From the NCBI GenBank assembly GCA_945878115.1, contig CAMDVD010000009.1, positions 1-64,000 of the forward strand: a stretch of 64,000 nucleotides of DNA, read 5' to 3'. The stretch's first letter is position 1, and every line of letters starts with the position of its first letter. The translations under genes were made by a program, and so were the position numbers. The notes under the pieces were generated by a model, which saw only the letters and a list, made by a program, of their open reading frames with translations, searched no databases and was not told where the DNA came from. Source of the stretch: Chitinophaga pinensis. Its GTDB lineage: Bacteria > Bacteroidota > Bacteroidia > Chitinophagales > Chitinophagaceae. Shown in pieces: positions 1 to 64,000 of this stretch.

Positions 1-1
1 A

Positions 2-127
2 CTTCATAAATCACTGGATGAAGTAAGCCAATTCATATCTAATGAAATCAAAACCCTTACCAAAGAAAGCATTAGAACTACTTGCGCATTTAGTTATATT
101 TTTGCAGAACTAAATTGGACCATGTAA
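2..127 (+). CDS. C-terminal fragment of an unidentified ORF running in from the left edge (…SLDEVSQFISNEIKTLTKESIRTTCAFSYIFAELNWTM*)
   Basis: Open frame from window edge to TAA at 125-127; no family recognised with confidence. Confidence 0.45.
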   Translation, partial: LHKSLDEVSQFISNEIKTLTKESIRTTCAFSYIFAELNWTM

Positions 128-136
128 TAAATATAA

Positions 137-304
137 TTAGTATAAAAAGATGAGATCGTCTTTATGTCCTTCTTGAAAGTATTGCGCACTTTTTTTTACA
201 GAATCTAATATCGCTGTTATCTCTATTTGGCTATCTACTTTTTGCAATAGTCTGCTCAATAATTCAGCCGATAATATTTCATCTTCGATAATAACTACTT
301 TCAT
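137..304 (-). pseudogene. Truncated response regulator (receiver-domain N-terminus only, 55 aa: MKVVIIEDEILSAELLSRLLQKVDSQIEITAILDSVKKSAQYFQEGHKDDLIFLY*)
   Basis: VVIIEDE receiver start overlapping (ATGA) the histidine kinase stop; ORF ends right where the phospho-acceptor Asp (DLIFLD) is expected. Confidence 0.75.
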
Positions 305-1317
305 GATTTCGATAATAGGGGTATACGAACTACAAATTCTTTTTCATCTTGAATGACTTCAATTGGCATATCCGTAAAATAACGATAACGCGCACGAATG
401 TTCTGTAGGCCCGACTTGGAACTATGTTCTACTTGGGTTCTAGGCTTAAAATTATTTTTTACTTCCAAGCTATTTTCTTGCGTAGAAATCGAGATGGTAA
501 GTGGGAATTCCAATGAAATTTCATTGTGCTTAATAGCATTTTCGATGAGCATTTGAACGGACATTGGGGGGATCATGTAAGATAAATATTTTTCATCTAG
601 TTGAATATTAAAATGGATGCTATTATCAAATCTTATTTGAATGAGATAAATATAAGAATCGATAAATTTGAATTCATCTTTCAATCTAACTAATTCGTTG
701 GTTCTATTATCCAGAAGATAGCGATATACTTTAGACAGTTGGCCAATATACTCAACCGCCTTATCTTGATTTTGATACACAAGAGACGACAACACACTCA
801 GGTTATTAAATAGAAAATGTGGGTTAATTTGATCTTTGAGATTTTGCAATTGGGCTTGTGCACTTTCTGTTTTGTATTTTTCAACTTCAATTAAGGAAGC
901 CTTCCAACCTTTTAATAATTGACCGCCAATTTCAAAACTTAAGATGACCACAGTAATCATTAATCCCAATAGGAAGCAGCTGAGCATTAATGATTCATGT
1001 TTTGCATCGAGCCCACAAACGAATGTATTGAAAAGCAACATGTTCAAATACAAGGTAGTGGAACTATAAATTAAGGCTATGGGCAGCTGAGCTAAAATAC
1101 GTTGCTTTGTTTTTAGGACCCATGGATACTTAGTATTCATCCAATGATCTATCCACAAATTGCCTTCCCAAACAAATATCGTGATGATGATCGATGTAAT
1201 AAAATCATAGATTCTTGCATGGTTTTGTATACCAGCATATATCGTTAATTTGAGTAGGATTGAAATGGCAATACCTACCAAAACCATGTACAAAAATCTT
1301 TTCTTGTTCTTTAACAC
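301..1317 (-). CDS. LytS/YehU-type sensor histidine kinase (His_kinase family)
   Basis: Multi-TM N-terminus, LQNLKDQINPHFLFNNLSVLSSL motif, PPMSVQMLIENAIKHN, GLQNIRARY. Confidence 0.9.
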   Translation of the reverse strand: MLKNKKRFLYMVLVGIAISILLKLTIYAGIQNHARIYDFITSIIITIFVWEGNLWIDHWMNTKYPWVLKTKQRILAQLPIALIYSSTTLYLNMLLFNTFVCGLDAKHESLMLSCFLLGLMITVVILSFEIGGQLLKGWKASLIEVEKYKTESAQAQLQNLKDQINPHFLFNNLSVLSSLVYQNQDKAVEYIGQLSKVYRYLLDNRTNELVRLKDEFKFIDSYIYLIQIRFDNSIHFNIQLDEKYLSYMIPPMSVQMLIENAIKHNEISLEFPLTISISTQENSLEVKNNFKPRTQVEHSSKSGLQNIRARYRYFTDMPIEVIQDEKEFVVRIPLLSKS

Positions 1318-1332
1318 GATTTAAAATTACAA

Positions 1333-3705
1333 TTAGAATTGAACTTTGTAAACAAAGTTTGGAAAGAGTCCAATTTGGTAAGCAGTATTGATTGATTTGG
1401 TCACTGGATTATATCGTTGGGCAAATACATTTTTATTATTTGTCACATTTTGAATATCAAAAAATAAGGATTGAGATAGTTTTCTTTTTTTGCTATTCAC
1501 TACAAAACCAGCTTTGATATCGAGCCTGAAAAAGTCCGCGTTTTTTTCAGAAAAAGCATAGGCATCTCCTTTATGCACTTGTTCGTGACTTGCTAATGAA
1601 GCAGCTAAATCAACTGGTGTAAAATAGCGACCACCAGCCTGAGTCATTTTCGCATCCACCGTAAATGAATTTCTTTTTGCTTTCCCAAGTTTAATTTCTT
1701 TACCCAATAAAATATTATATACATATCTTCCGTTGAATGCCGTGTTTCTTTCTATGTTGTCGCTGCCTTTGTATTTTGATTCATACACAGAACCTGTAAG
1801 TAAGCCGTAATAACCTTTGCTAAAGAATTTTTCTATGGTTAATTCAGCACCATAATTCGTTCCTTTTCCAGTGTTTTCTAAGTATCCAACATCATTTGGA
1901 TTAAAGCTGGAACCAGTGTTGAGCATAGAGAAACTACTAGGGGTAATTGTAACAGGAACGTTGAAGAGATATTGATAATAGACTTCTGTTTTTAAACGCC
2001 AATCTTTCGATGGTAATACCTCATAACCTAAAGCAAAATGGTGGCTACGCGTGAAATTTAAATCTCTATTGCTTTGATCGTAACTACCATCTGTTTTTAG
2101 TGCGCGATAAAAGTAGACATCAGTAGGTTGCATTTGACTATGTAAACCATAGCCAGCACTGAAGGTACTCTTAGCAGTTGCGGCATATTTTAAACCAACT
2201 CTAGGCTCAATAGATTTGGAATTGTTTAGGGTAAGTAATTGGCTATGTAAACCAATATTTAAAGTTAACTTATCAGAGAAATTGTATTTTGCATGTACAA
2301 AAGCTTGTGCCAGCGTAGTGTAATCATTAAAATCCCAAATTTGTTTCCATGCTGGATTTACTTCTCTCGTTCTGAAAAACAAGTTTAGATTCATCAACTC
2401 GGCTTGTACACCCGCTTTTACAAATAGCTTCGAATTTAATTTTGAATTATAAGTAGAACTGAAGTTGTAAATGATTCGTTTTGTTTTGTTTTCAAGATGA
2501 CGTTCAGGATTGGTATTGTTTGCAGAAATGGTATCCTCGTTATAATTAGATGCCGCATAGGTTCCACCGATGATTGTATTCAAATACGATTTGTCACTAA
2601 GCTTAATGAAATGTTTAGCGCCAACTAATCCTAAATCACTGGTGAAATAACTATCTTTTGTTGGGTCCGCAAATAAATCGCCATCATCTACTTTGTCGTG
2701 TTTGAATTCAATTTTGCTGGTACCGCCTAATCCAAATAAAGAAAAGCGTCCAAATTTTGACGTGCCACTGGTGATTTTGAAAGAGAGATCTTGGTAAAAA
2801 GGAGTTGCTGCTGTGCCAATGGAAATACCCATGGCTTGCGCAAAGCCGGTGAATGAATATCTGTAAGCCAATAAGTAAGAAGATCCTTTTTCTTTATTAA
2901 TTGGACCTTCGGTCATAGCTTCTAAGCCAGTCAATGCACCGAATTGTATGGTATGTTCGCGTTTATCGGAATTTCCTTTTCGAAAACCTAAATCAAAAAC
3001 ACCTGCGTTGGCATTTCCATATTCGGATGGAAAAGCGGAGGTGAAGAAATCGGAGCTTTTCAACATATTTGTATTGAGGGCACTCACAGGACCGCCAGTA
3101 GTACCAACCGTTGCAAAGTGATTTGGATTTGGAATATTCATTCCTTCAATTCTCCACAAAACACCAGTTGGTGAATTGCCTCTGATGACGATATCATTGC
3201 GTGAATCATCGGGTGTACTTACGCCAGCAAAATTAGCTGCTAATCGTGCTGGGTCTGAGCGGCCTCCAGCATATCGATTAACCTCTTCCATAGAAAATGA
3301 TCGGGCGCTTACGGATGTCAAATCGTTGAGTACTTTATGTTTGGTATTGCTTTTTATGACGGCGTTTCGCAAACTTCTTACATTTTCTTCCATTGCAATA
3401 TCCAATACCACTTCTTTTCCGGAAGTGACTACCACATTTGGAATCGTCACTTCTTTATAGCCAATATAAGTTACTTGGATATCATATCGACCAGGCAACA
3501 CATTGGCAATCGCATATTTACCGTTTGCATTCGTAGTACTTCCTAAAAGAGGATTGCTGCGGAGTAAGGTAACTGTAGCGCCGATAATCGTAGATTGGGA
3601 TTGCTTGTCTATAACCGTGCCTTTTATGGTTTGTGTATTGTTTTGTGCTTTACCCAGCATGACACTAATGAGGAATGCGAATAGTAAGAAGAATTTTTTT
3701 TCCAT
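1333..3705 (-). CDS. TonB-dependent receptor with carboxypeptidase-regulatory-like N-terminal domain
   Basis: Signal peptide, TIKGTVIDKQSQSTIIGATVTLL…GKYAIANVLPGRYDIQVTYIGY, plug and beta-barrel sequence. Confidence 0.9.
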   Translation of the reverse strand: MEKKFFLLFAFLISVMLGKAQNNTQTIKGTVIDKQSQSTIIGATVTLLRSNPLLGSTTNANGKYAIANVLPGRYDIQVTYIGYKEVTIPNVVVTSGKEVVLDIAMEENVRSLRNAVIKSNTKHKVLNDLTSVSARSFSMEEVNRYAGGRSDPARLAANFAGVSTPDDSRNDIVIRGNSPTGVLWRIEGMNIPNPNHFATVGTTGGPVSALNTNMLKSSDFFTSAFPSEYGNANAGVFDLGFRKGNSDKREHTIQFGALTGLEAMTEGPINKEKGSSYLLAYRYSFTGFAQAMGISIGTAATPFYQDLSFKITSGTSKFGRFSLFGLGGTSKIEFKHDKVDDGDLFADPTKDSYFTSDLGLVGAKHFIKLSDKSYLNTIIGGTYAASNYNEDTISANNTNPERHLENKTKRIIYNFSSTYNSKLNSKLFVKAGVQAELMNLNLFFRTREVNPAWKQIWDFNDYTTLAQAFVHAKYNFSDKLTLNIGLHSQLLTLNNSKSIEPRVGLKYAATAKSTFSAGYGLHSQMQPTDVYFYRALKTDGSYDQSNRDLNFTRSHHFALGYEVLPSKDWRLKTEVYYQYLFNVPVTITPSSFSMLNTGSSFNPNDVGYLENTGKGTNYGAELTIEKFFSKGYYGLLTGSVYESKYKGSDNIERNTAFNGRYVYNILLGKEIKLGKAKRNSFTVDAKMTQAGGRYFTPVDLAASLASHEQVHKGDAYAFSEKNADFFRLDIKAGFVVNSKKRKLSQSLFFDIQNVTNNKNVFAQRYNPVTKSINTAYQIGLFPNFVYKVQF

Positions 3706-3898
3706 TTTTTATATTTTGATGCAATAGTAGTTTTCAACTTTGTAAATCAATTCATCAAATTGCTTGAGTTGTTGAATTCATACTGTGAGTTGTAGGTTGT
3801 GTGGGTTATTTTCATATGGAGGTTTTTTAGGATGATGAAATGACCAATCAAATTAATTTCAATTGGTGCGAAACCAAACGATAAGATTTAGTAGACAT

Positions 3899-3919
3899 GG
3901 GTTGCAAACCCGCGCCAGC
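3899..3919. repeat. Dispersed palindromic repeat GGGTTGCAAACCCGCGCCAGC, copy 1
   Basis: Identical 21 bp at 22617-22637; flanks AGTAG[A/T]CA[T/C] also shared. Confidence 0.8.
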
Positions 3920-4054
3920 AAAGATGGATGCTGGGGCTTTTCGAGATGTTAGCGCAGCGCATCTAGAATGGTAGATAAAAAGCGATTTTTAATCGCAAAC
4001 AAGCAGATTAGAAATATACTTCGGCATAGCATTCGTAATATCGAAGACCGTTAA

Positions 4055-4340
4055 ATCATGTCATCCCTACGGGATTATGATTTCTAATGATTATATCGTT
4101 TCTATAATCATGTCATCCCTACGGGATTATGATTTCTAATGATTATATCGTTTCTATAATCATGTCATCCCTACGGGATTTTGCTTTCGACTAATCATGT
4201 GATTTCTATAATCATGTCATCCCCACGGGATTATGATTTCTAATGATTATATCGTTTCTATAATCATGTCATCCCTACGGGATTTTGCTTTCGACTTATT
4301 ATATGATTTCTATAATCATGTCATCCCTATTGGATTATGA
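4055..4340. repeat. Tandem repeat, six copies, exact 52-bp period, each with ATCCC-TAC-GGGAT palindrome
   Basis: ATCATGTCATCCC starts at 4055, 4107, 4159, 4211, 4263, 4315. Confidence 0.95.
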
Positions 4341-4510
4341 TGTACAAGGATATAGTTGGCGCAAGAATGGCGCGTTGCCTTTTGCGTTTGCCTTCTTGTG
4401 CCTTACTGTTCAAAGTGTTTCTCTACTCGATATTAATAAGCAACTTAATTTCGCTTGGTAGAACACCAACCGATAGGGTGTAAGCAAACAAGCAGATTGA
4501 AAATCTGCCA

Positions 4511-4684
4511 TTATCTATGCTTTGACATGCCATGCGGAAGATGCTGAAGAGCGTGTGTGTTGAGTGAGAGTAACTTGATGGGCACTTTGGTGGGGTTGTA
4601 GGCGGCTCCATAACCTGTGATGAACGAAATAAAATCTTCAAAGTTTGCTACGTTTTTGGCGTGGCCGGTTTCTGTGTTTTGCAT
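4511..4684 (-). pseudogene. N-terminal remnant (57 aa) MQNTETGHAKNVANFEDFISFITGYGAAYNPTKVPIKLLSLNTHALQHLPHGMSKHR*
   Basis: Reads as a plausible protein N-terminus (GHAKNVANFEDFISFITGYGAAYNP), recalled as similar to a longer Bacteroidota hypothetical family; stops early. Confidence 0.5.
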
Positions 4685-4909
4685 AATATACTTGTTTTTA
4701 AAAGTGAATAAGAAAAATAAAAAGCTTTTTTGAAAAAAACAAATTTGGGGGTGGGGAAAATTTGGAGCGTGCTATAGGTGTAGCTTAATAAGGAGAATTA
4801 TTAATACAGACTTCTGATTATGCGACTTGCAAAACCGCCGATAGCAGTTCGAGATTGCAAATCAAGAACAGATTCGATTTTGTAATTGAACAATACGAAT
4901 AGATGGATT

Positions 4910-6409
4910 TTACTCTAAAATTATTTTCTTTGTTTGAAAACCACAGCGCAAATAATAAATGCCTTTTGTAAACCTACTTACATCAATTTCATTTTCTTTT
5001 GTTGCCAGCATCAATTGCCCTACAGAATTATACAATTCTTTTTTACTTTGGTATTTGGCATTTTTGATATAAATTTTACTAGAAGTAGGATTAGGATATA
5101 CAACCCACTCTTCTTTTTGCTTTACCACCTCATGCACACCCACAGCCCAGCATATGCTGCTATCTTCTCCTAAATCATAATTGGGCATGCACGGTGGAGA
5201 TTGAACTCCAATATTAGGAAATACAAAACATTGTGCACAAAAGCCACAGCCCACTCCTTTCACATCAGGGTTTTCGATAACACTCATATTATTCCCTAGC
5301 CCATTTTTATTTCCAATATATATTTTATGATCTGCACCTAAATATGCTAAAACAGATACTTGATAATTCGGCAAATCAATTAAATTTTGAGCGATACGTA
5401 CCCATGCTGTATTACTATCAGGGTCATTCAAGTCCAATTGCCAAATATTACCAACCTTAATAATATACAAAAACCGACTATTATTTGAAAATGCACAACC
5501 AGTAAATGTATGGTCTTCGTAAAATGTACCTACAGAATCAATTGGGATATTTATTACTTTATTATTAGATAATATACCAGTACACCTATTGAAATTTGCA
5601 TAAAATAATTTGGAGTTAAATGGACATCCTGTAAAATACATTGTACCTTCTTTATTAAATACGCTTTGCCCATAATTATTTGCCCAACCACGTTCTTTTC
5701 CAAAATGTGGCTCTGCAAATCCTTGTATAAATGGGCCTTCAATAGTGTCTTTCTTTACTAAAAATGTATATATCATATTGGTATCCGTAGCTTGTTTTAG
5801 CAACCACCAATCTTTTCCATTGGCATGTTTACATGCCATCATGCGTACCCTATCGGTTCTTACATTGGTTAAAATTGGCACAGCCTTTTGTATTACTTTA
5901 CCTGCCCCCCCATTGGCTTTCATATCTATTTTATGATAGAGCAACAAATCAAATGATGCCCTACTTTGGGTATCTATATCAGGGCTTTGCACATACTTTA
6001 CAAAATGCGAATCACTCATAGTTGGAGTAAATAAATAATAAATACTGCTATCAAATGGAAGAATTATTGAACTTTGAGACAAACTGCTAAAACCATCTTG
6101 GTCTTCAAATAAAAGCTTAGGAATTAGTGTATCGCCACCATCAATAAAATTTAAATTACTATCGTATATATTATACCCATCACTACAAAGTAATAGATGA
6201 CCATTGCTATCACATATATTAGAATGTCCACCTGAAAAATATCGAAATTTAGTGGAACATGCCAAAACATTAGTTGCTTGAGTTGTGTTAAACAAAGTTT
6301 TATAATTGTACCCCCCACCGCTCATCCATTGTTTATTAAAATTTGTTTGAGCAAATAATATTTTACTCAATAATAATAAATAAATTATTAATTTATATTT
6401 CATCTTCAT
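4910..6409 (-). CDS. T9SS type A sorting domain-containing protein
   Basis: Signal peptide; C-terminal VVYPNPTSSKIYIKN…GIYYLRCGFQTKKIILE. Confidence 0.85.
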   Translation of the reverse strand: MKMKYKLIIYLLLLSKILFAQTNFNKQWMSGGGYNYKTLFNTTQATNVLACSTKFRYFSGGHSNICDSNGHLLLCSDGYNIYDSNLNFIDGGDTLIPKLLFEDQDGFSSLSQSSIILPFDSSIYYLFTPTMSDSHFVKYVQSPDIDTQSRASFDLLLYHKIDMKANGGAGKVIQKAVPILTNVRTDRVRMMACKHANGKDWWLLKQATDTNMIYTFLVKKDTIEGPFIQGFAEPHFGKERGWANNYGQSVFNKEGTMYFTGCPFNSKLFYANFNRCTGILSNNKVINIPIDSVGTFYEDHTFTGCAFSNNSRFLYIIKVGNIWQLDLNDPDSNTAWVRIAQNLIDLPNYQVSVLAYLGADHKIYIGNKNGLGNNMSVIENPDVKGVGCGFCAQCFVFPNIGVQSPPCMPNYDLGEDSSICWAVGVHEVVKQKEEWVVYPNPTSSKIYIKNAKYQSKKELYNSVGQLMLATKENEIDVSRFTKGIYYLRCGFQTKKIILE

Positions 6410-9400
6410 TCTATTGTTATTTTACCTGTACTTTTAGAAATATTATTTATTACATACTTGTATGTATATATACCCTTAAATAAATTTTGAATATTTACAA
6501 TGACATTATTTGATTTATTAGATAAAGAAATTCTTAATTGCTCTTTACCAATTATATCAAACAATATAAGTTCTCCATTCTCATATTCGTTTAATTGATA
6601 GGCAATTTTTAGAACTGTACTTGCAGGGTTTGGATAAATTTCAAATTTATTTTCTTGAATAGTTTGGTTCATTACTTTATCAACAACATTATTAATAGTA
6701 GAATTTGAAATGGAATTCAGCCAACTATTTTCCTCATCGAACAATCCAGTTCCCGTAGTATTTTTATAAACTCCTGCTGCATTACATAACAATAAATCAT
6801 TGTAATCTACTAATGGGTTCATACTCGCATTTATCATTCTTGCTTTATAGACGGCAGTGCCATTTACATAAGGACAACTCAAAGCAAGTGTTGTAATGTC
6901 TCCTTTTTCTGTATTACTTAAATCATCAATTCCTTTTGTTATCCAACGTAAATAATAGCCATTAACATCACGTTCATTTTCTTCGTAAATTCTAGTTGTA
7001 CTTATTGTATTATTACTCGTTTGCGTATTCAAAATTCTTTGAGTAATTTGTGTGCTATCTGTTGCCAATGTACTATCAATAAAAGATGATAAATTTCTAT
7101 TGGTAGTTAATATATCATCTGTACTTTTTTGTTGTTGGTCGTAATAGAAGTTATTGAAAATAATATTGCTATTTCTTATAATAGAATCTTTATCTAAACC
7201 TTCATAAACATTTCGCTCATCAAACCATTTTGCAATTTCTTGAAATTCGGGATATGTAATATTGTTTTGTGCTACAAGTATTGCTGAATTTTCATTGATA
7301 CTTTCATCATCTGCTCCTCCATCTTCTATTATTTGAATGATTGGACAACTGTAAATATCTGCACTAGGGTTAGCTTGAATATTACAAGCATAGGTTATTG
7401 CATCAAATAATGGACTACAATTAGAAATTGAACAATATGAATTCAATGTTGATGAATTTGTAAAAATATTATCTCCAAGTGCAGTTCCAATACATCCACT
7501 CATTCTATAAATCTTATCGGTATAACCATTATAGTTTTGGTCACTCATATAACTAGTTCCATGAAATGAATTATTATTATCATTTTGGTTATCGCCTATA
7601 TTACCCAAAGTACCTTCACTACCTAAATGCCTGTACAACATACCAATATAGTGCGCATCAAAACTATTACCTTGCACATGGTCAGGTGGTGTATAGCAAT
7701 TACTTATTACATTCCAACCAATAGGCATTTTGTTTGTGGCATTGCAAGTAAACCTACACTCTTTACTGGTATTCATTTGTATGCCTTTCGTTTGGTTTGC
7801 ATTAAGTAGTAAGGAAGTATTTCCAGTTATGGTATTCCTTTCCAAATTACTGCCTTTGCAATTACTGAGATTAATACCTGCTGCTGTATAGTTCGCATAA
7901 GCACTTGCCGATGTTGTTGAAGTTAAATCTATGGTATTGTTGTAGGCTAATAAATTTTTACCAGTGTTACTAAGGTTTATGCCTACACCACAAATACTTG
8001 CTAATGTAATTGGATTATTCATCAAACTAATATTACTTACACTAAAATTATTCCCATTCTTGATATCTATACCCACAGGGAAAGCAAAGTTATTATACCC
8101 TGTAAGTATAGGTCCGCTTTCTGTCAATATTTCATTATTCGATAGACTACTATTTCCAATATCACCAATACATTGTATGCCTAATAAAGTTTCATGTAAC
8201 GCATTATTGTATATTCTATATTGTTGGTTAGTGGCATCCGTAAACATCAACCCAAGCATGGTATTGTTTACGTGTACTCCATTTATTTCTGCCGAAATAG
8301 AATGCCCTATTATTGCTTTATCGCAGCCATTAAATTCTCCGCCATTATCTAAATGGATAATAGTTGCATGGTGCAAATTTAAAGGGAGACCAAGAGCCAA
8401 GACATCATAATTTTGAAAGTAAATACCGGCACCCCTTCGCCCCACTGCCAACGAACTATAGGCATTTAACAACTTTTGATTTTCAATGTATAATCCAGTA
8501 TATGTATCATCTTTTATTTCACTAAAAGTATTATTATTAAATTTCAAGTTCTGCGCCAGCGTTGCTTTTGCAGGTACTGAATATATACCAGTGTACAAAT
8601 TATTAAATGTATTCATTTCACTAGGGTTGGGTGCTATTGCATCTATATAACCAACTTCTACCTCTTGGCATTTTTGAATGCTAATGCCAATTTCACCTTT
8701 GAATTGATTAATATTATGAGGAGGTAGTAAAGACAAACCACTACTTGTAAATGTGTTTTTTCGTATCATACATTCCCCATTTAAAAAATTATAACCAATG
8801 GGAGAATTTACTATCTGCATTCCAACATAATTATCTATAAAAATATTCTCTACTATATTCAACTTAGCATCATTGCTCGACACAACACCATTTTCCATAT
8901 CTTGTATGGTACTATTTGTAATCACTATTTGTGATGAAGGGTCGCTTGCATATATTCCATCCCACATATTGCTACAACCTGCCTTCAAAGTGCAGTCATC
9001 TATAGTTAGCGTATATCCTGTATTTACTGTAATTTTTGCATTCGCAGTAAAGAAAAACGTACACCCTGAAAAGTTCATATTTTGGTCAATAGTATAAATA
9101 CCGTTTATAAAAATAGATGAGTTTGTAAAATTAAGGTTTGTACTAAAATTACTTGCAGTAGTATTATCAAAAAATAATTTATTACTAGCACTTCCGAAAT
9201 CGGTATTACAACAATAATCAGGGTTTGGGTTAATGAGTATGATACTGGTTGTAATACTACAACCATTGGCATCAGTGGCAGTTATGGTATATGTATTTGC
9301 AGTTAGTCCATTAAAGTTGCCAGTAGTATTGTTTGCATTCGTCGGTTGCAAATTATAACTAATAGCACCTGTGCCACCACTTGCTAAAACATTTATACTT

Positions 9401-12360
9401 CCATCATTTGCATTATTACAAGTAATGTTTGTAGCAGCAGCTGAGGTAATAGAAACAGCAGTGGGATTGCTAATTGTCAAAGTAGTCGTAATACTACAAC
9501 CATTTACATCTGTCGCTGATACAGTATAAGCGTTTGCAACTAAACTAGTAAAACTACCTGTTGTATTGTTACTATTTGACGGTTGCAAATTATAACTAAT
9601 AGTGCCTGTGCCACCACTTGCTAACACATTGATAGTACCATCATTTGCATTATTACAAGTAATGTTTGTAGAAGTAGCTGAGGTAATAGAAATAGGGGTT
9701 AAAGGTTGCATAATTTGAAATGGGATGCTTACGTTATTACTGGTACAACTAGCATCTGTGGCTACTAATGTATAAAGACCTGCTGTAAGACCGGTGAACG
9801 AAGTAGCTGTGGTTGGAGCACCACCATTTAACGTATAACTCATTGCTCCTGCATTGCCATTGGCTAGGTAATAAATAGACCCTGCACTTGCACCATTGCA
9901 AAGGTTATTGGTTGTGTTGTACATTATAGAAAAAGCGCCGTTAGTGGAGATGTTATTATACAATGGTGCAGAACAAGCATTGGCAGATAAAGTAGGGTGG
10001 TTGCCTTGCACACAAAGCTGCGGAAAAGGTATTGTGCCATACCACATATTACCACCCAAACACGGTCCCCAAATAGGATTTAATGTATTGCCTCCTGGAT
10101 TGCATGCTTGGTCGATATATAACAAAGGAGTTGTGGAGGTAGTGGTAAACGTTGCTCCATTTTTCATTTCTAAATAGCTATTTGCTTCTTGTATCATTTG
10201 TCCATTCACCTCTATCGTAGAGTTCCCGCAGTTAAAACTTGCATTATTCTCCACTTGTATTGAAGAAAACTTACCAATATTAATATTGTTATTGGTGTTC
10301 ACACAACTTTGTGCTTCATTATGCAAAATGTATTTTGCATAGCCATCGAGTATACCTCCGTTTTGTTTACCAATTTGAAGTTGAATATTATTGCTTGGAT
10401 TCGAGTTTATACAATGACTTATACGCCCGCTAAATTCGAGTATATTGGGTTCACATGCATTCGGACTACCCTCAACTATCGCATATGCAGTTTGAAAATT
10501 ATGAAACGAATAGGGAGTTTGCATATTGTTTATTACACTATTATTGCCTTTAAATACTACCCCTTCTATAAAAGTAGGCACTAAATTCATATCGTTATTA
10601 GTATAACCAACATTGTTGTAAATAAAAGTACAATTCTTAATGGTGCTATATTCTGAAGTATTATTAACAGGGCCTGTTTTTAGGTAAGCAAATTCACGCT
10701 GAATATCATTAACTTTAAAAGTGCAATTTTCAAAGTGGGTTCTGTAATAGCCAACTAAATCTAGCAATTTATAATTGTCGTCCCAATAATGGTTAACTGA
10801 ATTAATATCCGTAAACGGTTTATCTTCAAAATTACAATCAATATACTTTGTTTCTTCCCCGGCATTAACTCCATCACCACTTGCTGTTATTCTACAATAA
10901 ATATCGCATTCATTATAGGTTACATTCTTTGCTCTAACCAATAATCCATATTTATCGCTATCGTAAAAATGGCAGTTAGTAAAAGTAATATCTGATGCTA
11001 AATTTACTACATCATTGGATACTGGGCAACCCACATTATCTTCGAAATAGCAATCTGTAAAAACACCATTTGTACAATAATCACAAATATTAGTATTTGG
11101 AATGCATGCGGGTTCAATACCTAAGCCAGCAGAAGGAGTAGAAGCTAATGTATGTTGTGTATGTATATTGAACGCTTTACCTGAATGCGAAAAATGGCAC
11201 TGGTTTGTTGCACTTATGTCATTTCCAGCAATCCATGATAATGCTTGCCTTCCATTATATTCGAATTGGCAATTATCAATATCAATGTTGTTTGTTAAAC
11301 TGCCTTCTATTTTCATGCCATCTAACCCCATTGAGTGCACTTTACAATTTTGTATTTTGCTATCTTTACAATTGTAAAAGTAAACACCTGTATATTCATT
11401 TTGAATACCAGCATCGCCATATATTCCACCAATTAAAGCATGTTCACTATTTCCATTCACAGCTAGTTTCTCAATAGTTATATTGCTACAGTTTTGTGCC
11501 TGAAAGAAATAGCCAACAGAAGCTCTAGCATGTAATTCATAAAAAGATGACCAATAAGAACCAAAAGTTGTAGGAATTGTTGCAACAGAAATTGCAGTAC
11601 TAGACGTTGTAGTAGGGTATACTATTGGTATAGGGGTAGTCGTTAAAGGAGTTCCTAAGCTTGGGGCAAGATAAGTATTCCATAAAGCTAATGTATTCAA
11701 AGTAGTATTTACTTTCACTTGATTTGGAAATAATACCTCATAATAAGTCAGAGTTTGTCCTGGTGCAATCCAGGAACCATAGTACAAATCATTTTCATAC
11801 TTTATATGCGCTTGTTGGTTTGTGGTTGTAATAAGCATAGGGCTTAAAATTCCAGAGAAAAGCATGGCATTGCTACTCAAAGCAAATTCTGTTCCTGTAA
11901 TTAAATCTTGTCTTCCTACTATCATTGGATTACTTGCGCTAGGTGCATCAATATCTATTTTATAAGAAACACCACTAGATATGTTATCTACTACATCCAT
12001 GTTAATGCATTTTGCTATTACTTGAAATTCCTCTGTCCAATTCTTAGAAGCATTCAATGTACTTTCCGTAAAGGTCATTGTGTGATTCCCGTTTGTAAAT
12101 GTAGGCATTATAAAACCTGCTACATTTGAATAGATTGCAGGGATACTATTAGGAGCAGTAAAATATAAAGTACCTCCTCCAGTTTTGGTAAGGGTAATGC
12201 TTCTACTTAATGCTAAAACTGGAATGAAAGGTACAATAAAAAATAGGACAAGGCATTTTAAAATACGGTATTTCGCTCTTTCTACATAATGAGGATAAAG
12301 TTTTATTACTTCAATAAAAGAAGTAAAATGAAAGAAGTTTGAAGCGAGTAAATTTTTCAT
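6406..12360 (-). CDS. Large T9SS type A cargo protein: right-handed beta-helix regions plus SprB-type repeats (ORF open to 12447; start at MKNLLAS preferred)
   Basis: Hydrophobic CLVLFFIVPFIPVLAL segment, parallel beta-helix-like N/C-rich repeats, two SINVLASGGTGAISYNLQPTN repeats, C-terminal EIYPNPASTVLKI. Confidence 0.85.
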   Translation of the reverse strand: MKNLLASNFFHFTSFIEVIKLYPHYVERAKYRILKCLVLFFIVPFIPVLALSRSITLTKTGGGTLYFTAPNSIPAIYSNVAGFIMPTFTNGNHTMTFTESTLNASKNWTEEFQVIAKCINMDVVDNISSGVSYKIDIDAPSASNPMIVGRQDLITGTEFALSSNAMLFSGILSPMLITTTNQQAHIKYENDLYYGSWIAPGQTLTYYEVLFPNQVKVNTTLNTLALWNTYLAPSLGTPLTTTPIPIVYPTTTSSTAISVATIPTTFGSYWSSFYELHARASVGYFFQAQNCSNITIEKLAVNGNSEHALIGGIYGDAGIQNEYTGVYFYNCKDSKIQNCKVHSMGLDGMKIEGSLTNNIDIDNCQFEYNGRQALSWIAGNDISATNQCHFSHSGKAFNIHTQHTLASTPSAGLGIEPACIPNTNICDYCTNGVFTDCYFEDNVGCPVSNDVVNLASDITFTNCHFYDSDKYGLLVRAKNVTYNECDIYCRITASGDGVNAGEETKYIDCNFEDKPFTDINSVNHYWDDNYKLLDLVGYYRTHFENCTFKVNDIQREFAYLKTGPVNNTSEYSTIKNCTFIYNNVGYTNNDMNLVPTFIEGVVFKGNNSVINNMQTPYSFHNFQTAYAIVEGSPNACEPNILEFSGRISHCINSNPSNNIQLQIGKQNGGILDGYAKYILHNEAQSCVNTNNNINIGKFSSIQVENNASFNCGNSTIEVNGQMIQEANSYLEMKNGATFTTTSTTPLLYIDQACNPGGNTLNPIWGPCLGGNMWYGTIPFPQLCVQGNHPTLSANACSAPLYNNISTNGAFSIMYNTTNNLCNGASAGSIYYLANGNAGAMSYTLNGGAPTTATSFTGLTAGLYTLVATDASCTSNNVSIPFQIMQPLTPISITSATSTNITCNNANDGTINVLASGGTGTISYNLQPSNSNNTTGSFTSLVANAYTVSATDVNGCSITTTLTISNPTAVSITSAAATNITCNNANDGSINVLASGGTGAISYNLQPTNANNTTGNFNGLTANTYTITATDANGCSITTSIILINPNPDYCCNTDFGSASNKLFFDNTTASNFSTNLNFTNSSIFINGIYTIDQNMNFSGCTFFFTANAKITVNTGYTLTIDDCTLKAGCSNMWDGIYASDPSSQIVITNSTIQDMENGVVSSNDAKLNIVENIFIDNYVGMQIVNSPIGYNFLNGECMIRKNTFTSSGLSLLPPHNINQFKGEIGISIQKCQEVEVGYIDAIAPNPSEMNTFNNLYTGIYSVPAKATLAQNLKFNNNTFSEIKDDTYTGLYIENQKLLNAYSSLAVGRRGAGIYFQNYDVLALGLPLNLHHATIIHLDNGGEFNGCDKAIIGHSISAEINGVHVNNTMLGLMFTDATNQQYRIYNNALHETLLGIQCIGDIGNSSLSNNEILTESGPILTGYNNFAFPVGIDIKNGNNFSVSNISLMNNPITLASICGVGINLSNTGKNLLAYNNTIDLTSTTSASAYANYTAAGINLSNCKGSNLERNTITGNTSLLLNANQTKGIQMNTSKECRFTCNATNKMPIGWNVISNCYTPPDHVQGNSFDAHYIGMLYRHLGSEGTLGNIGDNQNDNNNSFHGTSYMSDQNYNGYTDKIYRMSGCIGTALGDNIFTNSSTLNSYCSISNCSPLFDAITYACNIQANPSADIYSCPIIQIIEDGGADDESINENSAILVAQNNITYPEFQEIAKWFDERNVYEGLDKDSIIRNSNIIFNNFYYDQQQKSTDDILTTNRNLSSFIDSTLATDSTQITQRILNTQTSNNTISTTRIYEENERDVNGYYLRWITKGIDDLSNTEKGDITTLALSCPYVNGTAVYKARMINASMNPLVDYNDLLLCNAAGVYKNTTGTGLFDEENSWLNSISNSTINNVVDKVMNQTIQENKFEIYPNPASTVLKIAYQLNEYENGELILFDIIGKEQLRISLSNKSNNVIVNIQNLFKGIYTYKYVINNISKSTGKITIE

Positions 12361-12610
12361 GAAATATGAGTTTAAAAGTATCGAATAAAAATTTGAGACA
12401 TCTGTTGATGCTGGCACCAAAATTCTATATTCGCTATTGCCACTCACCTACAACATAAAATCAAATTCATATATCATTATCCCATCACTCAATCCTCTAT
12501 AAATGTAACACACCTTTACTAGCAAACAAACTTTTTTACAAATTCCTTTTTGAAATTCAGGAAATCATCTTTTTGCCACTTATCAATTCTATATTTATTT
12601 GTCAGTATTT

Positions 12611-12690
12611 CGCGTTAGGGATAGAACGGAAATCCTTTTTTTTTCTTCAAAAAAAAGATTGGAGTGATAGCCCGACCCGAAGGGGAACGC
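12611..12690 (+). repeat. Chimeric or divergent relative of the hairpin-bearing dispersed repeat (CGGAAATCC-CT9…A8G-ATTGGAGTGATAGCCCG)
   Basis: Shares CGGAAATCC + T/A hairpin + GATTG core with the copies at 44016 and 51563; outer flanks differ. Confidence 0.5.
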
Positions 12691-12696
12691 TCTGAA

Positions 12697-12898
<202 letters not shown>

Positions 12899-12953
12899 CA
12901 GCCCTGAAAGGGCGACATATCCCAGCGAGGTGGCATCGCCCTTCGCATATGGT

Positions 12954-13045
12954 AGTTAGTAATTGGAATTACGTTTTTGGAATTTGGGTTTACGTATTTG
13001 GAATTTGGGATTTGACATTTGGAATTTTGTATTTGGGATTTAAAA
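12954..13045 (+). repeat. TTTGGAATTTGGGATTT-type degenerate repeat cluster
   Basis: Repeated (T)TTGGAATT(T/A)… and TTTGGGATTT units. Confidence 0.7.
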
Positions 13046-13825
13046 AAGAATTTCCTTCAGTACAATATAAATCCCCATGCACAACAGGAACCAACCAAAG
13101 GCAGGTTTTAATTTTGCGCCATCAATTTTGGTACTTAAATAAGTGCCAATCCACATACCCAAAATGGCTATTGCAGTGATAGTACCTAAAAATAAATAAT
13201 TGATGTGGACGCCATTGATAATATCGCCTGTAAATCCAATGATGGAATTGATAAAAATGATCAGTAGGGATGTGCCAATGGCTTTCTTCATGGGCAGTCC
13301 AGCAAATAAAACGAGAGCAGGAATAATCAAAAATCCACCACCTGCACCAAGAAATCCAGACACACAACCAACATAAATTCCCATGAAAAAAAGGCGTCTG
13401 TATTGTTGCTGATTAGCACTAAGAATTGGCTTCGTTTTTCGTATCATGGAAATGGATGCTGCCATCATGAGTATGGCAAAAATGACCATAAACAAAATAT
13501 TCGAGCTGACGGAAAAAGTACCGAGGTTGCAAATATGTTTGGGAATAATAGGTACTACAAATTTGCGAATGATGAGTAAGGAAACAACAGAAGGTATGGC
13601 AAAGTAAATAGCAGATTTAAATTCGAGATTACCTAATTTGTAATGTTTCAAACTGCCTATACATGCGGTAATGCCAACGATGCATAAAGAATAAGAACTT
13701 GCTAATTGTGGTTCGATTTGAAATAAATAGACCAAGATGGGAACACTCAAAATAGAGCCTCCGCCACCAATTAATCCTAAAGAAATGCCGATGAGTATGG
13801 ATGAAAAATAGCCGATGATTTCCAT
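13040..13825 (-). CDS. TauE/SafE family sulfite exporter-like permease
   Basis: Hydrophobic; GLIGGGGSILSVPILVYLF and GFLGAGGGFLIIPALVLFAGLPMKKAIGTSL motifs. Confidence 0.9.
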   Translation of the reverse strand: MEIIGYFSSILIGISLGLIGGGGSILSVPILVYLFQIEPQLASSYSLCIVGITACIGSLKHYKLGNLEFKSAIYFAIPSVVSLLIIRKFVVPIIPKHICNLGTFSVSSNILFMVIFAILMMAASISMIRKTKPILSANQQQYRRLFFMGIYVGCVSGFLGAGGGFLIIPALVLFAGLPMKKAIGTSLLIIFINSIIGFTGDIINGVHINYLFLGTITAIAILGMWIGTYLSTKIDGAKLKPAFGWFLLCMGIYIVLKEILF

Positions 13826-13910
13826 GGGTTAAATGTAAGCTTGTATTCTATATTTTTTCTTTCTTTTTGAAATAGAACTTACATATCGTTTTAAAAATAG
13901 ACATAAAAAA

Positions 13911-13947
13911 ATCCACACATCTATGCAACAAGCATTTATGTGTGGAT
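13911..13947 (-). terminator. Intrinsic terminator for the 14021..16027 gene
   Basis: 10-bp stem ATCCACACAT/ATGTGTGGAT followed on the minus strand by a T tract. Confidence 0.75.
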
Positions 13948-14020
13948 GAGGAATTTTAATAATGAATACTAACGCATTCCTTTATTATTTTTAATATCTA
14001 ACAATTGGCAAGCAGATGTA

Positions 14021-16027
14021 TTACTTCTTCGTTATTTGTAGAGTATAAACTTTTTTAGCGATTAAAGCACTTACATAATAATTGCCAATAGCAAGTCCTT
14101 TCAAGGAAACTGGAATGGTATTACTTCCGTTGGTTAAATGTTGTTTGCTCTGCATAATTGTTTTTCCATTGATGTCGCAAATGCTGATGATAGCATCTTC
14201 TGCATTTTGTAAATTAATCAGCAAAGTAGTCATGTCCTCTGAAGGGTTTGGATAAATGGATAGAATGTTTGGTGAAGAAGCTTCATCTTCAAGACCCAAT
14301 ACAAATCCATTCGCAACCGCTTGATCAATTGTAGAGGATGAGGCATTTTCAATTTTACCATCAGGCGCAATAATCATTCCAATGATATGCATTCTGTTTT
14401 TGTTCCAAGTAGAAACATTGAAATAGAAATTATGTGCATAGCTACTACCAGTTGTTACAGATGCTGGATAAGCATTTGGTATACCAAAGAAATTTGGAGA
14501 AATTGCACGAGCTACGTGGTCGTAAGTCATTAATGCAGCAGGCACTGAACCTGGTAAAGATTCAAATCCGCCCATTACACCATTACCACCTCCAGCATAA
14601 GCATTGGCTTGGTTGTAACCAGAGCCTGTACCTTTCACGCTATCTTCTATCAATACACAAAGAACTCTGTAATTGCCACTGGCATTGGCTTTGAAGGTAG
14701 TGGTTAAGGATACATCTAATTGCCCATTTCCTGAATTGTAGTTCGCACCATTTTTGATTTTTGCCACCGGTGTTAGAATAACTCTGGTCAAAAAATCTGT
14801 TTCAAAAGCAGAAGGATCTATTTTAGGTAATCGATCTGTAAGTCCGCTTGGGTAGCCTGTAATTTTTGTACCAATACCAGAATCATAAGATGGTACTGTC
14901 ATTGGGTCGCCATTATGAACGGCAATTCCTTGAAAAAACCCATTGTACTTCGCATCCATATTTCGTAATGCTACAGCACCACGAGGACACCATTGACACC
15001 ATGTTCCAGTTGCTTCTTCACCAATAACTAATTTATCAGAACCAGCTACAATTGGTGTAAAGGTGATGGTCTTGCTATCATCATTTGCATCGCCATCTGT
15101 TAAAGATCCATTTACATTTTTGATACTTGCTGTAAAGGTATTTAAGCCAGCAATTAAAGTAACTGGTGATGTTAAATTCAAAGCGTAAGAAGCTCCAGAA
15201 ACAATATTGACACCCGTTACACTTTGATTTGTCAAGGTGCCATTTGCATTCAATGAAATATCAAAACTAGTAATTGTATTTACACCAAGATTTCGAATGG
15301 TGATAGATGGAGTTCTGTTCTGTGTTACAATTCCGTTGTCAATACCAACTATTGCCATGGCGCCATTGGTTGCAGGTAATGTGTAAGCAGTGTAATCAAA
15401 ACTAACATCATCAATCCAAAATGAATTGGTATTATCAGAAGCAAAATAATCTATAGAAGCGATTTGAAAAGTAGAGTTTTGAAATTTCCCTTGAGACACA
15501 CCAGCGATAAATAATTCCCAATCATTGGTGTTGAGGTTTGCTTGTAATTTAAATTCAAACCAAGTATTTTGTGGGTAAGTAGCAGAAAGTGTTGGCTTAG
15601 TTGCATCATCAATTTGTAATGTGCCATTGGTTCCAAATGTATAATTCATGGCGTAAGTGCCACCATTTGTATTGGTACCTTGAAAATTAAAATATGCTTT
15701 TTTACCAGTTCCAACTTTCATCCAATGGGTATACACAAATGTACCTTTATTGTGCGGACCGCTTAATGGTAAAATAATATCCGAAGGACCACCCGTTGTA
15801 GCCGTAGATGTAAAATATAAAGAGTTGGTTCCACTATGTGCATCAGAATTCGAAACATTTAAATCATCGCCACCGCCTTGTGTTCCGCTCCAGGTAGTCC
15901 ATGTAGGGGATTGCGGACCTAATGGGGAACCAACAGTATAGGTGTCGAAATTGTCAGAAAAATTTACTTGTGCTAGCCCAATCACAGAGCAACAAAGTAG
16001 GAAAGAAGAAAGTAAAAAATGTTTCAT
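14021..16027 (-). CDS. T9SS type A sorting domain protein with Omp28/thioredoxin-like segment
   Basis: Start MKHFLLSSFLLCCSVIGLAQ; VIGEEATGTWCQWCPRGAVALRNM; C-terminal SIYPNPSEDMTTLLI. Confidence 0.8.
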   Translation of the reverse strand: MKHFLLSSFLLCCSVIGLAQVNFSDNFDTYTVGSPLGPQSPTWTTWSGTQGGGDDLNVSNSDAHSGTNSLYFTSTATTGGPSDIILPLSGPHNKGTFVYTHWMKVGTGKKAYFNFQGTNTNGGTYAMNYTFGTNGTLQIDDATKPTLSATYPQNTWFEFKLQANLNTNDWELFIAGVSQGKFQNSTFQIASIDYFASDNTNSFWIDDVSFDYTAYTLPATNGAMAIVGIDNGIVTQNRTPSITIRNLGVNTITSFDISLNANGTLTNQSVTGVNIVSGASYALNLTSPVTLIAGLNTFTASIKNVNGSLTDGDANDDSKTITFTPIVAGSDKLVIGEEATGTWCQWCPRGAVALRNMDAKYNGFFQGIAVHNGDPMTVPSYDSGIGTKITGYPSGLTDRLPKIDPSAFETDFLTRVILTPVAKIKNGANYNSGNGQLDVSLTTTFKANASGNYRVLCVLIEDSVKGTGSGYNQANAYAGGGNGVMGGFESLPGSVPAALMTYDHVARAISPNFFGIPNAYPASVTTGSSYAHNFYFNVSTWNKNRMHIIGMIIAPDGKIENASSSTIDQAVANGFVLGLEDEASSPNILSIYPNPSEDMTTLLINLQNAEDAIISICDINGKTIMQSKQHLTNGSNTIPVSLKGLAIGNYYVSALIAKKVYTLQITKK

Positions 16028-16110
16028 AGGTTTTAAAATTTGGATAAAGATAAATTCCAAATCCCAAAATCCGAAATTCGAATTTCGAAATTCGGATTTC
16101 TAAACAAGAA

Positions 16111-16539
16111 TTAACTCATTCGCTGAATGAAATCCAATACGGCTGCTTTGATTTTATCTCTCACTTCACGGGTGGCAATTAATTTTTCTTCATGCGTGCC
16201 AGTTAGTGAAGATGGATCGGTGAAGCTCCAATTTATTTTTTGATGAACCCCAGGAAAGATAGGGCATCTTGCGGCATTTGCTTCATCACAAACTGTAATG
16301 ATGTATTGATAAAGTCTTCCTTGTTTGAAGAATTCAAAAACATCTTTTGTTTTGTTGTTTGAAATATCAATGCCATCTTCCAGCATCACTTCTACAACGA
16401 GGGGATTGAGTTTTCCGGCTTCCAATCCTGCGCTTTCTACATCGAATTTATCGCCAGCAAATTTTTGTAAATAAGCTTCCGCCATTTGGCTACGTGCAGA
16501 GTTGTGGATACACAGAAATAAAATTTTCGTCTTTGTCAT
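16111..16539 (-). CDS. arsC: Arsenate reductase / low-MW protein tyrosine phosphatase family (ArsC-like)
   Basis: ILFLCIHNSARSQMAEAYLQ CX5R loop; ITVCDEANAARCPIFPG; adjacent ArsR. Confidence 0.85.
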   Translation of the reverse strand: MTKTKILFLCIHNSARSQMAEAYLQKFAGDKFDVESAGLEAGKLNPLVVEVMLEDGIDISNNKTKDVFEFFKQGRLYQYIITVCDEANAARCPIFPGVHQKINWSFTDPSSLTGTHEEKLIATREVRDKIKAAVLDFIQRMS

Positions 16540-16549
16540 AGAAATAAAT

Positions 16550-16675
16550 TTAAACAAATAGCCAAACGATATTGATGATACAAAATTTCGGATCAAAGCC
16601 GTAAATGAGTTGTAAAATCGTTATGCTAGTTAAAATGATAATCGGTTTTTTATATTTAATAAGTAGTTCTTTCAT
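16550..16675 (-). CDS. Small membrane protein ORF (41 aa) MKELLIKYKKPIIILTSITILQLIYGFDPKFCIINIVWLFV*
   Basis: ORF between the DUF6428 gene and the preferred arsC start; basic N-terminus plus TM helix; below the supplied ORF length cutoff. Confidence 0.55.
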   Translation of the reverse strand: MKELLIKYKKPIIILTSITILQLIYGFDPKFCIINIVWLFV

Positions 16676-16678
16676 AGT

Positions 16679-17191
16679 TTAACAACAGCCTCCTCCAGGT
16701 GTGCAGCAAGCATTTTTTTCAGTTTGTAATGAGGTTAATTCTAATTTTTCTTTTGATACAGGAATTCCACAATGGTCCTTTGCTAAGCAATCTGTTTCTT
16801 TTGTGGTTAGCACAAAGTTTTCGCCTTTCATCTCTACACCATATCTACCAATGGTTTGCCAAGTTTGATGATTATCTACACTAGGCGTAGAAAAAGTAGA
16901 TTGAAATTCAATTTCAACTTCTAGGTCTTCTTGTTCAAAAAGATTTTCGGAAAGGCTAATAATTTTTTGCAGTTTGTTTGGCTCTAGTCTATGGTTGAAA
17001 TCTTCTGCCACCCAAACTTGGAAGCTGATGGTTTTGTCGGTACGCACTGTTCCTCCGCAGTCAATAAAATGTTTGGTCGTTAAACCAACTTCAGTAATGT
17101 GAAAATGTCTCGGAATAAAAACGCCATTTGGTTGAATGAAGTTTAGTTGAGAAAGATGATCTAAGTGATTTCTAAATTGGGATAGTTTCAT
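16679..17191 (-). CDS. DUF6428 family protein with Cys-rich C-terminus
   Basis: GVFIPRHFHITEVGLTTKHFIDCGGTVR… ending ACCTPGGGCC. Confidence 0.8.
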   Translation of the reverse strand: MKLSQFRNHLDHLSQLNFIQPNGVFIPRHFHITEVGLTTKHFIDCGGTVRTDKTISFQVWVAEDFNHRLEPNKLQKIISLSENLFEQEDLEVEIEFQSTFSTPSVDNHQTWQTIGRYGVEMKGENFVLTTKETDCLAKDHCGIPVSKEKLELTSLQTEKNACCTPGGGCC

Positions 17192-17245
17192 TGGATTTAT
17201 TTTTAATTTTTAAGCGTAATACTAAATTTTATATGAAAATTATTT

Positions 17246-17383
17246 GGGCGGCAGATACGTCCTGACGATAAATGTCAGGATCCGTTTCCGCTCAAAGCAG
17301 CGGAATGGAGACTTTTCACTTCAATCTTTTTGCTTCAAAACAAGCAAAAAGGATTTTCGTTACAATCGTTGCCGCAATACATC
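17246..17383 (+). repeat. Hairpin-bearing dispersed repeat, copy 1 (138 bp, three hairpins)
   Basis: GGGCGGC…CCTGAC/GTCAGG, TTCCGCT/AGCGGAA, CTTTTTGCTT/AAGCAAAAAG…CGTTGCCGCAATACATC. Confidence 0.9.
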
Positions 17384-17429
17384 TGCAATTAAATATAATT
17401 TTGCTCATGACATTTTTGTGTATACATTT

Positions 17430-17783
17430 TTAGCAGCATTTGTTTTTTTTGATCTCTAGTTTGGTAGACATATTTGTAAAATATTTTTGCAGTAGTGCAA
17501 TTGTTTTTTCATCGATGCAGTAATTAATAGCATTTCCTTCAATACTACCTTTTATCAGTCCTGCATTTTTCAATTCTTTCAGGTGTTGCGATACTGTAGG
17601 TTGTGCAAGTGATAATTCATTGACGATATCACCACAAATGCAATCTTTGATTTTTATTAAATATTCAATAATAGCTATACGTGCTGGATGACCTAATGCC
17701 TTCGTCAATGTTGCGATGGCATTTTGTTTATCTGTAAAATTTTCAGTCTTCGTTGCGCCCATTTGTCTATTTTTATATTGCAA
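17430..17783 (-). CDS. arsR: ArsR-family winged-helix metalloregulator
   Basis: LGHPARIAIIEYL…CICGDIVNELSLAQPTVSQHLKELKNAGLI; C-terminal KNKCC. Confidence 0.9.
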   Translation of the reverse strand: MQYKNRQMGATKTENFTDKQNAIATLTKALGHPARIAIIEYLIKIKDCICGDIVNELSLAQPTVSQHLKELKNAGLIKGSIEGNAINYCIDEKTIALLQKYFTNMSTKLEIKKNKCC

Positions 17784-17829
17784 TATTACGATAAAGAATT
17801 TTTAATTTCCAAATAATTTTTAAATCGGC

Positions 17830-17934
17830 GTAAGGGGTAAGGCGTAAGGCATAAGTCGTAAGGGATAAGTCGTAAGACTTAAGGGGCAAGGGGTAAGGCG
17901 TATGGCGTAAGTTATAAGGCATAAGACGTTAGGG
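17830..17934 (+). repeat. Degenerate heptad array, about 15 units, consensus GTAAGGC
   Basis: Units gtaaggg/gtaaggc/gtaaggc/ataagtc/gtaaggg/ataagtc/gtaagac/ttaaggg/gcaaggg/gtaaggc/gtatggc/gtaagtt/ataaggc/ataagac/gttaggg. Confidence 0.95.
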
Positions 17935-18091
17935 TAAGTAGTTGGTATTAATTATTGTATTTTCTTTTTTGGAATTTGGGATTTAAATTATTGGGATTTA
18001 AAGAATGGGATCTTAAAATTAACGACATATATTTTTATTTCGTCTTAATCCAAAGTTTAATTAATATATTTACTAACCTAAAAATTGAATT

Positions 18092-21000
18092 ATGAAAAAA
18101 GTGTACTTTATTTTATCGCTAATATTGTGTTCTGTACTATTTGCTCGCGCTGCTTATCAACCTATTGCTGTTACTGGGTTTAACGCTGATGTGATTGCAA
18201 ATGGAAATGGAACAGCCATTAGTAGCACTACTACAGATGTGGATGGTGTTAACTTTTGCTTGGTTGCACAGAATTTTTTCAACACTGCAGCGCCACCTTT
18301 TTTTCTACCAAATAATGGTACGATAAATAGTATCACAACGCCTGGTTTGCAATTTCAATTGGCTGACTATTCTAGCAATAATAGTCTACGATTAACTGCT
18401 ACTAATGCAGGAACTTTAACTTTTAATACACCTTCTACAGCTGGTAATATTTATCTACTCATGACTACAGGAAGTGGTTCTTGTACAGCAACGGTTACCA
18501 TCAATTTTACCAATAGTACAACCCAAGTATTCACAGGATTAAATATTGCGGATTGGTTTAATGGCACTGTAATTAGTACACAAGGGATTGGTAGAATTGA
18601 TAGAAATACCAATGTATTTGGTGGTGATGCAAGTAATCCAAGATTGTATGAATTTGTTTTGCCTTTGTCTGCTGGTAACTATGCCAACTTAATTTCATCT
18701 ATTACCGTAACAAAAACGAGTGCAGCAGGTATTCTTAATGTATTCGGTGTCTCTACGTTAAGTCCTTGTACAGGAACACCTATTGCAGGTGCCACAGCAG
18801 CTTCAGCAACTAATCCCTGTCCAGGAGTTGCTGTGAATTTTGGGTTAACAGGTGGAACTTCTGGCGTAGGATATGGATACCAATGGATACGATCTACTTC
18901 AATTAATGGAAGTTATACTTCATTACCAGGTGCAACAAATGCAACTTATTCTGCAACGCCAACTGGTACAAAATGTTATCGTTGCGTAGTGACTTGTTTG
19001 TCAAGCGGTGGATTCGATACCTCAAGTCCTATTTGTGTTACTGTGCAACCATGGAGTGCCACTGGACCTTGTTGGTGTATTCCTACTTATACGAATGGTG
19101 GCACTACAGATAATATAACGAATGTCTCCTTAGGTACACTAAATAATAATACAGCAGCTAGTGGAAATCCAAGTCCGTTTTATGTCAATTATACTTCTGC
19201 GCAAGTAGGCACAGGAGCTACTTTGAATATTCCTAATTTATATATTGGTCAAAATACAACTGCCTTTATTACCTACAATACAGACCCCAGCCAATTTGGT
19301 GCAATATGGATAGATTATGATCACAACGGTGCTTTTGATGTATCTGAATATGTTTCGCCAAATACAAATGCTGGTGGAAGTGGCACGCATTCTATTATAT
19401 TAAATCCGCCATCAGGAACCACGGTACCAGGTGTAACACGAATGCGCATTCGAGGTGCAGATGATGCACAGATGGCAAGTACACAGCCTTGTGGACCAAC
19501 CAATTCTACCTTTGGTGAAACAGAAGATTACTTAGTCAATTTATTAGCGCTTACAAATCATGATCCTGCAGTTACATCTATTACTGCACCAAGTGGGAAT
19601 TGTTTTTCTGCAAATTCAACAGTCTCAGTGCAGGTTACTAATTTTGGTTCCTTAACCATTAACTTATTTGCTAACCCAGTTGTGTGTACTTTATATGTGA
19701 ATGGACCAAGTGGCATTGTGCCTTATTATGCTACATTGAGTACAGGTATATTAACAGGATTCGCTGGTAATGCCGTAACAGCAAATTTTTTCAATGTGAA
19801 TTTATTTAACGGTGGAAATTACTATTTGAATACAAGCCTTACTATTGGAAATGCAGGTGGTGTAGTCAATGGAAGTTTAAGCAATGATTCTCTAATGAAC
19901 GCAATAAATATATTAAATTTTAGACCAACGGCTGGTCCTGATTATCCATTATGTCAATATAGTTCTATTCCTTTCGGGCAAGGGCTTACCGTATCTGGTT
20001 GTGCAACACCAATACAAGATTCTGTTACCATTAATTTTACCATCACTGGACCATGTACAGACAATATAGGTGCAACAGGCGGTGGTACAAGTTTTGGATT
20101 ACCTGCCAACTGTGCTGATCAATTTGCATGTCCTTTTGGAAATGGCATTATTCCTGCATTGCCGCTTGGTGCATCGTTTACGGGAAGTGGAACTTTAACG
20201 GTGACACACATAGCCACTATCGGTGCTTCATTTGCCAGTGAAGTCAGAATGAATTTATATGGTTCGTCTCCTGTTGGTACCAATTTATATTCACCCGGAT
20301 TAGCTGGAGCTGTAGGGACTACAAATCCTAATTTTAATTATTCACGACCTATTTCTGCGGCAAATTTATCGGCCATATTTTCTGGATTAAGTGCGGGAAG
20401 TACTCTGAATTTAGGGTATTGGGAATCATTCAATGATATACCTGGAGGTACAGACATTACATTGAATGCAACAGGCTTACCTAGCACTGCGTCATTGAAA
20501 ATATATTATCAATATGTGCCTGCTTCTTTCGAATGGTATGTTGCTCCTGTTGGTGGAAGTAGCATTTATAATTTATCGCCATTCAATCCATTGACTACGG
20601 CAAATTCAGGAATTACCAATTCTAATACTGTTGGGACTACTACTTTTTATGCGGCTTGTCAAGGAAGTTCAGCTTGCAGAGTTCCAGTTAATTTAGTTAT
20701 TAATCCTACACCTATCGCGATTCAAGATACTTTGGTAGCATGTGAATATGCAGTCAGCTCTAATGCGGCCATTTTCGATTTGACAAGCATGAATAGTTCC
20801 GTATCGAACGGGAATCCACTAACCAATGTGGAATATTATTTTGATCAATCCTTGGCTGCATTAATTCCAACTCCTACCACTGATACATCCAGTACTAATT
20901 TTATTTACACTAAAGTTATATATTCTACAACAGGATGTTTTGCGAGTGATAGTCTGTTGTTAGAAGTGGCTACTTTGCCTGATTTTCCGAGCAATGTAGT

Positions 21001-22348
21001 TTCAGGATTTGCATGTGCACCAAACTGTATAGATGTTGCTTCACTTATTCCACAATTCAGTACCGTGCCACCTGGAACAGATACATTGTATTATTCGAAT
21101 CCACTTTGCACCGCCATATTTCCTAATCCGCATTGTATCCAAACTGCTGATACTGTCTATATGGTTTTTGTAACGAATTCAACGGTGTCATGCACAGATA
21201 CTGCGGTTGCCCATATTAATGTTATCGGCGCAACCAATCAAATCGCGAATCAAGATCCTTTGAACTTTTCCATTTTTGGATCTGTCGGTTGTAATGTAGT
21301 TTCATTCACAGATGGTGCTTCCGATACACTTCGAACATCAATAGATTGTAAGCGAGTTGCAGCTGTTACAGATTACGTGAATGGCAATGCTTTAGGAAGT
21401 ACAAGTGTTTGTGAAGATATAGATGCAGGTGTGCCTATTTATAACAATCAACCTTACGTAAATAGATCTTACCAAATTACGCCGACTGTGAATGATAGTG
21501 CCTATGTATGTTTGTATTATTTGGATGATGACTTCCAACAATATAATAGTCAAGCGAGCATTAGCAATTATCCATCATTGCCAGTTGCAAGTAATCCGAA
21601 TACAACCACATTATGTATCACTCAAGTGGAAAATGGACCTATTGGACAGCCAGGAAGTACAGCCATATCTATTCCAAATTCGGTAATGAATATTAGTTAT
21701 GATGCCGCTACAACGGTATGGACAGTTTGCTTTCCAGTAGATAGTTTTTCTTATTTTTATTGCCATTCTTGTAACCCTTTCAATTTTCCATTACCAGTAA
21801 ATTTAGTGTTTACAGGCAAGCCTGAAAATGGCATGGCGCATTTGAATTGGGTAACAAGCAGCGAACAAAATAACAGTCATTTTGTAGTAGAAAGAAGTAG
21901 AGATGGAAAGGTTTTCAATTCTATCTCTTCTAAGATATGGAGTCAGGCACCGAATGGAAATAGCCAAACAACATTGACTTATGATTATTTAGATGCGATG
22001 CCAAACAATGGACATAATTATTATCGCTTGCAACAAAATGATTTGGATCAACACCAAAGCTATAGCAAAATAGTAGATGTATATTTTGGCAATGAAAGCA
22101 TCGTGAATTTATATCCTAACCCAATCCATACGAATTTGAATATCGACATTTCTACACCATATTCTACAACTGCATTTGTGAAAATTATGGATGCAACAGG
22201 CAGAACAGTTCGTTCTATTTCTATTCAATTATTAGCAGGTAATAACCATAGCCTAGTCAATATGGAAGGCTTAGCAGATGGTGTGTATATGGTACATATC
22301 AGTAATGAAAGAGGTTTGAATTATTCGCAAAGTGTGCGGAAGAATTAG
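18092..22348 (+). CDS. GEVED-domain T9SS type A cargo protein
   Basis: IWIDYDHNGAFDVSEYV…RMRIRGADDAQMASTQPCGPTNSTFGETEDYLVNL (GEVED-like); C-terminal NLYPNPIHTNLNIDIS. Confidence 0.85.
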   Translation: MKKVYFILSLILCSVLFARAAYQPIAVTGFNADVIANGNGTAISSTTTDVDGVNFCLVAQNFFNTAAPPFFLPNNGTINSITTPGLQFQLADYSSNNSLRLTATNAGTLTFNTPSTAGNIYLLMTTGSGSCTATVTINFTNSTTQVFTGLNIADWFNGTVISTQGIGRIDRNTNVFGGDASNPRLYEFVLPLSAGNYANLISSITVTKTSAAGILNVFGVSTLSPCTGTPIAGATAASATNPCPGVAVNFGLTGGTSGVGYGYQWIRSTSINGSYTSLPGATNATYSATPTGTKCYRCVVTCLSSGGFDTSSPICVTVQPWSATGPCWCIPTYTNGGTTDNITNVSLGTLNNNTAASGNPSPFYVNYTSAQVGTGATLNIPNLYIGQNTTAFITYNTDPSQFGAIWIDYDHNGAFDVSEYVSPNTNAGGSGTHSIILNPPSGTTVPGVTRMRIRGADDAQMASTQPCGPTNSTFGETEDYLVNLLALTNHDPAVTSITAPSGNCFSANSTVSVQVTNFGSLTINLFANPVVCTLYVNGPSGIVPYYATLSTGILTGFAGNAVTANFFNVNLFNGGNYYLNTSLTIGNAGGVVNGSLSNDSLMNAINILNFRPTAGPDYPLCQYSSIPFGQGLTVSGCATPIQDSVTINFTITGPCTDNIGATGGGTSFGLPANCADQFACPFGNGIIPALPLGASFTGSGTLTVTHIATIGASFASEVRMNLYGSSPVGTNLYSPGLAGAVGTTNPNFNYSRPISAANLSAIFSGLSAGSTLNLGYWESFNDIPGGTDITLNATGLPSTASLKIYYQYVPASFEWYVAPVGGSSIYNLSPFNPLTTANSGITNSNTVGTTTFYAACQGSSACRVPVNLVINPTPIAIQDTLVACEYAVSSNAAIFDLTSMNSSVSNGNPLTNVEYYFDQSLAALIPTPTTDTSSTNFIYTKVIYSTTGCFASDSLLLEVATLPDFPSNVVSGFACAPNCIDVASLIPQFSTVPPGTDTLYYSNPLCTAIFPNPHCIQTADTVYMVFVTNSTVSCTDTAVAHINVIGATNQIANQDPLNFSIFGSVGCNVVSFTDGASDTLRTSIDCKRVAAVTDYVNGNALGSTSVCEDIDAGVPIYNNQPYVNRSYQITPTVNDSAYVCLYYLDDDFQQYNSQASISNYPSLPVASNPNTTTLCITQVENGPIGQPGSTAISIPNSVMNISYDAATTVWTVCFPVDSFSYFYCHSCNPFNFPLPVNLVFTGKPENGMAHLNWVTSSEQNNSHFVVERSRDGKVFNSISSKIWSQAPNGNSQTTLTYDYLDAMPNNGHNYYRLQQNDLDQHQSYSKIVDVYFGNESIVNLYPNPIHTNLNIDISTPYSTTAFVKIMDATGRTVRSISIQLLAGNNHSLVNMEGLADGVYMVHISNERGLNYSQSVRKN

Positions 22349-22498
22349 GGCTTACTTCTGTATAAAAAATAATTTTTAAGGCTTCATCATTCTGAGTTTC
22401 AAGAATTGAGAATAAGGTATTTGCATATTAGTATGCCAACCCGTATAGCTTGCAATTAGAATGAAGGTGGAATCATAGAAATCATTTTAATCAAAAGA

Positions 22499-22575
22499 AC
22501 CTGCACTGAGCGTAGCCGAAGTAACCTGCACTGAGTGTAGTCGAATCAACCTGTACTGAGCGAATTCGAAGTATC
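22499..22575. repeat. Three tandem 25-bp repeats of CCTGCACTGAGCGTAGCCGAAGTAA type
   Basis: CTGCACTGAG at 22501, 22526 and (CTGTACTGAG) 22551. Confidence 0.9.
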
Positions 22576-22616
22576 ATAGTTCAGACAATATACTGGCATT
22601 TTTGATAAGTAGTCAC

Positions 22617-22637
22617 GGGTTGCAAACCCGCGCCAGC
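22617..22637. repeat. Dispersed palindromic repeat GGGTTGCAAACCCGCGCCAGC, copy 2
   Basis: Identical to 3899-3919. Confidence 0.8.
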
Positions 22638-22717
22638 CAACAAGCTTATAGCACATCATAACAGCAACAAATCATAATAATCACCTCAATCAAATAAATC
22701 ATAGTTCAGACAATAAC

Positions 22718-23947
22718 TCAATACAACATCCTAAATTTAACCGTCCCTGCTATGTTCTTTATTTCTTGAATAATTTCAGGACTGTAATTGGTGGCAACAT
22801 CGGTAATTACGTAACCTATATGTTCATTGGTTTTGAGGTATTGTGCTTGAATATTCACATCATGTTTGGCGAACACCGCATTGATTTTTGCCAAGATACC
22901 AGGTTCATTTTTATGGATATGTAAAATACGATGTGAATCTTCGAAGGATGGTAATTGTACTTCTGGGAAATTGACCGCCCCATAAGTGTCTCCTTTGTTG
23001 GTATAATTGATTAATTTATTGGGCACGTAATCGCCAATATTTGCTTGTGCTTCTTCGGTGCTTCCGCCTATATGCGGTGTGAGTATGGTATTGGGTAAGC
23101 CGCGTAATGGACTGATAAATTCTTCATCATTCGACTTCGGTTCATCAGGGTAAACATCAACTGATGTGCCCCATACTTTCCCAGAAAGTATGGCCTCTTT
23201 GAGTGCATCAATATCCACGATATGTCCGCGAGATAAATTCAAAAAAAGCACATTGTCTTTCATCATGTCGAACTGACTTTTGCCAATCAAAAATTGATTA
23301 CTTTCACGACCATCTACATGCATGCTAATCACATCCGATTTTTGTAAAAGCTCTTCTAGAGTTTTACACTTACGCGCATTACCTAATGCTAATTTATCTG
23401 CTACATCATAAAAACAAACTTTCATACCTAGCGATTCAGCAATGACAGAAAATTGCGAACCAATATTTCCATAACCAATTAATCCCAATATTTTACCGCG
23501 TATTTCAAAACTATTTTTTGCCGATTTATCCCAAACGCCTTGGTGTAGTGAATTACTTTTGGTCAATACATTACGCATCAACATAATCATTTCTCCAACT
23601 GCTAATTCAACCACAGAGCGAGTATTAGAGTATGGGGCGTTAAATACAACAATGCCATTTTGTGCGCAGCAGATGGTATCAATTTGATTAGTGCCTATAC
23701 AAAATGCGCCTATGCACATGAGTTTTTGTGCATGTTGTAAAACGGTTTTTGTTACCATTGTTTTAGAACGAATGCCTAAAATATGGATGTCTTTTATTTT
23801 CTCACAAAGCTCGGTTTCATCCATAGCTTCTTTGATGGCAATTACATTAAATCCTTCTTGATTAAAAATGTCGAGCGCAATTGGATGCACATTTTCGAGA
23901 AGTAAAACATTGATTTTATTTTTTGGAAAAGATAGTGTTGTGTCCAT
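22718..23947 (-). CDS. serA: D-3-phosphoglycerate dehydrogenase with C-terminal ACT domain
   Basis: Rossmann GLIGYGNIGSQFSVIAESLGM, NLSRGHIVDIDAL, LTPHIGGSTEEAQ, ACT HIHKNEPGILAKINAVFAKHDVNIQ. Confidence 0.92.
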   Translation of the reverse strand: MDTTLSFPKNKINVLLLENVHPIALDIFNQEGFNVIAIKEAMDETELCEKIKDIHILGIRSKTMVTKTVLQHAQKLMCIGAFCIGTNQIDTICCAQNGIVVFNAPYSNTRSVVELAVGEMIMLMRNVLTKSNSLHQGVWDKSAKNSFEIRGKILGLIGYGNIGSQFSVIAESLGMKVCFYDVADKLALGNARKCKTLEELLQKSDVISMHVDGRESNQFLIGKSQFDMMKDNVLFLNLSRGHIVDIDALKEAILSGKVWGTSVDVYPDEPKSNDEEFISPLRGLPNTILTPHIGGSTEEAQANIGDYVPNKLINYTNKGDTYGAVNFPEVQLPSFEDSHRILHIHKNEPGILAKINAVFAKHDVNIQAQYLKTNEHIGYVITDVATNYSPEIIQEIKNIAGTVKFRMLY

Positions 23948-23949
23948 AT

Positions 23950-24612
23950 TTAATAATTAAAAAGGTCATCTAAGGAAGCAATGACTTGATCTGCATGTTG
24001 TATTAATAGTTCTCGTTTTACATTTTCGGTAAACAAATAAAATGTATTTGCCAATCCCGATTCTTTCAATTGATAATCTGTATAACCATCGCCAATGACA
24101 ATGATATTTCCTTGCAATTTTAATTGTTGAAGCCATTTTACTTTTCCATTCACTTGCGATAAAAGATTGTTCGTATCGTATCCAATTATTTTTTGTGCAT
24201 CGTTATACAAAAAATCATTACCAAAAACATGACTTGCTTGTATGCCATATTGGGTAACAACTGGCAAAATATATTCTCTAAATCCACCAGAAACGATATA
24301 GATATTTTCGGCGTTGCTGGATAAGAAATCTTGATGACGAATAAAGGAGTTAGTAACTTTTGTTTGCAAAACTTTTATCAATTGGTCTACATGATTTTTA
24401 TTGGCTTCGAGCAAATCTATTCGTTTGCGTAGAGTTTCGTCAAAAGCCATTTTTCCAGTCATGCCTAAGTCGGTGATGTCTTTTATTTGTTGTAATATTT
24501 CTGCTTTATATGGATGATGTTGTAATGAAATATTTGCCAATTCATCCATAGCTTCTACTTGAATAAAAGTACTGTCAAAGTCAATGATATAATAGGTTTG
24601 TGGACTAGACAT
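23950..24612 (-). CDS. HAD-IB family phosphatase (SerB-like)
   Basis: DFDSTFIQVEAMDELA, VSGGFREYILPV, VIGDGYTDYQL. Confidence 0.85.
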   Translation of the reverse strand: MSSPQTYYIIDFDSTFIQVEAMDELANISLQHHPYKAEILQQIKDITDLGMTGKMAFDETLRKRIDLLEANKNHVDQLIKVLQTKVTNSFIRHQDFLSSNAENIYIVSGGFREYILPVVTQYGIQASHVFGNDFLYNDAQKIIGYDTNNLLSQVNGKVKWLQQLKLQGNIIVIGDGYTDYQLKESGLANTFYLFTENVKRELLIQHADQVIASLDDLFNY

Positions 24613-24616
24613 ACAA

Positions 24617-26020
24617 TTAATTCGGGATTATTTTTCCAGGATTTAAAATAGAATTTGGATCAAATACCAATTTTATTTTTCGCATCAATTCCAATTGTAT
24701 TTGTGGCATCACTATCGACATATATTCTTTTTGAACTAGACCGATTCCATGCTCTCCACTAATGGTTCCATTTAGTTTTTTACAAAGAAAAAATATTTCC
24801 CGAATGGCATCTTTTACTTCGTTATTCCAATATTCATCCGACAAATTATCTTTCAAAATATTCACATGTAAATTGCCATCACCAGCATGGCCATAACAAA
24901 TGGTGCGAAGTTGATAACGAGCAGCAATCTCTTTGACTCCTCTGTATAAATTGGGCAATGCAGCACGTGGCACAACTGTATCTTCTTCTTTGTACACATT
25001 ATTTTTTTTGGTTGCTTCGCCAATGGTTCGACGTAGTTTCCAAAAATATTCTTTCTGGTCTGCTGTGTCTGCCAACAATATGTCAATGCAATGTAGTTCA
25101 TATAAAACAGTGCAAAGTGTATCAACTTCTTTTGCAATTTGTTCCGAATCATTGCCATCTATTTCAATCAATAAAAAGGCTTCTACTTCTGCCGGAATAT
25201 GTAAAGCTAAACCCGTTAAGGCACTCGATAATTTAAATGCATCGGGTTCAACAAATTCACATACTGAAGGATTACAGCCAGCAATGAATAGCTTGGAAAC
25301 CGCAGCACAGGCTGTTTCTGGACTGTTGAAGGAAACCAATAATAAAGTATTTTTGGTTGGATAGGGGATGAGTTTTAATACAATTTTTGTTACGATACCA
25401 AGAGTGCCCTCACTGCCAATCATCAAATGGGTGAGATTATATCCAGTGGAATATTTGAGGGTATTAGCACCTGTCCAAATGATTTCTCCTGTTGGTAAAA
25501 CCACTTCAAGATTTAATATATAATCACGTGTTGTTCCATACTTTAATGCACGTGGTCCACCACTGGCATGTGCTACATTACCACCAATAAAGCAACTGCC
25601 TTTACTTGCAGGATCTGGCGGATAAAAAAGTCCTTTTTCAATGACTGCCTGTTGCAATGTTTCATTGATTACTGCTGGTTCTACAATGGCTTGAAAATTA
25701 TCTTCGTCGATAGAAATAATTTGATTCAATCTTTTTGTAGATAAAACAATACCACCATAAATAGGTAATGCAGCACCGCTCAAACCCGTACCAGCGCCAC
25801 GTGGTGTGACAGGGATATGATGTTCATTGCAATGTATAAGTATGGATGAAATTTCTGTATTGTTGGCAGGAAATAATACAATCTCAGGTGAATAGATTAG
25901 ATCTTCCGTATGGTCTTTACTAAAAACGGCTAAAGTTTCTGCATCATATAATACATGGTCTTGGCCTAATAATTGGACAAAAAAATCGATATCTGGGGTT
26001 TGTATTTTGTGGTAAGTCAT
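24617..26020 (-). CDS. FAD-binding oxidase (GlcD / D-2-hydroxyacid dehydrogenase type)
   Basis: VTPRGAGTGLSGAALPIYGGIVLSTKRLNQI, GSEGTLGIVTKIVLKLIP, CYGHAGDGNLHVNIL, SGEHGIGLVQKEYM. Confidence 0.9.
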   Translation of the reverse strand: MTYHKIQTPDIDFFVQLLGQDHVLYDAETLAVFSKDHTEDLIYSPEIVLFPANNTEISSILIHCNEHHIPVTPRGAGTGLSGAALPIYGGIVLSTKRLNQIISIDEDNFQAIVEPAVINETLQQAVIEKGLFYPPDPASKGSCFIGGNVAHASGGPRALKYGTTRDYILNLEVVLPTGEIIWTGANTLKYSTGYNLTHLMIGSEGTLGIVTKIVLKLIPYPTKNTLLLVSFNSPETACAAVSKLFIAGCNPSVCEFVEPDAFKLSSALTGLALHIPAEVEAFLLIEIDGNDSEQIAKEVDTLCTVLYELHCIDILLADTADQKEYFWKLRRTIGEATKKNNVYKEEDTVVPRAALPNLYRGVKEIAARYQLRTICYGHAGDGNLHVNILKDNLSDEYWNNEVKDAIREIFFLCKKLNGTISGEHGIGLVQKEYMSIVMPQIQLELMRKIKLVFDPNSILNPGKIIPN

Positions 26021-26119
26021 GCCGACAGTATAATGTCGCAATACTACAAAAAAGGAAGTATATTTTGCATGGAAATGATATACACACGAACAGCAAATCC
26101 ATATTTCATTTTTGAAACC

Positions 26120-26127
26120 TACATTTG
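26120..26127 (+). promoter_or_regulatory. TACATTTG -7-type element 9 nt before the MFS ATG (26137)
   Basis: Match to Bacteroidota TAnnTTTG. Confidence 0.45.
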
Positions 26128-26136
26128 CTGCGATTT

Positions 26137-27348
26137 ATGCCCCAATTAAAATCTCTTACGAAAGCATACAGTGGTATCAGCAAAGAAATGTGGATACTCG
26201 CTATAGCCATGCTCATCAACCGATGCGGCAGTATGGTATTGCTTTTTATGAGCGTATACCTTACCCAAAAAATGAATTTTAGCATTTCAAAAGCTGGGTT
26301 AGTTTTGTCGATGTTTGGATTGGGTTCATTGCTTGGTGCATTCGTTGGAGGCAAGTTGGTAGATCGGTATGGCTTCTATCCTATTCTTTGGTCTAGCTTG
26401 ATTTTGAGCGGCATAATGTTGTTGATACTTGGGCAAATGGAGCATTATATATGGATCGCCATATTTACTTTTATGGTCACTGCCACTGGTGATATGTTTC
26501 GACCCGCAAATATGGCTTCCATTAATTCATATTCTCATAAAGAAGGTTATACGCAAGCGATTGCATTGAATAGGTTAGCCATGAATTTAGGCTTTACCAT
26601 AGGCCCTATTTTAGGCGGTTTTTTAGCATTTTATAGTTATCATTTTTTATTCTGGGCAGATGGTATTACCTGTATCACTGCAGCAAGTTTTCTTTTATTG
26701 AAATTGCCGAAGAGAGAACAAGTTAGAGTAGATAAAAAAAGTATACCGACGCATATTACCTTGAGTCCATACAAGGATGCGAACTATCTCTACTTTTTGT
26801 TCTTCACTATGTTGTATGCCTTGGCATTTTTTCAATTGCTTACGACCTTGCCTTTATTTTATAAAAATGAATATCAATTGAGTGAAAAATATATCGGTTG
26901 GTTGATGGCATTGAATGGTATTGGCGTTGCGGTAATGGAAATGTTTTTGTTGTATTATATCCGCAACAAATGGACGCAATTTAAATTTATTGCATTGGGC
27001 TGTTTGCTATTGATAGTTGCTTATTTAATTCTAATGCCAGTGCATAGCATCCCTATTTTAATCATCAATATTCTCTTGCTCACCTTTTCAGAAATGGTGG
27101 CAATGCCATTTATGAGTACCTATATGATGCATCGCTCGGAAGGAAAAAATATGGGAGATTATTCTGCATTGTATTCTATGAGTTGGTCTACGGCTTTAAT
27201 TTTAGCACCAGTTTTTGGTACACAAATCATTGATCATTTTGGATATGCGTATTTGTGGGTTGGACTTGCGGCTATTGGTACTATTGCGTTTGCAGGATTT
27301 CGTTGGCTTGAATTGAGGTCGGTGGAAGAGTCGAAAAGGAGTGTGTAA
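26137..27348 (+). CDS. MFS transporter
   Basis: About 12 TM segments; GSLLGAFVGGKLVDRYGFYP; start MPQLKSL. Confidence 0.88.
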   Translation: MPQLKSLTKAYSGISKEMWILAIAMLINRCGSMVLLFMSVYLTQKMNFSISKAGLVLSMFGLGSLLGAFVGGKLVDRYGFYPILWSSLILSGIMLLILGQMEHYIWIAIFTFMVTATGDMFRPANMASINSYSHKEGYTQAIALNRLAMNLGFTIGPILGGFLAFYSYHFLFWADGITCITAASFLLLKLPKREQVRVDKKSIPTHITLSPYKDANYLYFLFFTMLYALAFFQLLTTLPLFYKNEYQLSEKYIGWLMALNGIGVAVMEMFLLYYIRNKWTQFKFIALGCLLLIVAYLILMPVHSIPILIINILLLTFSEMVAMPFMSTYMMHRSEGKNMGDYSALYSMSWSTALILAPVFGTQIIDHFGYAYLWVGLAAIGTIAFAGFRWLELRSVEESKRSV

Positions 27349-27351
27349 TTA

Positions 27352-28017
27352 TCAGAACACAATAGGATCTTGTCCTTGCTGTTGCAAATACCTATTTGTT
27401 TTTGAAAAATGTTTGCAACCAAAAAATCCTTGATAAGCAGATAATGGTGATGGATGTGCAGCTTGTAAAATAATATGTTTTGTAGTGTCAATCAATGGTA
27501 TTTTGCTTTGTGCATGTTTCCCCCATAACAAAAATAAGATCCCTTTTTTTTGCTCCGATATTTTACGAATAATCGCATTCGTAAATTTTTCCCAACCCAT
27601 ATTTGCATGACTCATGGGTTTATTTTCTTCTACAGTCAATGTGGTATTGAGCATCAATATGCCTTGCTTCGCCCAATGGGTTAAATTGCCATTCGTCGGA
27701 ATTTCTTTGCCAATATCTTGATGTAACTCTTTATAAATATTTCGAAGTGATGGTGGAATTTTAACGCCATCTTGTACACTAAAACATAGTCCATGTGCTT
27801 GCCCAAAACCATGATAAGGATCTTGTCCGAGTAGCACTACTTTTACTTGTTCAAATGGCGTGTATTGAAAAGCATTGAAAATATCTTTTTCGGCAGGATA
27901 AATGATTTTATTTTTTGATTTTTCAGTCTCCAGAAACTGCATCAATTTTAGAAAATATGCAGCTTCCATTTCTTCTTGTAATACTGCTTTCCAACTGGCT
28001 TCTAATTCTACCTGCAT
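27352..28017 (-). CDS. ung: Uracil-DNA glycosylase
   Basis: VVLLGQDPYHGFGQAHGLCFSV, MLNTTLTV, LLWGKHAQ, AAHPSPLSAYQGFFGCKHFSKTN. Confidence 0.97.
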   Translation of the reverse strand: MQVELEASWKAVLQEEMEAAYFLKLMQFLETEKSKNKIIYPAEKDIFNAFQYTPFEQVKVVLLGQDPYHGFGQAHGLCFSVQDGVKIPPSLRNIYKELHQDIGKEIPTNGNLTHWAKQGILMLNTTLTVEENKPMSHANMGWEKFTNAIIRKISEQKKGILFLLWGKHAQSKIPLIDTTKHIILQAAHPSPLSAYQGFFGCKHFSKTNRYLQQQGQDPIVF

Positions 28018-28028
28018 TATCTACATCA

Positions 28029-30020
28029 TTAATTGATAAAGACCCAATGGAATCCAAAATGCATACCAAAATTTTGCGCAGCATAATGACTATAGTTGAT
28101 ATTATTTCGGGTGAAAATTTGTTGCAATTCATTGAACGCAATAGAAGCTCGATATCGTTTAACTTTAAAATTGAAAAAGTAACTGCATTGCGGAAAATTA
28201 CTAATCAACCTAGTGTATTGGTTTCCAAATCCGAAATAAATAGGAGAGTAGTTGTCGGCATAATAACGTGTATTCCAATGTACTTCAAGCCCTGTTGAAA
28301 TTTGTAATTTCTTTTTGAAAATAAAATTATTATAACTCAATATATGACGTGCCGCAAATACTGGAACATGCACTGGTGTTGTATTTGCAACCTGTTGGAA
28401 CAATAATACATTTTGTAAAGCAAAACGACTAACATGAAATTCATTTTGTGTTTGCAATTGGATCAACGGAAAAACTTTATCGTATTGAACTGCATGGAAA
28501 TTACTGTCTCTATACAAATAATTGCCAATGAGGAAATAATTTAGGTTCACATGTACTCGATGATATTCATTGTTGTATTGCAGAAATAATTTAGAGATGG
28601 ATTGTTTATTGAATGAATGGGCAGAAGTGAAAAAGTTAGTTTGATATTGGGAAAATAAATAAGGCGCAGTCTGCACACATTGTACCAACCCTAATTTGAT
28701 ATCGCCTATTTTTTTGCTAAAATTTCGCCCCGCTTGTCCATGTAAATTAAAATTGCCAATCGCATTTCCTGTGAAATAAATTTGCAATGCCGCATCATAT
28801 ATCCATTCTTTGGCTTGCGTACTTTCTTTTTTCAAATTTGCAAACACATAATTATTAAGATATTGTTTTTCATACAAACCATTAAAAATAGATTCGACTT
28901 CTAAGCCATAGCCAGCTTCGGATTGCAATGTTTTTTGATGTACTGTAATATTACCCAAAAGAGAAAAAGAATTACCTATTTGATGTAGTGTTGTGTTGCT
29001 GTACACTGAATCATTATTGCCAAAAATAAACGAACCTTCTTGCGTGTAAAAGGTACTGTCGGGGCGCATATCTTTAAACTTGTATTTATCAAAATTCGTA
29101 TACAATGTATGCCTTATACCAAATATGGGTTTGAAGGAATATATTTTTTCTGTCGAATCTATATTATACAAACTATCTGCTTTACCAATGAAATATTGTT
29201 GCTGTAGGTTCAAAGAAAGATTGCGATAATAATTGGTGACTGATGATCTATTCACGCCAGTACTGCCTGCTTCAATTGAAACGGGTATGAGCCTTTTGTC
29301 ATTATAATTCGCATAGAGTAAATAATTTTCATCGATAATGCCACCATTTTCATCTTGTTGAATTTTATTGTAAACTAAGGATCCATGCAGTTGGTAGCGT
29401 TGATTCGTAGAGATATAATTTGTACTAACTGAAGCATTGTCGTTATTTGTTTTTTGTAATTTATAAAATCCTGGCGAACCAATTTTGCGATAATTGATAG
29501 CGACATTCCAATTTGGTTTTATATTTTGGGTATGTATCAAATGGATCATTTGTTCTTGCTTAGTGCCTATTCGATAAAAGGCATCTGTATAAGGACGAGT
29601 GGTATTGTAATATTTTATTTGCTTAGGTAAAAAAAGATTGGACTGTAAAGAAGTGAGACCAAGATGTAAAGAGGCATCCAGTATTGGATCAAAAAATAAG
29701 GACTGCGAAGCGGATGCAAAATTACCTAAGTCGAATTGCCAACTATTTAATAATGGATTCTGTTGCAAGGTAAGGATGCTACTATCTGGCATTCTTTTGA
29801 AGGTATCGGCCAATGTATATTCAAGTATGCGAATATGATCATCCAATGCAATTTGTGATTTAGATGAAGTGTCGTTGGCGCGAATTTCATCTTCTGGAAA
29901 AACGGATTTTGTATTTCTACCAAATTGCCCAAATGCATGAAAATGAAAAGTCATTAGCACAAGGCAAGTGGCTAAACAAATTATTATTTTTGCATAAAGT
30001 TGAATCTTATTTTGTTTCAT
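28029..30020 (-). CDS. Putative outer-membrane porin (Bacteroidota porin-like family)
   Basis: Beta-barrel-like alternation; DPILDASLHLGLTSLQSNLFLP; FDKYKFKDMRPDSTFY. Confidence 0.75.
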   Translation of the reverse strand: MKQNKIQLYAKIIICLATCLVLMTFHFHAFGQFGRNTKSVFPEDEIRANDTSSKSQIALDDHIRILEYTLADTFKRMPDSSILTLQQNPLLNSWQFDLGNFASASQSLFFDPILDASLHLGLTSLQSNLFLPKQIKYYNTTRPYTDAFYRIGTKQEQMIHLIHTQNIKPNWNVAINYRKIGSPGFYKLQKTNNDNASVSTNYISTNQRYQLHGSLVYNKIQQDENGGIIDENYLLYANYNDKRLIPVSIEAGSTGVNRSSVTNYYRNLSLNLQQQYFIGKADSLYNIDSTEKIYSFKPIFGIRHTLYTNFDKYKFKDMRPDSTFYTQEGSFIFGNNDSVYSNTTLHQIGNSFSLLGNITVHQKTLQSEAGYGLEVESIFNGLYEKQYLNNYVFANLKKESTQAKEWIYDAALQIYFTGNAIGNFNLHGQAGRNFSKKIGDIKLGLVQCVQTAPYLFSQYQTNFFTSAHSFNKQSISKLFLQYNNEYHRVHVNLNYFLIGNYLYRDSNFHAVQYDKVFPLIQLQTQNEFHVSRFALQNVLLFQQVANTTPVHVPVFAARHILSYNNFIFKKKLQISTGLEVHWNTRYYADNYSPIYFGFGNQYTRLISNFPQCSYFFNFKVKRYRASIAFNELQQIFTRNNINYSHYAAQNFGMHFGFHWVFIN

Positions 30021-30026
30021 TCAAGG

Positions 30027-30851
30027 TTAATATTGTCCTACAAGTTCCTTAAATAGTAAAGCCATTTTTGGTGCGGCAATATTCGCAGCTTCCAGTACTT
30101 CTTCATGGGTGATGGTATTCATTTCATCGCGGATGCCAAGATCCGTAATTACACTCATGCCGAATACTTGCATACCCATGTGTTTGGCAACAATTACTTC
30201 GGGTACAGTGCTCATGCCTACTGCATCTCCGCCTATGATGTGCAACCATTTATATTCTGCTTTGGTTTCAAATGTAGGCCCTTGCAATCCTATATACACA
30301 CCTTCATGAACAAGTATATTTTTTTGTTGTGCAATGGCTTTTGCTTTCGCTATTAAATCCAATGCGTAAGGCTCAGTCATGTCTGGAAAACGAGGTCCAA
30401 TTTTTTCATCATTTCTACCCCGCAAAGGATGTTCAGGAAATAAATTGATATGGTCGTTGATTATCATTAAATCGCCTACTTTAAAATCGCGATTCATTCC
30501 ACCTGCTGCATTGCTGACCATCAATAAGGTAGCACCTAATTGTTGCATTACGCGAACTGGGAATGTAACTTCTTGCATGGAATAACCTTCGTAATAATGA
30601 AAGCGCCCACTTAAAAGGATGACCTCTTGTTGATTTAATTTGCCGAACAATAATTTTCCACCATGACCTTTTACAGTGCTCACCGGAAAATTTGGAATGT
30701 CTTCATAATGTAATGAATGACTCACTTCTAATTCGTTCACTAAACTACCCAATCCACTACCGAGTATAATTCCAACCTTTGGTTTTTCAGAGACGATGGA
30801 TTGAATGAAAGCGACAGTCTCGTTTACTTTGGTGATGTCTACATTTTGCAT
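30027..30851 (-). CDS. Purine-nucleoside phosphorylase
   Basis: [86 protein letters not shown]. Confidence 0.97.
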   Translation of the reverse strand: MQNVDITKVNETVAFIQSIVSEKPKVGIILGSGLGSLVNELEVSHSLHYEDIPNFPVSTVKGHGGKLLFGKLNQQEVILLSGRFHYYEGYSMQEVTFPVRVMQQLGATLLMVSNAAGGMNRDFKVGDLMIINDHINLFPEHPLRGRNDEKIGPRFPDMTEPYALDLIAKAKAIAQQKNILVHEGVYIGLQGPTFETKAEYKWLHIIGGDAVGMSTVPEVIVAKHMGMQVFGMSVITDLGIRDEMNTITHEEVLEAANIAAPKMALLFKELVGQY

Positions 30852-30855
30852 TGGG

Positions 30856-30863
30856 CAAATATA
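30856..30863 (-). promoter_or_regulatory. TATATTTG -7-type element 4 nt from the PNP ATG
   Basis: Minus-strand TATATTTG-CCCA-ATG. Confidence 0.45.
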
Positions 30864-30970
30864 ATATCATTGTATGGAATATAAAGGTGCTTGTAAGAAT
30901 TGTCTGCAATGCAAACCAAAGGATAGATTGAAAAATATTAATATAACTATGGCGCTATGACTTCTGATAA

Positions 30971-31378
30971 ATGACTAATATTGCACAAGATTTGAAACAG
31001 TGTGCTTCGATATTGCTTTTATTCATGTTAACTTGGCAAACCATGTTTAAAGCAGGTTTCATTGTATATTGGAAAGCAAATCAAGCTCATATTACAGAAG
31101 CTTTTTGTGAAAACAAAAACAAACCACAAATGTGCTGTAACGGAAAATGTTACTTGAACAAACAGCTTAAAAAAGCAGATGATACGGAAACCGATAAGCG
31201 CAAGTTGCCAAATGCATTTTTGAAATGGAAATCAATGGATTTATTTGTCGCGCAAAATAATAGCTGGACTATTGGAAATTCTTTGTTTTCATGCAAAGAA
31301 TCAAGACCAACCTACCTAAGTTCAAATATTTTATCAGGTTATCATAACGCCTTATTTCGACCGCCTCCAGTTATTTAA
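30971..31378 (+). CDS. Conserved hypothetical small protein, N-terminal TM helix and CCNGKCYL motif
   Basis: QMCCNGKCYLNKQLKKAD; TM segment near N-terminus. Confidence 0.6.
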   Translation: MTNIAQDLKQCASILLLFMLTWQTMFKAGFIVYWKANQAHITEAFCENKNKPQMCCNGKCYLNKQLKKADDTETDKRKLPNAFLKWKSMDLFVAQNNSWTIGNSLFSCKESRPTYLSSNILSGYHNALFRPPPVI

Positions 31379-31456
31379 TTTATAAAAACTTATCCAATGG
31401 CTATCCGTGTAAACGCTTAGCCGAATTTCTTATGCTTAAAATAAATTTAAATAAAA

Positions 31457-32401
31457 ATGTTAAAAAAAATTTCATTCATTCTTGTTGCAATAATAGCAAC
31501 AACACAGGCTTTCAGTCAATGTGCCTGTTGCGCTGGAGCATGCTCTGGCTCATCAAATGGCGATTATAACAATGGTATTTTAACACTCCAAAAAAAGCAA
31601 TTTGTACTAGAAGGATATGCTGAATATAGAACAATTAAAATCATGCAGGAGCAGCAAGTATCTTCCGACTCTATGACAGAAGAGGAAACGCCATTAAAGA
31701 CAATGCTGCTTTATTCAGTAGGGCTTCGTTATAGTATTTCCAATAAAATTACCGTTTCGGCTTTGCTGCCTTATACTTTTTTACATACAGACAATGGTAA
31801 CGACAAGGGAATGGGTGACCTTATTCTTTTAGGCACCTATAATGTGTACAGTAAAAATAATTTAAATGTAGCATTACAAGCAGGAGTTGAACTTCCGACA
31901 GGTATTCAAAAGAATTCTAATTTCGATAATACAACGGTTGTATTAGGTTCAGGTTCTGTAGATCCAATGGCTGGCGTACTATTTTCTAAGCGTTGGGATA
32001 AACTTACTCTGAACGGAAATGCACTGTATAAGCATACTACTGCAGGCTTTGAAAAAAACTATTATGGAAGTTTGTCTGTTCAAAACCTAGCATGGATGTA
32101 TCGTCTAAAGGGCGAAAATCTAGATTGCGCGCGCGACAGCAGCACGAACAAAAAACACATCGAATTAGGTTGGACGCTTATGGCTGGTTATCATGGAGAA
32201 TGGTTAGATAATATAAAAGAAGGAGAGGAAGTGGATAGGAATTCTGGTTATTATTTAGGCTATGCAACTTTGGGTACCAACTTTTCCTATAGAAAATGGG
32301 CATTGCCTGTAACGCTTTCACTGCCTATCGTTCAAAGAATGAACGGTGACCAAAATGATGCAGGTTTAAGACTTCGAATTGGCATAATAAAATTGTTGTA
32401 A
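31457..32401 (+). CDS. Outer-membrane beta-barrel 'transporter'-like protein with Cys-rich mature N-terminus
   Basis: Signal peptide then QCACCAGACSG; beta-barrel features VALQAGVELPTG. Confidence 0.65.
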   Translation: MLKKISFILVAIIATTQAFSQCACCAGACSGSSNGDYNNGILTLQKKQFVLEGYAEYRTIKIMQEQQVSSDSMTEEETPLKTMLLYSVGLRYSISNKITVSALLPYTFLHTDNGNDKGMGDLILLGTYNVYSKNNLNVALQAGVELPTGIQKNSNFDNTTVVLGSGSVDPMAGVLFSKRWDKLTLNGNALYKHTTAGFEKNYYGSLSVQNLAWMYRLKGENLDCARDSSTNKKHIELGWTLMAGYHGEWLDNIKEGEEVDRNSGYYLGYATLGTNFSYRKWALPVTLSLPIVQRMNGDQNDAGLRLRIGIIKLL

Positions 32402-32459
32402 TACCATCTTGATTTATAAAATAGACCAAAGGGCTTTTTAGAAATCTTAGATGGTATTA
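32399..32459. terminator. Long-stem inverted repeat at the 3' end of the 31457 gene, in a convergent intergenic region
   Basis: TAATACCATCT … AGATGGTATTA (perfect 11-bp stem); no T tract. Confidence 0.4.
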
Positions 32460-32647
32460 TGCCGATTGAATAACAGATGGTCTATCTATTATTTCACATC
32501 GGTATAAAATTTAATGCCCAATGGCTATGTAGAATGTAGGGGATTAGTAAGATGCTTGAATGAATAATCAGATATGCTTTCAATTCCCTTCATTCTTTTC
32601 TTGAAAAAATAAAGTGAACTTCATTTTGAGATCGATTTTGAAATGAA

Positions 32648-34534
32648 CTATTTCGCCACTACATACTCCCATTTATTCATTCCTCTATCATATTTTACTC
32701 TAACTCTTTGCCCTTTTTTAATTCTAATACTTTTTTTGATATTGATATTGCCTTCGCCAACAAGTGTATATCCATCTACAGCAATGAAGATGATTTCACC
32801 TTCAAAATATCGTTGCCAACTGTAGGATTCATCTGCATTCAATTGATTAAACAAAGCGATATAAGCAATGGAATCTGTTCCTCGAATATAATATTGATTA
32901 TAATTGATATTGATATTTTCATCCATACTCAAAGCAGCTTTCAGCGTGTCTTTGCAAACAGCAGTTCGAGCATAAATATGAACCCCATTTTCGTTCTCCA
33001 TCAACCATGCTATTTTCATGGGATTGATAGAGTCAATCAAGCTTTCTTTCAATGTTATATTCACATCGCGTGAGCCAATTTCGGTACTCGGATTGTAAAT
33101 GGTTTGCGATGCTTCTTGGTTATTTGGACAATGCATCTTCGTAATCATGCAACTTGCTTTACTGGCTGTGGGCGTGCATTGTATAAAACGTACACCAAAC
33201 ACTGTTGGATTATCAAACCATGTTTGCGTGTTGTAATCTAGATTCAACATGCCATTGTAAGTACATTCAAAAATATCATCAGTCGAATGGTATTGAATAA
33301 TAGAGGTGTCGCCTACAATGCCATTGCCCAATTGCATACCTAAATCCACAGGACGATATTCATTTTTAGAAGATTGGATATTTATTTTTAATGGGATTAA
33401 AGTATTATTATCGACACCAAATGCAGAGGATGATTTGATGGAATTATTTTTGAAAGTAATCGTAATTTCTTTATCCGCAATGTCCGAAGAAATATTGTTG
33501 CAAGACACAGCACGCAAAACAGAACGTCCGAAAAAATTACCTACTATTAAACAACTATTTACGCAGTTGATGGCATAACCTCTACTAAAAAAAGTATTAT
33601 TTCTTACAATCGGTTTGGTATAATAAAAACCTAAATCAATGGCGTTGTTGGCGGTAGAATCAAAAAAATTATTTTCGAATTCTTGGTATTTTGTTCGGTT
33701 CGCTTCATTTGCTGGAAATTTGACATGACTTAATTCCGGACTGCCTACAAAACGAATGGCAGTCGTGTAATTTCTGTAAAAAGAACAACCCGTAATTTTT
33801 GTATTCGTTTGTGGCGATAGGGTAATGGACTGTCCAAACTCTTGATCCGATTGCGATTCAGAGGCAAGTAATCCATTGCGAAGAAAGGTAGTATTGTTGG
33901 CATGAAAAGTTTTTTCGCCAACCCCTGTCATGCTTGCACCCATTGCACCGAAAGATTCAATTTGTGTATCATCGATTTGTAACCACTGCCGACCTAATCC
34001 AGTTGCAATAATGCCATTGTAAAAATTACCGGTAATCTTACAATTCTTCACCACAGTTTTTACGTTACCATTGCTCATATGAATGGCGCAGGTACTCTGG
34101 TTAAACTCTTTAATATAACCAGGATTACTTGGGCCGATTAAATCAAGATTATCAAATATGACAGTTAATTTCGGATCATTGACTTGGTTAGAAATAGCAA
34201 ACATTTCCCAATTGAAAGTAGGATTATCATTTGCCATAAACAGTTTAGAATTCAACCCATCTCCTTTGAAAGTAATGTTGACACTGTCTTTGGCAATGAC
34301 GTGGATACAAGCGTTCATCATACCGAATTCAAATCGATAATCGCCAGCTGGGAAATAGATGATACCGCCGCCAGAACTAAGAACCGCAGCAACTAAGGAG
34401 TCTAAACTTTTTACATTTTGTACTTGATCTTGTTCAGGACTAATCCCAAATTTACGTACGTTATAGTTTGCAGTTTCCGCCTTGGAGATGCCGCAACAAG
34501 CCATGAGTACACCCAAAAATAAAATATATTTCAT
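32648..34534 (-). CDS. Right-handed parallel beta-helix (pectate-lyase-like) secreted protein
   Basis: Start MKYILFLGVLMACCGISKAE; GGGIIYFPAGDYRFE; repeated NNxFxxN motifs. Confidence 0.8.
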   Translation of the reverse strand: MKYILFLGVLMACCGISKAETANYNVRKFGISPEQDQVQNVKSLDSLVAAVLSSGGGIIYFPAGDYRFEFGMMNACIHVIAKDSVNITFKGDGLNSKLFMANDNPTFNWEMFAISNQVNDPKLTVIFDNLDLIGPSNPGYIKEFNQSTCAIHMSNGNVKTVVKNCKITGNFYNGIIATGLGRQWLQIDDTQIESFGAMGASMTGVGEKTFHANNTTFLRNGLLASESQSDQEFGQSITLSPQTNTKITGCSFYRNYTTAIRFVGSPELSHVKFPANEANRTKYQEFENNFFDSTANNAIDLGFYYTKPIVRNNTFFSRGYAINCVNSCLIVGNFFGRSVLRAVSCNNISSDIADKEITITFKNNSIKSSSAFGVDNNTLIPLKINIQSSKNEYRPVDLGMQLGNGIVGDTSIIQYHSTDDIFECTYNGMLNLDYNTQTWFDNPTVFGVRFIQCTPTASKASCMITKMHCPNNQEASQTIYNPSTEIGSRDVNITLKESLIDSINPMKIAWLMENENGVHIYARTAVCKDTLKAALSMDENININYNQYYIRGTDSIAYIALFNQLNADESYSWQRYFEGEIIFIAVDGYTLVGEGNINIKKSIRIKKGQRVRVKYDRGMNKWEYVVAK

Positions 34535-34538
34535 TGGA

Positions 34539-34546
34539 CAAATGTA
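34539..34546 (-). promoter_or_regulatory. TACATTTG -7-type element 4 nt from the beta-helix ATG
   Basis: Minus-strand TACATTTG-TCCA-ATG. Confidence 0.45.
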
Positions 34547-34573
34547 ATTCAAGAAGTGATAAGTTGAAATTAG

Positions 34574-34608
34574 TAAGGCGTAAGGCATAAGGCGTAAGGC
34601 GTAAGGTG
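34574..34608 (+). repeat. Short heptad array (five GTAAGGC units)
   Basis: gtaaggc gtaaggc ataaggc gtaaggc gtaaggt. Confidence 0.9.
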
Positions 34609-34665
34609 GCATTTGCAATTAAGCATTTACCATTGGCAATACTAAAAATGAAATGAGAATATTTT

Positions 34666-34804
34666 GGTCGGCATACACGTCCTGACGATAAATGTCAGGA
34701 TCCGTTTCCGCTCAAAGTAGCGGAATGAGGACTATTCCTTCCAATCTTTTTTGCTTCAAAGCAAGCAAAAAAGGATTTCCACTCAATCGTTGCCGCAAAA
34801 CATC
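34666..34804 (+). repeat. Hairpin-bearing dispersed repeat, copy 2 (139 bp)
   Basis: Same three hairpins as copy 1; third stem lengthened on both arms (T6/A6). Confidence 0.9.
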
Positions 34805-35003
34805 CAACCTACAAAATGATGTGCTCATTACGTATTTAGTTTAGCCTTACAATTAAACATTTACCATGTAGAAATGAGGTTTTGTGCATGTATTTTACAG
34901 GTGTATCTGCTTACACATAGGACGCCGCACTTTCCGTATATATTTGGAATTAAAAATAATACTTTATACTTGCAAAAATTTTACACAACCAGAAACGGTA
35001 AGC

Positions 35004-37649
35004 ATGGCAAAGAATTTATTGATTGTGGAGTCCCCCGCTAAAGCGAAGACGATAGAGAAAATACTCGGTTCTGACTTTCAAGTGAAGTCTTGTTTTGGGC
35101 ATATTCGTGATTTGGAAAAAGATGCGATGGGGATTGATGTTGCGAATCATTTTAAGCCATCCTATAAGATTTCGGATGATAAAACAAAGGTTGTAAATGA
35201 ATTAAAACAATTGGCAAAAAATGCAGAAGTTTGGCTAGCAACGGATGAGGATCGTGAGGGAGAAGCCATTTCGTGGCATTTGTGTGAAGTGCTTCATTTA
35301 GATCCAAGTACTACGAAGCGAATTGTGTTTCATGAGATTACGAAGCCAGCCATTTTGAAAGCAGTTGCAAATCCTCGTTTAGTCAATATGGATTTGGTAA
35401 ATGCACAGCAAGCACGCCGAATATTAGATCGAATAGTTGGGTTTGAATTGTCACCCGTTTTATGGCGAAAAATTAATCGCAGCAATTCTTTATCTGCAGG
35501 GCGAGTACAATCGGTTGCTGTTCGATTAATCGTAGAAAGAGAACGAGAGATAAATGCATTTAATACACAAAGTACCTTTAAGTTAGAAGCGCAGTTTAAT
35601 GCCAATGATATCAATAATAAAGCAGTTTCGTTCAAGGCAGAATATGCAGATAGAATTGCGGATAGTAAAGGCGCAAATCATTTTCTGCAAAATTGTATTG
35701 GTGCATCGTACAAGGTAGATGATATACAAGTAAAGCCTGGTAAGAAATCTCCATCGGCTCCTTTTACTACTTCTACTTTGCAACAAGAAGCAAGTCGAAA
35801 ATTGGGATACTCTGTTTCTCGAACGATGCAAATTGCACAAAAATTATACGAAAGCGGTAGTATCACGTATATGAGAACGGATGCAGTAAGTTTATCCGAA
35901 ACCGCTTTACAAAATATTCAAGAAGAAATTATTAAGAACTACGGTGAAAAATACCACAAGCATCGAGTCTATAAAAATAAAAATGAAAATGCCCAAGAGG
36001 CGCATGAGGCAATACGTCCAACCAATATGGCAACTCGTGAAGTAGCAGATTGGGATATGCAACGCTTGTATGATTTGATTTGGAAACGTACCATGGCATC
36101 TCAAATGTCGGATGCTGAATTGGAAAAAACAGTTGCTAAAATTGGTATTTCCACACAACAAGAAAAGCTAACAGCGAGTGGTGAAGTTTTGAAATTTGAC
36201 GGCTTTTTGAAATTGTATATGGAAGGCAAGGATGAAGAAGAGAGTGAAGAGGAGAATGAAGAAGGCATGTTGCCTTTATTAAGAGTAGGACAAGGTTTGG
36301 ACATCGTAAGTATGCAAGCGATTGAACGTTTTTCGCGTCCACTACCAAGATATACGGAAGCTTCCTTGGTAAAAAAATTAGAGGAATTAGGAATAGGAAG
36401 ACCGTCTACTTACGCACCGACAATTAGTACCATACAGAATAGAAATTATGTGATTAGAAAAGATAAAGATGGCATCCGTAGAAAATATGTAGTGTTATCT
36501 TTAGAAGGTGCAGAAATAAATGAAAAGGTACTCGAAGAAAATACAGGTGCTGAAAAAAATAAAATGTTTCCAACGGACTTAGGTATGGTGGTTACAGATT
36601 TTTTGAAGCAGCATTTTGAGCAAGTGATGGATTATAAATTTACCGCAAAAATTGAAGGTGAATTTGATGAAATTGCACATGGTAAAAAAGAATGGAGCAA
36701 CATGTTGGGTGCTTTCTATACACCTTTTCATGAGCTGGTAAACACGACCATGGACACTGCGGAACGTGCAAGCGGTGAGCGTGATTTGGGCGTTCATCCC
36801 GAAACTGGCAAAAGAGTCTTTGCGCGAATTGGTAAGTTTGGTCCAATGATACAAATGGGCAATTCCGAAGATGAAGAGAAGCCAAGATTTGCAACTTTAC
36901 GTAACACACAAAGTATTGAAACTATTACATTCCAAGAGGCATTAGAACTTTTTAAATTGCCATTGGTTTTAGGTGATTATGAAGGTAAAGAAGTGAGCGT
37001 GAACATTGGTCGATTTGGACCTTATGTAAAATATGGTGAGCAATTTGTTTCACTTGAAAAAGGAGAAGAACCATTGAGTGTAACTATGGAAAGAGCCATA
37101 GAAGTTATTAAAGATAAACAAGAAGGCGATGCGCCAATTGGTTATTATCAGGATAAACCCATCACCAAAGGCAAAGGGCGTTTTGGACCATTTATCAAAT
37201 GGGATGGACTTTTTATTAATATACCTAGAGCTTATTTTTTTGAAACTATTAATGAAAAGGAATGTGCGGAATTGATTGAAAAAAAAGTAGAAAAGGAATC
37301 GCAACGTTATATTTTGCAATTTCCGGAAGAAAATATTTCTGTGGAGAATGGAAGATGGGGACCATTTATTAAGTGGAATAAAAAAATGTTGAAATTGATT
37401 GGTAAAAAATATACCAGTGAAGAAGCAGCATTGTTGACTTTGGAAGAAGTGAAAAAAATGGTAGAAACCCAAGTGCCGAATGCATTTGTAAAAAAGGCAA
37501 GTACAAGAAGTGCATCAACAGCAAAAAAATCAGTGACTAAAAAAGCAAGTTCTGCAAGCGCTAAAGGCACGACCAAAAAGGCTACCGTTAAATCGGCGGC
37601 ACAGAAAAGAGCTGAGCGACAGATGAAAGCACAGAATGATAATTACTAA
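35004..37649 (+). CDS. topA: DNA topoisomerase I (type IA) with Lys/Ala/Ser-rich C-terminal tail
   Basis: MAKNLLIVESPAKAKTIEKILG, ATDEDREGEAISWHL, SGSITYMRTDAVSLS, GIGRPSTYAPTISTI. Confidence 0.98.
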   Translation: MAKNLLIVESPAKAKTIEKILGSDFQVKSCFGHIRDLEKDAMGIDVANHFKPSYKISDDKTKVVNELKQLAKNAEVWLATDEDREGEAISWHLCEVLHLDPSTTKRIVFHEITKPAILKAVANPRLVNMDLVNAQQARRILDRIVGFELSPVLWRKINRSNSLSAGRVQSVAVRLIVEREREINAFNTQSTFKLEAQFNANDINNKAVSFKAEYADRIADSKGANHFLQNCIGASYKVDDIQVKPGKKSPSAPFTTSTLQQEASRKLGYSVSRTMQIAQKLYESGSITYMRTDAVSLSETALQNIQEEIIKNYGEKYHKHRVYKNKNENAQEAHEAIRPTNMATREVADWDMQRLYDLIWKRTMASQMSDAELEKTVAKIGISTQQEKLTASGEVLKFDGFLKLYMEGKDEEESEEENEEGMLPLLRVGQGLDIVSMQAIERFSRPLPRYTEASLVKKLEELGIGRPSTYAPTISTIQNRNYVIRKDKDGIRRKYVVLSLEGAEINEKVLEENTGAEKNKMFPTDLGMVVTDFLKQHFEQVMDYKFTAKIEGEFDEIAHGKKEWSNMLGAFYTPFHELVNTTMDTAERASGERDLGVHPETGKRVFARIGKFGPMIQMGNSEDEEKPRFATLRNTQSIETITFQEALELFKLPLVLGDYEGKEVSVNIGRFGPYVKYGEQFVSLEKGEEPLSVTMERAIEVIKDKQEGDAPIGYYQDKPITKGKGRFGPFIKWDGLFINIPRAYFFETINEKECAELIEKKVEKESQRYILQFPEENISVENGRWGPFIKWNKKMLKLIGKKYTSEEAALLTLEEVKKMVETQVPNAFVKKASTRSASTAKKSVTKKASSASAKGTTKKATVKSAAQKRAERQMKAQNDNY

Positions 37650-37658
37650 ATTATAAGG

Positions 37659-37910
37659 TTGGAAATAGAAGAAAGAAATGAAGGCAACAAAGCCTATACC
37701 AGTTTCAAATCTAGCCTAGATTTGTCGATGGGTATTTTGTATATCATTATTGCTGGCTATGCAACCCAAATGCCTTTCATCATTGAGGCTTACGGCAAAA
37801 AAACAGTGTATATTATTGGCGGTTTATTTGTTTTGTACGGACTGTTTAGATTCTATCGAGGTTTTGTTGGCATTAAAAATATCTTCTTGAAAAAGCGATT
37901 GAGGCGGTAG
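37659..37910 (+). CDS. Small two-TM membrane protein (TTG start)
   Basis: MGILYIIIAGYATQMPFII and VYIIGGLFVLYGLFRFYRG; follows topA closely. Confidence 0.65.
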   Translation: MEIEERNEGNKAYTSFKSSLDLSMGILYIIIAGYATQMPFIIEAYGKKTVYIIGGLFVLYGLFRFYRGFVGIKNIFLKKRLRR

Positions 37911-38078
37911 ACGGGTATCCTTTACACAGTCTATTTTTGAAAACATTAATCTCTTTTTTAGCAGAAGGTGGATGTAATGATTTTCTGTTTCCAGTTACCT
38001 TGTATTTTTTTTGTAATAAAGTTCAAGCTCCAAAATACATTTTTGCAACTTGAACTTTAGCGTAATAAATATGTTCTT

Positions 38079-39431
38079 CTAATTCTTTAACGTAAATTCC
38101 GTCCTTCTATTTTGGGCTCTACCTTCTTCAGAACTATTGTCTGCTATAGGTTTCGTGTCGCCAAAGCCAATGCTGCTGATACGTGATGCCGCAATTCCTT
38201 TTTCAATAAGATAGGCTTTACAAGCATCTGCGCGTTGTTGAGATAAGGTCAGATTATTTTCTGGGGTACCAACATTATCTGTATGACCTGCTATGTCCAC
38301 TCTGTACGTTGGCTCGCTATTTAACATGCTGACGATATTATTTAAATCAGTGTAAGATGATTTATTAATTACCGCACTATTGGTTTCAAAATTGATTCCT
38401 TTAGCTGCTTTGGATATTTTCTCAATGACTTCTTGTTTAATTTCTGGACATCCATTATTGATCGAAGAAGCAACGGTAGGACATTTATCTACTTCATCAT
38501 TAAATCCATCTCCATCTTTATCTGGAATTGGGCAACCTTCATATTTACTGATGCCCGCAATTTTTGGACACTTGTCTATATTGTCTGGAATCCCATCTCC
38601 ATCTGTATCTGGGCAACCGCGTAATGCTTTTGGACCAGCGATATCTGGGCATTGATCTTCTCTATCCGGTATGCCATCTTTATCTTTATCAGGGCAGCCT
38701 TTCGTTTCTTTTCTACCTGGCAATGTTGGACAATCATCATCTTTATCTGCAATTCCATCGTTATCTCTATCTCTTATTAATGGTTTAGTTGGCACTACTT
38801 CTACTTTAGTTTTTTCCTTATTGCCCCACCAATACACCATACCAATAGAATGTGTGATATGGCTTTGATCTATTTTGGAAAGGGCAATTTGATAATTGGA
38901 TTCTACATTCAGAAATATGTTTTTGCCAAGATGAATATTACAACCTAAACCTACTGGAACATCTATTCCTTGTTGGGTTTCACGCAATGTAGCACTTGCA
39001 CCAAGACTTACATAAGGTGAAGCGATATAGGTTTCTTTGGGTAATAGGGACACATTTATTTTAGCGTCTAATCCAAGGTAGGGCAATTCTTTTTTAACGG
39101 TATTTGTGCCAAGTTTTGTGCGAATAAAACTGCTGTCTTTATCGGAAATAGGGTATTGTAGGTTGCTCACTGTAGCACCAAATTGTAGGTTTATATGCGA
39201 ATGAACGGTTTGCCAATAACTTACTCTAATGGCAGGATCCCAAAATAATTTTTTTTGTATTTTTCCATCCGATTTACTTACTCTGTCGTTCAATAAGTAA
39301 TTTCCCGTCTGTTTGCCATATAAATCTATACCAGCAAAATGAATACCTATACCGTGTTGAAGGTTTTGGGCTGAAAGGATGCTGCTTGCAAAACAGGTAA
39401 TGAGCAAAGAAAATAATAACCGTTTTTTCAT
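38079..39431 (-). CDS. OmpA-family protein with thrombospondin type 3-like Ca-binding repeats
   Basis: DRDNDGIADKDDDCPTLPG… repeats; DIAGHTDNVGTPENNLTLSQQRADACKAYLIEKGI. Confidence 0.92.
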   Translation of the reverse strand: MKKRLLFSLLITCFASSILSAQNLQHGIGIHFAGIDLYGKQTGNYLLNDRVSKSDGKIQKKLFWDPAIRVSYWQTVHSHINLQFGATVSNLQYPISDKDSSFIRTKLGTNTVKKELPYLGLDAKINVSLLPKETYIASPYVSLGASATLRETQQGIDVPVGLGCNIHLGKNIFLNVESNYQIALSKIDQSHITHSIGMVYWWGNKEKTKVEVVPTKPLIRDRDNDGIADKDDDCPTLPGRKETKGCPDKDKDGIPDREDQCPDIAGPKALRGCPDTDGDGIPDNIDKCPKIAGISKYEGCPIPDKDGDGFNDEVDKCPTVASSINNGCPEIKQEVIEKISKAAKGINFETNSAVINKSSYTDLNNIVSMLNSEPTYRVDIAGHTDNVGTPENNLTLSQQRADACKAYLIEKGIAASRISSIGFGDTKPIADNSSEEGRAQNRRTEFTLKN

Positions 39432-39601
39432 ACAATAAAATTTACCTGCAAATGTATAGTCTTGCTTGCAAATATTGTATCTATTGGATTGTATTCATGT
39501 TATTAAAATGAAGATTTTTAGGGTTAGTTATTAACAATGTGCATTAATGATAAATAAAAAAATATCTCCTTGATTACCTTTGGGCTTTCTAAAACAAAAT
39601 C

Positions 39602-40582
39602 ATGGAACCTATTATTAAAATCTTTTCAGGAAATTCCACAATGGAATTGGCAAATAATATTGCTAATTTATACGGTCAAGATTTAGGAAAATCAACGATT
39701 CAACAATTTAGTGATGGCGAGTTTCAACCCGTTTTCAATGAAAGCATTCGCGGGAGTTATGTTTTTTTAATTCAAAGTACGTATGCTCCTGGTGATAATT
39801 TGATGGAATTATTGATGATGATAGATGCTGCACGACGAGCATCGGCACATTATATTACAGCCGTTATTCCGTATTTTGGTTACGCCCGACAAGATAGAAA
39901 AGACAAGCCACGAGTAAGTATTGCATCCAAGTTGGTAGCTAATTTACTGACCACGGCTGGTGCCAATCGTATCATGACGATGGATTTACACGCTCCACAA
40001 ATTCAAGGTTTTTTTGATATTCCAGTGGATCATTTAGATAGCTCTGCTATTTTTATTCCTTATATTGAAAAATTACAAATTCCAAATTTGACCTTCGCAT
40101 CACCGGATGTTGGAAGCACCAATCGTGTGCGAGAAGTGGCAAGTTATTTCGGTGCCGAAATGGTGATTTGTGATAAGCAAAGAAAACGCGCAAATGAAAT
40201 CGCATCTATGACTGTAATTGGTGATGTTGTCGATAAGGATTTAGTATTGATTGATGATATTTGTGATACGGCAGGAACATTGACTAAAAGTGCTGCGATG
40301 CTAATGGATAAAGGCGCGAAAAGTGTTCGAGCCTTTTGTACACATCCTGTATTGAGCGGAAAGGCGTATGAGAATATTGAGAAATCATGCCTTAGTGAAC
40401 TTGTAGTTTGTGATACGATTCCACTTAAAGAAACATCCAGCAAAATTAAAGTATTGAGTACTGCTGCTTTGTTTGCCATCGCCATTCGAAATGTGCATGA
40501 AAGTAAATCCATTAGTTCTTTATTTATTCATAGCAGATTGAAGGAACAAATGAAGAATCAATTCGTGAAGGAGGTGATTTAA
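39602..40582 (+). CDS. prs: Ribose-phosphate pyrophosphokinase
   Basis: DGEFQPVFNESIRGSYVFLIQST, DLHAPQIQGFFDIPVDHL, VLIDDICDTAGTL. Confidence 0.97.
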   Translation: MEPIIKIFSGNSTMELANNIANLYGQDLGKSTIQQFSDGEFQPVFNESIRGSYVFLIQSTYAPGDNLMELLMMIDAARRASAHYITAVIPYFGYARQDRKDKPRVSIASKLVANLLTTAGANRIMTMDLHAPQIQGFFDIPVDHLDSSAIFIPYIEKLQIPNLTFASPDVGSTNRVREVASYFGAEMVICDKQRKRANEIASMTVIGDVVDKDLVLIDDICDTAGTLTKSAAMLMDKGAKSVRAFCTHPVLSGKAYENIEKSCLSELVVCDTIPLKETSSKIKVLSTAALFAIAIRNVHESKSISSLFIHSRLKEQMKNQFVKEVI

Positions 40583-40623
40583 AAGTAGAAAATATTCCAT
40601 TTAAGGAAAGTTTACTACAGCAT

Positions 40624-41700
40624 CTATTTAGAATATTTTCTATAAATAAATAAGGCGATAATACTAAAAAATACATTAGGAATCCAGACGGCGAGCATCG
40701 GATGAAGATTCCCTTTTACAGAAAAGGTAGTAGAAAATTGCATCATAAAAATGTAGCAAGCACTAATCATTAATCCAATGGCTAAATGGGAACCACTGCC
40801 ACCTCGAACTTTTCGCGAAGCAATGCAAGCGCCAATGATAGAAAGCACGAACGCAGAAAACGGAGCAGAGGTACGCCTGTATTTTTCAATATAATATTCA
40901 TTCAAATTCTCACTTCCTTTTTCAGATTCTCTTTTTAAATAAGCATTCAATTCGGTTGCAGTCATCATTTGTCGTGCTTCTCGACGTTCAATTAAATCGC
41001 TCGGTAGAAAGGCAAATTTTTTCGATTGAATTAATTTGAATTGCATGTCTTCATGAATATCTTTTGTCTTCCTGCTTAATGCATCAAATAATTTCCATTC
41101 TTTTTTGATAGAATCATATACACAATGATCGGCATTTATTTTTTCTATGATTTCTGTTCCATTTACTTTTTCATAGCTAAATCGGTAACCCATTTTTGAT
41201 TCGGGATTATAGCTTTGCATATAAATATATTCATTCGGACTTATGCGCATATTGAAATTGTCATCTTTGCTATAGGACCTTTCCCACAGATATTTTTCTT
41301 CAAATGCCAAACGCTTTTTATTGGCAAGTGGAATTAAATATTGATTAGCCATCAACAGCGTCATAGAAATAATTCCAGCACCAATAAAATAAGGACGAAG
41401 AAAACGGCGGAAGGACATGCCTGAATTCAGCATGGAAATTATTTCTGAACGATTTGCCATTTTGGAGGTAAAAAAAATAACTGCCACAAAAATAAAAATC
41501 GGAAATAGTAAGGCGAGGATATAGGGTAGAAAATTAACGTAATAACCCAATATTTTTAAGGTTGGAACATCTCTATCTAAAAAATCTCTAACCTTCTCTG
41601 TAAAGTCTATTACGATGGCAATGGCAGAGAAAGCCATCATCAGAAATACAAAAGTGCTTAGGAAATTTTTTAATATGTATTTATCTAAAATAGTTAACAT
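40624..41700 (-). CDS. LptF/LptG family permease
   Basis: LDKYILKNFLSTFVF, SEIISMLNSGMSFRRFLRPY, APFSAFVLSIIGACIASRKVRGGSGSHLAIGL. Confidence 0.93.
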   Translation of the reverse strand: MLTILDKYILKNFLSTFVFLMMAFSAIAIVIDFTEKVRDFLDRDVPTLKILGYYVNFLPYILALLFPIFIFVAVIFFTSKMANRSEIISMLNSGMSFRRFLRPYFIGAGIISMTLLMANQYLIPLANKKRLAFEEKYLWERSYSKDDNFNMRISPNEYIYMQSYNPESKMGYRFSYEKVNGTEIIEKINADHCVYDSIKKEWKLFDALSRKTKDIHEDMQFKLIQSKKFAFLPSDLIERREARQMMTATELNAYLKRESEKGSENLNEYYIEKYRRTSAPFSAFVLSIIGACIASRKVRGGSGSHLAIGLMISACYIFMMQFSTTFSVKGNLHPMLAVWIPNVFFSIIALFIYRKYSK

Positions 41701-41843
41701 GTCATCCTATCGGTGAATTGCAAACCTAAAGAATAATAAGCAATCGACAATTGCCATTATTCAGTGAGCATGTTAAAATGTAGTATACAAGGATGATGTA
41801 CATTCGATTTAAAAAATACAGGCATTCAAATATTCTAACCGAA

Positions 41844-42266
41844 TTAATTAGCTGGTTGATATAGTTCCCAATATTCTTTCGGTGTTACAATTCTAGTTTG
41901 CTTGTACATAGGAAACGTAAAATCTGTTGAGTTACCTGTAATGATAAAATCTGCTAAACATTCATCCGCAAGTTCTAAAAATTTATTGTCATCAACATCA
42001 GAAATAAGTAAGATTTTGGTGGTAGGAAAATATTTCATAGACTTTGTTTCAATATCAGAGAGCAATTTCTCAGCGCGAAGAAAAAAATCATGAAATTTGG
42101 AAAACTTTTTTCTGGATAACACATCATAATATTCTGCTATTAATTCATCAGAAATGCAAAGGGTAAATTTGTCTTCCAGAAAAAGTTCATTGATAATACG
42201 GTATGAAAAACCATTTTGGATGATTGATGAAACAAATATATTTGTATCAATTACGATTCTTTGCAT
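41844..42266 (-). CDS. PIN-domain toxin (putative toxin-antitoxin toxin)
   Basis: RIVIDTNIFVSSI, DELIAEYYDVL, DVDDNKFLELADECLADFIITGNSTDF. Confidence 0.9.
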   Translation of the reverse strand: MQRIVIDTNIFVSSIIQNGFSYRIINELFLEDKFTLCISDELIAEYYDVLSRKKFSKFHDFFLRAEKLLSDIETKSMKYFPTTKILLISDVDDNKFLELADECLADFIITGNSTDFTFPMYKQTRIVTPKEYWELYQPAN

Positions 42267-42483
42267 CTCTTCTTACCGCTTTTACCTCGTTCGTAATTTC
42301 TTCCATTGTCATTTTAGAGAGTCCATGTTTTTCGGCAAGTTCAATACATTTATTCAAATTTTGTCGCATCAATTCTTTACTAACCATATCAATAAATTCT
42401 GTAAAGGTTAGTTGGTCATTTTTCAAACCAAATTTGTTGTATTCAATATCTGATATAGAAACATTTAGTGTTCTCATCTTCAT
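42247..42483 (-). CDS. Cognate antitoxin-like small protein
   Basis: 78 aa, overlaps the PIN gene start by 20 bp; upstream TACATTTG at 42495-42502. Confidence 0.7.
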   Translation of the reverse strand: MKMRTLNVSISDIEYNKFGLKNDQLTFTEFIDMVSKELMRQNLNKCIELAEKHGLSKMTMEEITNEVKAVRRDAKNRN

Positions 42484-42686
42484 TATTCTTTTTTCAAATG
42501 TACAAAGAAAAGACTAAAATTATAATTTGGAATTTATCAAGAATTCTTTGCGAATGTATTGTCCATCATAAAGGGGGATTTTTTGATACAGTAAGAAATT
42601 TGAAGCAAAAATAGATTGATATTGGATGGATGATAATCTAAGTTTTGTGCAAGATGATACTTTCAATGTGAATCGTTCTACAATAA

Positions 42687-42716
42687 AAAAGGCTACCATT
42701 AAGTTGATAGCCTTTT
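42687..42716 (-). terminator. Intrinsic terminator for the 42738..43841 gene
   Basis: AAAAGGCTA…TAGCCTTTT stem with T tract on the minus strand. Confidence 0.8.
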
Positions 42717-42737
42717 GTTTTTATAAGTAGAATGTAA

Positions 42738-43841
42738 TTATTCTTTAATCAATTTAGAATATTGCGTAGCGCCGTTTTGGTCAATTACTTTTAAAATATA
42801 AATGCCATTCGCTAAAGTAGAAATATTCATGTTTTCATTTGCGTTCACAGAACTTGTTTTTACTTTAATACCATTTACGGTATAGAAATCAACTGCATAT
42901 TTATTGCCTTTATTCCCTTTAATCATAAAACTAGATTTTGTAGGATTAGGGTATATAGTTGCTAATTCGTTTTTAACATCATTTACTGTAGTCGGTGCTT
43001 GGAAATTGATTGAATACATCGATGTTGTTTTATTAATGGTAGAAGTTAAGCAAAGAGAATCAGAGCAGGTATTTGGAGACGGTGAAGATATGTATAAACA
43101 AATGGTATAACTACCTGCAGATGCATAAGTATGTGATGGATATGCACCTGTTGAGCTTGTACCGTCACCCCAATACCAAACATAATTCATTACAAGACCA
43201 CCGCCATTGCTGGTATTCACACCGATATAGGTATGTGGTGCGCCATTAGAATCTGGGAATATATAAAAATTAGCTTGACAAGGTGGAGTAGAACCAATTG
43301 TAATAGTATTACAAATACTATCTAAACAGCCACTAACTGTATCGCTAATCAACAAGCATATATTATAAGTACCAGGTGTATTAGAAGACGTGTACGTACT
43401 TCCTACACCAGCTAAAGCATTATTAACAGTCCATGTATAGGTCATGGTATTACTTGCCGTGCCATTTGAAACACAGGTAACACTGCCATTAGAATTACTA
43501 GTATAAGTATAAGATGCTGTACATGGTGGTGGGTTAGTGGTAATAGTTATTGACTGGCAAGAAGAATCAGAACAATTGTTGATAGAATCAACTACATACA
43601 AACAAACAACGAATGGACCTGATGCATTGAAATTAGTGGTTGTTGTCACACCTGTTCCAGATGTGCCATTGCCGAAACTCCAATAATAATTGCTGAAGAT
43701 TGAATTGGTTCCTGTAGCTGTAAAAGTTACAGAGCCGTTTGGTGATGCCGTATACGTCCAAAGTGCAGAGCATGGAATTTGGGCTTGCATTTTTACCGCG
43801 AAAAATGTTAAAAGGGCAATAAAAAGTAATTTTGTTTTCAT
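42738..43841 (-). CDS. PKD-domain T9SS type A cargo protein
   Basis: YYWSFGNGTSGTG, YVWYWGDGTSSTGAYPSHTYASAGSYTICLYI; TIYPNPTKSSFMIKG. Confidence 0.88.
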   Translation of the reverse strand: MKTKLLFIALLTFFAVKMQAQIPCSALWTYTASPNGSVTFTATGTNSIFSNYYWSFGNGTSGTGVTTTTNFNASGPFVVCLYVVDSINNCSDSSCQSITITTNPPPCTASYTYTSNSNGSVTCVSNGTASNTMTYTWTVNNALAGVGSTYTSSNTPGTYNICLLISDTVSGCLDSICNTITIGSTPPCQANFYIFPDSNGAPHTYIGVNTSNGGGLVMNYVWYWGDGTSSTGAYPSHTYASAGSYTICLYISSPSPNTCSDSLCLTSTINKTTSMYSINFQAPTTVNDVKNELATIYPNPTKSSFMIKGNKGNKYAVDFYTVNGIKVKTSSVNANENMNISTLANGIYILKVIDQNGATQYSKLIKE

Positions 43842-44015
43842 GTTTTTTAATTAGATAAATAAATATTTTTTTCAGTTCAATAGACGAAGGGCTATTTTAA
43901 TTTGTTAGCAAGATTGCAAATTAATTTTCAATTCAATAATTATCCATTTTTATGTAAGTAAAATAAATCGGTAATGCCATACGAAAATTGTTAAGAGAAA
44001 ATGGTTTCTATAGAA

Positions 44016-44153
44016 GATGTATTGCGGCAACGATTGAAGTGGAAATCCTTTTTGCTGGCTCTGCAGCAAAAAGATTGGAACGTAAAGTCTGGATTCCTTT
44101 TTTCTAATCAGAAAAGGATCCTGATATTTATCATCAGGACGTGTTCGCCGCCC
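44016..44153 (-). repeat. Hairpin-bearing dispersed repeat, copy 3 (138 bp, inverted orientation)
   Basis: CCTGAT/ATCAGG and CTTTTTGCTG/CAGCAAAAAG stems; GATG[T]ATTGCGGCAACGATTG and GCCGCCC ends. Confidence 0.9.
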
Positions 44154-44252
44154 ATCCTGTAGCATTAATTTTTTTTCAAAAAATACGCTACAGCAGAGCT
44201 CTCATGACATTTTTGGTATTGCAACAAATAAAATCCTTTGAGCTGAAGGCTT

Positions 44253-46787
44253 TTATTTATGAATGATTAATTTTTGTACTTGTCTTTTATTTTCTATTGT
44301 AGTTTCAATAAAATAAATTCCATCTGGTAAATTAGACAGTGCATAAGGAATGATATTCATGCCGACAGATAATTCTTTGTGCAGACTTTGCTGAATTGGA
44401 AGCCCTTGCATATTTAATAATTGGATGGAGATGTTGCTCGATTTTGTACTTTGTATCAAGAGTTGCGTCATCTCTTTTGCTGGATTTGGAAATACTTGTA
44501 TAGAATTCATTTCCATCGAAGCTGAAGTAATGCCAACATGCGTCACAGGCACTTTATCTAAATGAATTCTATATGCACCGCTACCAAAAGTAAAAGCCAA
44601 TAAGCTTCTATCTGAAGGAGAATAGACTAAGTCAAAAACCATACATGCGTTTGGCAAACCACTGTTCATCGCCGTCCAAGTAATTCCTTGGTCATTGGAA
44701 CGATACACACCTATATCCGATCCTGCATATAAAGTATCTGGATATAAAGGATCTACTAATAGGCAATGAAATGGAATATCCGGAAGCGTAGTACTGATAT
44801 CCGTCCAAGTTGTGCCACTATTTAAAGATTTAAATAAATGGCCTGCCCCAAATCCAGAGTAGGCAACATATACTTCTTTGCAATTTTTAGGATTGACTTC
44901 AATATCGCGTGGGTAACGATTAGGTAGACCCGTTGAAATATCACTGATCGTTGATCCGCTATTGGTGCTGCGATAGACATGCATTGGTCCATTTTCAGGG
45001 GCTGTTGTGCAATAAAAACTATCTGTACCCAATGAAGAAACAGCAATCGACATTATTTTATTGTCATTGTCTAATGGCACGGCGCCTACATTATTCCAAT
45101 TAGCGCCATAATCTGTCGATTTTAGCATTGCATTTTCACCAGCATAAATCACGGCAGGATTGGAAGGACAAAGAATGAATGGTGCAATAAAAGCGGAAGA
45201 ATTAGGCCCTGTCGGCGAGGCGTTGGTTGAATAAATTTGGTTATTGAAAGTGAAGCCTTGGTCATTAGATTGAATTACATTCAAATATTGATAAGAAGCA
45301 TATTGTATTTGATCATCTGATGGATCTATCGCATTGAAACTTCCATCACCTCCTAATACGGACATCCAATTATTTGGTGTGCCACCATTGAATCGAAAAG
45401 TATTGTGGTCCTGCATACCAATTAATAAAATATTGGAATCGGTCGCAGATACAGAGCCTTTGTAAATTTGTCCAACGGTATAACCGCCAAGACATTCATA
45501 AAAACTTTGTCCAAAATTATTGGAACGATATAATCCAATATCCGTTAAGACATAAATTTTATTGGGGTCGAAAGGGTTCGATTGAACCCCATGTAAATCA
45601 GACCAAATATTCGCATTTGTATTGATAAAATTAGAGCCTGAACTTGTAGATTTATACAGTTCAACACCGCCAGCCAAAACCTTGCTGGAATCATTTGCCT
45701 TCATCATCAAACAATTGGCATACCAACCTTGGTAAGAAGCAATTTCGGTGAATGGCGTATTCATATCTACCCAAGTTGATCCTTTATTTGTAGATCGATA
45801 AACACCAATGGTAGAGAAGGCATTAAAAATAGTAGCCATTACAATATTGGTATTGGCTGGATAAATTTCTACGTTAATACGACCATCTTGTATATTGCTT
45901 GGCAAACCATTTTGTAGAATATTCCAATTTGCGCCAGCATCCTGTGTTTTGTAAAGTCCTTTATTGGGGCTACTTAAATTGCCAACGCCAGCATATAAAA
46001 TACTCGTATCATTTTTGTCTATTTCTAAATCCATCACCATCGTTACCGCTAAAATATTATTCCATGTAATGCCATGATCCGTCGATTTATAAACGCCCTC
46101 GGTAGTAGCTGCATACAACACATTTGCATTTAATGGATTGAATAGTATTTTCCAAACGCCACGTCTTTGCGTATACAGCCAATTTAACGAATATGACCAA
46201 GTCAATCCACCATCTGACGATTTTAAAATACCAATTCCATTACATCCTCTAGTAGTTCGTACAATTAATCCATTGACTGAACTGCCATAATCATAAGTTT
46301 CGCCAGTGCCAATAAATAGTTCATTCGTATTACTTGGATTGATAGCAATACTTCCAACTGCCAATACTGGAAAGCCTGTTGGTACATAAGTCCAAGCGGT
46401 ATTTCCAACGCCTCCAGTTGTTGATTTCCATAAACCTCCTGAAGCTGAACCTAACCATAGTTTTGCTGTATCTATCGGGTCTATCGCCAAAGAAATAGTT
46501 CGTCCACCTTGCCCTACAGGTCCGATGATATCCCATGCGGCCCTAGTTTTTCCTCTTTGCTTTGCGAAATGCGTTTGATAATATAAATAGGCTTTACCAT
46601 AAGCGTCTTCAGGAATATCAGCATACGGATAAGCTCTGCTATCGTTGAGCATACGCAATGCTTCCAAGGCTTCAGATTTTTTTTCGGTATTTTCGGATTG
46701 CTTTGTATTCGGCTTTATTTTCAGAAAGGAATAACAACCAACAATCAGCAAGCAAACGCAAGTAAGTAAAAGAATATTTTTTTTCAT
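44253..46787 (-). CDS. T9SS type A protein with BNR/VPS10/sialidase-like beta-propeller repeats
   Basis: Repeated VYRSNDQGITWTAMNSGLP / ILKSSDGGLTWSYS motifs; QVFPNPAKEMTQLLIQ. Confidence 0.88.
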   Translation of the reverse strand: MKKNILLLTCVCLLIVGCYSFLKIKPNTKQSENTEKKSEALEALRMLNDSRAYPYADIPEDAYGKAYLYYQTHFAKQRGKTRAAWDIIGPVGQGGRTISLAIDPIDTAKLWLGSASGGLWKSTTGGVGNTAWTYVPTGFPVLAVGSIAINPSNTNELFIGTGETYDYGSSVNGLIVRTTRGCNGIGILKSSDGGLTWSYSLNWLYTQRRGVWKILFNPLNANVLYAATTEGVYKSTDHGITWNNILAVTMVMDLEIDKNDTSILYAGVGNLSSPNKGLYKTQDAGANWNILQNGLPSNIQDGRINVEIYPANTNIVMATIFNAFSTIGVYRSTNKGSTWVDMNTPFTEIASYQGWYANCLMMKANDSSKVLAGGVELYKSTSSGSNFINTNANIWSDLHGVQSNPFDPNKIYVLTDIGLYRSNNFGQSFYECLGGYTVGQIYKGSVSATDSNILLIGMQDHNTFRFNGGTPNNWMSVLGGDGSFNAIDPSDDQIQYASYQYLNVIQSNDQGFTFNNQIYSTNASPTGPNSSAFIAPFILCPSNPAVIYAGENAMLKSTDYGANWNNVGAVPLDNDNKIMSIAVSSLGTDSFYCTTAPENGPMHVYRSTNSGSTISDISTGLPNRYPRDIEVNPKNCKEVYVAYSGFGAGHLFKSLNSGTTWTDISTTLPDIPFHCLLVDPLYPDTLYAGSDIGVYRSNDQGITWTAMNSGLPNACMVFDLVYSPSDRSLLAFTFGSGAYRIHLDKVPVTHVGITSASMEMNSIQVFPNPAKEMTQLLIQSTKSSNISIQLLNMQGLPIQQSLHKELSVGMNIIPYALSNLPDGIYFIETTIENKRQVQKLIIHK

Positions 46788-46805
46788 GCTTAGGTAATTT
46801 TTATT

Positions 46806-47180
46806 TTATTCGTCTTCTGCAAAAATCAATATATAATCATTGATGTCTTGGATACAAAATTCAGTGGCACCATAAAAGGCGACTTCTAAACCTTTAATTA
46901 CAGTGACATGGTCTTTTATTTGTTCATATAATTTTCGAATCTCTTTAACCTGAATATACAATAATAAGGAACCTCCTTTTTGTCTGGAAATGGCTGGAAA
47001 TGCATTGCCTAAGCTGGTAAAAGTTTGAAACATAAAGGTAACATTGCCGCAGGACATCATTGCCCAATCTATATCACCTTCTTGCGGAACCTTTGTAATT
47101 ATTTTAAAACCGAGGAGTTGATAAAATGCAATGGTTTTATGCATGTCCTGTACAAAAATATTCGGTGAAATGATATCCAT
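46806..47180 (-). CDS. VOC (glyoxalase/bleomycin resistance) family protein
   Basis: NIFVQDMHKTIAFYQLLGFKIITKVPQEGDIDWAMMSCGNVTFMFQ. Confidence 0.85.
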   Translation of the reverse strand: MDIISPNIFVQDMHKTIAFYQLLGFKIITKVPQEGDIDWAMMSCGNVTFMFQTFTSLGNAFPAISRQKGGSLLLYIQVKEIRKLYEQIKDHVTVIKGLEVAFYGATEFCIQDINDYILIFAEDE

Positions 47181-47512
47181 TTTTTACTGTAAATTATTTT
47201 TTTTTAATGATAGAGAAGCTGTTTTAATCTGTCTTTTAAGCAAAGAGGTCGGTCAAAGGGTATTAAAGGTAATATTCATTTAGAGTATTCAAAATATTAT
47301 GCCTAAAACTTTTTACACAATAAAACGCTTTAGTGAAATAGAATGCGCTTGTTTGTGTCAACTACTTGGCTTAAAGCCAATGGTAATTGATCAAGATTGT
47401 GCGATCTTTCCCGTGTGAATTATCTTGAAAGCCTTGTGGGAAAGCAGTCTAAACTGTTTTAATTAAATGACAAAGTGTGTACGAAGCTTAAGTAATTGGT
47501 AGTACATTTGCG

Positions 47513-47520
47513 CGAATTTT
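47513..47520 (+). promoter_or_regulatory. TACATTTG -7-type element upstream of ychF
   Basis: 20 nt before the ATG at 47541. Confidence 0.4.
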
Positions 47521-47540
47521 TTAAAATAACAAATAAATAT

Positions 47541-48638
47541 ATGTCACTTCAAGTAGGTATCGTTGGACTCCCAAATGTAGGTAAATCAACGCTTTTCAAT
47601 GCAGTTAGTAATAATGCAAAAGCGCAAGCTAGTAATTATCGTTTTTGTACTATAGAACCAAATGTTGGACAAGTCGATGTTCCAGATGAAAGACTTGCAA
47701 AATTAGCGGAGCTTGTGGTTCCAGACCGTATATTGCCTACTACCATTGAGTTTGTAGACATTGCTGGACTAGTAAAAGGTGCAAGTAAGGGCGAAGGTTT
47801 GGGCAATAAATTTCTAGCAAATATCAGAGAAGTAGACGCTATAGTTCATGTTGTTCGTTGCTTTGAAGATGAAAATATTTTACGAGAAGAAGGTGCAATT
47901 AATCCAATTAGTGATAAGGAAATTATTGATACAGAATTGCAATTGAAAGATTTGGAAAGTGTAGAAAAGAAAATACAACGTTGCGAAAAGATGGCGAAGA
48001 ATGATCCAAAAGCAAAAGTGGATTTGGAAATTTTATCCAGATGTAGAGTTTGCTTAAATGACGGAAAGAATGTTCGTTCCTTGCAATTGAGTAAAGAGGA
48101 AAAAGAATCTATTTATGATTTGTTCTTATTGTCTGATAAGCCTGTATTATACGTCGCAAATGTGGATGAGGCTAGTATTCATACCGGAAATAAATTTTCA
48201 AATGCCTTGGTTGATTATGCTAAAACGGAAGGTAGTCAAGTCATTGTCATGAATAATAGTATTGAAGCGCAAATTTCTGAAATGGAAAATGCAGAAGATA
48301 AAGAATTGTTTTTGTCAGAGTATAATTTAGCAGAGCCAGGTCTGAATCGATTGATACGCACGGCTTATGAGTTATTAGATTTGATTACTTATTTTACGGC
48401 AGGTGTACAAGAGGTTCGTGCATGGACTATTCATACAGGTTGGAGAGCGCCGCAAGCAGCTAGTGTAATTCATACGGATTTCGAAAAAGGTTTTATCAAA
48501 GCAGAAGTTATTGCTTATCAAGATTATGTGTCTTTTGGTAGTGAAGCTGCTTGTCGTGAGGCTGGCAAATTTAGAATTGAAGGAAAAGAATATGTAGTAA
48601 AAGATGGAGATGTCATGCATTTCAGATTTAATGTCTAA
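47541..48638 (+). CDS. ychF: Redox-regulated ATPase YchF
   Basis: MSLQVGIVGLPNVGKSTLFNAVSN, FVDIAGLVKGASKGEGLGNKFL, C-terminal TGS-like domain. Confidence 0.97.
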   Translation: MSLQVGIVGLPNVGKSTLFNAVSNNAKAQASNYRFCTIEPNVGQVDVPDERLAKLAELVVPDRILPTTIEFVDIAGLVKGASKGEGLGNKFLANIREVDAIVHVVRCFEDENILREEGAINPISDKEIIDTELQLKDLESVEKKIQRCEKMAKNDPKAKVDLEILSRCRVCLNDGKNVRSLQLSKEEKESIYDLFLLSDKPVLYVANVDEASIHTGNKFSNALVDYAKTEGSQVIVMNNSIEAQISEMENAEDKELFLSEYNLAEPGLNRLIRTAYELLDLITYFTAGVQEVRAWTIHTGWRAPQAASVIHTDFEKGFIKAEVIAYQDYVSFGSEAACREAGKFRIEGKEYVVKDGDVMHFRFNV

Positions 48639-48708
48639 TCTTTTTTTCATAAGGTTATAAATTGTCTAAATTTATTTTTACATTTACCTTTATAATATAT
48701 TTAAAAAA

Positions 48709-49521
48709 ATGAAGAAGAGTTTATTTACTATCGTATGCACATTGTTCGCATTATTTTCTTTTGGGCAATCTAGTTCGGAATATGGATTGAGTATGGGTTT
48801 CAGTGGTTACCTTGGCGATTTACAATCTCCAAATTATACCTACCAAGATCCTGGATTTTTAACTGGTTTTTTTGCGAAATACAATCTCACTTCCGGATTG
48901 AGTGGGAAGGCTTTTCTTAATTTTACTCGTATCCATGCAAGTGATATGAATTCAAGTGACCAAGGACATATCGATAGGAATTTAAGTTTTCGAAGCAATA
49001 TCATGGAGTTTGGATGTATAGGTGAATTTAATGTTTTGCCTTTTGATCCTTTCCATCCAGAAAATAAAAAGTATAGAAGATATTTTCAATGCACTCCATT
49101 TTTTACCTTTGGTTTAAATGTTTTTCATTTTAATCCGCAAACTTATTACAATGGTCAATGGATACGTCTTAATCCATTGCATACAGAAGGTCAAAATTAT
49201 AACTTAACACAATTGGCTATTCCGTTTGGGATGGGTATTAAGTATCAACCAACGCCAAGAATTGTGTGTAGTTTTGAATTAGGATTTAGGAAAACATTCA
49301 CAGACTATTTAGATGATGTGAGTACAAGGTATATTGATCCATCTATCTTAACAGCACAAAATGGGGCTCTATCTGCAGAATTGTCTTATCGTGGAGATGA
49401 GATATTAAATACAACATCTTCCTTGCCAGAAGTTAATTCGCCAAGAGGTAATCCAGACAATAAAGATTGGTATTTAATTAATACATTTTCAGTTAGCTAT
49501 AAATTCTACCATACAAAATAA
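48709..49521 (+). CDS. DUF6089 family outer-membrane protein
   Basis: Signal peptide; SSEYGLSMGFSGYLGDLQSP; EFNVLPFDPFHPENKKYRRYFQCTPFFTFGL. Confidence 0.85.
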   Translation: MKKSLFTIVCTLFALFSFGQSSSEYGLSMGFSGYLGDLQSPNYTYQDPGFLTGFFAKYNLTSGLSGKAFLNFTRIHASDMNSSDQGHIDRNLSFRSNIMEFGCIGEFNVLPFDPFHPENKKYRRYFQCTPFFTFGLNVFHFNPQTYYNGQWIRLNPLHTEGQNYNLTQLAIPFGMGIKYQPTPRIVCSFELGFRKTFTDYLDDVSTRYIDPSILTAQNGALSAELSYRGDEILNTTSSLPEVNSPRGNPDNKDWYLINTFSVSYKFYHTK

Positions 49522-49548
49522 GCTAAATTAATTTCAAAATATACATGT

Positions 49549-49573
49549 AAAAGCCTCCAATTTGGAGGCTTTT
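49549..49573 (+). terminator. Intrinsic terminator after the DUF6089 gene
   Basis: AAAAGCCTCC-AATTT-GGAGGCTTTT. Confidence 0.85.
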
Positions 49574-49710
49574 CGTTTTGGAAATAATTTTTTGTTTAGG
49601 ATTTTTTTATTTTAATAGGGATGGTTTTTTTGGGAATGTTTTTTTTGAATGGTATGGGCTGAAGCCACATTCCTATTCAAAAAAAAATCACTCCAGATTT
49701 ATTTAGAGGT

Positions 49711-50346
49711 TTAAAATAACCCATTCACTTCCGCATCAACCATACGTATCACATTGGCCAAATCTTCTTTATTATCGGCGAAATTTATTTTGTCAATATC
49801 AATAACCAATAGTTTTCCGTCATCATATTTATCTAACCAGTTATTGTAATATTCATTGAGTCTTTTCAAATAATCTAAACGAATATTCTCTTCATATTCG
49901 CGTCCTCTTTTCTGAATTTGTCCAACCAAAGTTGGTACACTACCTTTTAAGTAAATGAGTAAATCAGGAGGGTTCACCATGCCTTTCAAGGTGGCAAAAA
50001 AGTTTTTGTAGTTTTCGAAATCGCGTTTAGACATCAAACCCATTTCATGCAAATTGGGTGCGAAGATATAAGCGTCTTCAAAAATGGTTCTATCTTGTAT
50101 CACTACTTGATCACCTTTTTGAATTTCAACAATTTGTTTTAAGCGACTATTCAAAAAATAAATTTGCAAATTAAAACTCCAACGATGCATATCATTATAG
50201 AAATCGTTTAAGTAAGGATTGTTTTCTACGTCTTCAAAATGCGGAGACCAGTTGAAATGTTTTGCTAGGATGGTAGTTAAGGTTGTTTTTCCTGCGCCGA
50301 TATTTCCAGCAATGGCAATATGTTTTATTTGTTTCTTAGTTGTCAT
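49711..50346 (-). CDS. Deoxynucleoside kinase
   Basis: HIAIAGNIGAGKTTLTTILAKHFNW, QDRTIFEDAYIFA, DLLIYLKGSVPTLVGQIQKRGREYE. Confidence 0.93.
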   Translation of the reverse strand: MTTKKQIKHIAIAGNIGAGKTTLTTILAKHFNWSPHFEDVENNPYLNDFYNDMHRWSFNLQIYFLNSRLKQIVEIQKGDQVVIQDRTIFEDAYIFAPNLHEMGLMSKRDFENYKNFFATLKGMVNPPDLLIYLKGSVPTLVGQIQKRGREYEENIRLDYLKRLNEYYNNWLDKYDDGKLLVIDIDKINFADNKEDLANVIRMVDAEVNGLF

Positions 50347-50434
50347 GGGGGTAGTAGTGGGTTGTAATACAGAAAGCCATTGGCATATTTAAGCAAAGGC
50401 TAAAGTAATTGCTATTCTTTATAAATTATCGGGA

Positions 50435-51439
50435 TTAAGCATAAAAATTAATTCCCATTTTTTTTCTGGCTTCATCTAAAGTACGTGAAGCACTTGCTCT
50501 TGCCTTCTCTTTTCCTTCTTTCATTATACGATGGAGATAGTTTGTATCTTGTTGTATTTCTTTTGTTTTCTCTCTAATGGGTGCAATAAATTGAACCATA
50601 TCTTCACCCAATTGTTTTTTTAAATCACCATATCTTATAGTACATGCTGCATAATTGGCCACAAATTTTTGATAAGTATCTTCTGCACTTACTAATTTTA
50701 ATAAAGCAAAAACATGTTGAATATCGATTGGCATTTCACTATTCATTTCTGTAGGACCTTGATCCGTCTTCGCTTTCATTACTTTTTTGCGAATGGCATC
50801 ATCACTATCGCATAAATACAAAGTGGCATTTTCATTTTCACTTTTACTCATTTTGCCATTCCCATCCAAACTAGGGATTTTAATTAATTCATTACCAAAA
50901 TTGAATGGATGAGGTTCTGGAAACATATCGCCATAGCGATGATTAAATCGTTGAGCAAAAGTGCGAGCCATTTCCAAATGTTGTTCTTGATCTTTTCCTA
51001 CAGGCACATAATGCGCTTTGTGTATGAGTATATCTGCACTCATGAGGGTAGGGTAGGTAAGCAATCCAGCATTCACATTATCGGGTTGCGTTCGTGCTTT
51101 ATCCTTGAAGGAAGCTGTCTTTTCTAATTCACCTTTATACGCCATCATATTCAACATCAAATAGAGCTCTGGGATTTCTGGAATATCACTTTGCACATAG
51201 AGAGTCACTTTATTTGGGTCTAATCCACAAGCAATATTTTCGGCTAAAACTTTAAATACATTTGGTTTTAATTGTGCAGGATCGGGATGTGTAGTAAGTG
51301 AATGATAATCAGCTACAAAAAAATAACAAGGAAATTGATCTTGCATTTTGATATAATTGAGCATGGCACCAAAGTAATTACCCAAGTGAAGATTACCAGT
51401 AGAGCGAATGCCACTCACGACTATTTTATTTTCCATCAA
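50435..51439 (-). CDS. trpS: Tryptophanyl-tRNA synthetase
   Basis: VSGIRSTGNLHLGNYFGAMLNY, PVGKDQEQHLEMAR, GNGKMSKSENEN. Confidence 0.97.
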   Translation of the reverse strand: MMENKIVVSGIRSTGNLHLGNYFGAMLNYIKMQDQFPCYFFVADYHSLTTHPDPAQLKPNVFKVLAENIACGLDPNKVTLYVQSDIPEIPELYLMLNMMAYKGELEKTASFKDKARTQPDNVNAGLLTYPTLMSADILIHKAHYVPVGKDQEQHLEMARTFAQRFNHRYGDMFPEPHPFNFGNELIKIPSLDGNGKMSKSENENATLYLCDSDDAIRKKVMKAKTDQGPTEMNSEMPIDIQHVFALLKLVSAEDTYQKFVANYAACTIRYGDLKKQLGEDMVQFIAPIREKTKEIQQDTNYLHRIMKEGKEKARASASRTLDEARKKMGINFYA

Positions 51440-51562
51440 TAAACTTTTTAAAAATTAGTCTGCGAAAATAGAAATAATAAAGTGGATTCGTTGTTTTCAA
51501 TGGAATAATCCAGAAAAAAATGAGTTCACTAAAAATGTAATAAGAAAGAATTTTTTATTGTC

Positions 51563-51648
51563 GATGTATTGCGGCAACGATTGCAGCGGAAATCCTTTTT
51601 GCTTGCTTTGAAGCAAAAAGATTGTAGCGAAAAGCGTGTGGGCCGCCC
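51563..51648 (-). repeat. Hairpin-bearing dispersed repeat, copy 4 (86 bp, hairpins 1 and 2 absent)
   Basis: GATGTATTGCGGCAACGATTGCAGCGGAAATC + CTTTTTGCTT/AAGCAAAAAG + GCCGCCC. Confidence 0.9.
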
Positions 51649-51688
51649 TAATAATGTTATTTATAAATTGAGTAAAGCCAAAAATAGA

Positions 51689-52615
51689 TTAGGCCTTTGT
51701 CAAATATTTTGCCAATGCCGCATTTACCTTTTGCTCTGTCTCCAAGGCGGAAAGCTCTTGTTTGGCAAAGGTTTCGCCAGTAATATGGTTATATAATTCA
51801 ATATATCTTTCAGAAACTTCTTGGACAAATTCATCGCTCATGTTTGGAATTTCTTGCCCTTCTTTACCCATGAAATCATGCGCGATAAGCCATTCACGTA
51901 CAAATTCTTTGGATAATTGTTTTTGTGCTTCGCCTTTTGCTTGTCGTTCAGCAAATCCATCAGCATAAAAATATCGAGAACTATCTGGTGTATGAATTTC
52001 GTCAATCAAATAAATGGTATCCTCTATTTTGCCGAATTCATATTTTGTGTCTACTAAAATCAATCCTTGTTCGGCAGCCATTTTTTTACCACGTTCAAAA
52101 AGTTGGTAAGTGATATTCTCTAATGCCATCCAATCTTCTTCTGATACCAGTCCACGTTCTATAATTTCTTCTTTGGAAATATCTTCATCATGGCCTTCAT
52201 GTGCTTTGGTGCTAGGTGTAATAATTGGTGAAGGGAATGGGTCATTCTCCTTCATTCCTTCTGGTAAATGAATGCCACAAAGTGTGCGTAATCCGCTTTT
52301 ATAGGTTCGCCATGCATGTCCTGTGAGATTGCCTCGTATAACCATTTCAATTGGAAATGTTTGACAAAGTTTGCCTATGGTAACATTCGGTAAGGGTACT
52401 TCCAAAACCCAATTAGGTACTATGTCTTCCGTTGCTTTTAAAAATTTGGCGGCAATCAAATTGAGCACTTGTCCTTTATATGGAATAGGCTTTGGAAGAA
52501 TGACATCAAATGCAGAAATACGATCGGAAGCGACCATGACTAAATATTGTTGATCGATGGTATGTACATTACGTACTTTGCCTTGATAAAATTGGGTTTG
52601 ATGATGGAACGTCAT
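51689..52615 (-). CDS. purC: Phosphoribosylaminoimidazolesuccinocarboxamide synthase
   Basis: [58 protein letters not shown]. Confidence 0.97.
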
Positions 52616-52620
52616 GAAGG

Positions 52621-52628
52621 CAAATGTA
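52621..52628 (-). promoter_or_regulatory. TACATTTG -7-type element 5 nt from the purC ATG
   Basis: Minus-strand TACATTTG-CCTTC-ATG. Confidence 0.45.
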
Positions 52629-52651
52629 ATTTAAAGAATTTATTTTTTAGA

Positions 52652-52714
52652 ATAAGTCGTAAGTCATAAGTAGAAAGGCGTAAGTCGTAAGGTGTAAGTC
52701 GAAAGTCATAAGTA
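52652..52714 (+). repeat. Heptad array (nine GTAAGTC/ATAAGTC units)
   Basis: ataagtc gtaagtc ataagta gaaaggc gtaagtc gtaaggt gtaagtc gaaagtc ataagta. Confidence 0.95.
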
Positions 52715-52817
52715 TTCCGCCTTTGGAATTTGGGATTTAAAACTTTGTAATTTTACAAAAATTTGGATATTAAAAAAATCGCACTATCTTACTCCAAAAT
52801 TTTAAACTAAACTAACT

Positions 52818-54488
52818 ATGAGTTTATTTCTGAAAAAATCATTAGATAAATTATTAGCAGAAGCACAAGAATCTGGCGAACATACATTGAAAAGAACCTT
52901 GGGTTCTGGTGCATTATTGGCATTAGGAATTGGTGCCATCATTGGTGCAGGAATTTTTGTTCGTACAGCAGCAGCCGCAGGAAACCACGCTGGTCCAGGT
53001 GTGATGATATCCTATATTATTGCTGGAATTGGATGTGCATTTGCTGGTTTATGTTATGTAGAATTCGCTTCCATGATTCCAATCGCAGGTAGTGCTTACA
53101 CTTACAGTTATGCAACAATGGGCGAATTAATTGCATGGATAATAGGATGGGATTTAATTCTAGAATACGCACTCGGCGCGGCTTGTGTGGCTATAGCGTG
53201 GAGCGAATATTTGAATAAACTATGCGAACATTACTTTGGTTTTACCATTCCATATCAATTTTGCCATTCGCCCTTTCAAGCCGATTTGGCTTCGGGTATG
53301 CATGGCATAATGAATATTCCAGCATTGTTAATTTTAGGAATTCTTACTTTGATATTGATACGTGGTACCAAAGAATCCGCTAATTTAAATTCCGTAATCG
53401 TTATTATTAAAGTGGTTATTGTACTAATTTTTATAGCATTGGGTTGGCATTTTATTGTACCAGCAAATCATGCTATTATTATACCACCTAATACAGGTGA
53501 ATCTGGTATGTTTGGTTGGAGTGGTGTATTGCGTGGAGCAGGCATTGTGTTCTTTGCGTATGTTGGATTTGATGCGGTGAGTACCGCGGCACAAGAAGCA
53601 AAGAACCCACAAAAAGGAATGCCTATCGGTATTCTAGGCTCTTTGGCATTTTGTACAGTCCTCTATATTTTATTCTCTTATGTATTAACAGGTATTGCAA
53701 ACTATAAAGAATTTAGTGTTACAGGTCCTGGTCACGAAGCTGCTGTTGCTTATGCAATATCGCATTATATGGTGGGCTATGAATGGTTTGCTGGTTTAAT
53801 TACTATAGCCATTTTAGCTGGTTTTTCATCCGTAATTTTAGTGATGTTGCTTGGTCAATCCAGAGTATTTTATAGTATGGCGAAAGACGGTCTATTGCCA
53901 AAATCATTTTCTGAAGTACACCCTAAATTTAAAACACCAGCCAAAGCAAATATGTGGTTGTTCCTACTTGTTGGAGCTTTTGCTGCTTTCATTCCAGGTG
54001 ATATAGTAGGTGATATGTGCAGTATTGGAACGCTGTTTGCATTTATTTTGGTTTCAGCCGGCGTTATCATTATGCGTAAATCTAACCCAGATACACCACG
54101 ACCATTTAGGGTACCATTGGTTCCTTTAATACCTATTTTAGGAATAGCAGTTTGTGGCTTTATGGTATTTGGATTGGGCTGGGAGAATTGGAGTCGTTTG
54201 GTGGCTTGGTTATTGATTGGATTTGATTTGTATTTAATATATAGTTTGAAAAATAGTATTCTGGCTAATCCTGCTACGGAAGGTAAAAAAGGTCGTTTTA
54301 TCAGTTTGATAGGTTTAGCTACTTCTGTTCTATTATTGTTGATGACCTGTATGCATTATGCCAAGGATTTAGATATTTTATGCAGCAGCTTTAATAAAGA
54401 CGAAGCATTCTTTTATTTTGTAATGGTGTTCTCTGTATTGCATTTAATTGGATTTGGAATTAGCTATTTTAAAAAGAGAGGAGTTTAA
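52818..54488 (+). CDS. APC-family amino acid permease
   Basis: LGSGALLALGIGAIIGAGIFVRTA, GLCYVEFASMIPIAGSAYTYSYATMGELIAWIIGWDLILEY. Confidence 0.95.
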   Translation: MSLFLKKSLDKLLAEAQESGEHTLKRTLGSGALLALGIGAIIGAGIFVRTAAAAGNHAGPGVMISYIIAGIGCAFAGLCYVEFASMIPIAGSAYTYSYATMGELIAWIIGWDLILEYALGAACVAIAWSEYLNKLCEHYFGFTIPYQFCHSPFQADLASGMHGIMNIPALLILGILTLILIRGTKESANLNSVIVIIKVVIVLIFIALGWHFIVPANHAIIIPPNTGESGMFGWSGVLRGAGIVFFAYVGFDAVSTAAQEAKNPQKGMPIGILGSLAFCTVLYILFSYVLTGIANYKEFSVTGPGHEAAVAYAISHYMVGYEWFAGLITIAILAGFSSVILVMLLGQSRVFYSMAKDGLLPKSFSEVHPKFKTPAKANMWLFLLVGAFAAFIPGDIVGDMCSIGTLFAFILVSAGVIIMRKSNPDTPRPFRVPLVPLIPILGIAVCGFMVFGLGWENWSRLVAWLLIGFDLYLIYSLKNSILANPATEGKKGRFISLIGLATSVLLLLMTCMHYAKDLDILCSSFNKDEAFFYFVMVFSVLHLIGFGISYFKKRGV

Positions 54489-54513
54489 CAAACAATCAGG
54501 AAGACAAATGCTT

Positions 54514-54568
54514 GTCTCGTACTATAATAAGTCTATAGTTTTACTGTAATCTTATTCTAGTACGAGAC
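54514..54568 (+). terminator. Long-stem terminator after the permease
   Basis: 18-bp stem with one mismatch GTCTCGTACTATAATAAG / CTTATTCTAGTACGAGAC followed by a T tract. Confidence 0.8.
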
Positions 54569-54650
54569 TTTTTACTTCAGCTCACAAACAGCTTTTTTTG
54601 TGGTGAAATAAATAATAAAATTATATTTACTAATTATTAAATAGCATGCC

Positions 54651-57380
54651 ATGATAAAAAACATTTTACTTTTTGGTTTACTTTGTATTTCGTCATTGGT
54701 GCATGCGCAAAATATTTCTGGTATTATTAATGCCTATGCTGGTATTACTAATATTACTTCCAATGTGCTAACTGTTAATAGCAGCACAGGCTTTGCAATC
54801 GGTGATAAAGTAATGGTCATCAAAATGAAAGGTGCACAAATTAATCAAACAAATTCTGCATCTTATGGAGACACTACAAATATGGGAGAAGCAGGGAAGT
54901 ACATTTTTTCCAATATCATTGCTATCACGCCTACTACTATTACACTTAGTCCTTTTTGTAATGTGTTCGCGAATAACTCGTATCTACAAGTAGTAACGGT
55001 ACCACAATATACTAATCCAACCGTATTGCCTGCAGGAATTGTATGTGCGCCTTGGGATGGAGTCTCTGGCGGAATATTAATTTTTGAAGCTTCTGGTATA
55101 CTTACTTTAAATGGAGATGTAATTGGAAGTTTTTTAGGGTATAGAGGTGGCAATATTTTCGGAAATGTTTTTTCTTGTAATAATGCTAATTTCTATTCAG
55201 CCCAAGCTGCTTCTTCTTGGGAAGGGAAAAAAGGAGAAGGTATAGCAGATTATATTGTGGGACAAGAATGCGGTAGAGGTAAACTTGCGAATGGCGGTGG
55301 TGGAGCCGCTTCAGGAAATACTGGTGCTGGTGGTGGTGGCAATGGTGGCAATGGTGGTAATGGTGGATATGAATATAATGGATGCGGAACTACTGTTTTT
55401 AGTTTAGGTTCAAAAGGTATTGCACATCTGAATTCTGCACTCATCATGGGCGGCGGCGGAGGTGGTCCGCAACATGATAATGGACAGACAGTTTACAATG
55501 GTGGTAATGGTGGTAGTATTATATATATCAAAGCCGCACAAATTATTAGTAATGGTGCTGGAATTAAATCAAATGGGGGTTCTGTTCCAACAATTAATGA
55601 TGAAGGTTCATCTGCCGGTGGTGCAGGTGGTAGTATATATTTGACTTGCCCTTTGTATACTGGCTCATTGCTTATTCAAGCAGATGGCGGTAATGGAGGA
55701 TCTAATAACAATACCATTTTTACAAACAATTGTCATGGGCCTGGAGGTGGAGGTGGCGGTGGTCTAGTATGGCTTTCAACAGCCACAATACCAGCAGCGC
55801 TTACTATCACCAAAATTGGGGGTAATGCAGGTTTGATATTAAATCCAGCAAGTACTTGCTATAATACAAATTATAATGCTACGAATGGGGATAGTGGAAT
55901 TATAAAATATAATTTTGTGCCTACTCCGCCGCCGAATCCACCGAGTGTATTCATTGGAAATGATACTACCATTTGTACTGGAACTACCATAACATTAAAT
56001 GCTGGAGCTGGCTATACAAGCTACTTGTGGGATAATGCATCGAATGCGCAAACACGTGTGATTAATGCACCTGGGATTTATTATGTAACAGTTACTACAG
56101 GTGCTGGCTGCACTGGAAGTGACACGATTAAAGTATTACAAAATAATTCAGTGCAAGCGTCATTCATTCCGCAAATTAAATTGGGTTGTATAAATGATAC
56201 GGTTGTTTTTCAAAATACTTCAGTTGGTGCAACGCAATATATTTGGAACTTTGGGGATGCTGGTGGTTCTACGCAAACAAGTCCTACGCATGTATACACT
56301 AATCAAGCTATCTATAATGTGCGATTGATTGCGATTAGTTCACCATGTCGAGATACTATTATCATTCCTATTGATATCCAACATCCATTGAATGCAGTAT
56401 TTGCATTAACGGATTCTATCTGTATTACACAAAATGCAATTGCAACTTCATTGTCAACGCCTATCCTATCATTACATACTTGGTCATGGGGAGATGGAAC
56501 TTCAATAACCACAACGCCGCCACCTTCTTTGGCTGCACATACTTACACCAATGGGGGATTATATACGGTATCATTAACCATTACCGATACACTAGGATGT
56601 ACGGATACCATGAGTCGTGCGCTATATGTAGTACCAGCAACATATGTATCTTTTACAGTATCAGACGATCATGTCTGTGTTGGTGAACCAATATTTATAC
56701 AAGATAGTATTGCCCCACATACCAAAAATTTCATCTGGGATTTTGGAGATGGAAGTAAATCGTACAATATACATCACCCACAACATGTCTATGATTTAGC
56801 AGGCAATTATAATATAACACTTACAGGTCAATACAGTATTTGTCCAGATGCCGTTGCGCAAGTACCCATTGTGGTTGAGCCATATCCAAATGTAAATCTT
56901 GGAAGAGACACTGCTATTTGTCCTGGTGTTACAAGTTCCATTCTATTAAGCGATATCAATAACAATGCGAGTTTATTTACTTGGAGTACTGGTGAAACTA
57001 GCAACAGTATTGTTGTAGCCGAACCGGGGCATTATTGGGTGAAAGCTACAAATGGCGATTGCTCTGTAACAGATAGTATTTGGATTAAAAGGGATTGCTA
57101 TTTGAATATTCCGAATTCATTTTCTCCGAATGGGGATGGACTCAATGATTACTTTTTACCTCGCGAATTATTAGCGAGTGGCTTGTATACTTTTAAAATG
57201 AATATTTTTAATCGTTGGGGCGAAAATATTTTTACAACAACCAAGCTCGATGGACGAGGATGGGACGGTAAATATAATGGGGTTGTTCAACCTGTAGGCG
57301 TATATGTATATGTGATTGATGCTGTGTTTAATAATGCAATCAAGAAAAATTTTACAGGTAATGTTACTTTACTTCGGTAA
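54651..57380 (+). CDS. Gliding motility-associated C-terminal (T9SS type B) protein with Gly-rich region and PKD domains
   Basis: GGGGNGGNGGNGGYEYNG; YIWNFGDAGGSTQTSPTHVYTNQAIYNV; IPNSFSPNGDGLNDYFLP…FNRWGENIFTTTKLDGRGWDGKYNGVVQPVGVYVYVI. Confidence 0.93.
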   Translation: MIKNILLFGLLCISSLVHAQNISGIINAYAGITNITSNVLTVNSSTGFAIGDKVMVIKMKGAQINQTNSASYGDTTNMGEAGKYIFSNIIAITPTTITLSPFCNVFANNSYLQVVTVPQYTNPTVLPAGIVCAPWDGVSGGILIFEASGILTLNGDVIGSFLGYRGGNIFGNVFSCNNANFYSAQAASSWEGKKGEGIADYIVGQECGRGKLANGGGGAASGNTGAGGGGNGGNGGNGGYEYNGCGTTVFSLGSKGIAHLNSALIMGGGGGGPQHDNGQTVYNGGNGGSIIYIKAAQIISNGAGIKSNGGSVPTINDEGSSAGGAGGSIYLTCPLYTGSLLIQADGGNGGSNNNTIFTNNCHGPGGGGGGGLVWLSTATIPAALTITKIGGNAGLILNPASTCYNTNYNATNGDSGIIKYNFVPTPPPNPPSVFIGNDTTICTGTTITLNAGAGYTSYLWDNASNAQTRVINAPGIYYVTVTTGAGCTGSDTIKVLQNNSVQASFIPQIKLGCINDTVVFQNTSVGATQYIWNFGDAGGSTQTSPTHVYTNQAIYNVRLIAISSPCRDTIIIPIDIQHPLNAVFALTDSICITQNAIATSLSTPILSLHTWSWGDGTSITTTPPPSLAAHTYTNGGLYTVSLTITDTLGCTDTMSRALYVVPATYVSFTVSDDHVCVGEPIFIQDSIAPHTKNFIWDFGDGSKSYNIHHPQHVYDLAGNYNITLTGQYSICPDAVAQVPIVVEPYPNVNLGRDTAICPGVTSSILLSDINNNASLFTWSTGETSNSIVVAEPGHYWVKATNGDCSVTDSIWIKRDCYLNIPNSFSPNGDGLNDYFLPRELLASGLYTFKMNIFNRWGENIFTTTKLDGRGWDGKYNGVVQPVGVYVYVIDAVFNNAIKKNFTGNVTLLR

Positions 57381-57463
57381 AGAAATTGTGTTGTAAATTA
57401 AACAGTGCGAGATTGCCAAATCATGAATTATAGCTTACATTTGAGGCTGTAAAAAAAAGTCTT

Positions 57464-58486
57464 ATGTCGGGGATTACAAATACTAATCGAATTGATGTTG
57501 TCAATATTGGGCTACTTCTTTTTTCTTGCTTGTTAGCATTTATTATTCCATTTGAATTATTTTTATTTGCGTATGGCGTACTAGGACCATTGCATTATTT
57601 GACAGAAATTTCATGGTTGCATGATAAGAATTATTTTACCACTGACAAGAGAGATGTGATTCTTCTGGTTGTTGTTTCCCTCATACTTACTATTGTTAAC
57701 TTGAAAGTGTATATTCCAATTGTAAAGGAATTAGATTTTGGTGAGTCTAAGGCAGTGTATACTTTTTTAAATCAAATTATTTTTATTGCGTTCGGAAGCT
57801 CTTTGTTTTTTGCATTAATTAAGAAGCGAATTTATAAAATTGTTGGTGTGCTTATCATTATTTTAATGAGTTTAGTTGTCGAAAATTTTGCTGTAATTTT
57901 TTCCGTATTCTTGCCAACATTAATTCATGTTTTTCTATTTACTTGGTTATTCATGTTGTATGGTTCTTTGAAAACAAAATCAAAAATGGGTTACTTGTCT
58001 GTTGTCTTATTAGCAATTATTCCTTTTATATTATTTTATGCTTTTCCAAATAAACAATTTGTACCCATCTCGGAATATGGAAGAAGTACTTATGGTCCAT
58101 TTGAACAATTGAATATGGAAATATTGAAATTATTTGGCGTACAGTTTCATTCAATAGATAATGTCAAGACAGAGGTTTTTAATTCAAGACTTGGTCTAGC
58201 CATTATGCGCTTTATAGCATTCGCATACACTTATCATTATTTGAATTGGTTTTCAAAAACTAAAGTGATTGGGTGGCATGATATTCCACGAAGTAGGGCA
58301 ATATTTATTGTCTTACTTTGGATTGTTTCTCTTGTGTTATATGGCATCGATTATTCATTAGGTTTCAAATGGCTTTTCTTATTGAGTTTCATGCATGTGA
58401 TGTTAGAATTCCCTTTGAATTATATTTCCTTCGTCGGCATTTTTAAAGCACTGACTGGATCGGGAGTTAAGGCAGTTAGCAAATAA
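57464..58486 (+). CDS. Polytopic membrane protein of unknown function
   Basis: Multiple TM segments; GPLHYLTEISWLHDKNYFTTDKRD. Confidence 0.7.
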   Translation: MSGITNTNRIDVVNIGLLLFSCLLAFIIPFELFLFAYGVLGPLHYLTEISWLHDKNYFTTDKRDVILLVVVSLILTIVNLKVYIPIVKELDFGESKAVYTFLNQIIFIAFGSSLFFALIKKRIYKIVGVLIIILMSLVVENFAVIFSVFLPTLIHVFLFTWLFMLYGSLKTKSKMGYLSVVLLAIIPFILFYAFPNKQFVPISEYGRSTYGPFEQLNMEILKLFGVQFHSIDNVKTEVFNSRLGLAIMRFIAFAYTYHYLNWFSKTKVIGWHDIPRSRAIFIVLLWIVSLVLYGIDYSLGFKWLFLLSFMHVMLEFPLNYISFVGIFKALTGSGVKAVSK

Positions 58487-58502
58487 ATTAAAAAAAAATA
58501 GC

Positions 58503-59546
58503 ATGAAGAAAATATTTATTTTAACCTTAGTGATATGTATTTATGTGCAAAAAATTCAGGCACAATATTATAGCACGGCTGTAGGCTTGAATGGTGCAGC
58601 ATTGAAGACGGCACTTCATCAAATCATCAAAAACCATAATGATCAAGGTTGGCCTTTGTGGAGTTTTTTTTCTTCAACGGATGATATTAATGGTAATCAA
58701 ATATGGGATATTTATTCTGATATTCCAGGAGGAACTCCGCCATATCTGTATACTGTTGTCACTAATCAATGTGGAACCTATTCACAAGAAGGGAATTGTT
58801 ATAATCACGAACACACTTGGCCTAGTACTTATTTTAATGATAACCAACCCATGCGTACCGATTTGAATCATGTATTTCCAACCGATGGATGGGTAAATAA
58901 TAAACGCAGCAATTTTCCATACGGTAATGTGACTTCTGTAACTTGGACATCTTCTAATGGTTCAACATTAGGTACATCTAATACCTATGCTGGTTATACG
59001 GATAAGGTATTTGAACCAATCGATTCATTCAAAGGCGATTTGGCAAGAGTGTATTTTTATATGTCTACTCGATATGAAAGTGAGGATGCTGGCTGGCAAA
59101 ATTGGGTCATGGCAAATGGCGCTGTACTTACCACTTCCGCCATCAATTTATTATTAACTTGGCATCACAATGATCCAGTAAGTCAAAAAGAATTGGATAG
59201 AAATGAGGCCGTGTTTACTATTCAAGGAAACCGTAATCCATTCATTGATCATCCCGAATACGCAGATTGTATTTGGGGCGCTGGGGATTGTAGTTCTCTT
59301 TCCATTAAAAAAATATCTTGGGAAAATAGTATTCAATTATTGCCAAATCCTTCTACTGCCAATTTACATATCCAAATAGGAAATGAAATTCATTTATTTT
59401 CGGTGCAAGTAAAAAATATGGTCGGTACCACTTTACAAACTTGTTCTTCCAATAGCCTAGATATTTCATCATTGCCAGTTGGAAACTATGTGCTTTCTTT
59501 AGCAACAGATAAAGGGTTGGTTCACAAATTATTTACCAAAAATTAA
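58503..59546 (+). CDS. Secreted endonuclease I family nuclease with T9SS sorting domain
   Basis: CYNHEHTWPSTYFNDNQPMRTDLNHVFPTDGWVNNKRSNFPYG; WHHNDPVSQKELDRNEAVFTIQGNRNPFIDHPEYADCIW; LLPNPSTANLHIQI. Confidence 0.93.
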   Translation: MKKIFILTLVICIYVQKIQAQYYSTAVGLNGAALKTALHQIIKNHNDQGWPLWSFFSSTDDINGNQIWDIYSDIPGGTPPYLYTVVTNQCGTYSQEGNCYNHEHTWPSTYFNDNQPMRTDLNHVFPTDGWVNNKRSNFPYGNVTSVTWTSSNGSTLGTSNTYAGYTDKVFEPIDSFKGDLARVYFYMSTRYESEDAGWQNWVMANGAVLTTSAINLLLTWHHNDPVSQKELDRNEAVFTIQGNRNPFIDHPEYADCIWGAGDCSSLSIKKISWENSIQLLPNPSTANLHIQIGNEIHLFSVQVKNMVGTTLQTCSSNSLDISSLPVGNYVLSLATDKGLVHKLFTKN

Positions 59547-59547
59547 T

Positions 59548-60213
59548 ATGTCTTTACTTACCCAAATTCAAGAAGAGCTGCAACAAAATAAAACCACTTT
59601 GGTTGCGGTTTCCAAAACAAAGTCTTGCGAAGCCATTCTAACTTTGTACAATGAAGGTCAAAGAATTTTTGGTGAAAATAAAGTGCAGGAATTAGTAGAG
59701 AAGCAAGCCCAATTGCCTAAGGATATTCAGTGGCATCTCATTGGTCATTTGCAAACGAATAAGGTAAAATATATTATACCTTTTGTGGACATGATCCATT
59801 CGGTGGATAGTTTGCATTTACTTCGAGAAATTAATAAACAGGCGAACTTGCAAAATAAAATGGTTAGCGTGTTGTTACAAGTACATATTGCGCAAGAAGA
59901 CAGCAAATTTGGTTTGGATACGAAGGAACTTGTCGAAATAATGGAATATTATACAGCCGAAAATTCTTCATTAAGCAATGTCACTATTTGTGGTTTGATG
60001 GGCATGGCCACTTTCACGGAGGACGAACAAATTATTCGACACGAATTTAAGCAGTTAATGGAACTTTTTACTTTTATAAAAAACGGTTATTTGATTCACA
60101 AGAAAGATTTCAAAGAAAGATCGATGGGTATGAGTGGTGATTATAAAATTGCAATGCAAGAAGGAAGTACCATGGTGAGAATTGGGAGCTTATTATTTGG
60201 GGATCGAAAATAA
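59548..60213 (+). CDS. YggS family PLP-dependent protein
   Basis: TLVAVSKTKSCEAI, RIFGENKVQELVEK, WHLIGHLQTNKVKYI, MGMSGDYKIAMQEGSTMVRIGSLLFG. Confidence 0.95.
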   Translation: MSLLTQIQEELQQNKTTLVAVSKTKSCEAILTLYNEGQRIFGENKVQELVEKQAQLPKDIQWHLIGHLQTNKVKYIIPFVDMIHSVDSLHLLREINKQANLQNKMVSVLLQVHIAQEDSKFGLDTKELVEIMEYYTAENSSLSNVTICGLMGMATFTEDEQIIRHEFKQLMELFTFIKNGYLIHKKDFKERSMGMSGDYKIAMQEGSTMVRIGSLLFGDRK

Positions 60214-60488
60214 TTGAAAATTATTGAGTGTCTATTTTTTTGTCAAAAATGGAAGTGGATGAAGAAAAAGATGTAGTAAATGCAAATGCAGTTGGATACA
60301 ATCCAATACCAATAGGCATTTACGAATAATTTATTTTTTTACTTTCTTGAGTAGTTAGTAAATTATGCATTGGAATTATATTTAAAATAATATATATTAT
60401 TTAATTTAATGTTTTGTATTTTAAAGAAATTCTTTAAAATACTTGTGTGAGATAAGAGGAAGTCTAATATTTGCAAAAAAAATATATA

Positions 60489-62681
60489 ATGAGCAATTTA
60501 CGTTTCAACGCGGTAAAAGAATTGAATCTTGGTACAAAAGACATTCGTGGATACGGAGATCAAAAAGTAACATCCTTATTTGCAAGTAATGTTTTTACAA
60601 CTAAAGCGCAACGAGAGTATTTGAGCGATGAGGCGTATAAAAGCATCATCACTTCGGTAAAAACGGGAAGCAAGATAGACCGTAAAATGGCGGAACAAAT
60701 TGCAAATGGCATGAAAGCATGGGCAATGGAAAGAGGTGTTTCTCACTTTTCGCATTGGTTTCAACCTTTAACGGGTGGTACTGCAGAAAAGCATGATTCG
60801 TTTTTTACTTTAAAAGGAGATGGAACGCCATTAGAAATTTTTGATGGAGATGCTTTGACACAACAAGAACCAGATGCGTCTAGTTTTCCAAATGGAGGAA
60901 TTCGTGCCACATTCGAAGCAAGAGGTTATACCGCTTGGGATCCCACTTCACCAGCTTTTATTTTGGAAATGGCTCACGGCAAAACGCTTTGCATTCCAAC
61001 CATATTTATTTCCTACAGTGGTGAATCGTTAGATACAAAAACACCATTATTAAAAGCATTAGATTTAGTCAATAAATCTGCATTAGATGTGTGTCATTAT
61101 TTTGATAAAAATATTACTCGTGTTGCACCTACTTTGGGTTGGGAACAAGAATATTTTGTAATTGAAGAGTCGATGGCGAATGCACGTCCTGATTTATTAG
61201 CAACTGGTCGAACACTTTACGGACATACACCAGCCAAAGGACAACAATTGGATGATCATTATTTTGGTGCTATACCAGAGAGAGTATTTGCTTACATGCA
61301 AGACTTTGAACAAGAGTCTTACAAGCTTGGTATTCCATTACGTACTCGACACAATGAGGTTGCTCCTTCTCAATTTGAATGTGCACCTATTTTTGAAGAA
61401 GTAAATATAGCAGTAGATCATAATTCATTATTAATGGATGTGATGCAACGTGTTGCGAAGCGTCATAAATTAAAAGTATTGATGCATGAAAAACCATTCG
61501 CTGGTGTGAATGGAAGTGGTAAGCACAACAATTGGAGTTTGGCTACAGATACTGGAATTAATTTATTAGCACCAGGCAAAACGCCACGAACGAATTTAAT
61601 GTTTTTAACCTTTTTTGTGAACGTATTAAAGGCAGTGCACACACACGCTGATTTGTTGCGCGCTTCAATAGCTTCTTCCAATAATGACCATAGACTTGGT
61701 GCGAATGAAGCACCACCAGCTATCATCTCCGTATTCATTGGAAAATATTTGACAGACGTTTTGAAGGAAGTAGAAACTCGAGTAACTGGCAAATTCACGG
61801 AACAAGATGAAGTGATTTTGAAAATGGACATTCATAAAAATATACCGGAATTATTAATGGATAATACCGATAGAAATAGAACTAGTCCATTTGCATTTAC
61901 AGGGAATAAATTTGAATTCCGTGCAGTAGGTTCAAGTGCCAACTGTGCTTGGCCTATGACGATTTTGAATTCGATCATGGCAAATACCTTGATTGATTTT
62001 AAGAAAGAAGTAGACGCTTTAATCGATAAAGGCGAGAAGAAAGAAATAGCAGTTTTACATATCATTCGTAAGTATATTACAGAAAGTAAAGCAATCTGTT
62101 TTGAAGGCGATAATTATAGTGAAGCTTGGGCACAAGAAGCAGCGCAAAGAGGATTAAATAATTTCAAGGACACACCTAGAGCTTTAGATGTTTTCGCTAC
62201 GGATATCACAAAAAAATTATTTAAGGATTTAAATATTTTTACGCATAAGGAAGTGGAAGCTCGACATGAAATTATGTTGGAAGAATATGTGAAGAAGGTT
62301 CAAATTGAAGCAAGGCTCATGGGCTATTTGGCAAGTAATACCATTTTGCCGCCATCTATTCAATATCAAAATATGTTGATTGAAAATGTAAAAGGCTTAA
62401 AAGAAATTGGCTTGAAACCAGAATCATTTAAAGCGCAAATGGATATCATAGAAGTTATTTCTACACATATTAATTCTATCAGTGACCAAGTAGAAAAAAT
62501 GATAGAAGCAAGAAAAGTCGCTAATGAATTAGAAGATATGCATGCGAAAGCTGTTGCCTATTGTGATCAAGTAAAACCATATTTTGATACCATTCGTTAT
62601 CATGCCGATAAATTAGAATTGATAGTGGATGATAAAATATGGGTATTGCCAAAATATCGCGAGATGTTATTTTTAAGATAG
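60489..62681 (+). CDS. glnN: Glutamine synthetase type III
   Basis: MAEQIANGMKAWAMERGVSHFSHWFQPLTGGTAEKHDSF, GVNGSGKHNNWSL, RNRTSPFAFTGNKFEFRAVGSS. Confidence 0.96.
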   Translation: MSNLRFNAVKELNLGTKDIRGYGDQKVTSLFASNVFTTKAQREYLSDEAYKSIITSVKTGSKIDRKMAEQIANGMKAWAMERGVSHFSHWFQPLTGGTAEKHDSFFTLKGDGTPLEIFDGDALTQQEPDASSFPNGGIRATFEARGYTAWDPTSPAFILEMAHGKTLCIPTIFISYSGESLDTKTPLLKALDLVNKSALDVCHYFDKNITRVAPTLGWEQEYFVIEESMANARPDLLATGRTLYGHTPAKGQQLDDHYFGAIPERVFAYMQDFEQESYKLGIPLRTRHNEVAPSQFECAPIFEEVNIAVDHNSLLMDVMQRVAKRHKLKVLMHEKPFAGVNGSGKHNNWSLATDTGINLLAPGKTPRTNLMFLTFFVNVLKAVHTHADLLRASIASSNNDHRLGANEAPPAIISVFIGKYLTDVLKEVETRVTGKFTEQDEVILKMDIHKNIPELLMDNTDRNRTSPFAFTGNKFEFRAVGSSANCAWPMTILNSIMANTLIDFKKEVDALIDKGEKKEIAVLHIIRKYITESKAICFEGDNYSEAWAQEAAQRGLNNFKDTPRALDVFATDITKKLFKDLNIFTHKEVEARHEIMLEEYVKKVQIEARLMGYLASNTILPPSIQYQNMLIENVKGLKEIGLKPESFKAQMDIIEVISTHINSISDQVEKMIEARKVANELEDMHAKAVAYCDQVKPYFDTIRYHADKLELIVDDKIWVLPKYREMLFLR

Positions 62682-62706
62682 AATATTCGAAATCAAAATA
62701 GTAAAC

Positions 62707-62734
62707 AAAAGCGTTCCAGTGATGGAACGTTTTT
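62707..62734 (+). terminator. Intrinsic terminator after glnN
   Basis: AAAAGCGTTCC-agtgat-GGAACGTTTTT. Confidence 0.8.
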
Positions 62735-62940
62735 GTTATATTTTCGTCTTGTAATAGGGATATAGTTTGTGTCGAACTTGAACAGTTTATAGTTCATAAC
62801 GGACATGTATAAATTTGAAAAATTTTGGCTTATTTAATAAGCAAAGAAAAACGAAGTATTACATTCGTTAAATAATACACCTTAAACATTGTAGCCATAT
62901 TGGCAATAATGGAGCTAGCATCAGTACTTCAATTAACACA

Positions 62941-63684
62941 ATGAGACCAATTTTCATCATCCCATTTTTACTTTTGGCACTGCAAAGTCTTGGTCAAAGG
63001 AATAAACAAATCTTGCAGTTTAATAAAGCGGATTATCCTGTTTCGAAGTTTGTAAACATCTCGGATACATCTTATTTGGGTCAGGTAAAAATTATAGTCA
63101 CCATGTCACATCCTATTCAGAATTCGGATGTGAATTTTAGTTGCCGTTCTTGGTTAACTATCCTAAAAAATAATAAAGTAACAACTCGAAAATTCTATGA
63201 TATTGAAGCGGTTGGTGGATGTGCTGGATTATATAAACCAACTATACAACCTTGCAAAAATTATTTCATTTTGTCGAAATTTGGCGATTATGCAGGACAA
63301 ACTTTAATTGTGGATACAAACGGTAAATTGACCATATTAATAGGTGGTGCATTTTCTATTTCAACAGACAAACATTATCTTTTTGCTACTTACGACTCAG
63401 ATGTTTCAGGCATAACCATTTACGACTTGAAAAATAAGAAAATAATTTTGAGTAAAGAAAGCATGGGTGAAGAACGCTTCAATGCATTTTATTTTGAAGA
63501 TGGAACTTATTTCGTCAGCATGGAACATAATGACACTTCAAAAGAAATTTCTGTTGGCATATTGGATGTCAAAAATAAAAAGATTACCATGGTGAAGAAA
63601 CCGAATTCATTTCTGAAGAATAAACTTAAACTAAAAATGTATAACGAAGTGCAGAGTTTAGCTAAATGCAATTGCGGACAATAA
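62941..63684 (+). CDS. Secreted hypothetical protein
   Basis: Signal peptide MRPIFIIPFLLLALQSLGQ; beta-rich; no family recognised. Confidence 0.6.
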   Translation: MRPIFIIPFLLLALQSLGQRNKQILQFNKADYPVSKFVNISDTSYLGQVKIIVTMSHPIQNSDVNFSCRSWLTILKNNKVTTRKFYDIEAVGGCAGLYKPTIQPCKNYFILSKFGDYAGQTLIVDTNGKLTILIGGAFSISTDKHYLFATYDSDVSGITIYDLKNKKIILSKESMGEERFNAFYFEDGTYFVSMEHNDTSKEISVGILDVKNKKITMVKKPNSFLKNKLKLKMYNEVQSLAKCNCGQ

Positions 63685-63845
63685 ACTCAATAAGTAAAAT
63701 TAATTGCAACAGACCAAAAATTTCAAAATAGAACCACCAAGAATATTTCCAATTTATTTTTAAGTGTTCAACTGCACTGATTAAACACAGCTAAATTATG
63801 TTGTATGAAAGAGGTCTAGTATATTTACCACCTCAAAAAATATTC

Positions 63846-64000
63846 ATGAAGAGAGTGTATAATAATATCGTAGAAGCAATAGGAAATACCCCATTGGTAC
63901 GATTAAATTCCATTACAAAAGATTTCCCTTGTCCTGTGTATGCGAAGGTTGAATATTTTAATCCGGGGAATAGTATCAAAGATAGAATAGCATTGAATTT
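63846..64000 (+). CDS. Cysteine synthase / cystathionine beta-synthase family, 5' part only
   Basis: IVEAIGNTPLVRLNSITKDFPCPVYAKVEYFNPGNSIKDRIALN (PLP Lys motif). Confidence 0.92.
   Translation, partial: MKRVYNNIVEAIGNTPLVRLNSITKDFPCPVYAKVEYFNPGNSIKDRIALN

Follow-up and report, generated by a model that had tools for sequence, protein, structure and literature searches.

An intergenic repeat that probably forms the core of a MITE-like element carrying the Flavo-1 fold

Rfam has listed Flavo-1 (RF01705) since 2010, typed as an sRNA without an assigned function. Weinberg et al. (2010, PMC2864571) reported it for the Bacteroidetes and did not count it among the probable cis-regulators or switches. 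In Flavobacterium psychrophilum, transcriptomics placed several 5' transcribed regions at Flavo-1 matches; the matches as a whole lay both sense and antisense, and many were untranscribed (PMC9723704). The literature that mentions Flavo-1 is sparse, and we found in it no link of Flavo-1 to transposition. Among bacterial MITEs, QMITE2 of Coxiella has terminal inverted repeats (TIRs) of 23-29 bp and direct repeats of 7-9 bp (PMC10969869), and MITE families with common TIRs and different interiors have been reported in P. gingivalis (PMC4596501). The RAYTs of subclass 2.6 are described as being flanked by secondary structures of an atypical kind, which have further copies in the genome (PMC6006769).

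The window analysed here, a stretch of 64,000 nucleotides, belongs to a genome of 3.58 Mb in 101 contigs (G000). A preliminary description placed in it four copies of an intergenic repeat, at 17246-17383 (+), 34666-34804 (+), 44016-44153 (-) and 51563-51648 (-). Upon re-reading of the window sequence, all four lie where they were claimed and contain the stems attributed to them, including the change from CCTGAC/GTCAGG to CCTGAT/ATCAGG. The same description left open whether the family was new and itself named a match to a known Rfam family as speaking against its reading; comparison with Rfam identified the repeat as the catalogued family RF01705. The model matches copies 1, 3 and 4, on the opposite strand from that used previously, and a fifth copy, with scores of 61, 51.7, 49.5 and 48.5 bits at the four places (gathering cut-off of 42 bits); copy 2 scores under the cut-off. 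Since the structure line of Rfam already contains short helices and 3x3 loops, these matches mean that the unit was catalogued, but as a 76-nt motif only. The fifth copy (12607-12681, +) is divergent, was found by the search of the window with the Rfam model, and has another outer frame (TTCGGGTCGGGCTAT...ATCCCTAACGCG). It is part of a Flavo-1 subfamily framed by TTCGGGTCGGGCTAT..ATCCC and devoid of the GGGCGGC end, to which loci L055 and L054 also belong. This copy, the Rfam match, and the closing stem, short covarying helices, TIRs and target duplications described below had been overlooked.

An alignment of 107 copies with both ends reveals a modular build. On the Flavo-1 strand, the core consists, in order, of the stem GCGGCA/TGCCGC, short helices with GNA/GNA or GA/GA loops and a terminal hairpin. 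With this closing stem, the three hairpins first described become arms of a single multibranched structure; folding of the 138-bp copies gives z-scores from -3.8 to -6.5. The commonest form is short (79-87 bp) and has the frame GGGCGGC..ACG-CTN-(TNC)-RY-(TNC)-AAT-hairpin-(TNC)-RY-(TNC)-N'ATCGTTGCCGC, the hairpin slot of which is occupied by at least four unrelated hairpins among the copies while the frame and the pairing are kept. Copy 4 (51563-51648, -), between purC and trpS, has a short-form core and gives the 61-bit match to RF01705 on the + strand. The 138-bp form differs from the 86-bp short form by a 52-bp module of two hairpins, inserted between ACG and C, which makes the fold multibranched; forms of 92-94 bp and 111 bp have one extra hairpin each. 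The long-form core of copy 1 (17246-17383, +; RF01705 match and Flavo-1 fold on the - strand, the match at 17312-17366) contains this module at 17260-17311 (+), between the ACG and the CT of the short form, as delimited by comparison with the short form and with a relative. In the long-form core of copy 2 (34666-34804, +), upstream of topA, the module lies at 34680-34731 (+), and in that of copy 3 (44016-44153, -), where the second hairpin is replaced by CCTTTT..AAAAGG, at 44088-44139 (-).

Selection had been proposed to act on a folded strand on the basis of stem differences between the window copies. These differences are present but anecdotal, and the decisive covariation is found in helices of one or two base pairs and in loop lengths. 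In 71 of the 73 parsable copies the isolated N:N' pair is of Watson-Crick type, and pairing holds at the two RY/RY helix positions in 62 and 68 of them, respectively, whereas the maxima reached in 5000 shuffles were 50-51 of 73 copies, which strongly supports the proposal. The lengths of the internal loops also covary (48 copies have 3/3, 17 have 2/2 and a single one is discordant). GNA/GNA and GA/GA loops resemble sheared G.A motifs. By analogy with these motifs, and as the loops read this way on the Flavo-1 strand only, it is probably this purine-rich strand that folds; minimum free energies of folding did not separate the two strands.

Outside the core, the well-preserved copies have degenerate TIRs of about 22 bp (GGCWAWACTAAAAATGTAATGA) that are imperfect and start with GGC, for a total element length of about 160-215 bp. 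The TIRs and target duplications sit about 31-70 bp and about 45 bp beyond the ends given in the preliminary description. Scanning the genome with the TIR pattern returned 51 matches (0 for the reversed control). TIRs are recognisable at both ends in 38 of the 107 copies, and the agreement between copies is 59%. When the TIRs of these 38 copies were placed by consensus alone and the flanking 8-mers compared, the latter agreed at 59% against 37% for shuffled flanks. The signal is specific to duplications of exactly 8 bp (z = 8.2, compared to at most 3.1 at 4-7 and 9-11 bp), and the agreement rises to 79% for the 10 copies whose TIRs are best. In copy 1, a TIR consensus match begins 31 bp ahead of GGGCGGC in the left arm (17215-17245, +), the right arm spans 17382-17426 (+), and the flanking TTTTTAAG (17207-17214) and TTTTTAGC (17427-17434) are identical at 6 of 8 positions, the 8-bp signal being family-wide. 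Copy 2 is bounded by TTACCATT (34627-34634) and TTACAATT (34847-34854), identical at 7 of 8 positions; its left arm (34635-34665, +) has the TIR GGCAATACTAAAAATGAAATGA, with two mismatches to the pattern, and its right arm (34803-34846, +) has a TIR at 34825-34846 on the - strand. A short tandem repeat, GTAAGGCGTAAGGCATAAGGCGTAAGGCGTAAGG, lies directly upstream of this copy, at 34575-34607. The arms of copy 4 (right, 51522-51564, -; left, 51649-51679, -) are flanked by ATTTTTTT (51514-51521) and CTATTTTT (51680-51687), with 6 of 8 positions identical. In copy 3 the target duplication is unconvincing (4/8); the right arm spans 43975-44017 (-) and the left arm (44154-44223, -) contains the TIR TGCAATACCAAAAATGTCATGAGA and an additional palindrome, TGTAGCGTATTTTTTGAAAAAAAATTAATGCTACA. 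The same palindrome, at times in tandem, lies between the TIR and GGGCGGC in many left arms (e.g. L018, L019 and L024), and in the window it occupies 44154-44194.

The insertion of the element can be read directly at locus L094. In G000 the locus reads TTATT[ACTAAATG]GGCTTTATTAAATTT...TTTTTAGTTTAGCC[ATTAAATG]ATAC, and its relative G013 has a clean empty site with a single ACTAAATG, reading TTATTACTAAATGATAC. It is this empty site that exposed the TIRs beyond the ends previously given. Locus L067 is a second site where the element is absent in G013. The element is short, non-coding, dispersed and present in high copy number, with 93 of the 104 placed copies being intergenic. The label of MITE-like, one of the two put forward earlier, is right for this lineage, given the TIRs, the 8-bp duplications and the empty sites. 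Our main reading, to which we would give a probability of about 0.8, sees in the repeat the core of a non-autonomous, MITE-like element that carries the Flavo-1 fold as a structured and itself constrained cargo and is mobilised in trans. There is good support for a MITE frame (TIR and 8-bp duplication) around the Flavo-1 fold and for the exchange of modules and hairpins at fixed sites; beyond this, we infer the transposase, the mechanism of exchange and the function of the fold in place. The copies would have been inserted by a cut-and-paste (DDE) transposase that acted on the TIRs and produced 8-bp duplications, and that may since have been lost or be missing from the draft assembly.

Neither the draft genome nor the genus yielded an autonomous element with this TIR; in the stretches examined, the 51 genomic TIR matches correspond only to Flavo-1 copies and to a second MITE family. 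Multi-copy insertion sequences can drop out of draft assemblies, and there are many MITEs without a parent in the same genome. Target duplications of 8 bp are a property of the IS1595 family and would fit a parent of this kind, but the IS1595-type transposase loci of the genus have other ends, without this TIR. The second MITE family accounts for about 14 of the 51 matches; it has its TIR in common with the Flavo-1 element and its interior is GCTCCCTTCTCCTGGAGGAGAAGGGTTGGGGATGAGGT..GAAAATTTAGTAAAGCC (loci L255, L257-L261, L263-L265, L267 and L270-L273 in G000). Another, fresh MITE, single-copy in the sequence searched, is found in G013 (L236:5177-5422), with the TIR GGCTCACATTAATTAGCTGGGGAG and a perfect 8-bp duplication (TCTTTTTT), inside the hairpin of a Flavo-1 copy.

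G013 and G000 are collinear, at 93-95% identity, along most of the window region that was matched; the comparison covered 25 orthologous sites. A recognisable core is found in both species at 18 sites; in G013, the element is absent from 5 of the 25, one is interrupted by another MITE and one is ambiguous. At 5 of the 18 sites with both cores the long form of G000 corresponds to a short form in G013. These include window copies 2 and 3, whose modules are absent in G013. Swaps of hairpins and gains or losses of modules could arise when the numerous copies undergo ectopic recombination or conversion with one another, or through hairpin-mediated deletion. The element might be regarded as a neutral, decaying MITE without any function in place, in which the covariation goes back to master copies or was propagated by gene conversion. 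The decay of the target duplications and TIRs is in line with this, and the hairpin mosaics suggest conversion. Nevertheless, the core is 96.5% identical between orthologous sites of G000 and G013, compared to 87.5% for its own arms, and it is the better conserved part at 16 of 17 sites, a comparison partly biased by the fact that the counted copies had to keep their end motifs in both species. With this caveat on the counting, the Flavo-1 core is constrained after insertion. Moreover, orthologues are closer than paralogues (96.5 vs 86.8%), so that conversion alone is no full explanation, and the class as a whole has kept the fold, in frames unrelated to one another. We therefore hold a purely neutral element to be unlikely, and prefer a MITE-like element with a constrained cargo.

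The type assigned by Rfam suggests another interpretation, in which the fold would be that of a structured, functional RNA, either a cis-regulator or an sRNA, with the repeats as its scattered copies. The strong covariation, the phylum-wide conservation of the fold, the presence of GNA/GNA or GA/GA loops on the Flavo-1 strand only and the F. psychrophilum 5' transcribed regions all agree with it. Yet, the four possible gene arrangements are about equally represented among the contexts of 93 copies (27/25/21/20), and co-directional contexts are split 25 vs 27 between the strands (p = 0.89). The orientation of the genes around the copies is thus random, which makes a strand-specific cis-RNA unlikely. 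It agrees with the sense and antisense matches of F. psychrophilum, many of which are not transcribed (PMC9723704). The number of copies, from 1 to at least 87 inside one genus, also speaks against a dispersed functional RNA, and we see this explanation as about as improbable as the neutral one. In a MITE-like element, the Flavo-1 fold may instead persist because the folded hairpin acts in place in either orientation relative to the neighbouring genes. If so, its likeliest role would be to form a structural boundary irrespective of strand, as an intergenic hairpin for processing, pausing or protein binding, and not to regulate particular genes, a suggestion that we make only tentatively.

The other label of the preliminary description, REP-like, was examined through the RAYTs (HUH/Y1 transposases), which would move the element as folded single-stranded DNA with the hairpins as recognition sites. 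Their involvement was tested because G000 contains six RAYT genes (L047-L051 and L053) similar to group 5 (subclass 2.6), for which atypical flanking structures have been described. Several of these genes have their own inverted multi-hairpin flanking repeats, for instance CTACGAAACGTCTTTCGTTTCGTAG plus TTGCTTTCAGCAA around L050 and L051. The hairpin architecture and high copy number of the repeat are congruent with RAYT mobilisation, as is the presence of these six genes, two of which have a Flavo-1 copy at less than 500 bp. Nevertheless, the RAYT genes whose flanks were read bear other hairpins close to them, inward of the Flavo-1 copies, and Flavo-1 was found within about 2 kb at only 3 of the 80 RAYT loci scanned in other genomes. 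HUH transposition leaves no target duplication, contrary to the 8 bp duplicated here. Two closed genomes show no bias of the copies relative to replication (36 vs 26, p = 0.25), and the REP foot 5' GT[AG]G was not found in the repeat copies. The REP-like label is thus unsupported, and mobilisation by RAYTs was rejected as very improbable.

Matches to the 17-mer of the right end with up to 3 mismatches number about 175 in G000 (90 + 85), against 2 (1 + 1) for the reversed control, which puts the repeat well beyond what chance would give and its copy number at about 175. Flavo-1 was detected in 47 of the 297 genomes sampled across the phylum, and the wide range of copy numbers within the genus implies that the amplification is lineage-specific. 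Viral contigs yielded three exact matches to the end motif, at chance level and without the frame, and plasmids yielded no match to the repeat. Loose clusters of Flavo-1 were observed in two genomes, at L334 (G025, contig C102) and L336 (G244); the same-strand copies of G025 have a further flanking repeat in common. These clusters and the interchangeable terminal hairpin could evoke integron attC sites, in which the folded strand has a conserved outer part and a variable terminal hairpin and forms arrays with genes. However, the genes scanned between the clustered copies are of ordinary chromosomal types, with no site-specific integrase among them, and the copies of G000 are dispersed singly. 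Integron-like arrays were consequently rejected, and an attC-like nature is even harder to credit than RAYT mobilisation.

The TIR is absent from the other members of the genus save for three lone matches at chance level, though some of them have tens of Flavo-1 copies. In named Flavobacterium loci and in genomes of the same class and order, the core is found in other outer frames, without this TIR. An unanchored scan for target duplications in other genera had no power, as the positive control was missed too. The TIR frame is thus specific to this lineage and the Flavo-1 core is the part common across Bacteroidota, which means that the MITE frame accounts for the amplification in this lineage and not for the whole Rfam family. 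One may speculate, with less confidence than for the boundary function, that Flavo-1 is a portable cargo of folded DNA (or RNA) whose strand-indifferent function is selected by the host, that several mobile frames have captured it independently in the Bacteroidota (the TIR MITE with 8-bp duplications in this lineage, TAGCCC..GGGA frames elsewhere), and that its resident copies undergo whole-hairpin swaps while keeping their G.A-rich helical core. In this lineage at least, the TIRs, 8-bp duplications, empty sites and hairpin exchange recast Flavo-1 as the cargo of a mobile element. This status would caution against taking genomic matches as regulatory RNAs, and it turns the phylum-wide conservation of the interior of a mobile element into a testable question.

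The repeat can finally be compared to the known systems. Like the REP/RAYT repeats of Bacteroidetes (subclass 2.6, group 5; PMC6006769), which occur in the same phylum and genome, it is a many-copy intergenic hairpin repeat, but Flavo-1 does not correspond to the cognate hairpins that flank RAYTs and its element has a target duplication. Bacterial MITEs such as QMITE2 of Coxiella (PMC10969869) and BrickBuilt of Porphyromonas (PMC4596501) are likewise short, AT-rich, intergenic, bounded by TIRs and target duplications and mobilised in trans. Contrary to them, the element described here has as its interior a strongly covarying fold that is conserved phylum-wide. The pneumococcal BOX elements are modular small repeats with a variable number of internal units and a stable fold; their build is alike, in another sequence and another phylum. 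With RF01705 itself the core is common, and the Rfam structure line (3 bp, 1x1, 2 bp, 3x3, 2 bp, 3x3, 4 bp, hairpin) is the fold found here. Yet the Rfam entry, 76 nt long and typed as sRNA, is devoid of the outer GCGGC stem, the TIR, the target duplication, the two-hairpin module and the exchangeable hairpins. What was already known is therefore the 76-nt motif, to which the present analysis adds the MITE frame, the two-hairpin module and the exchangeable hairpins.
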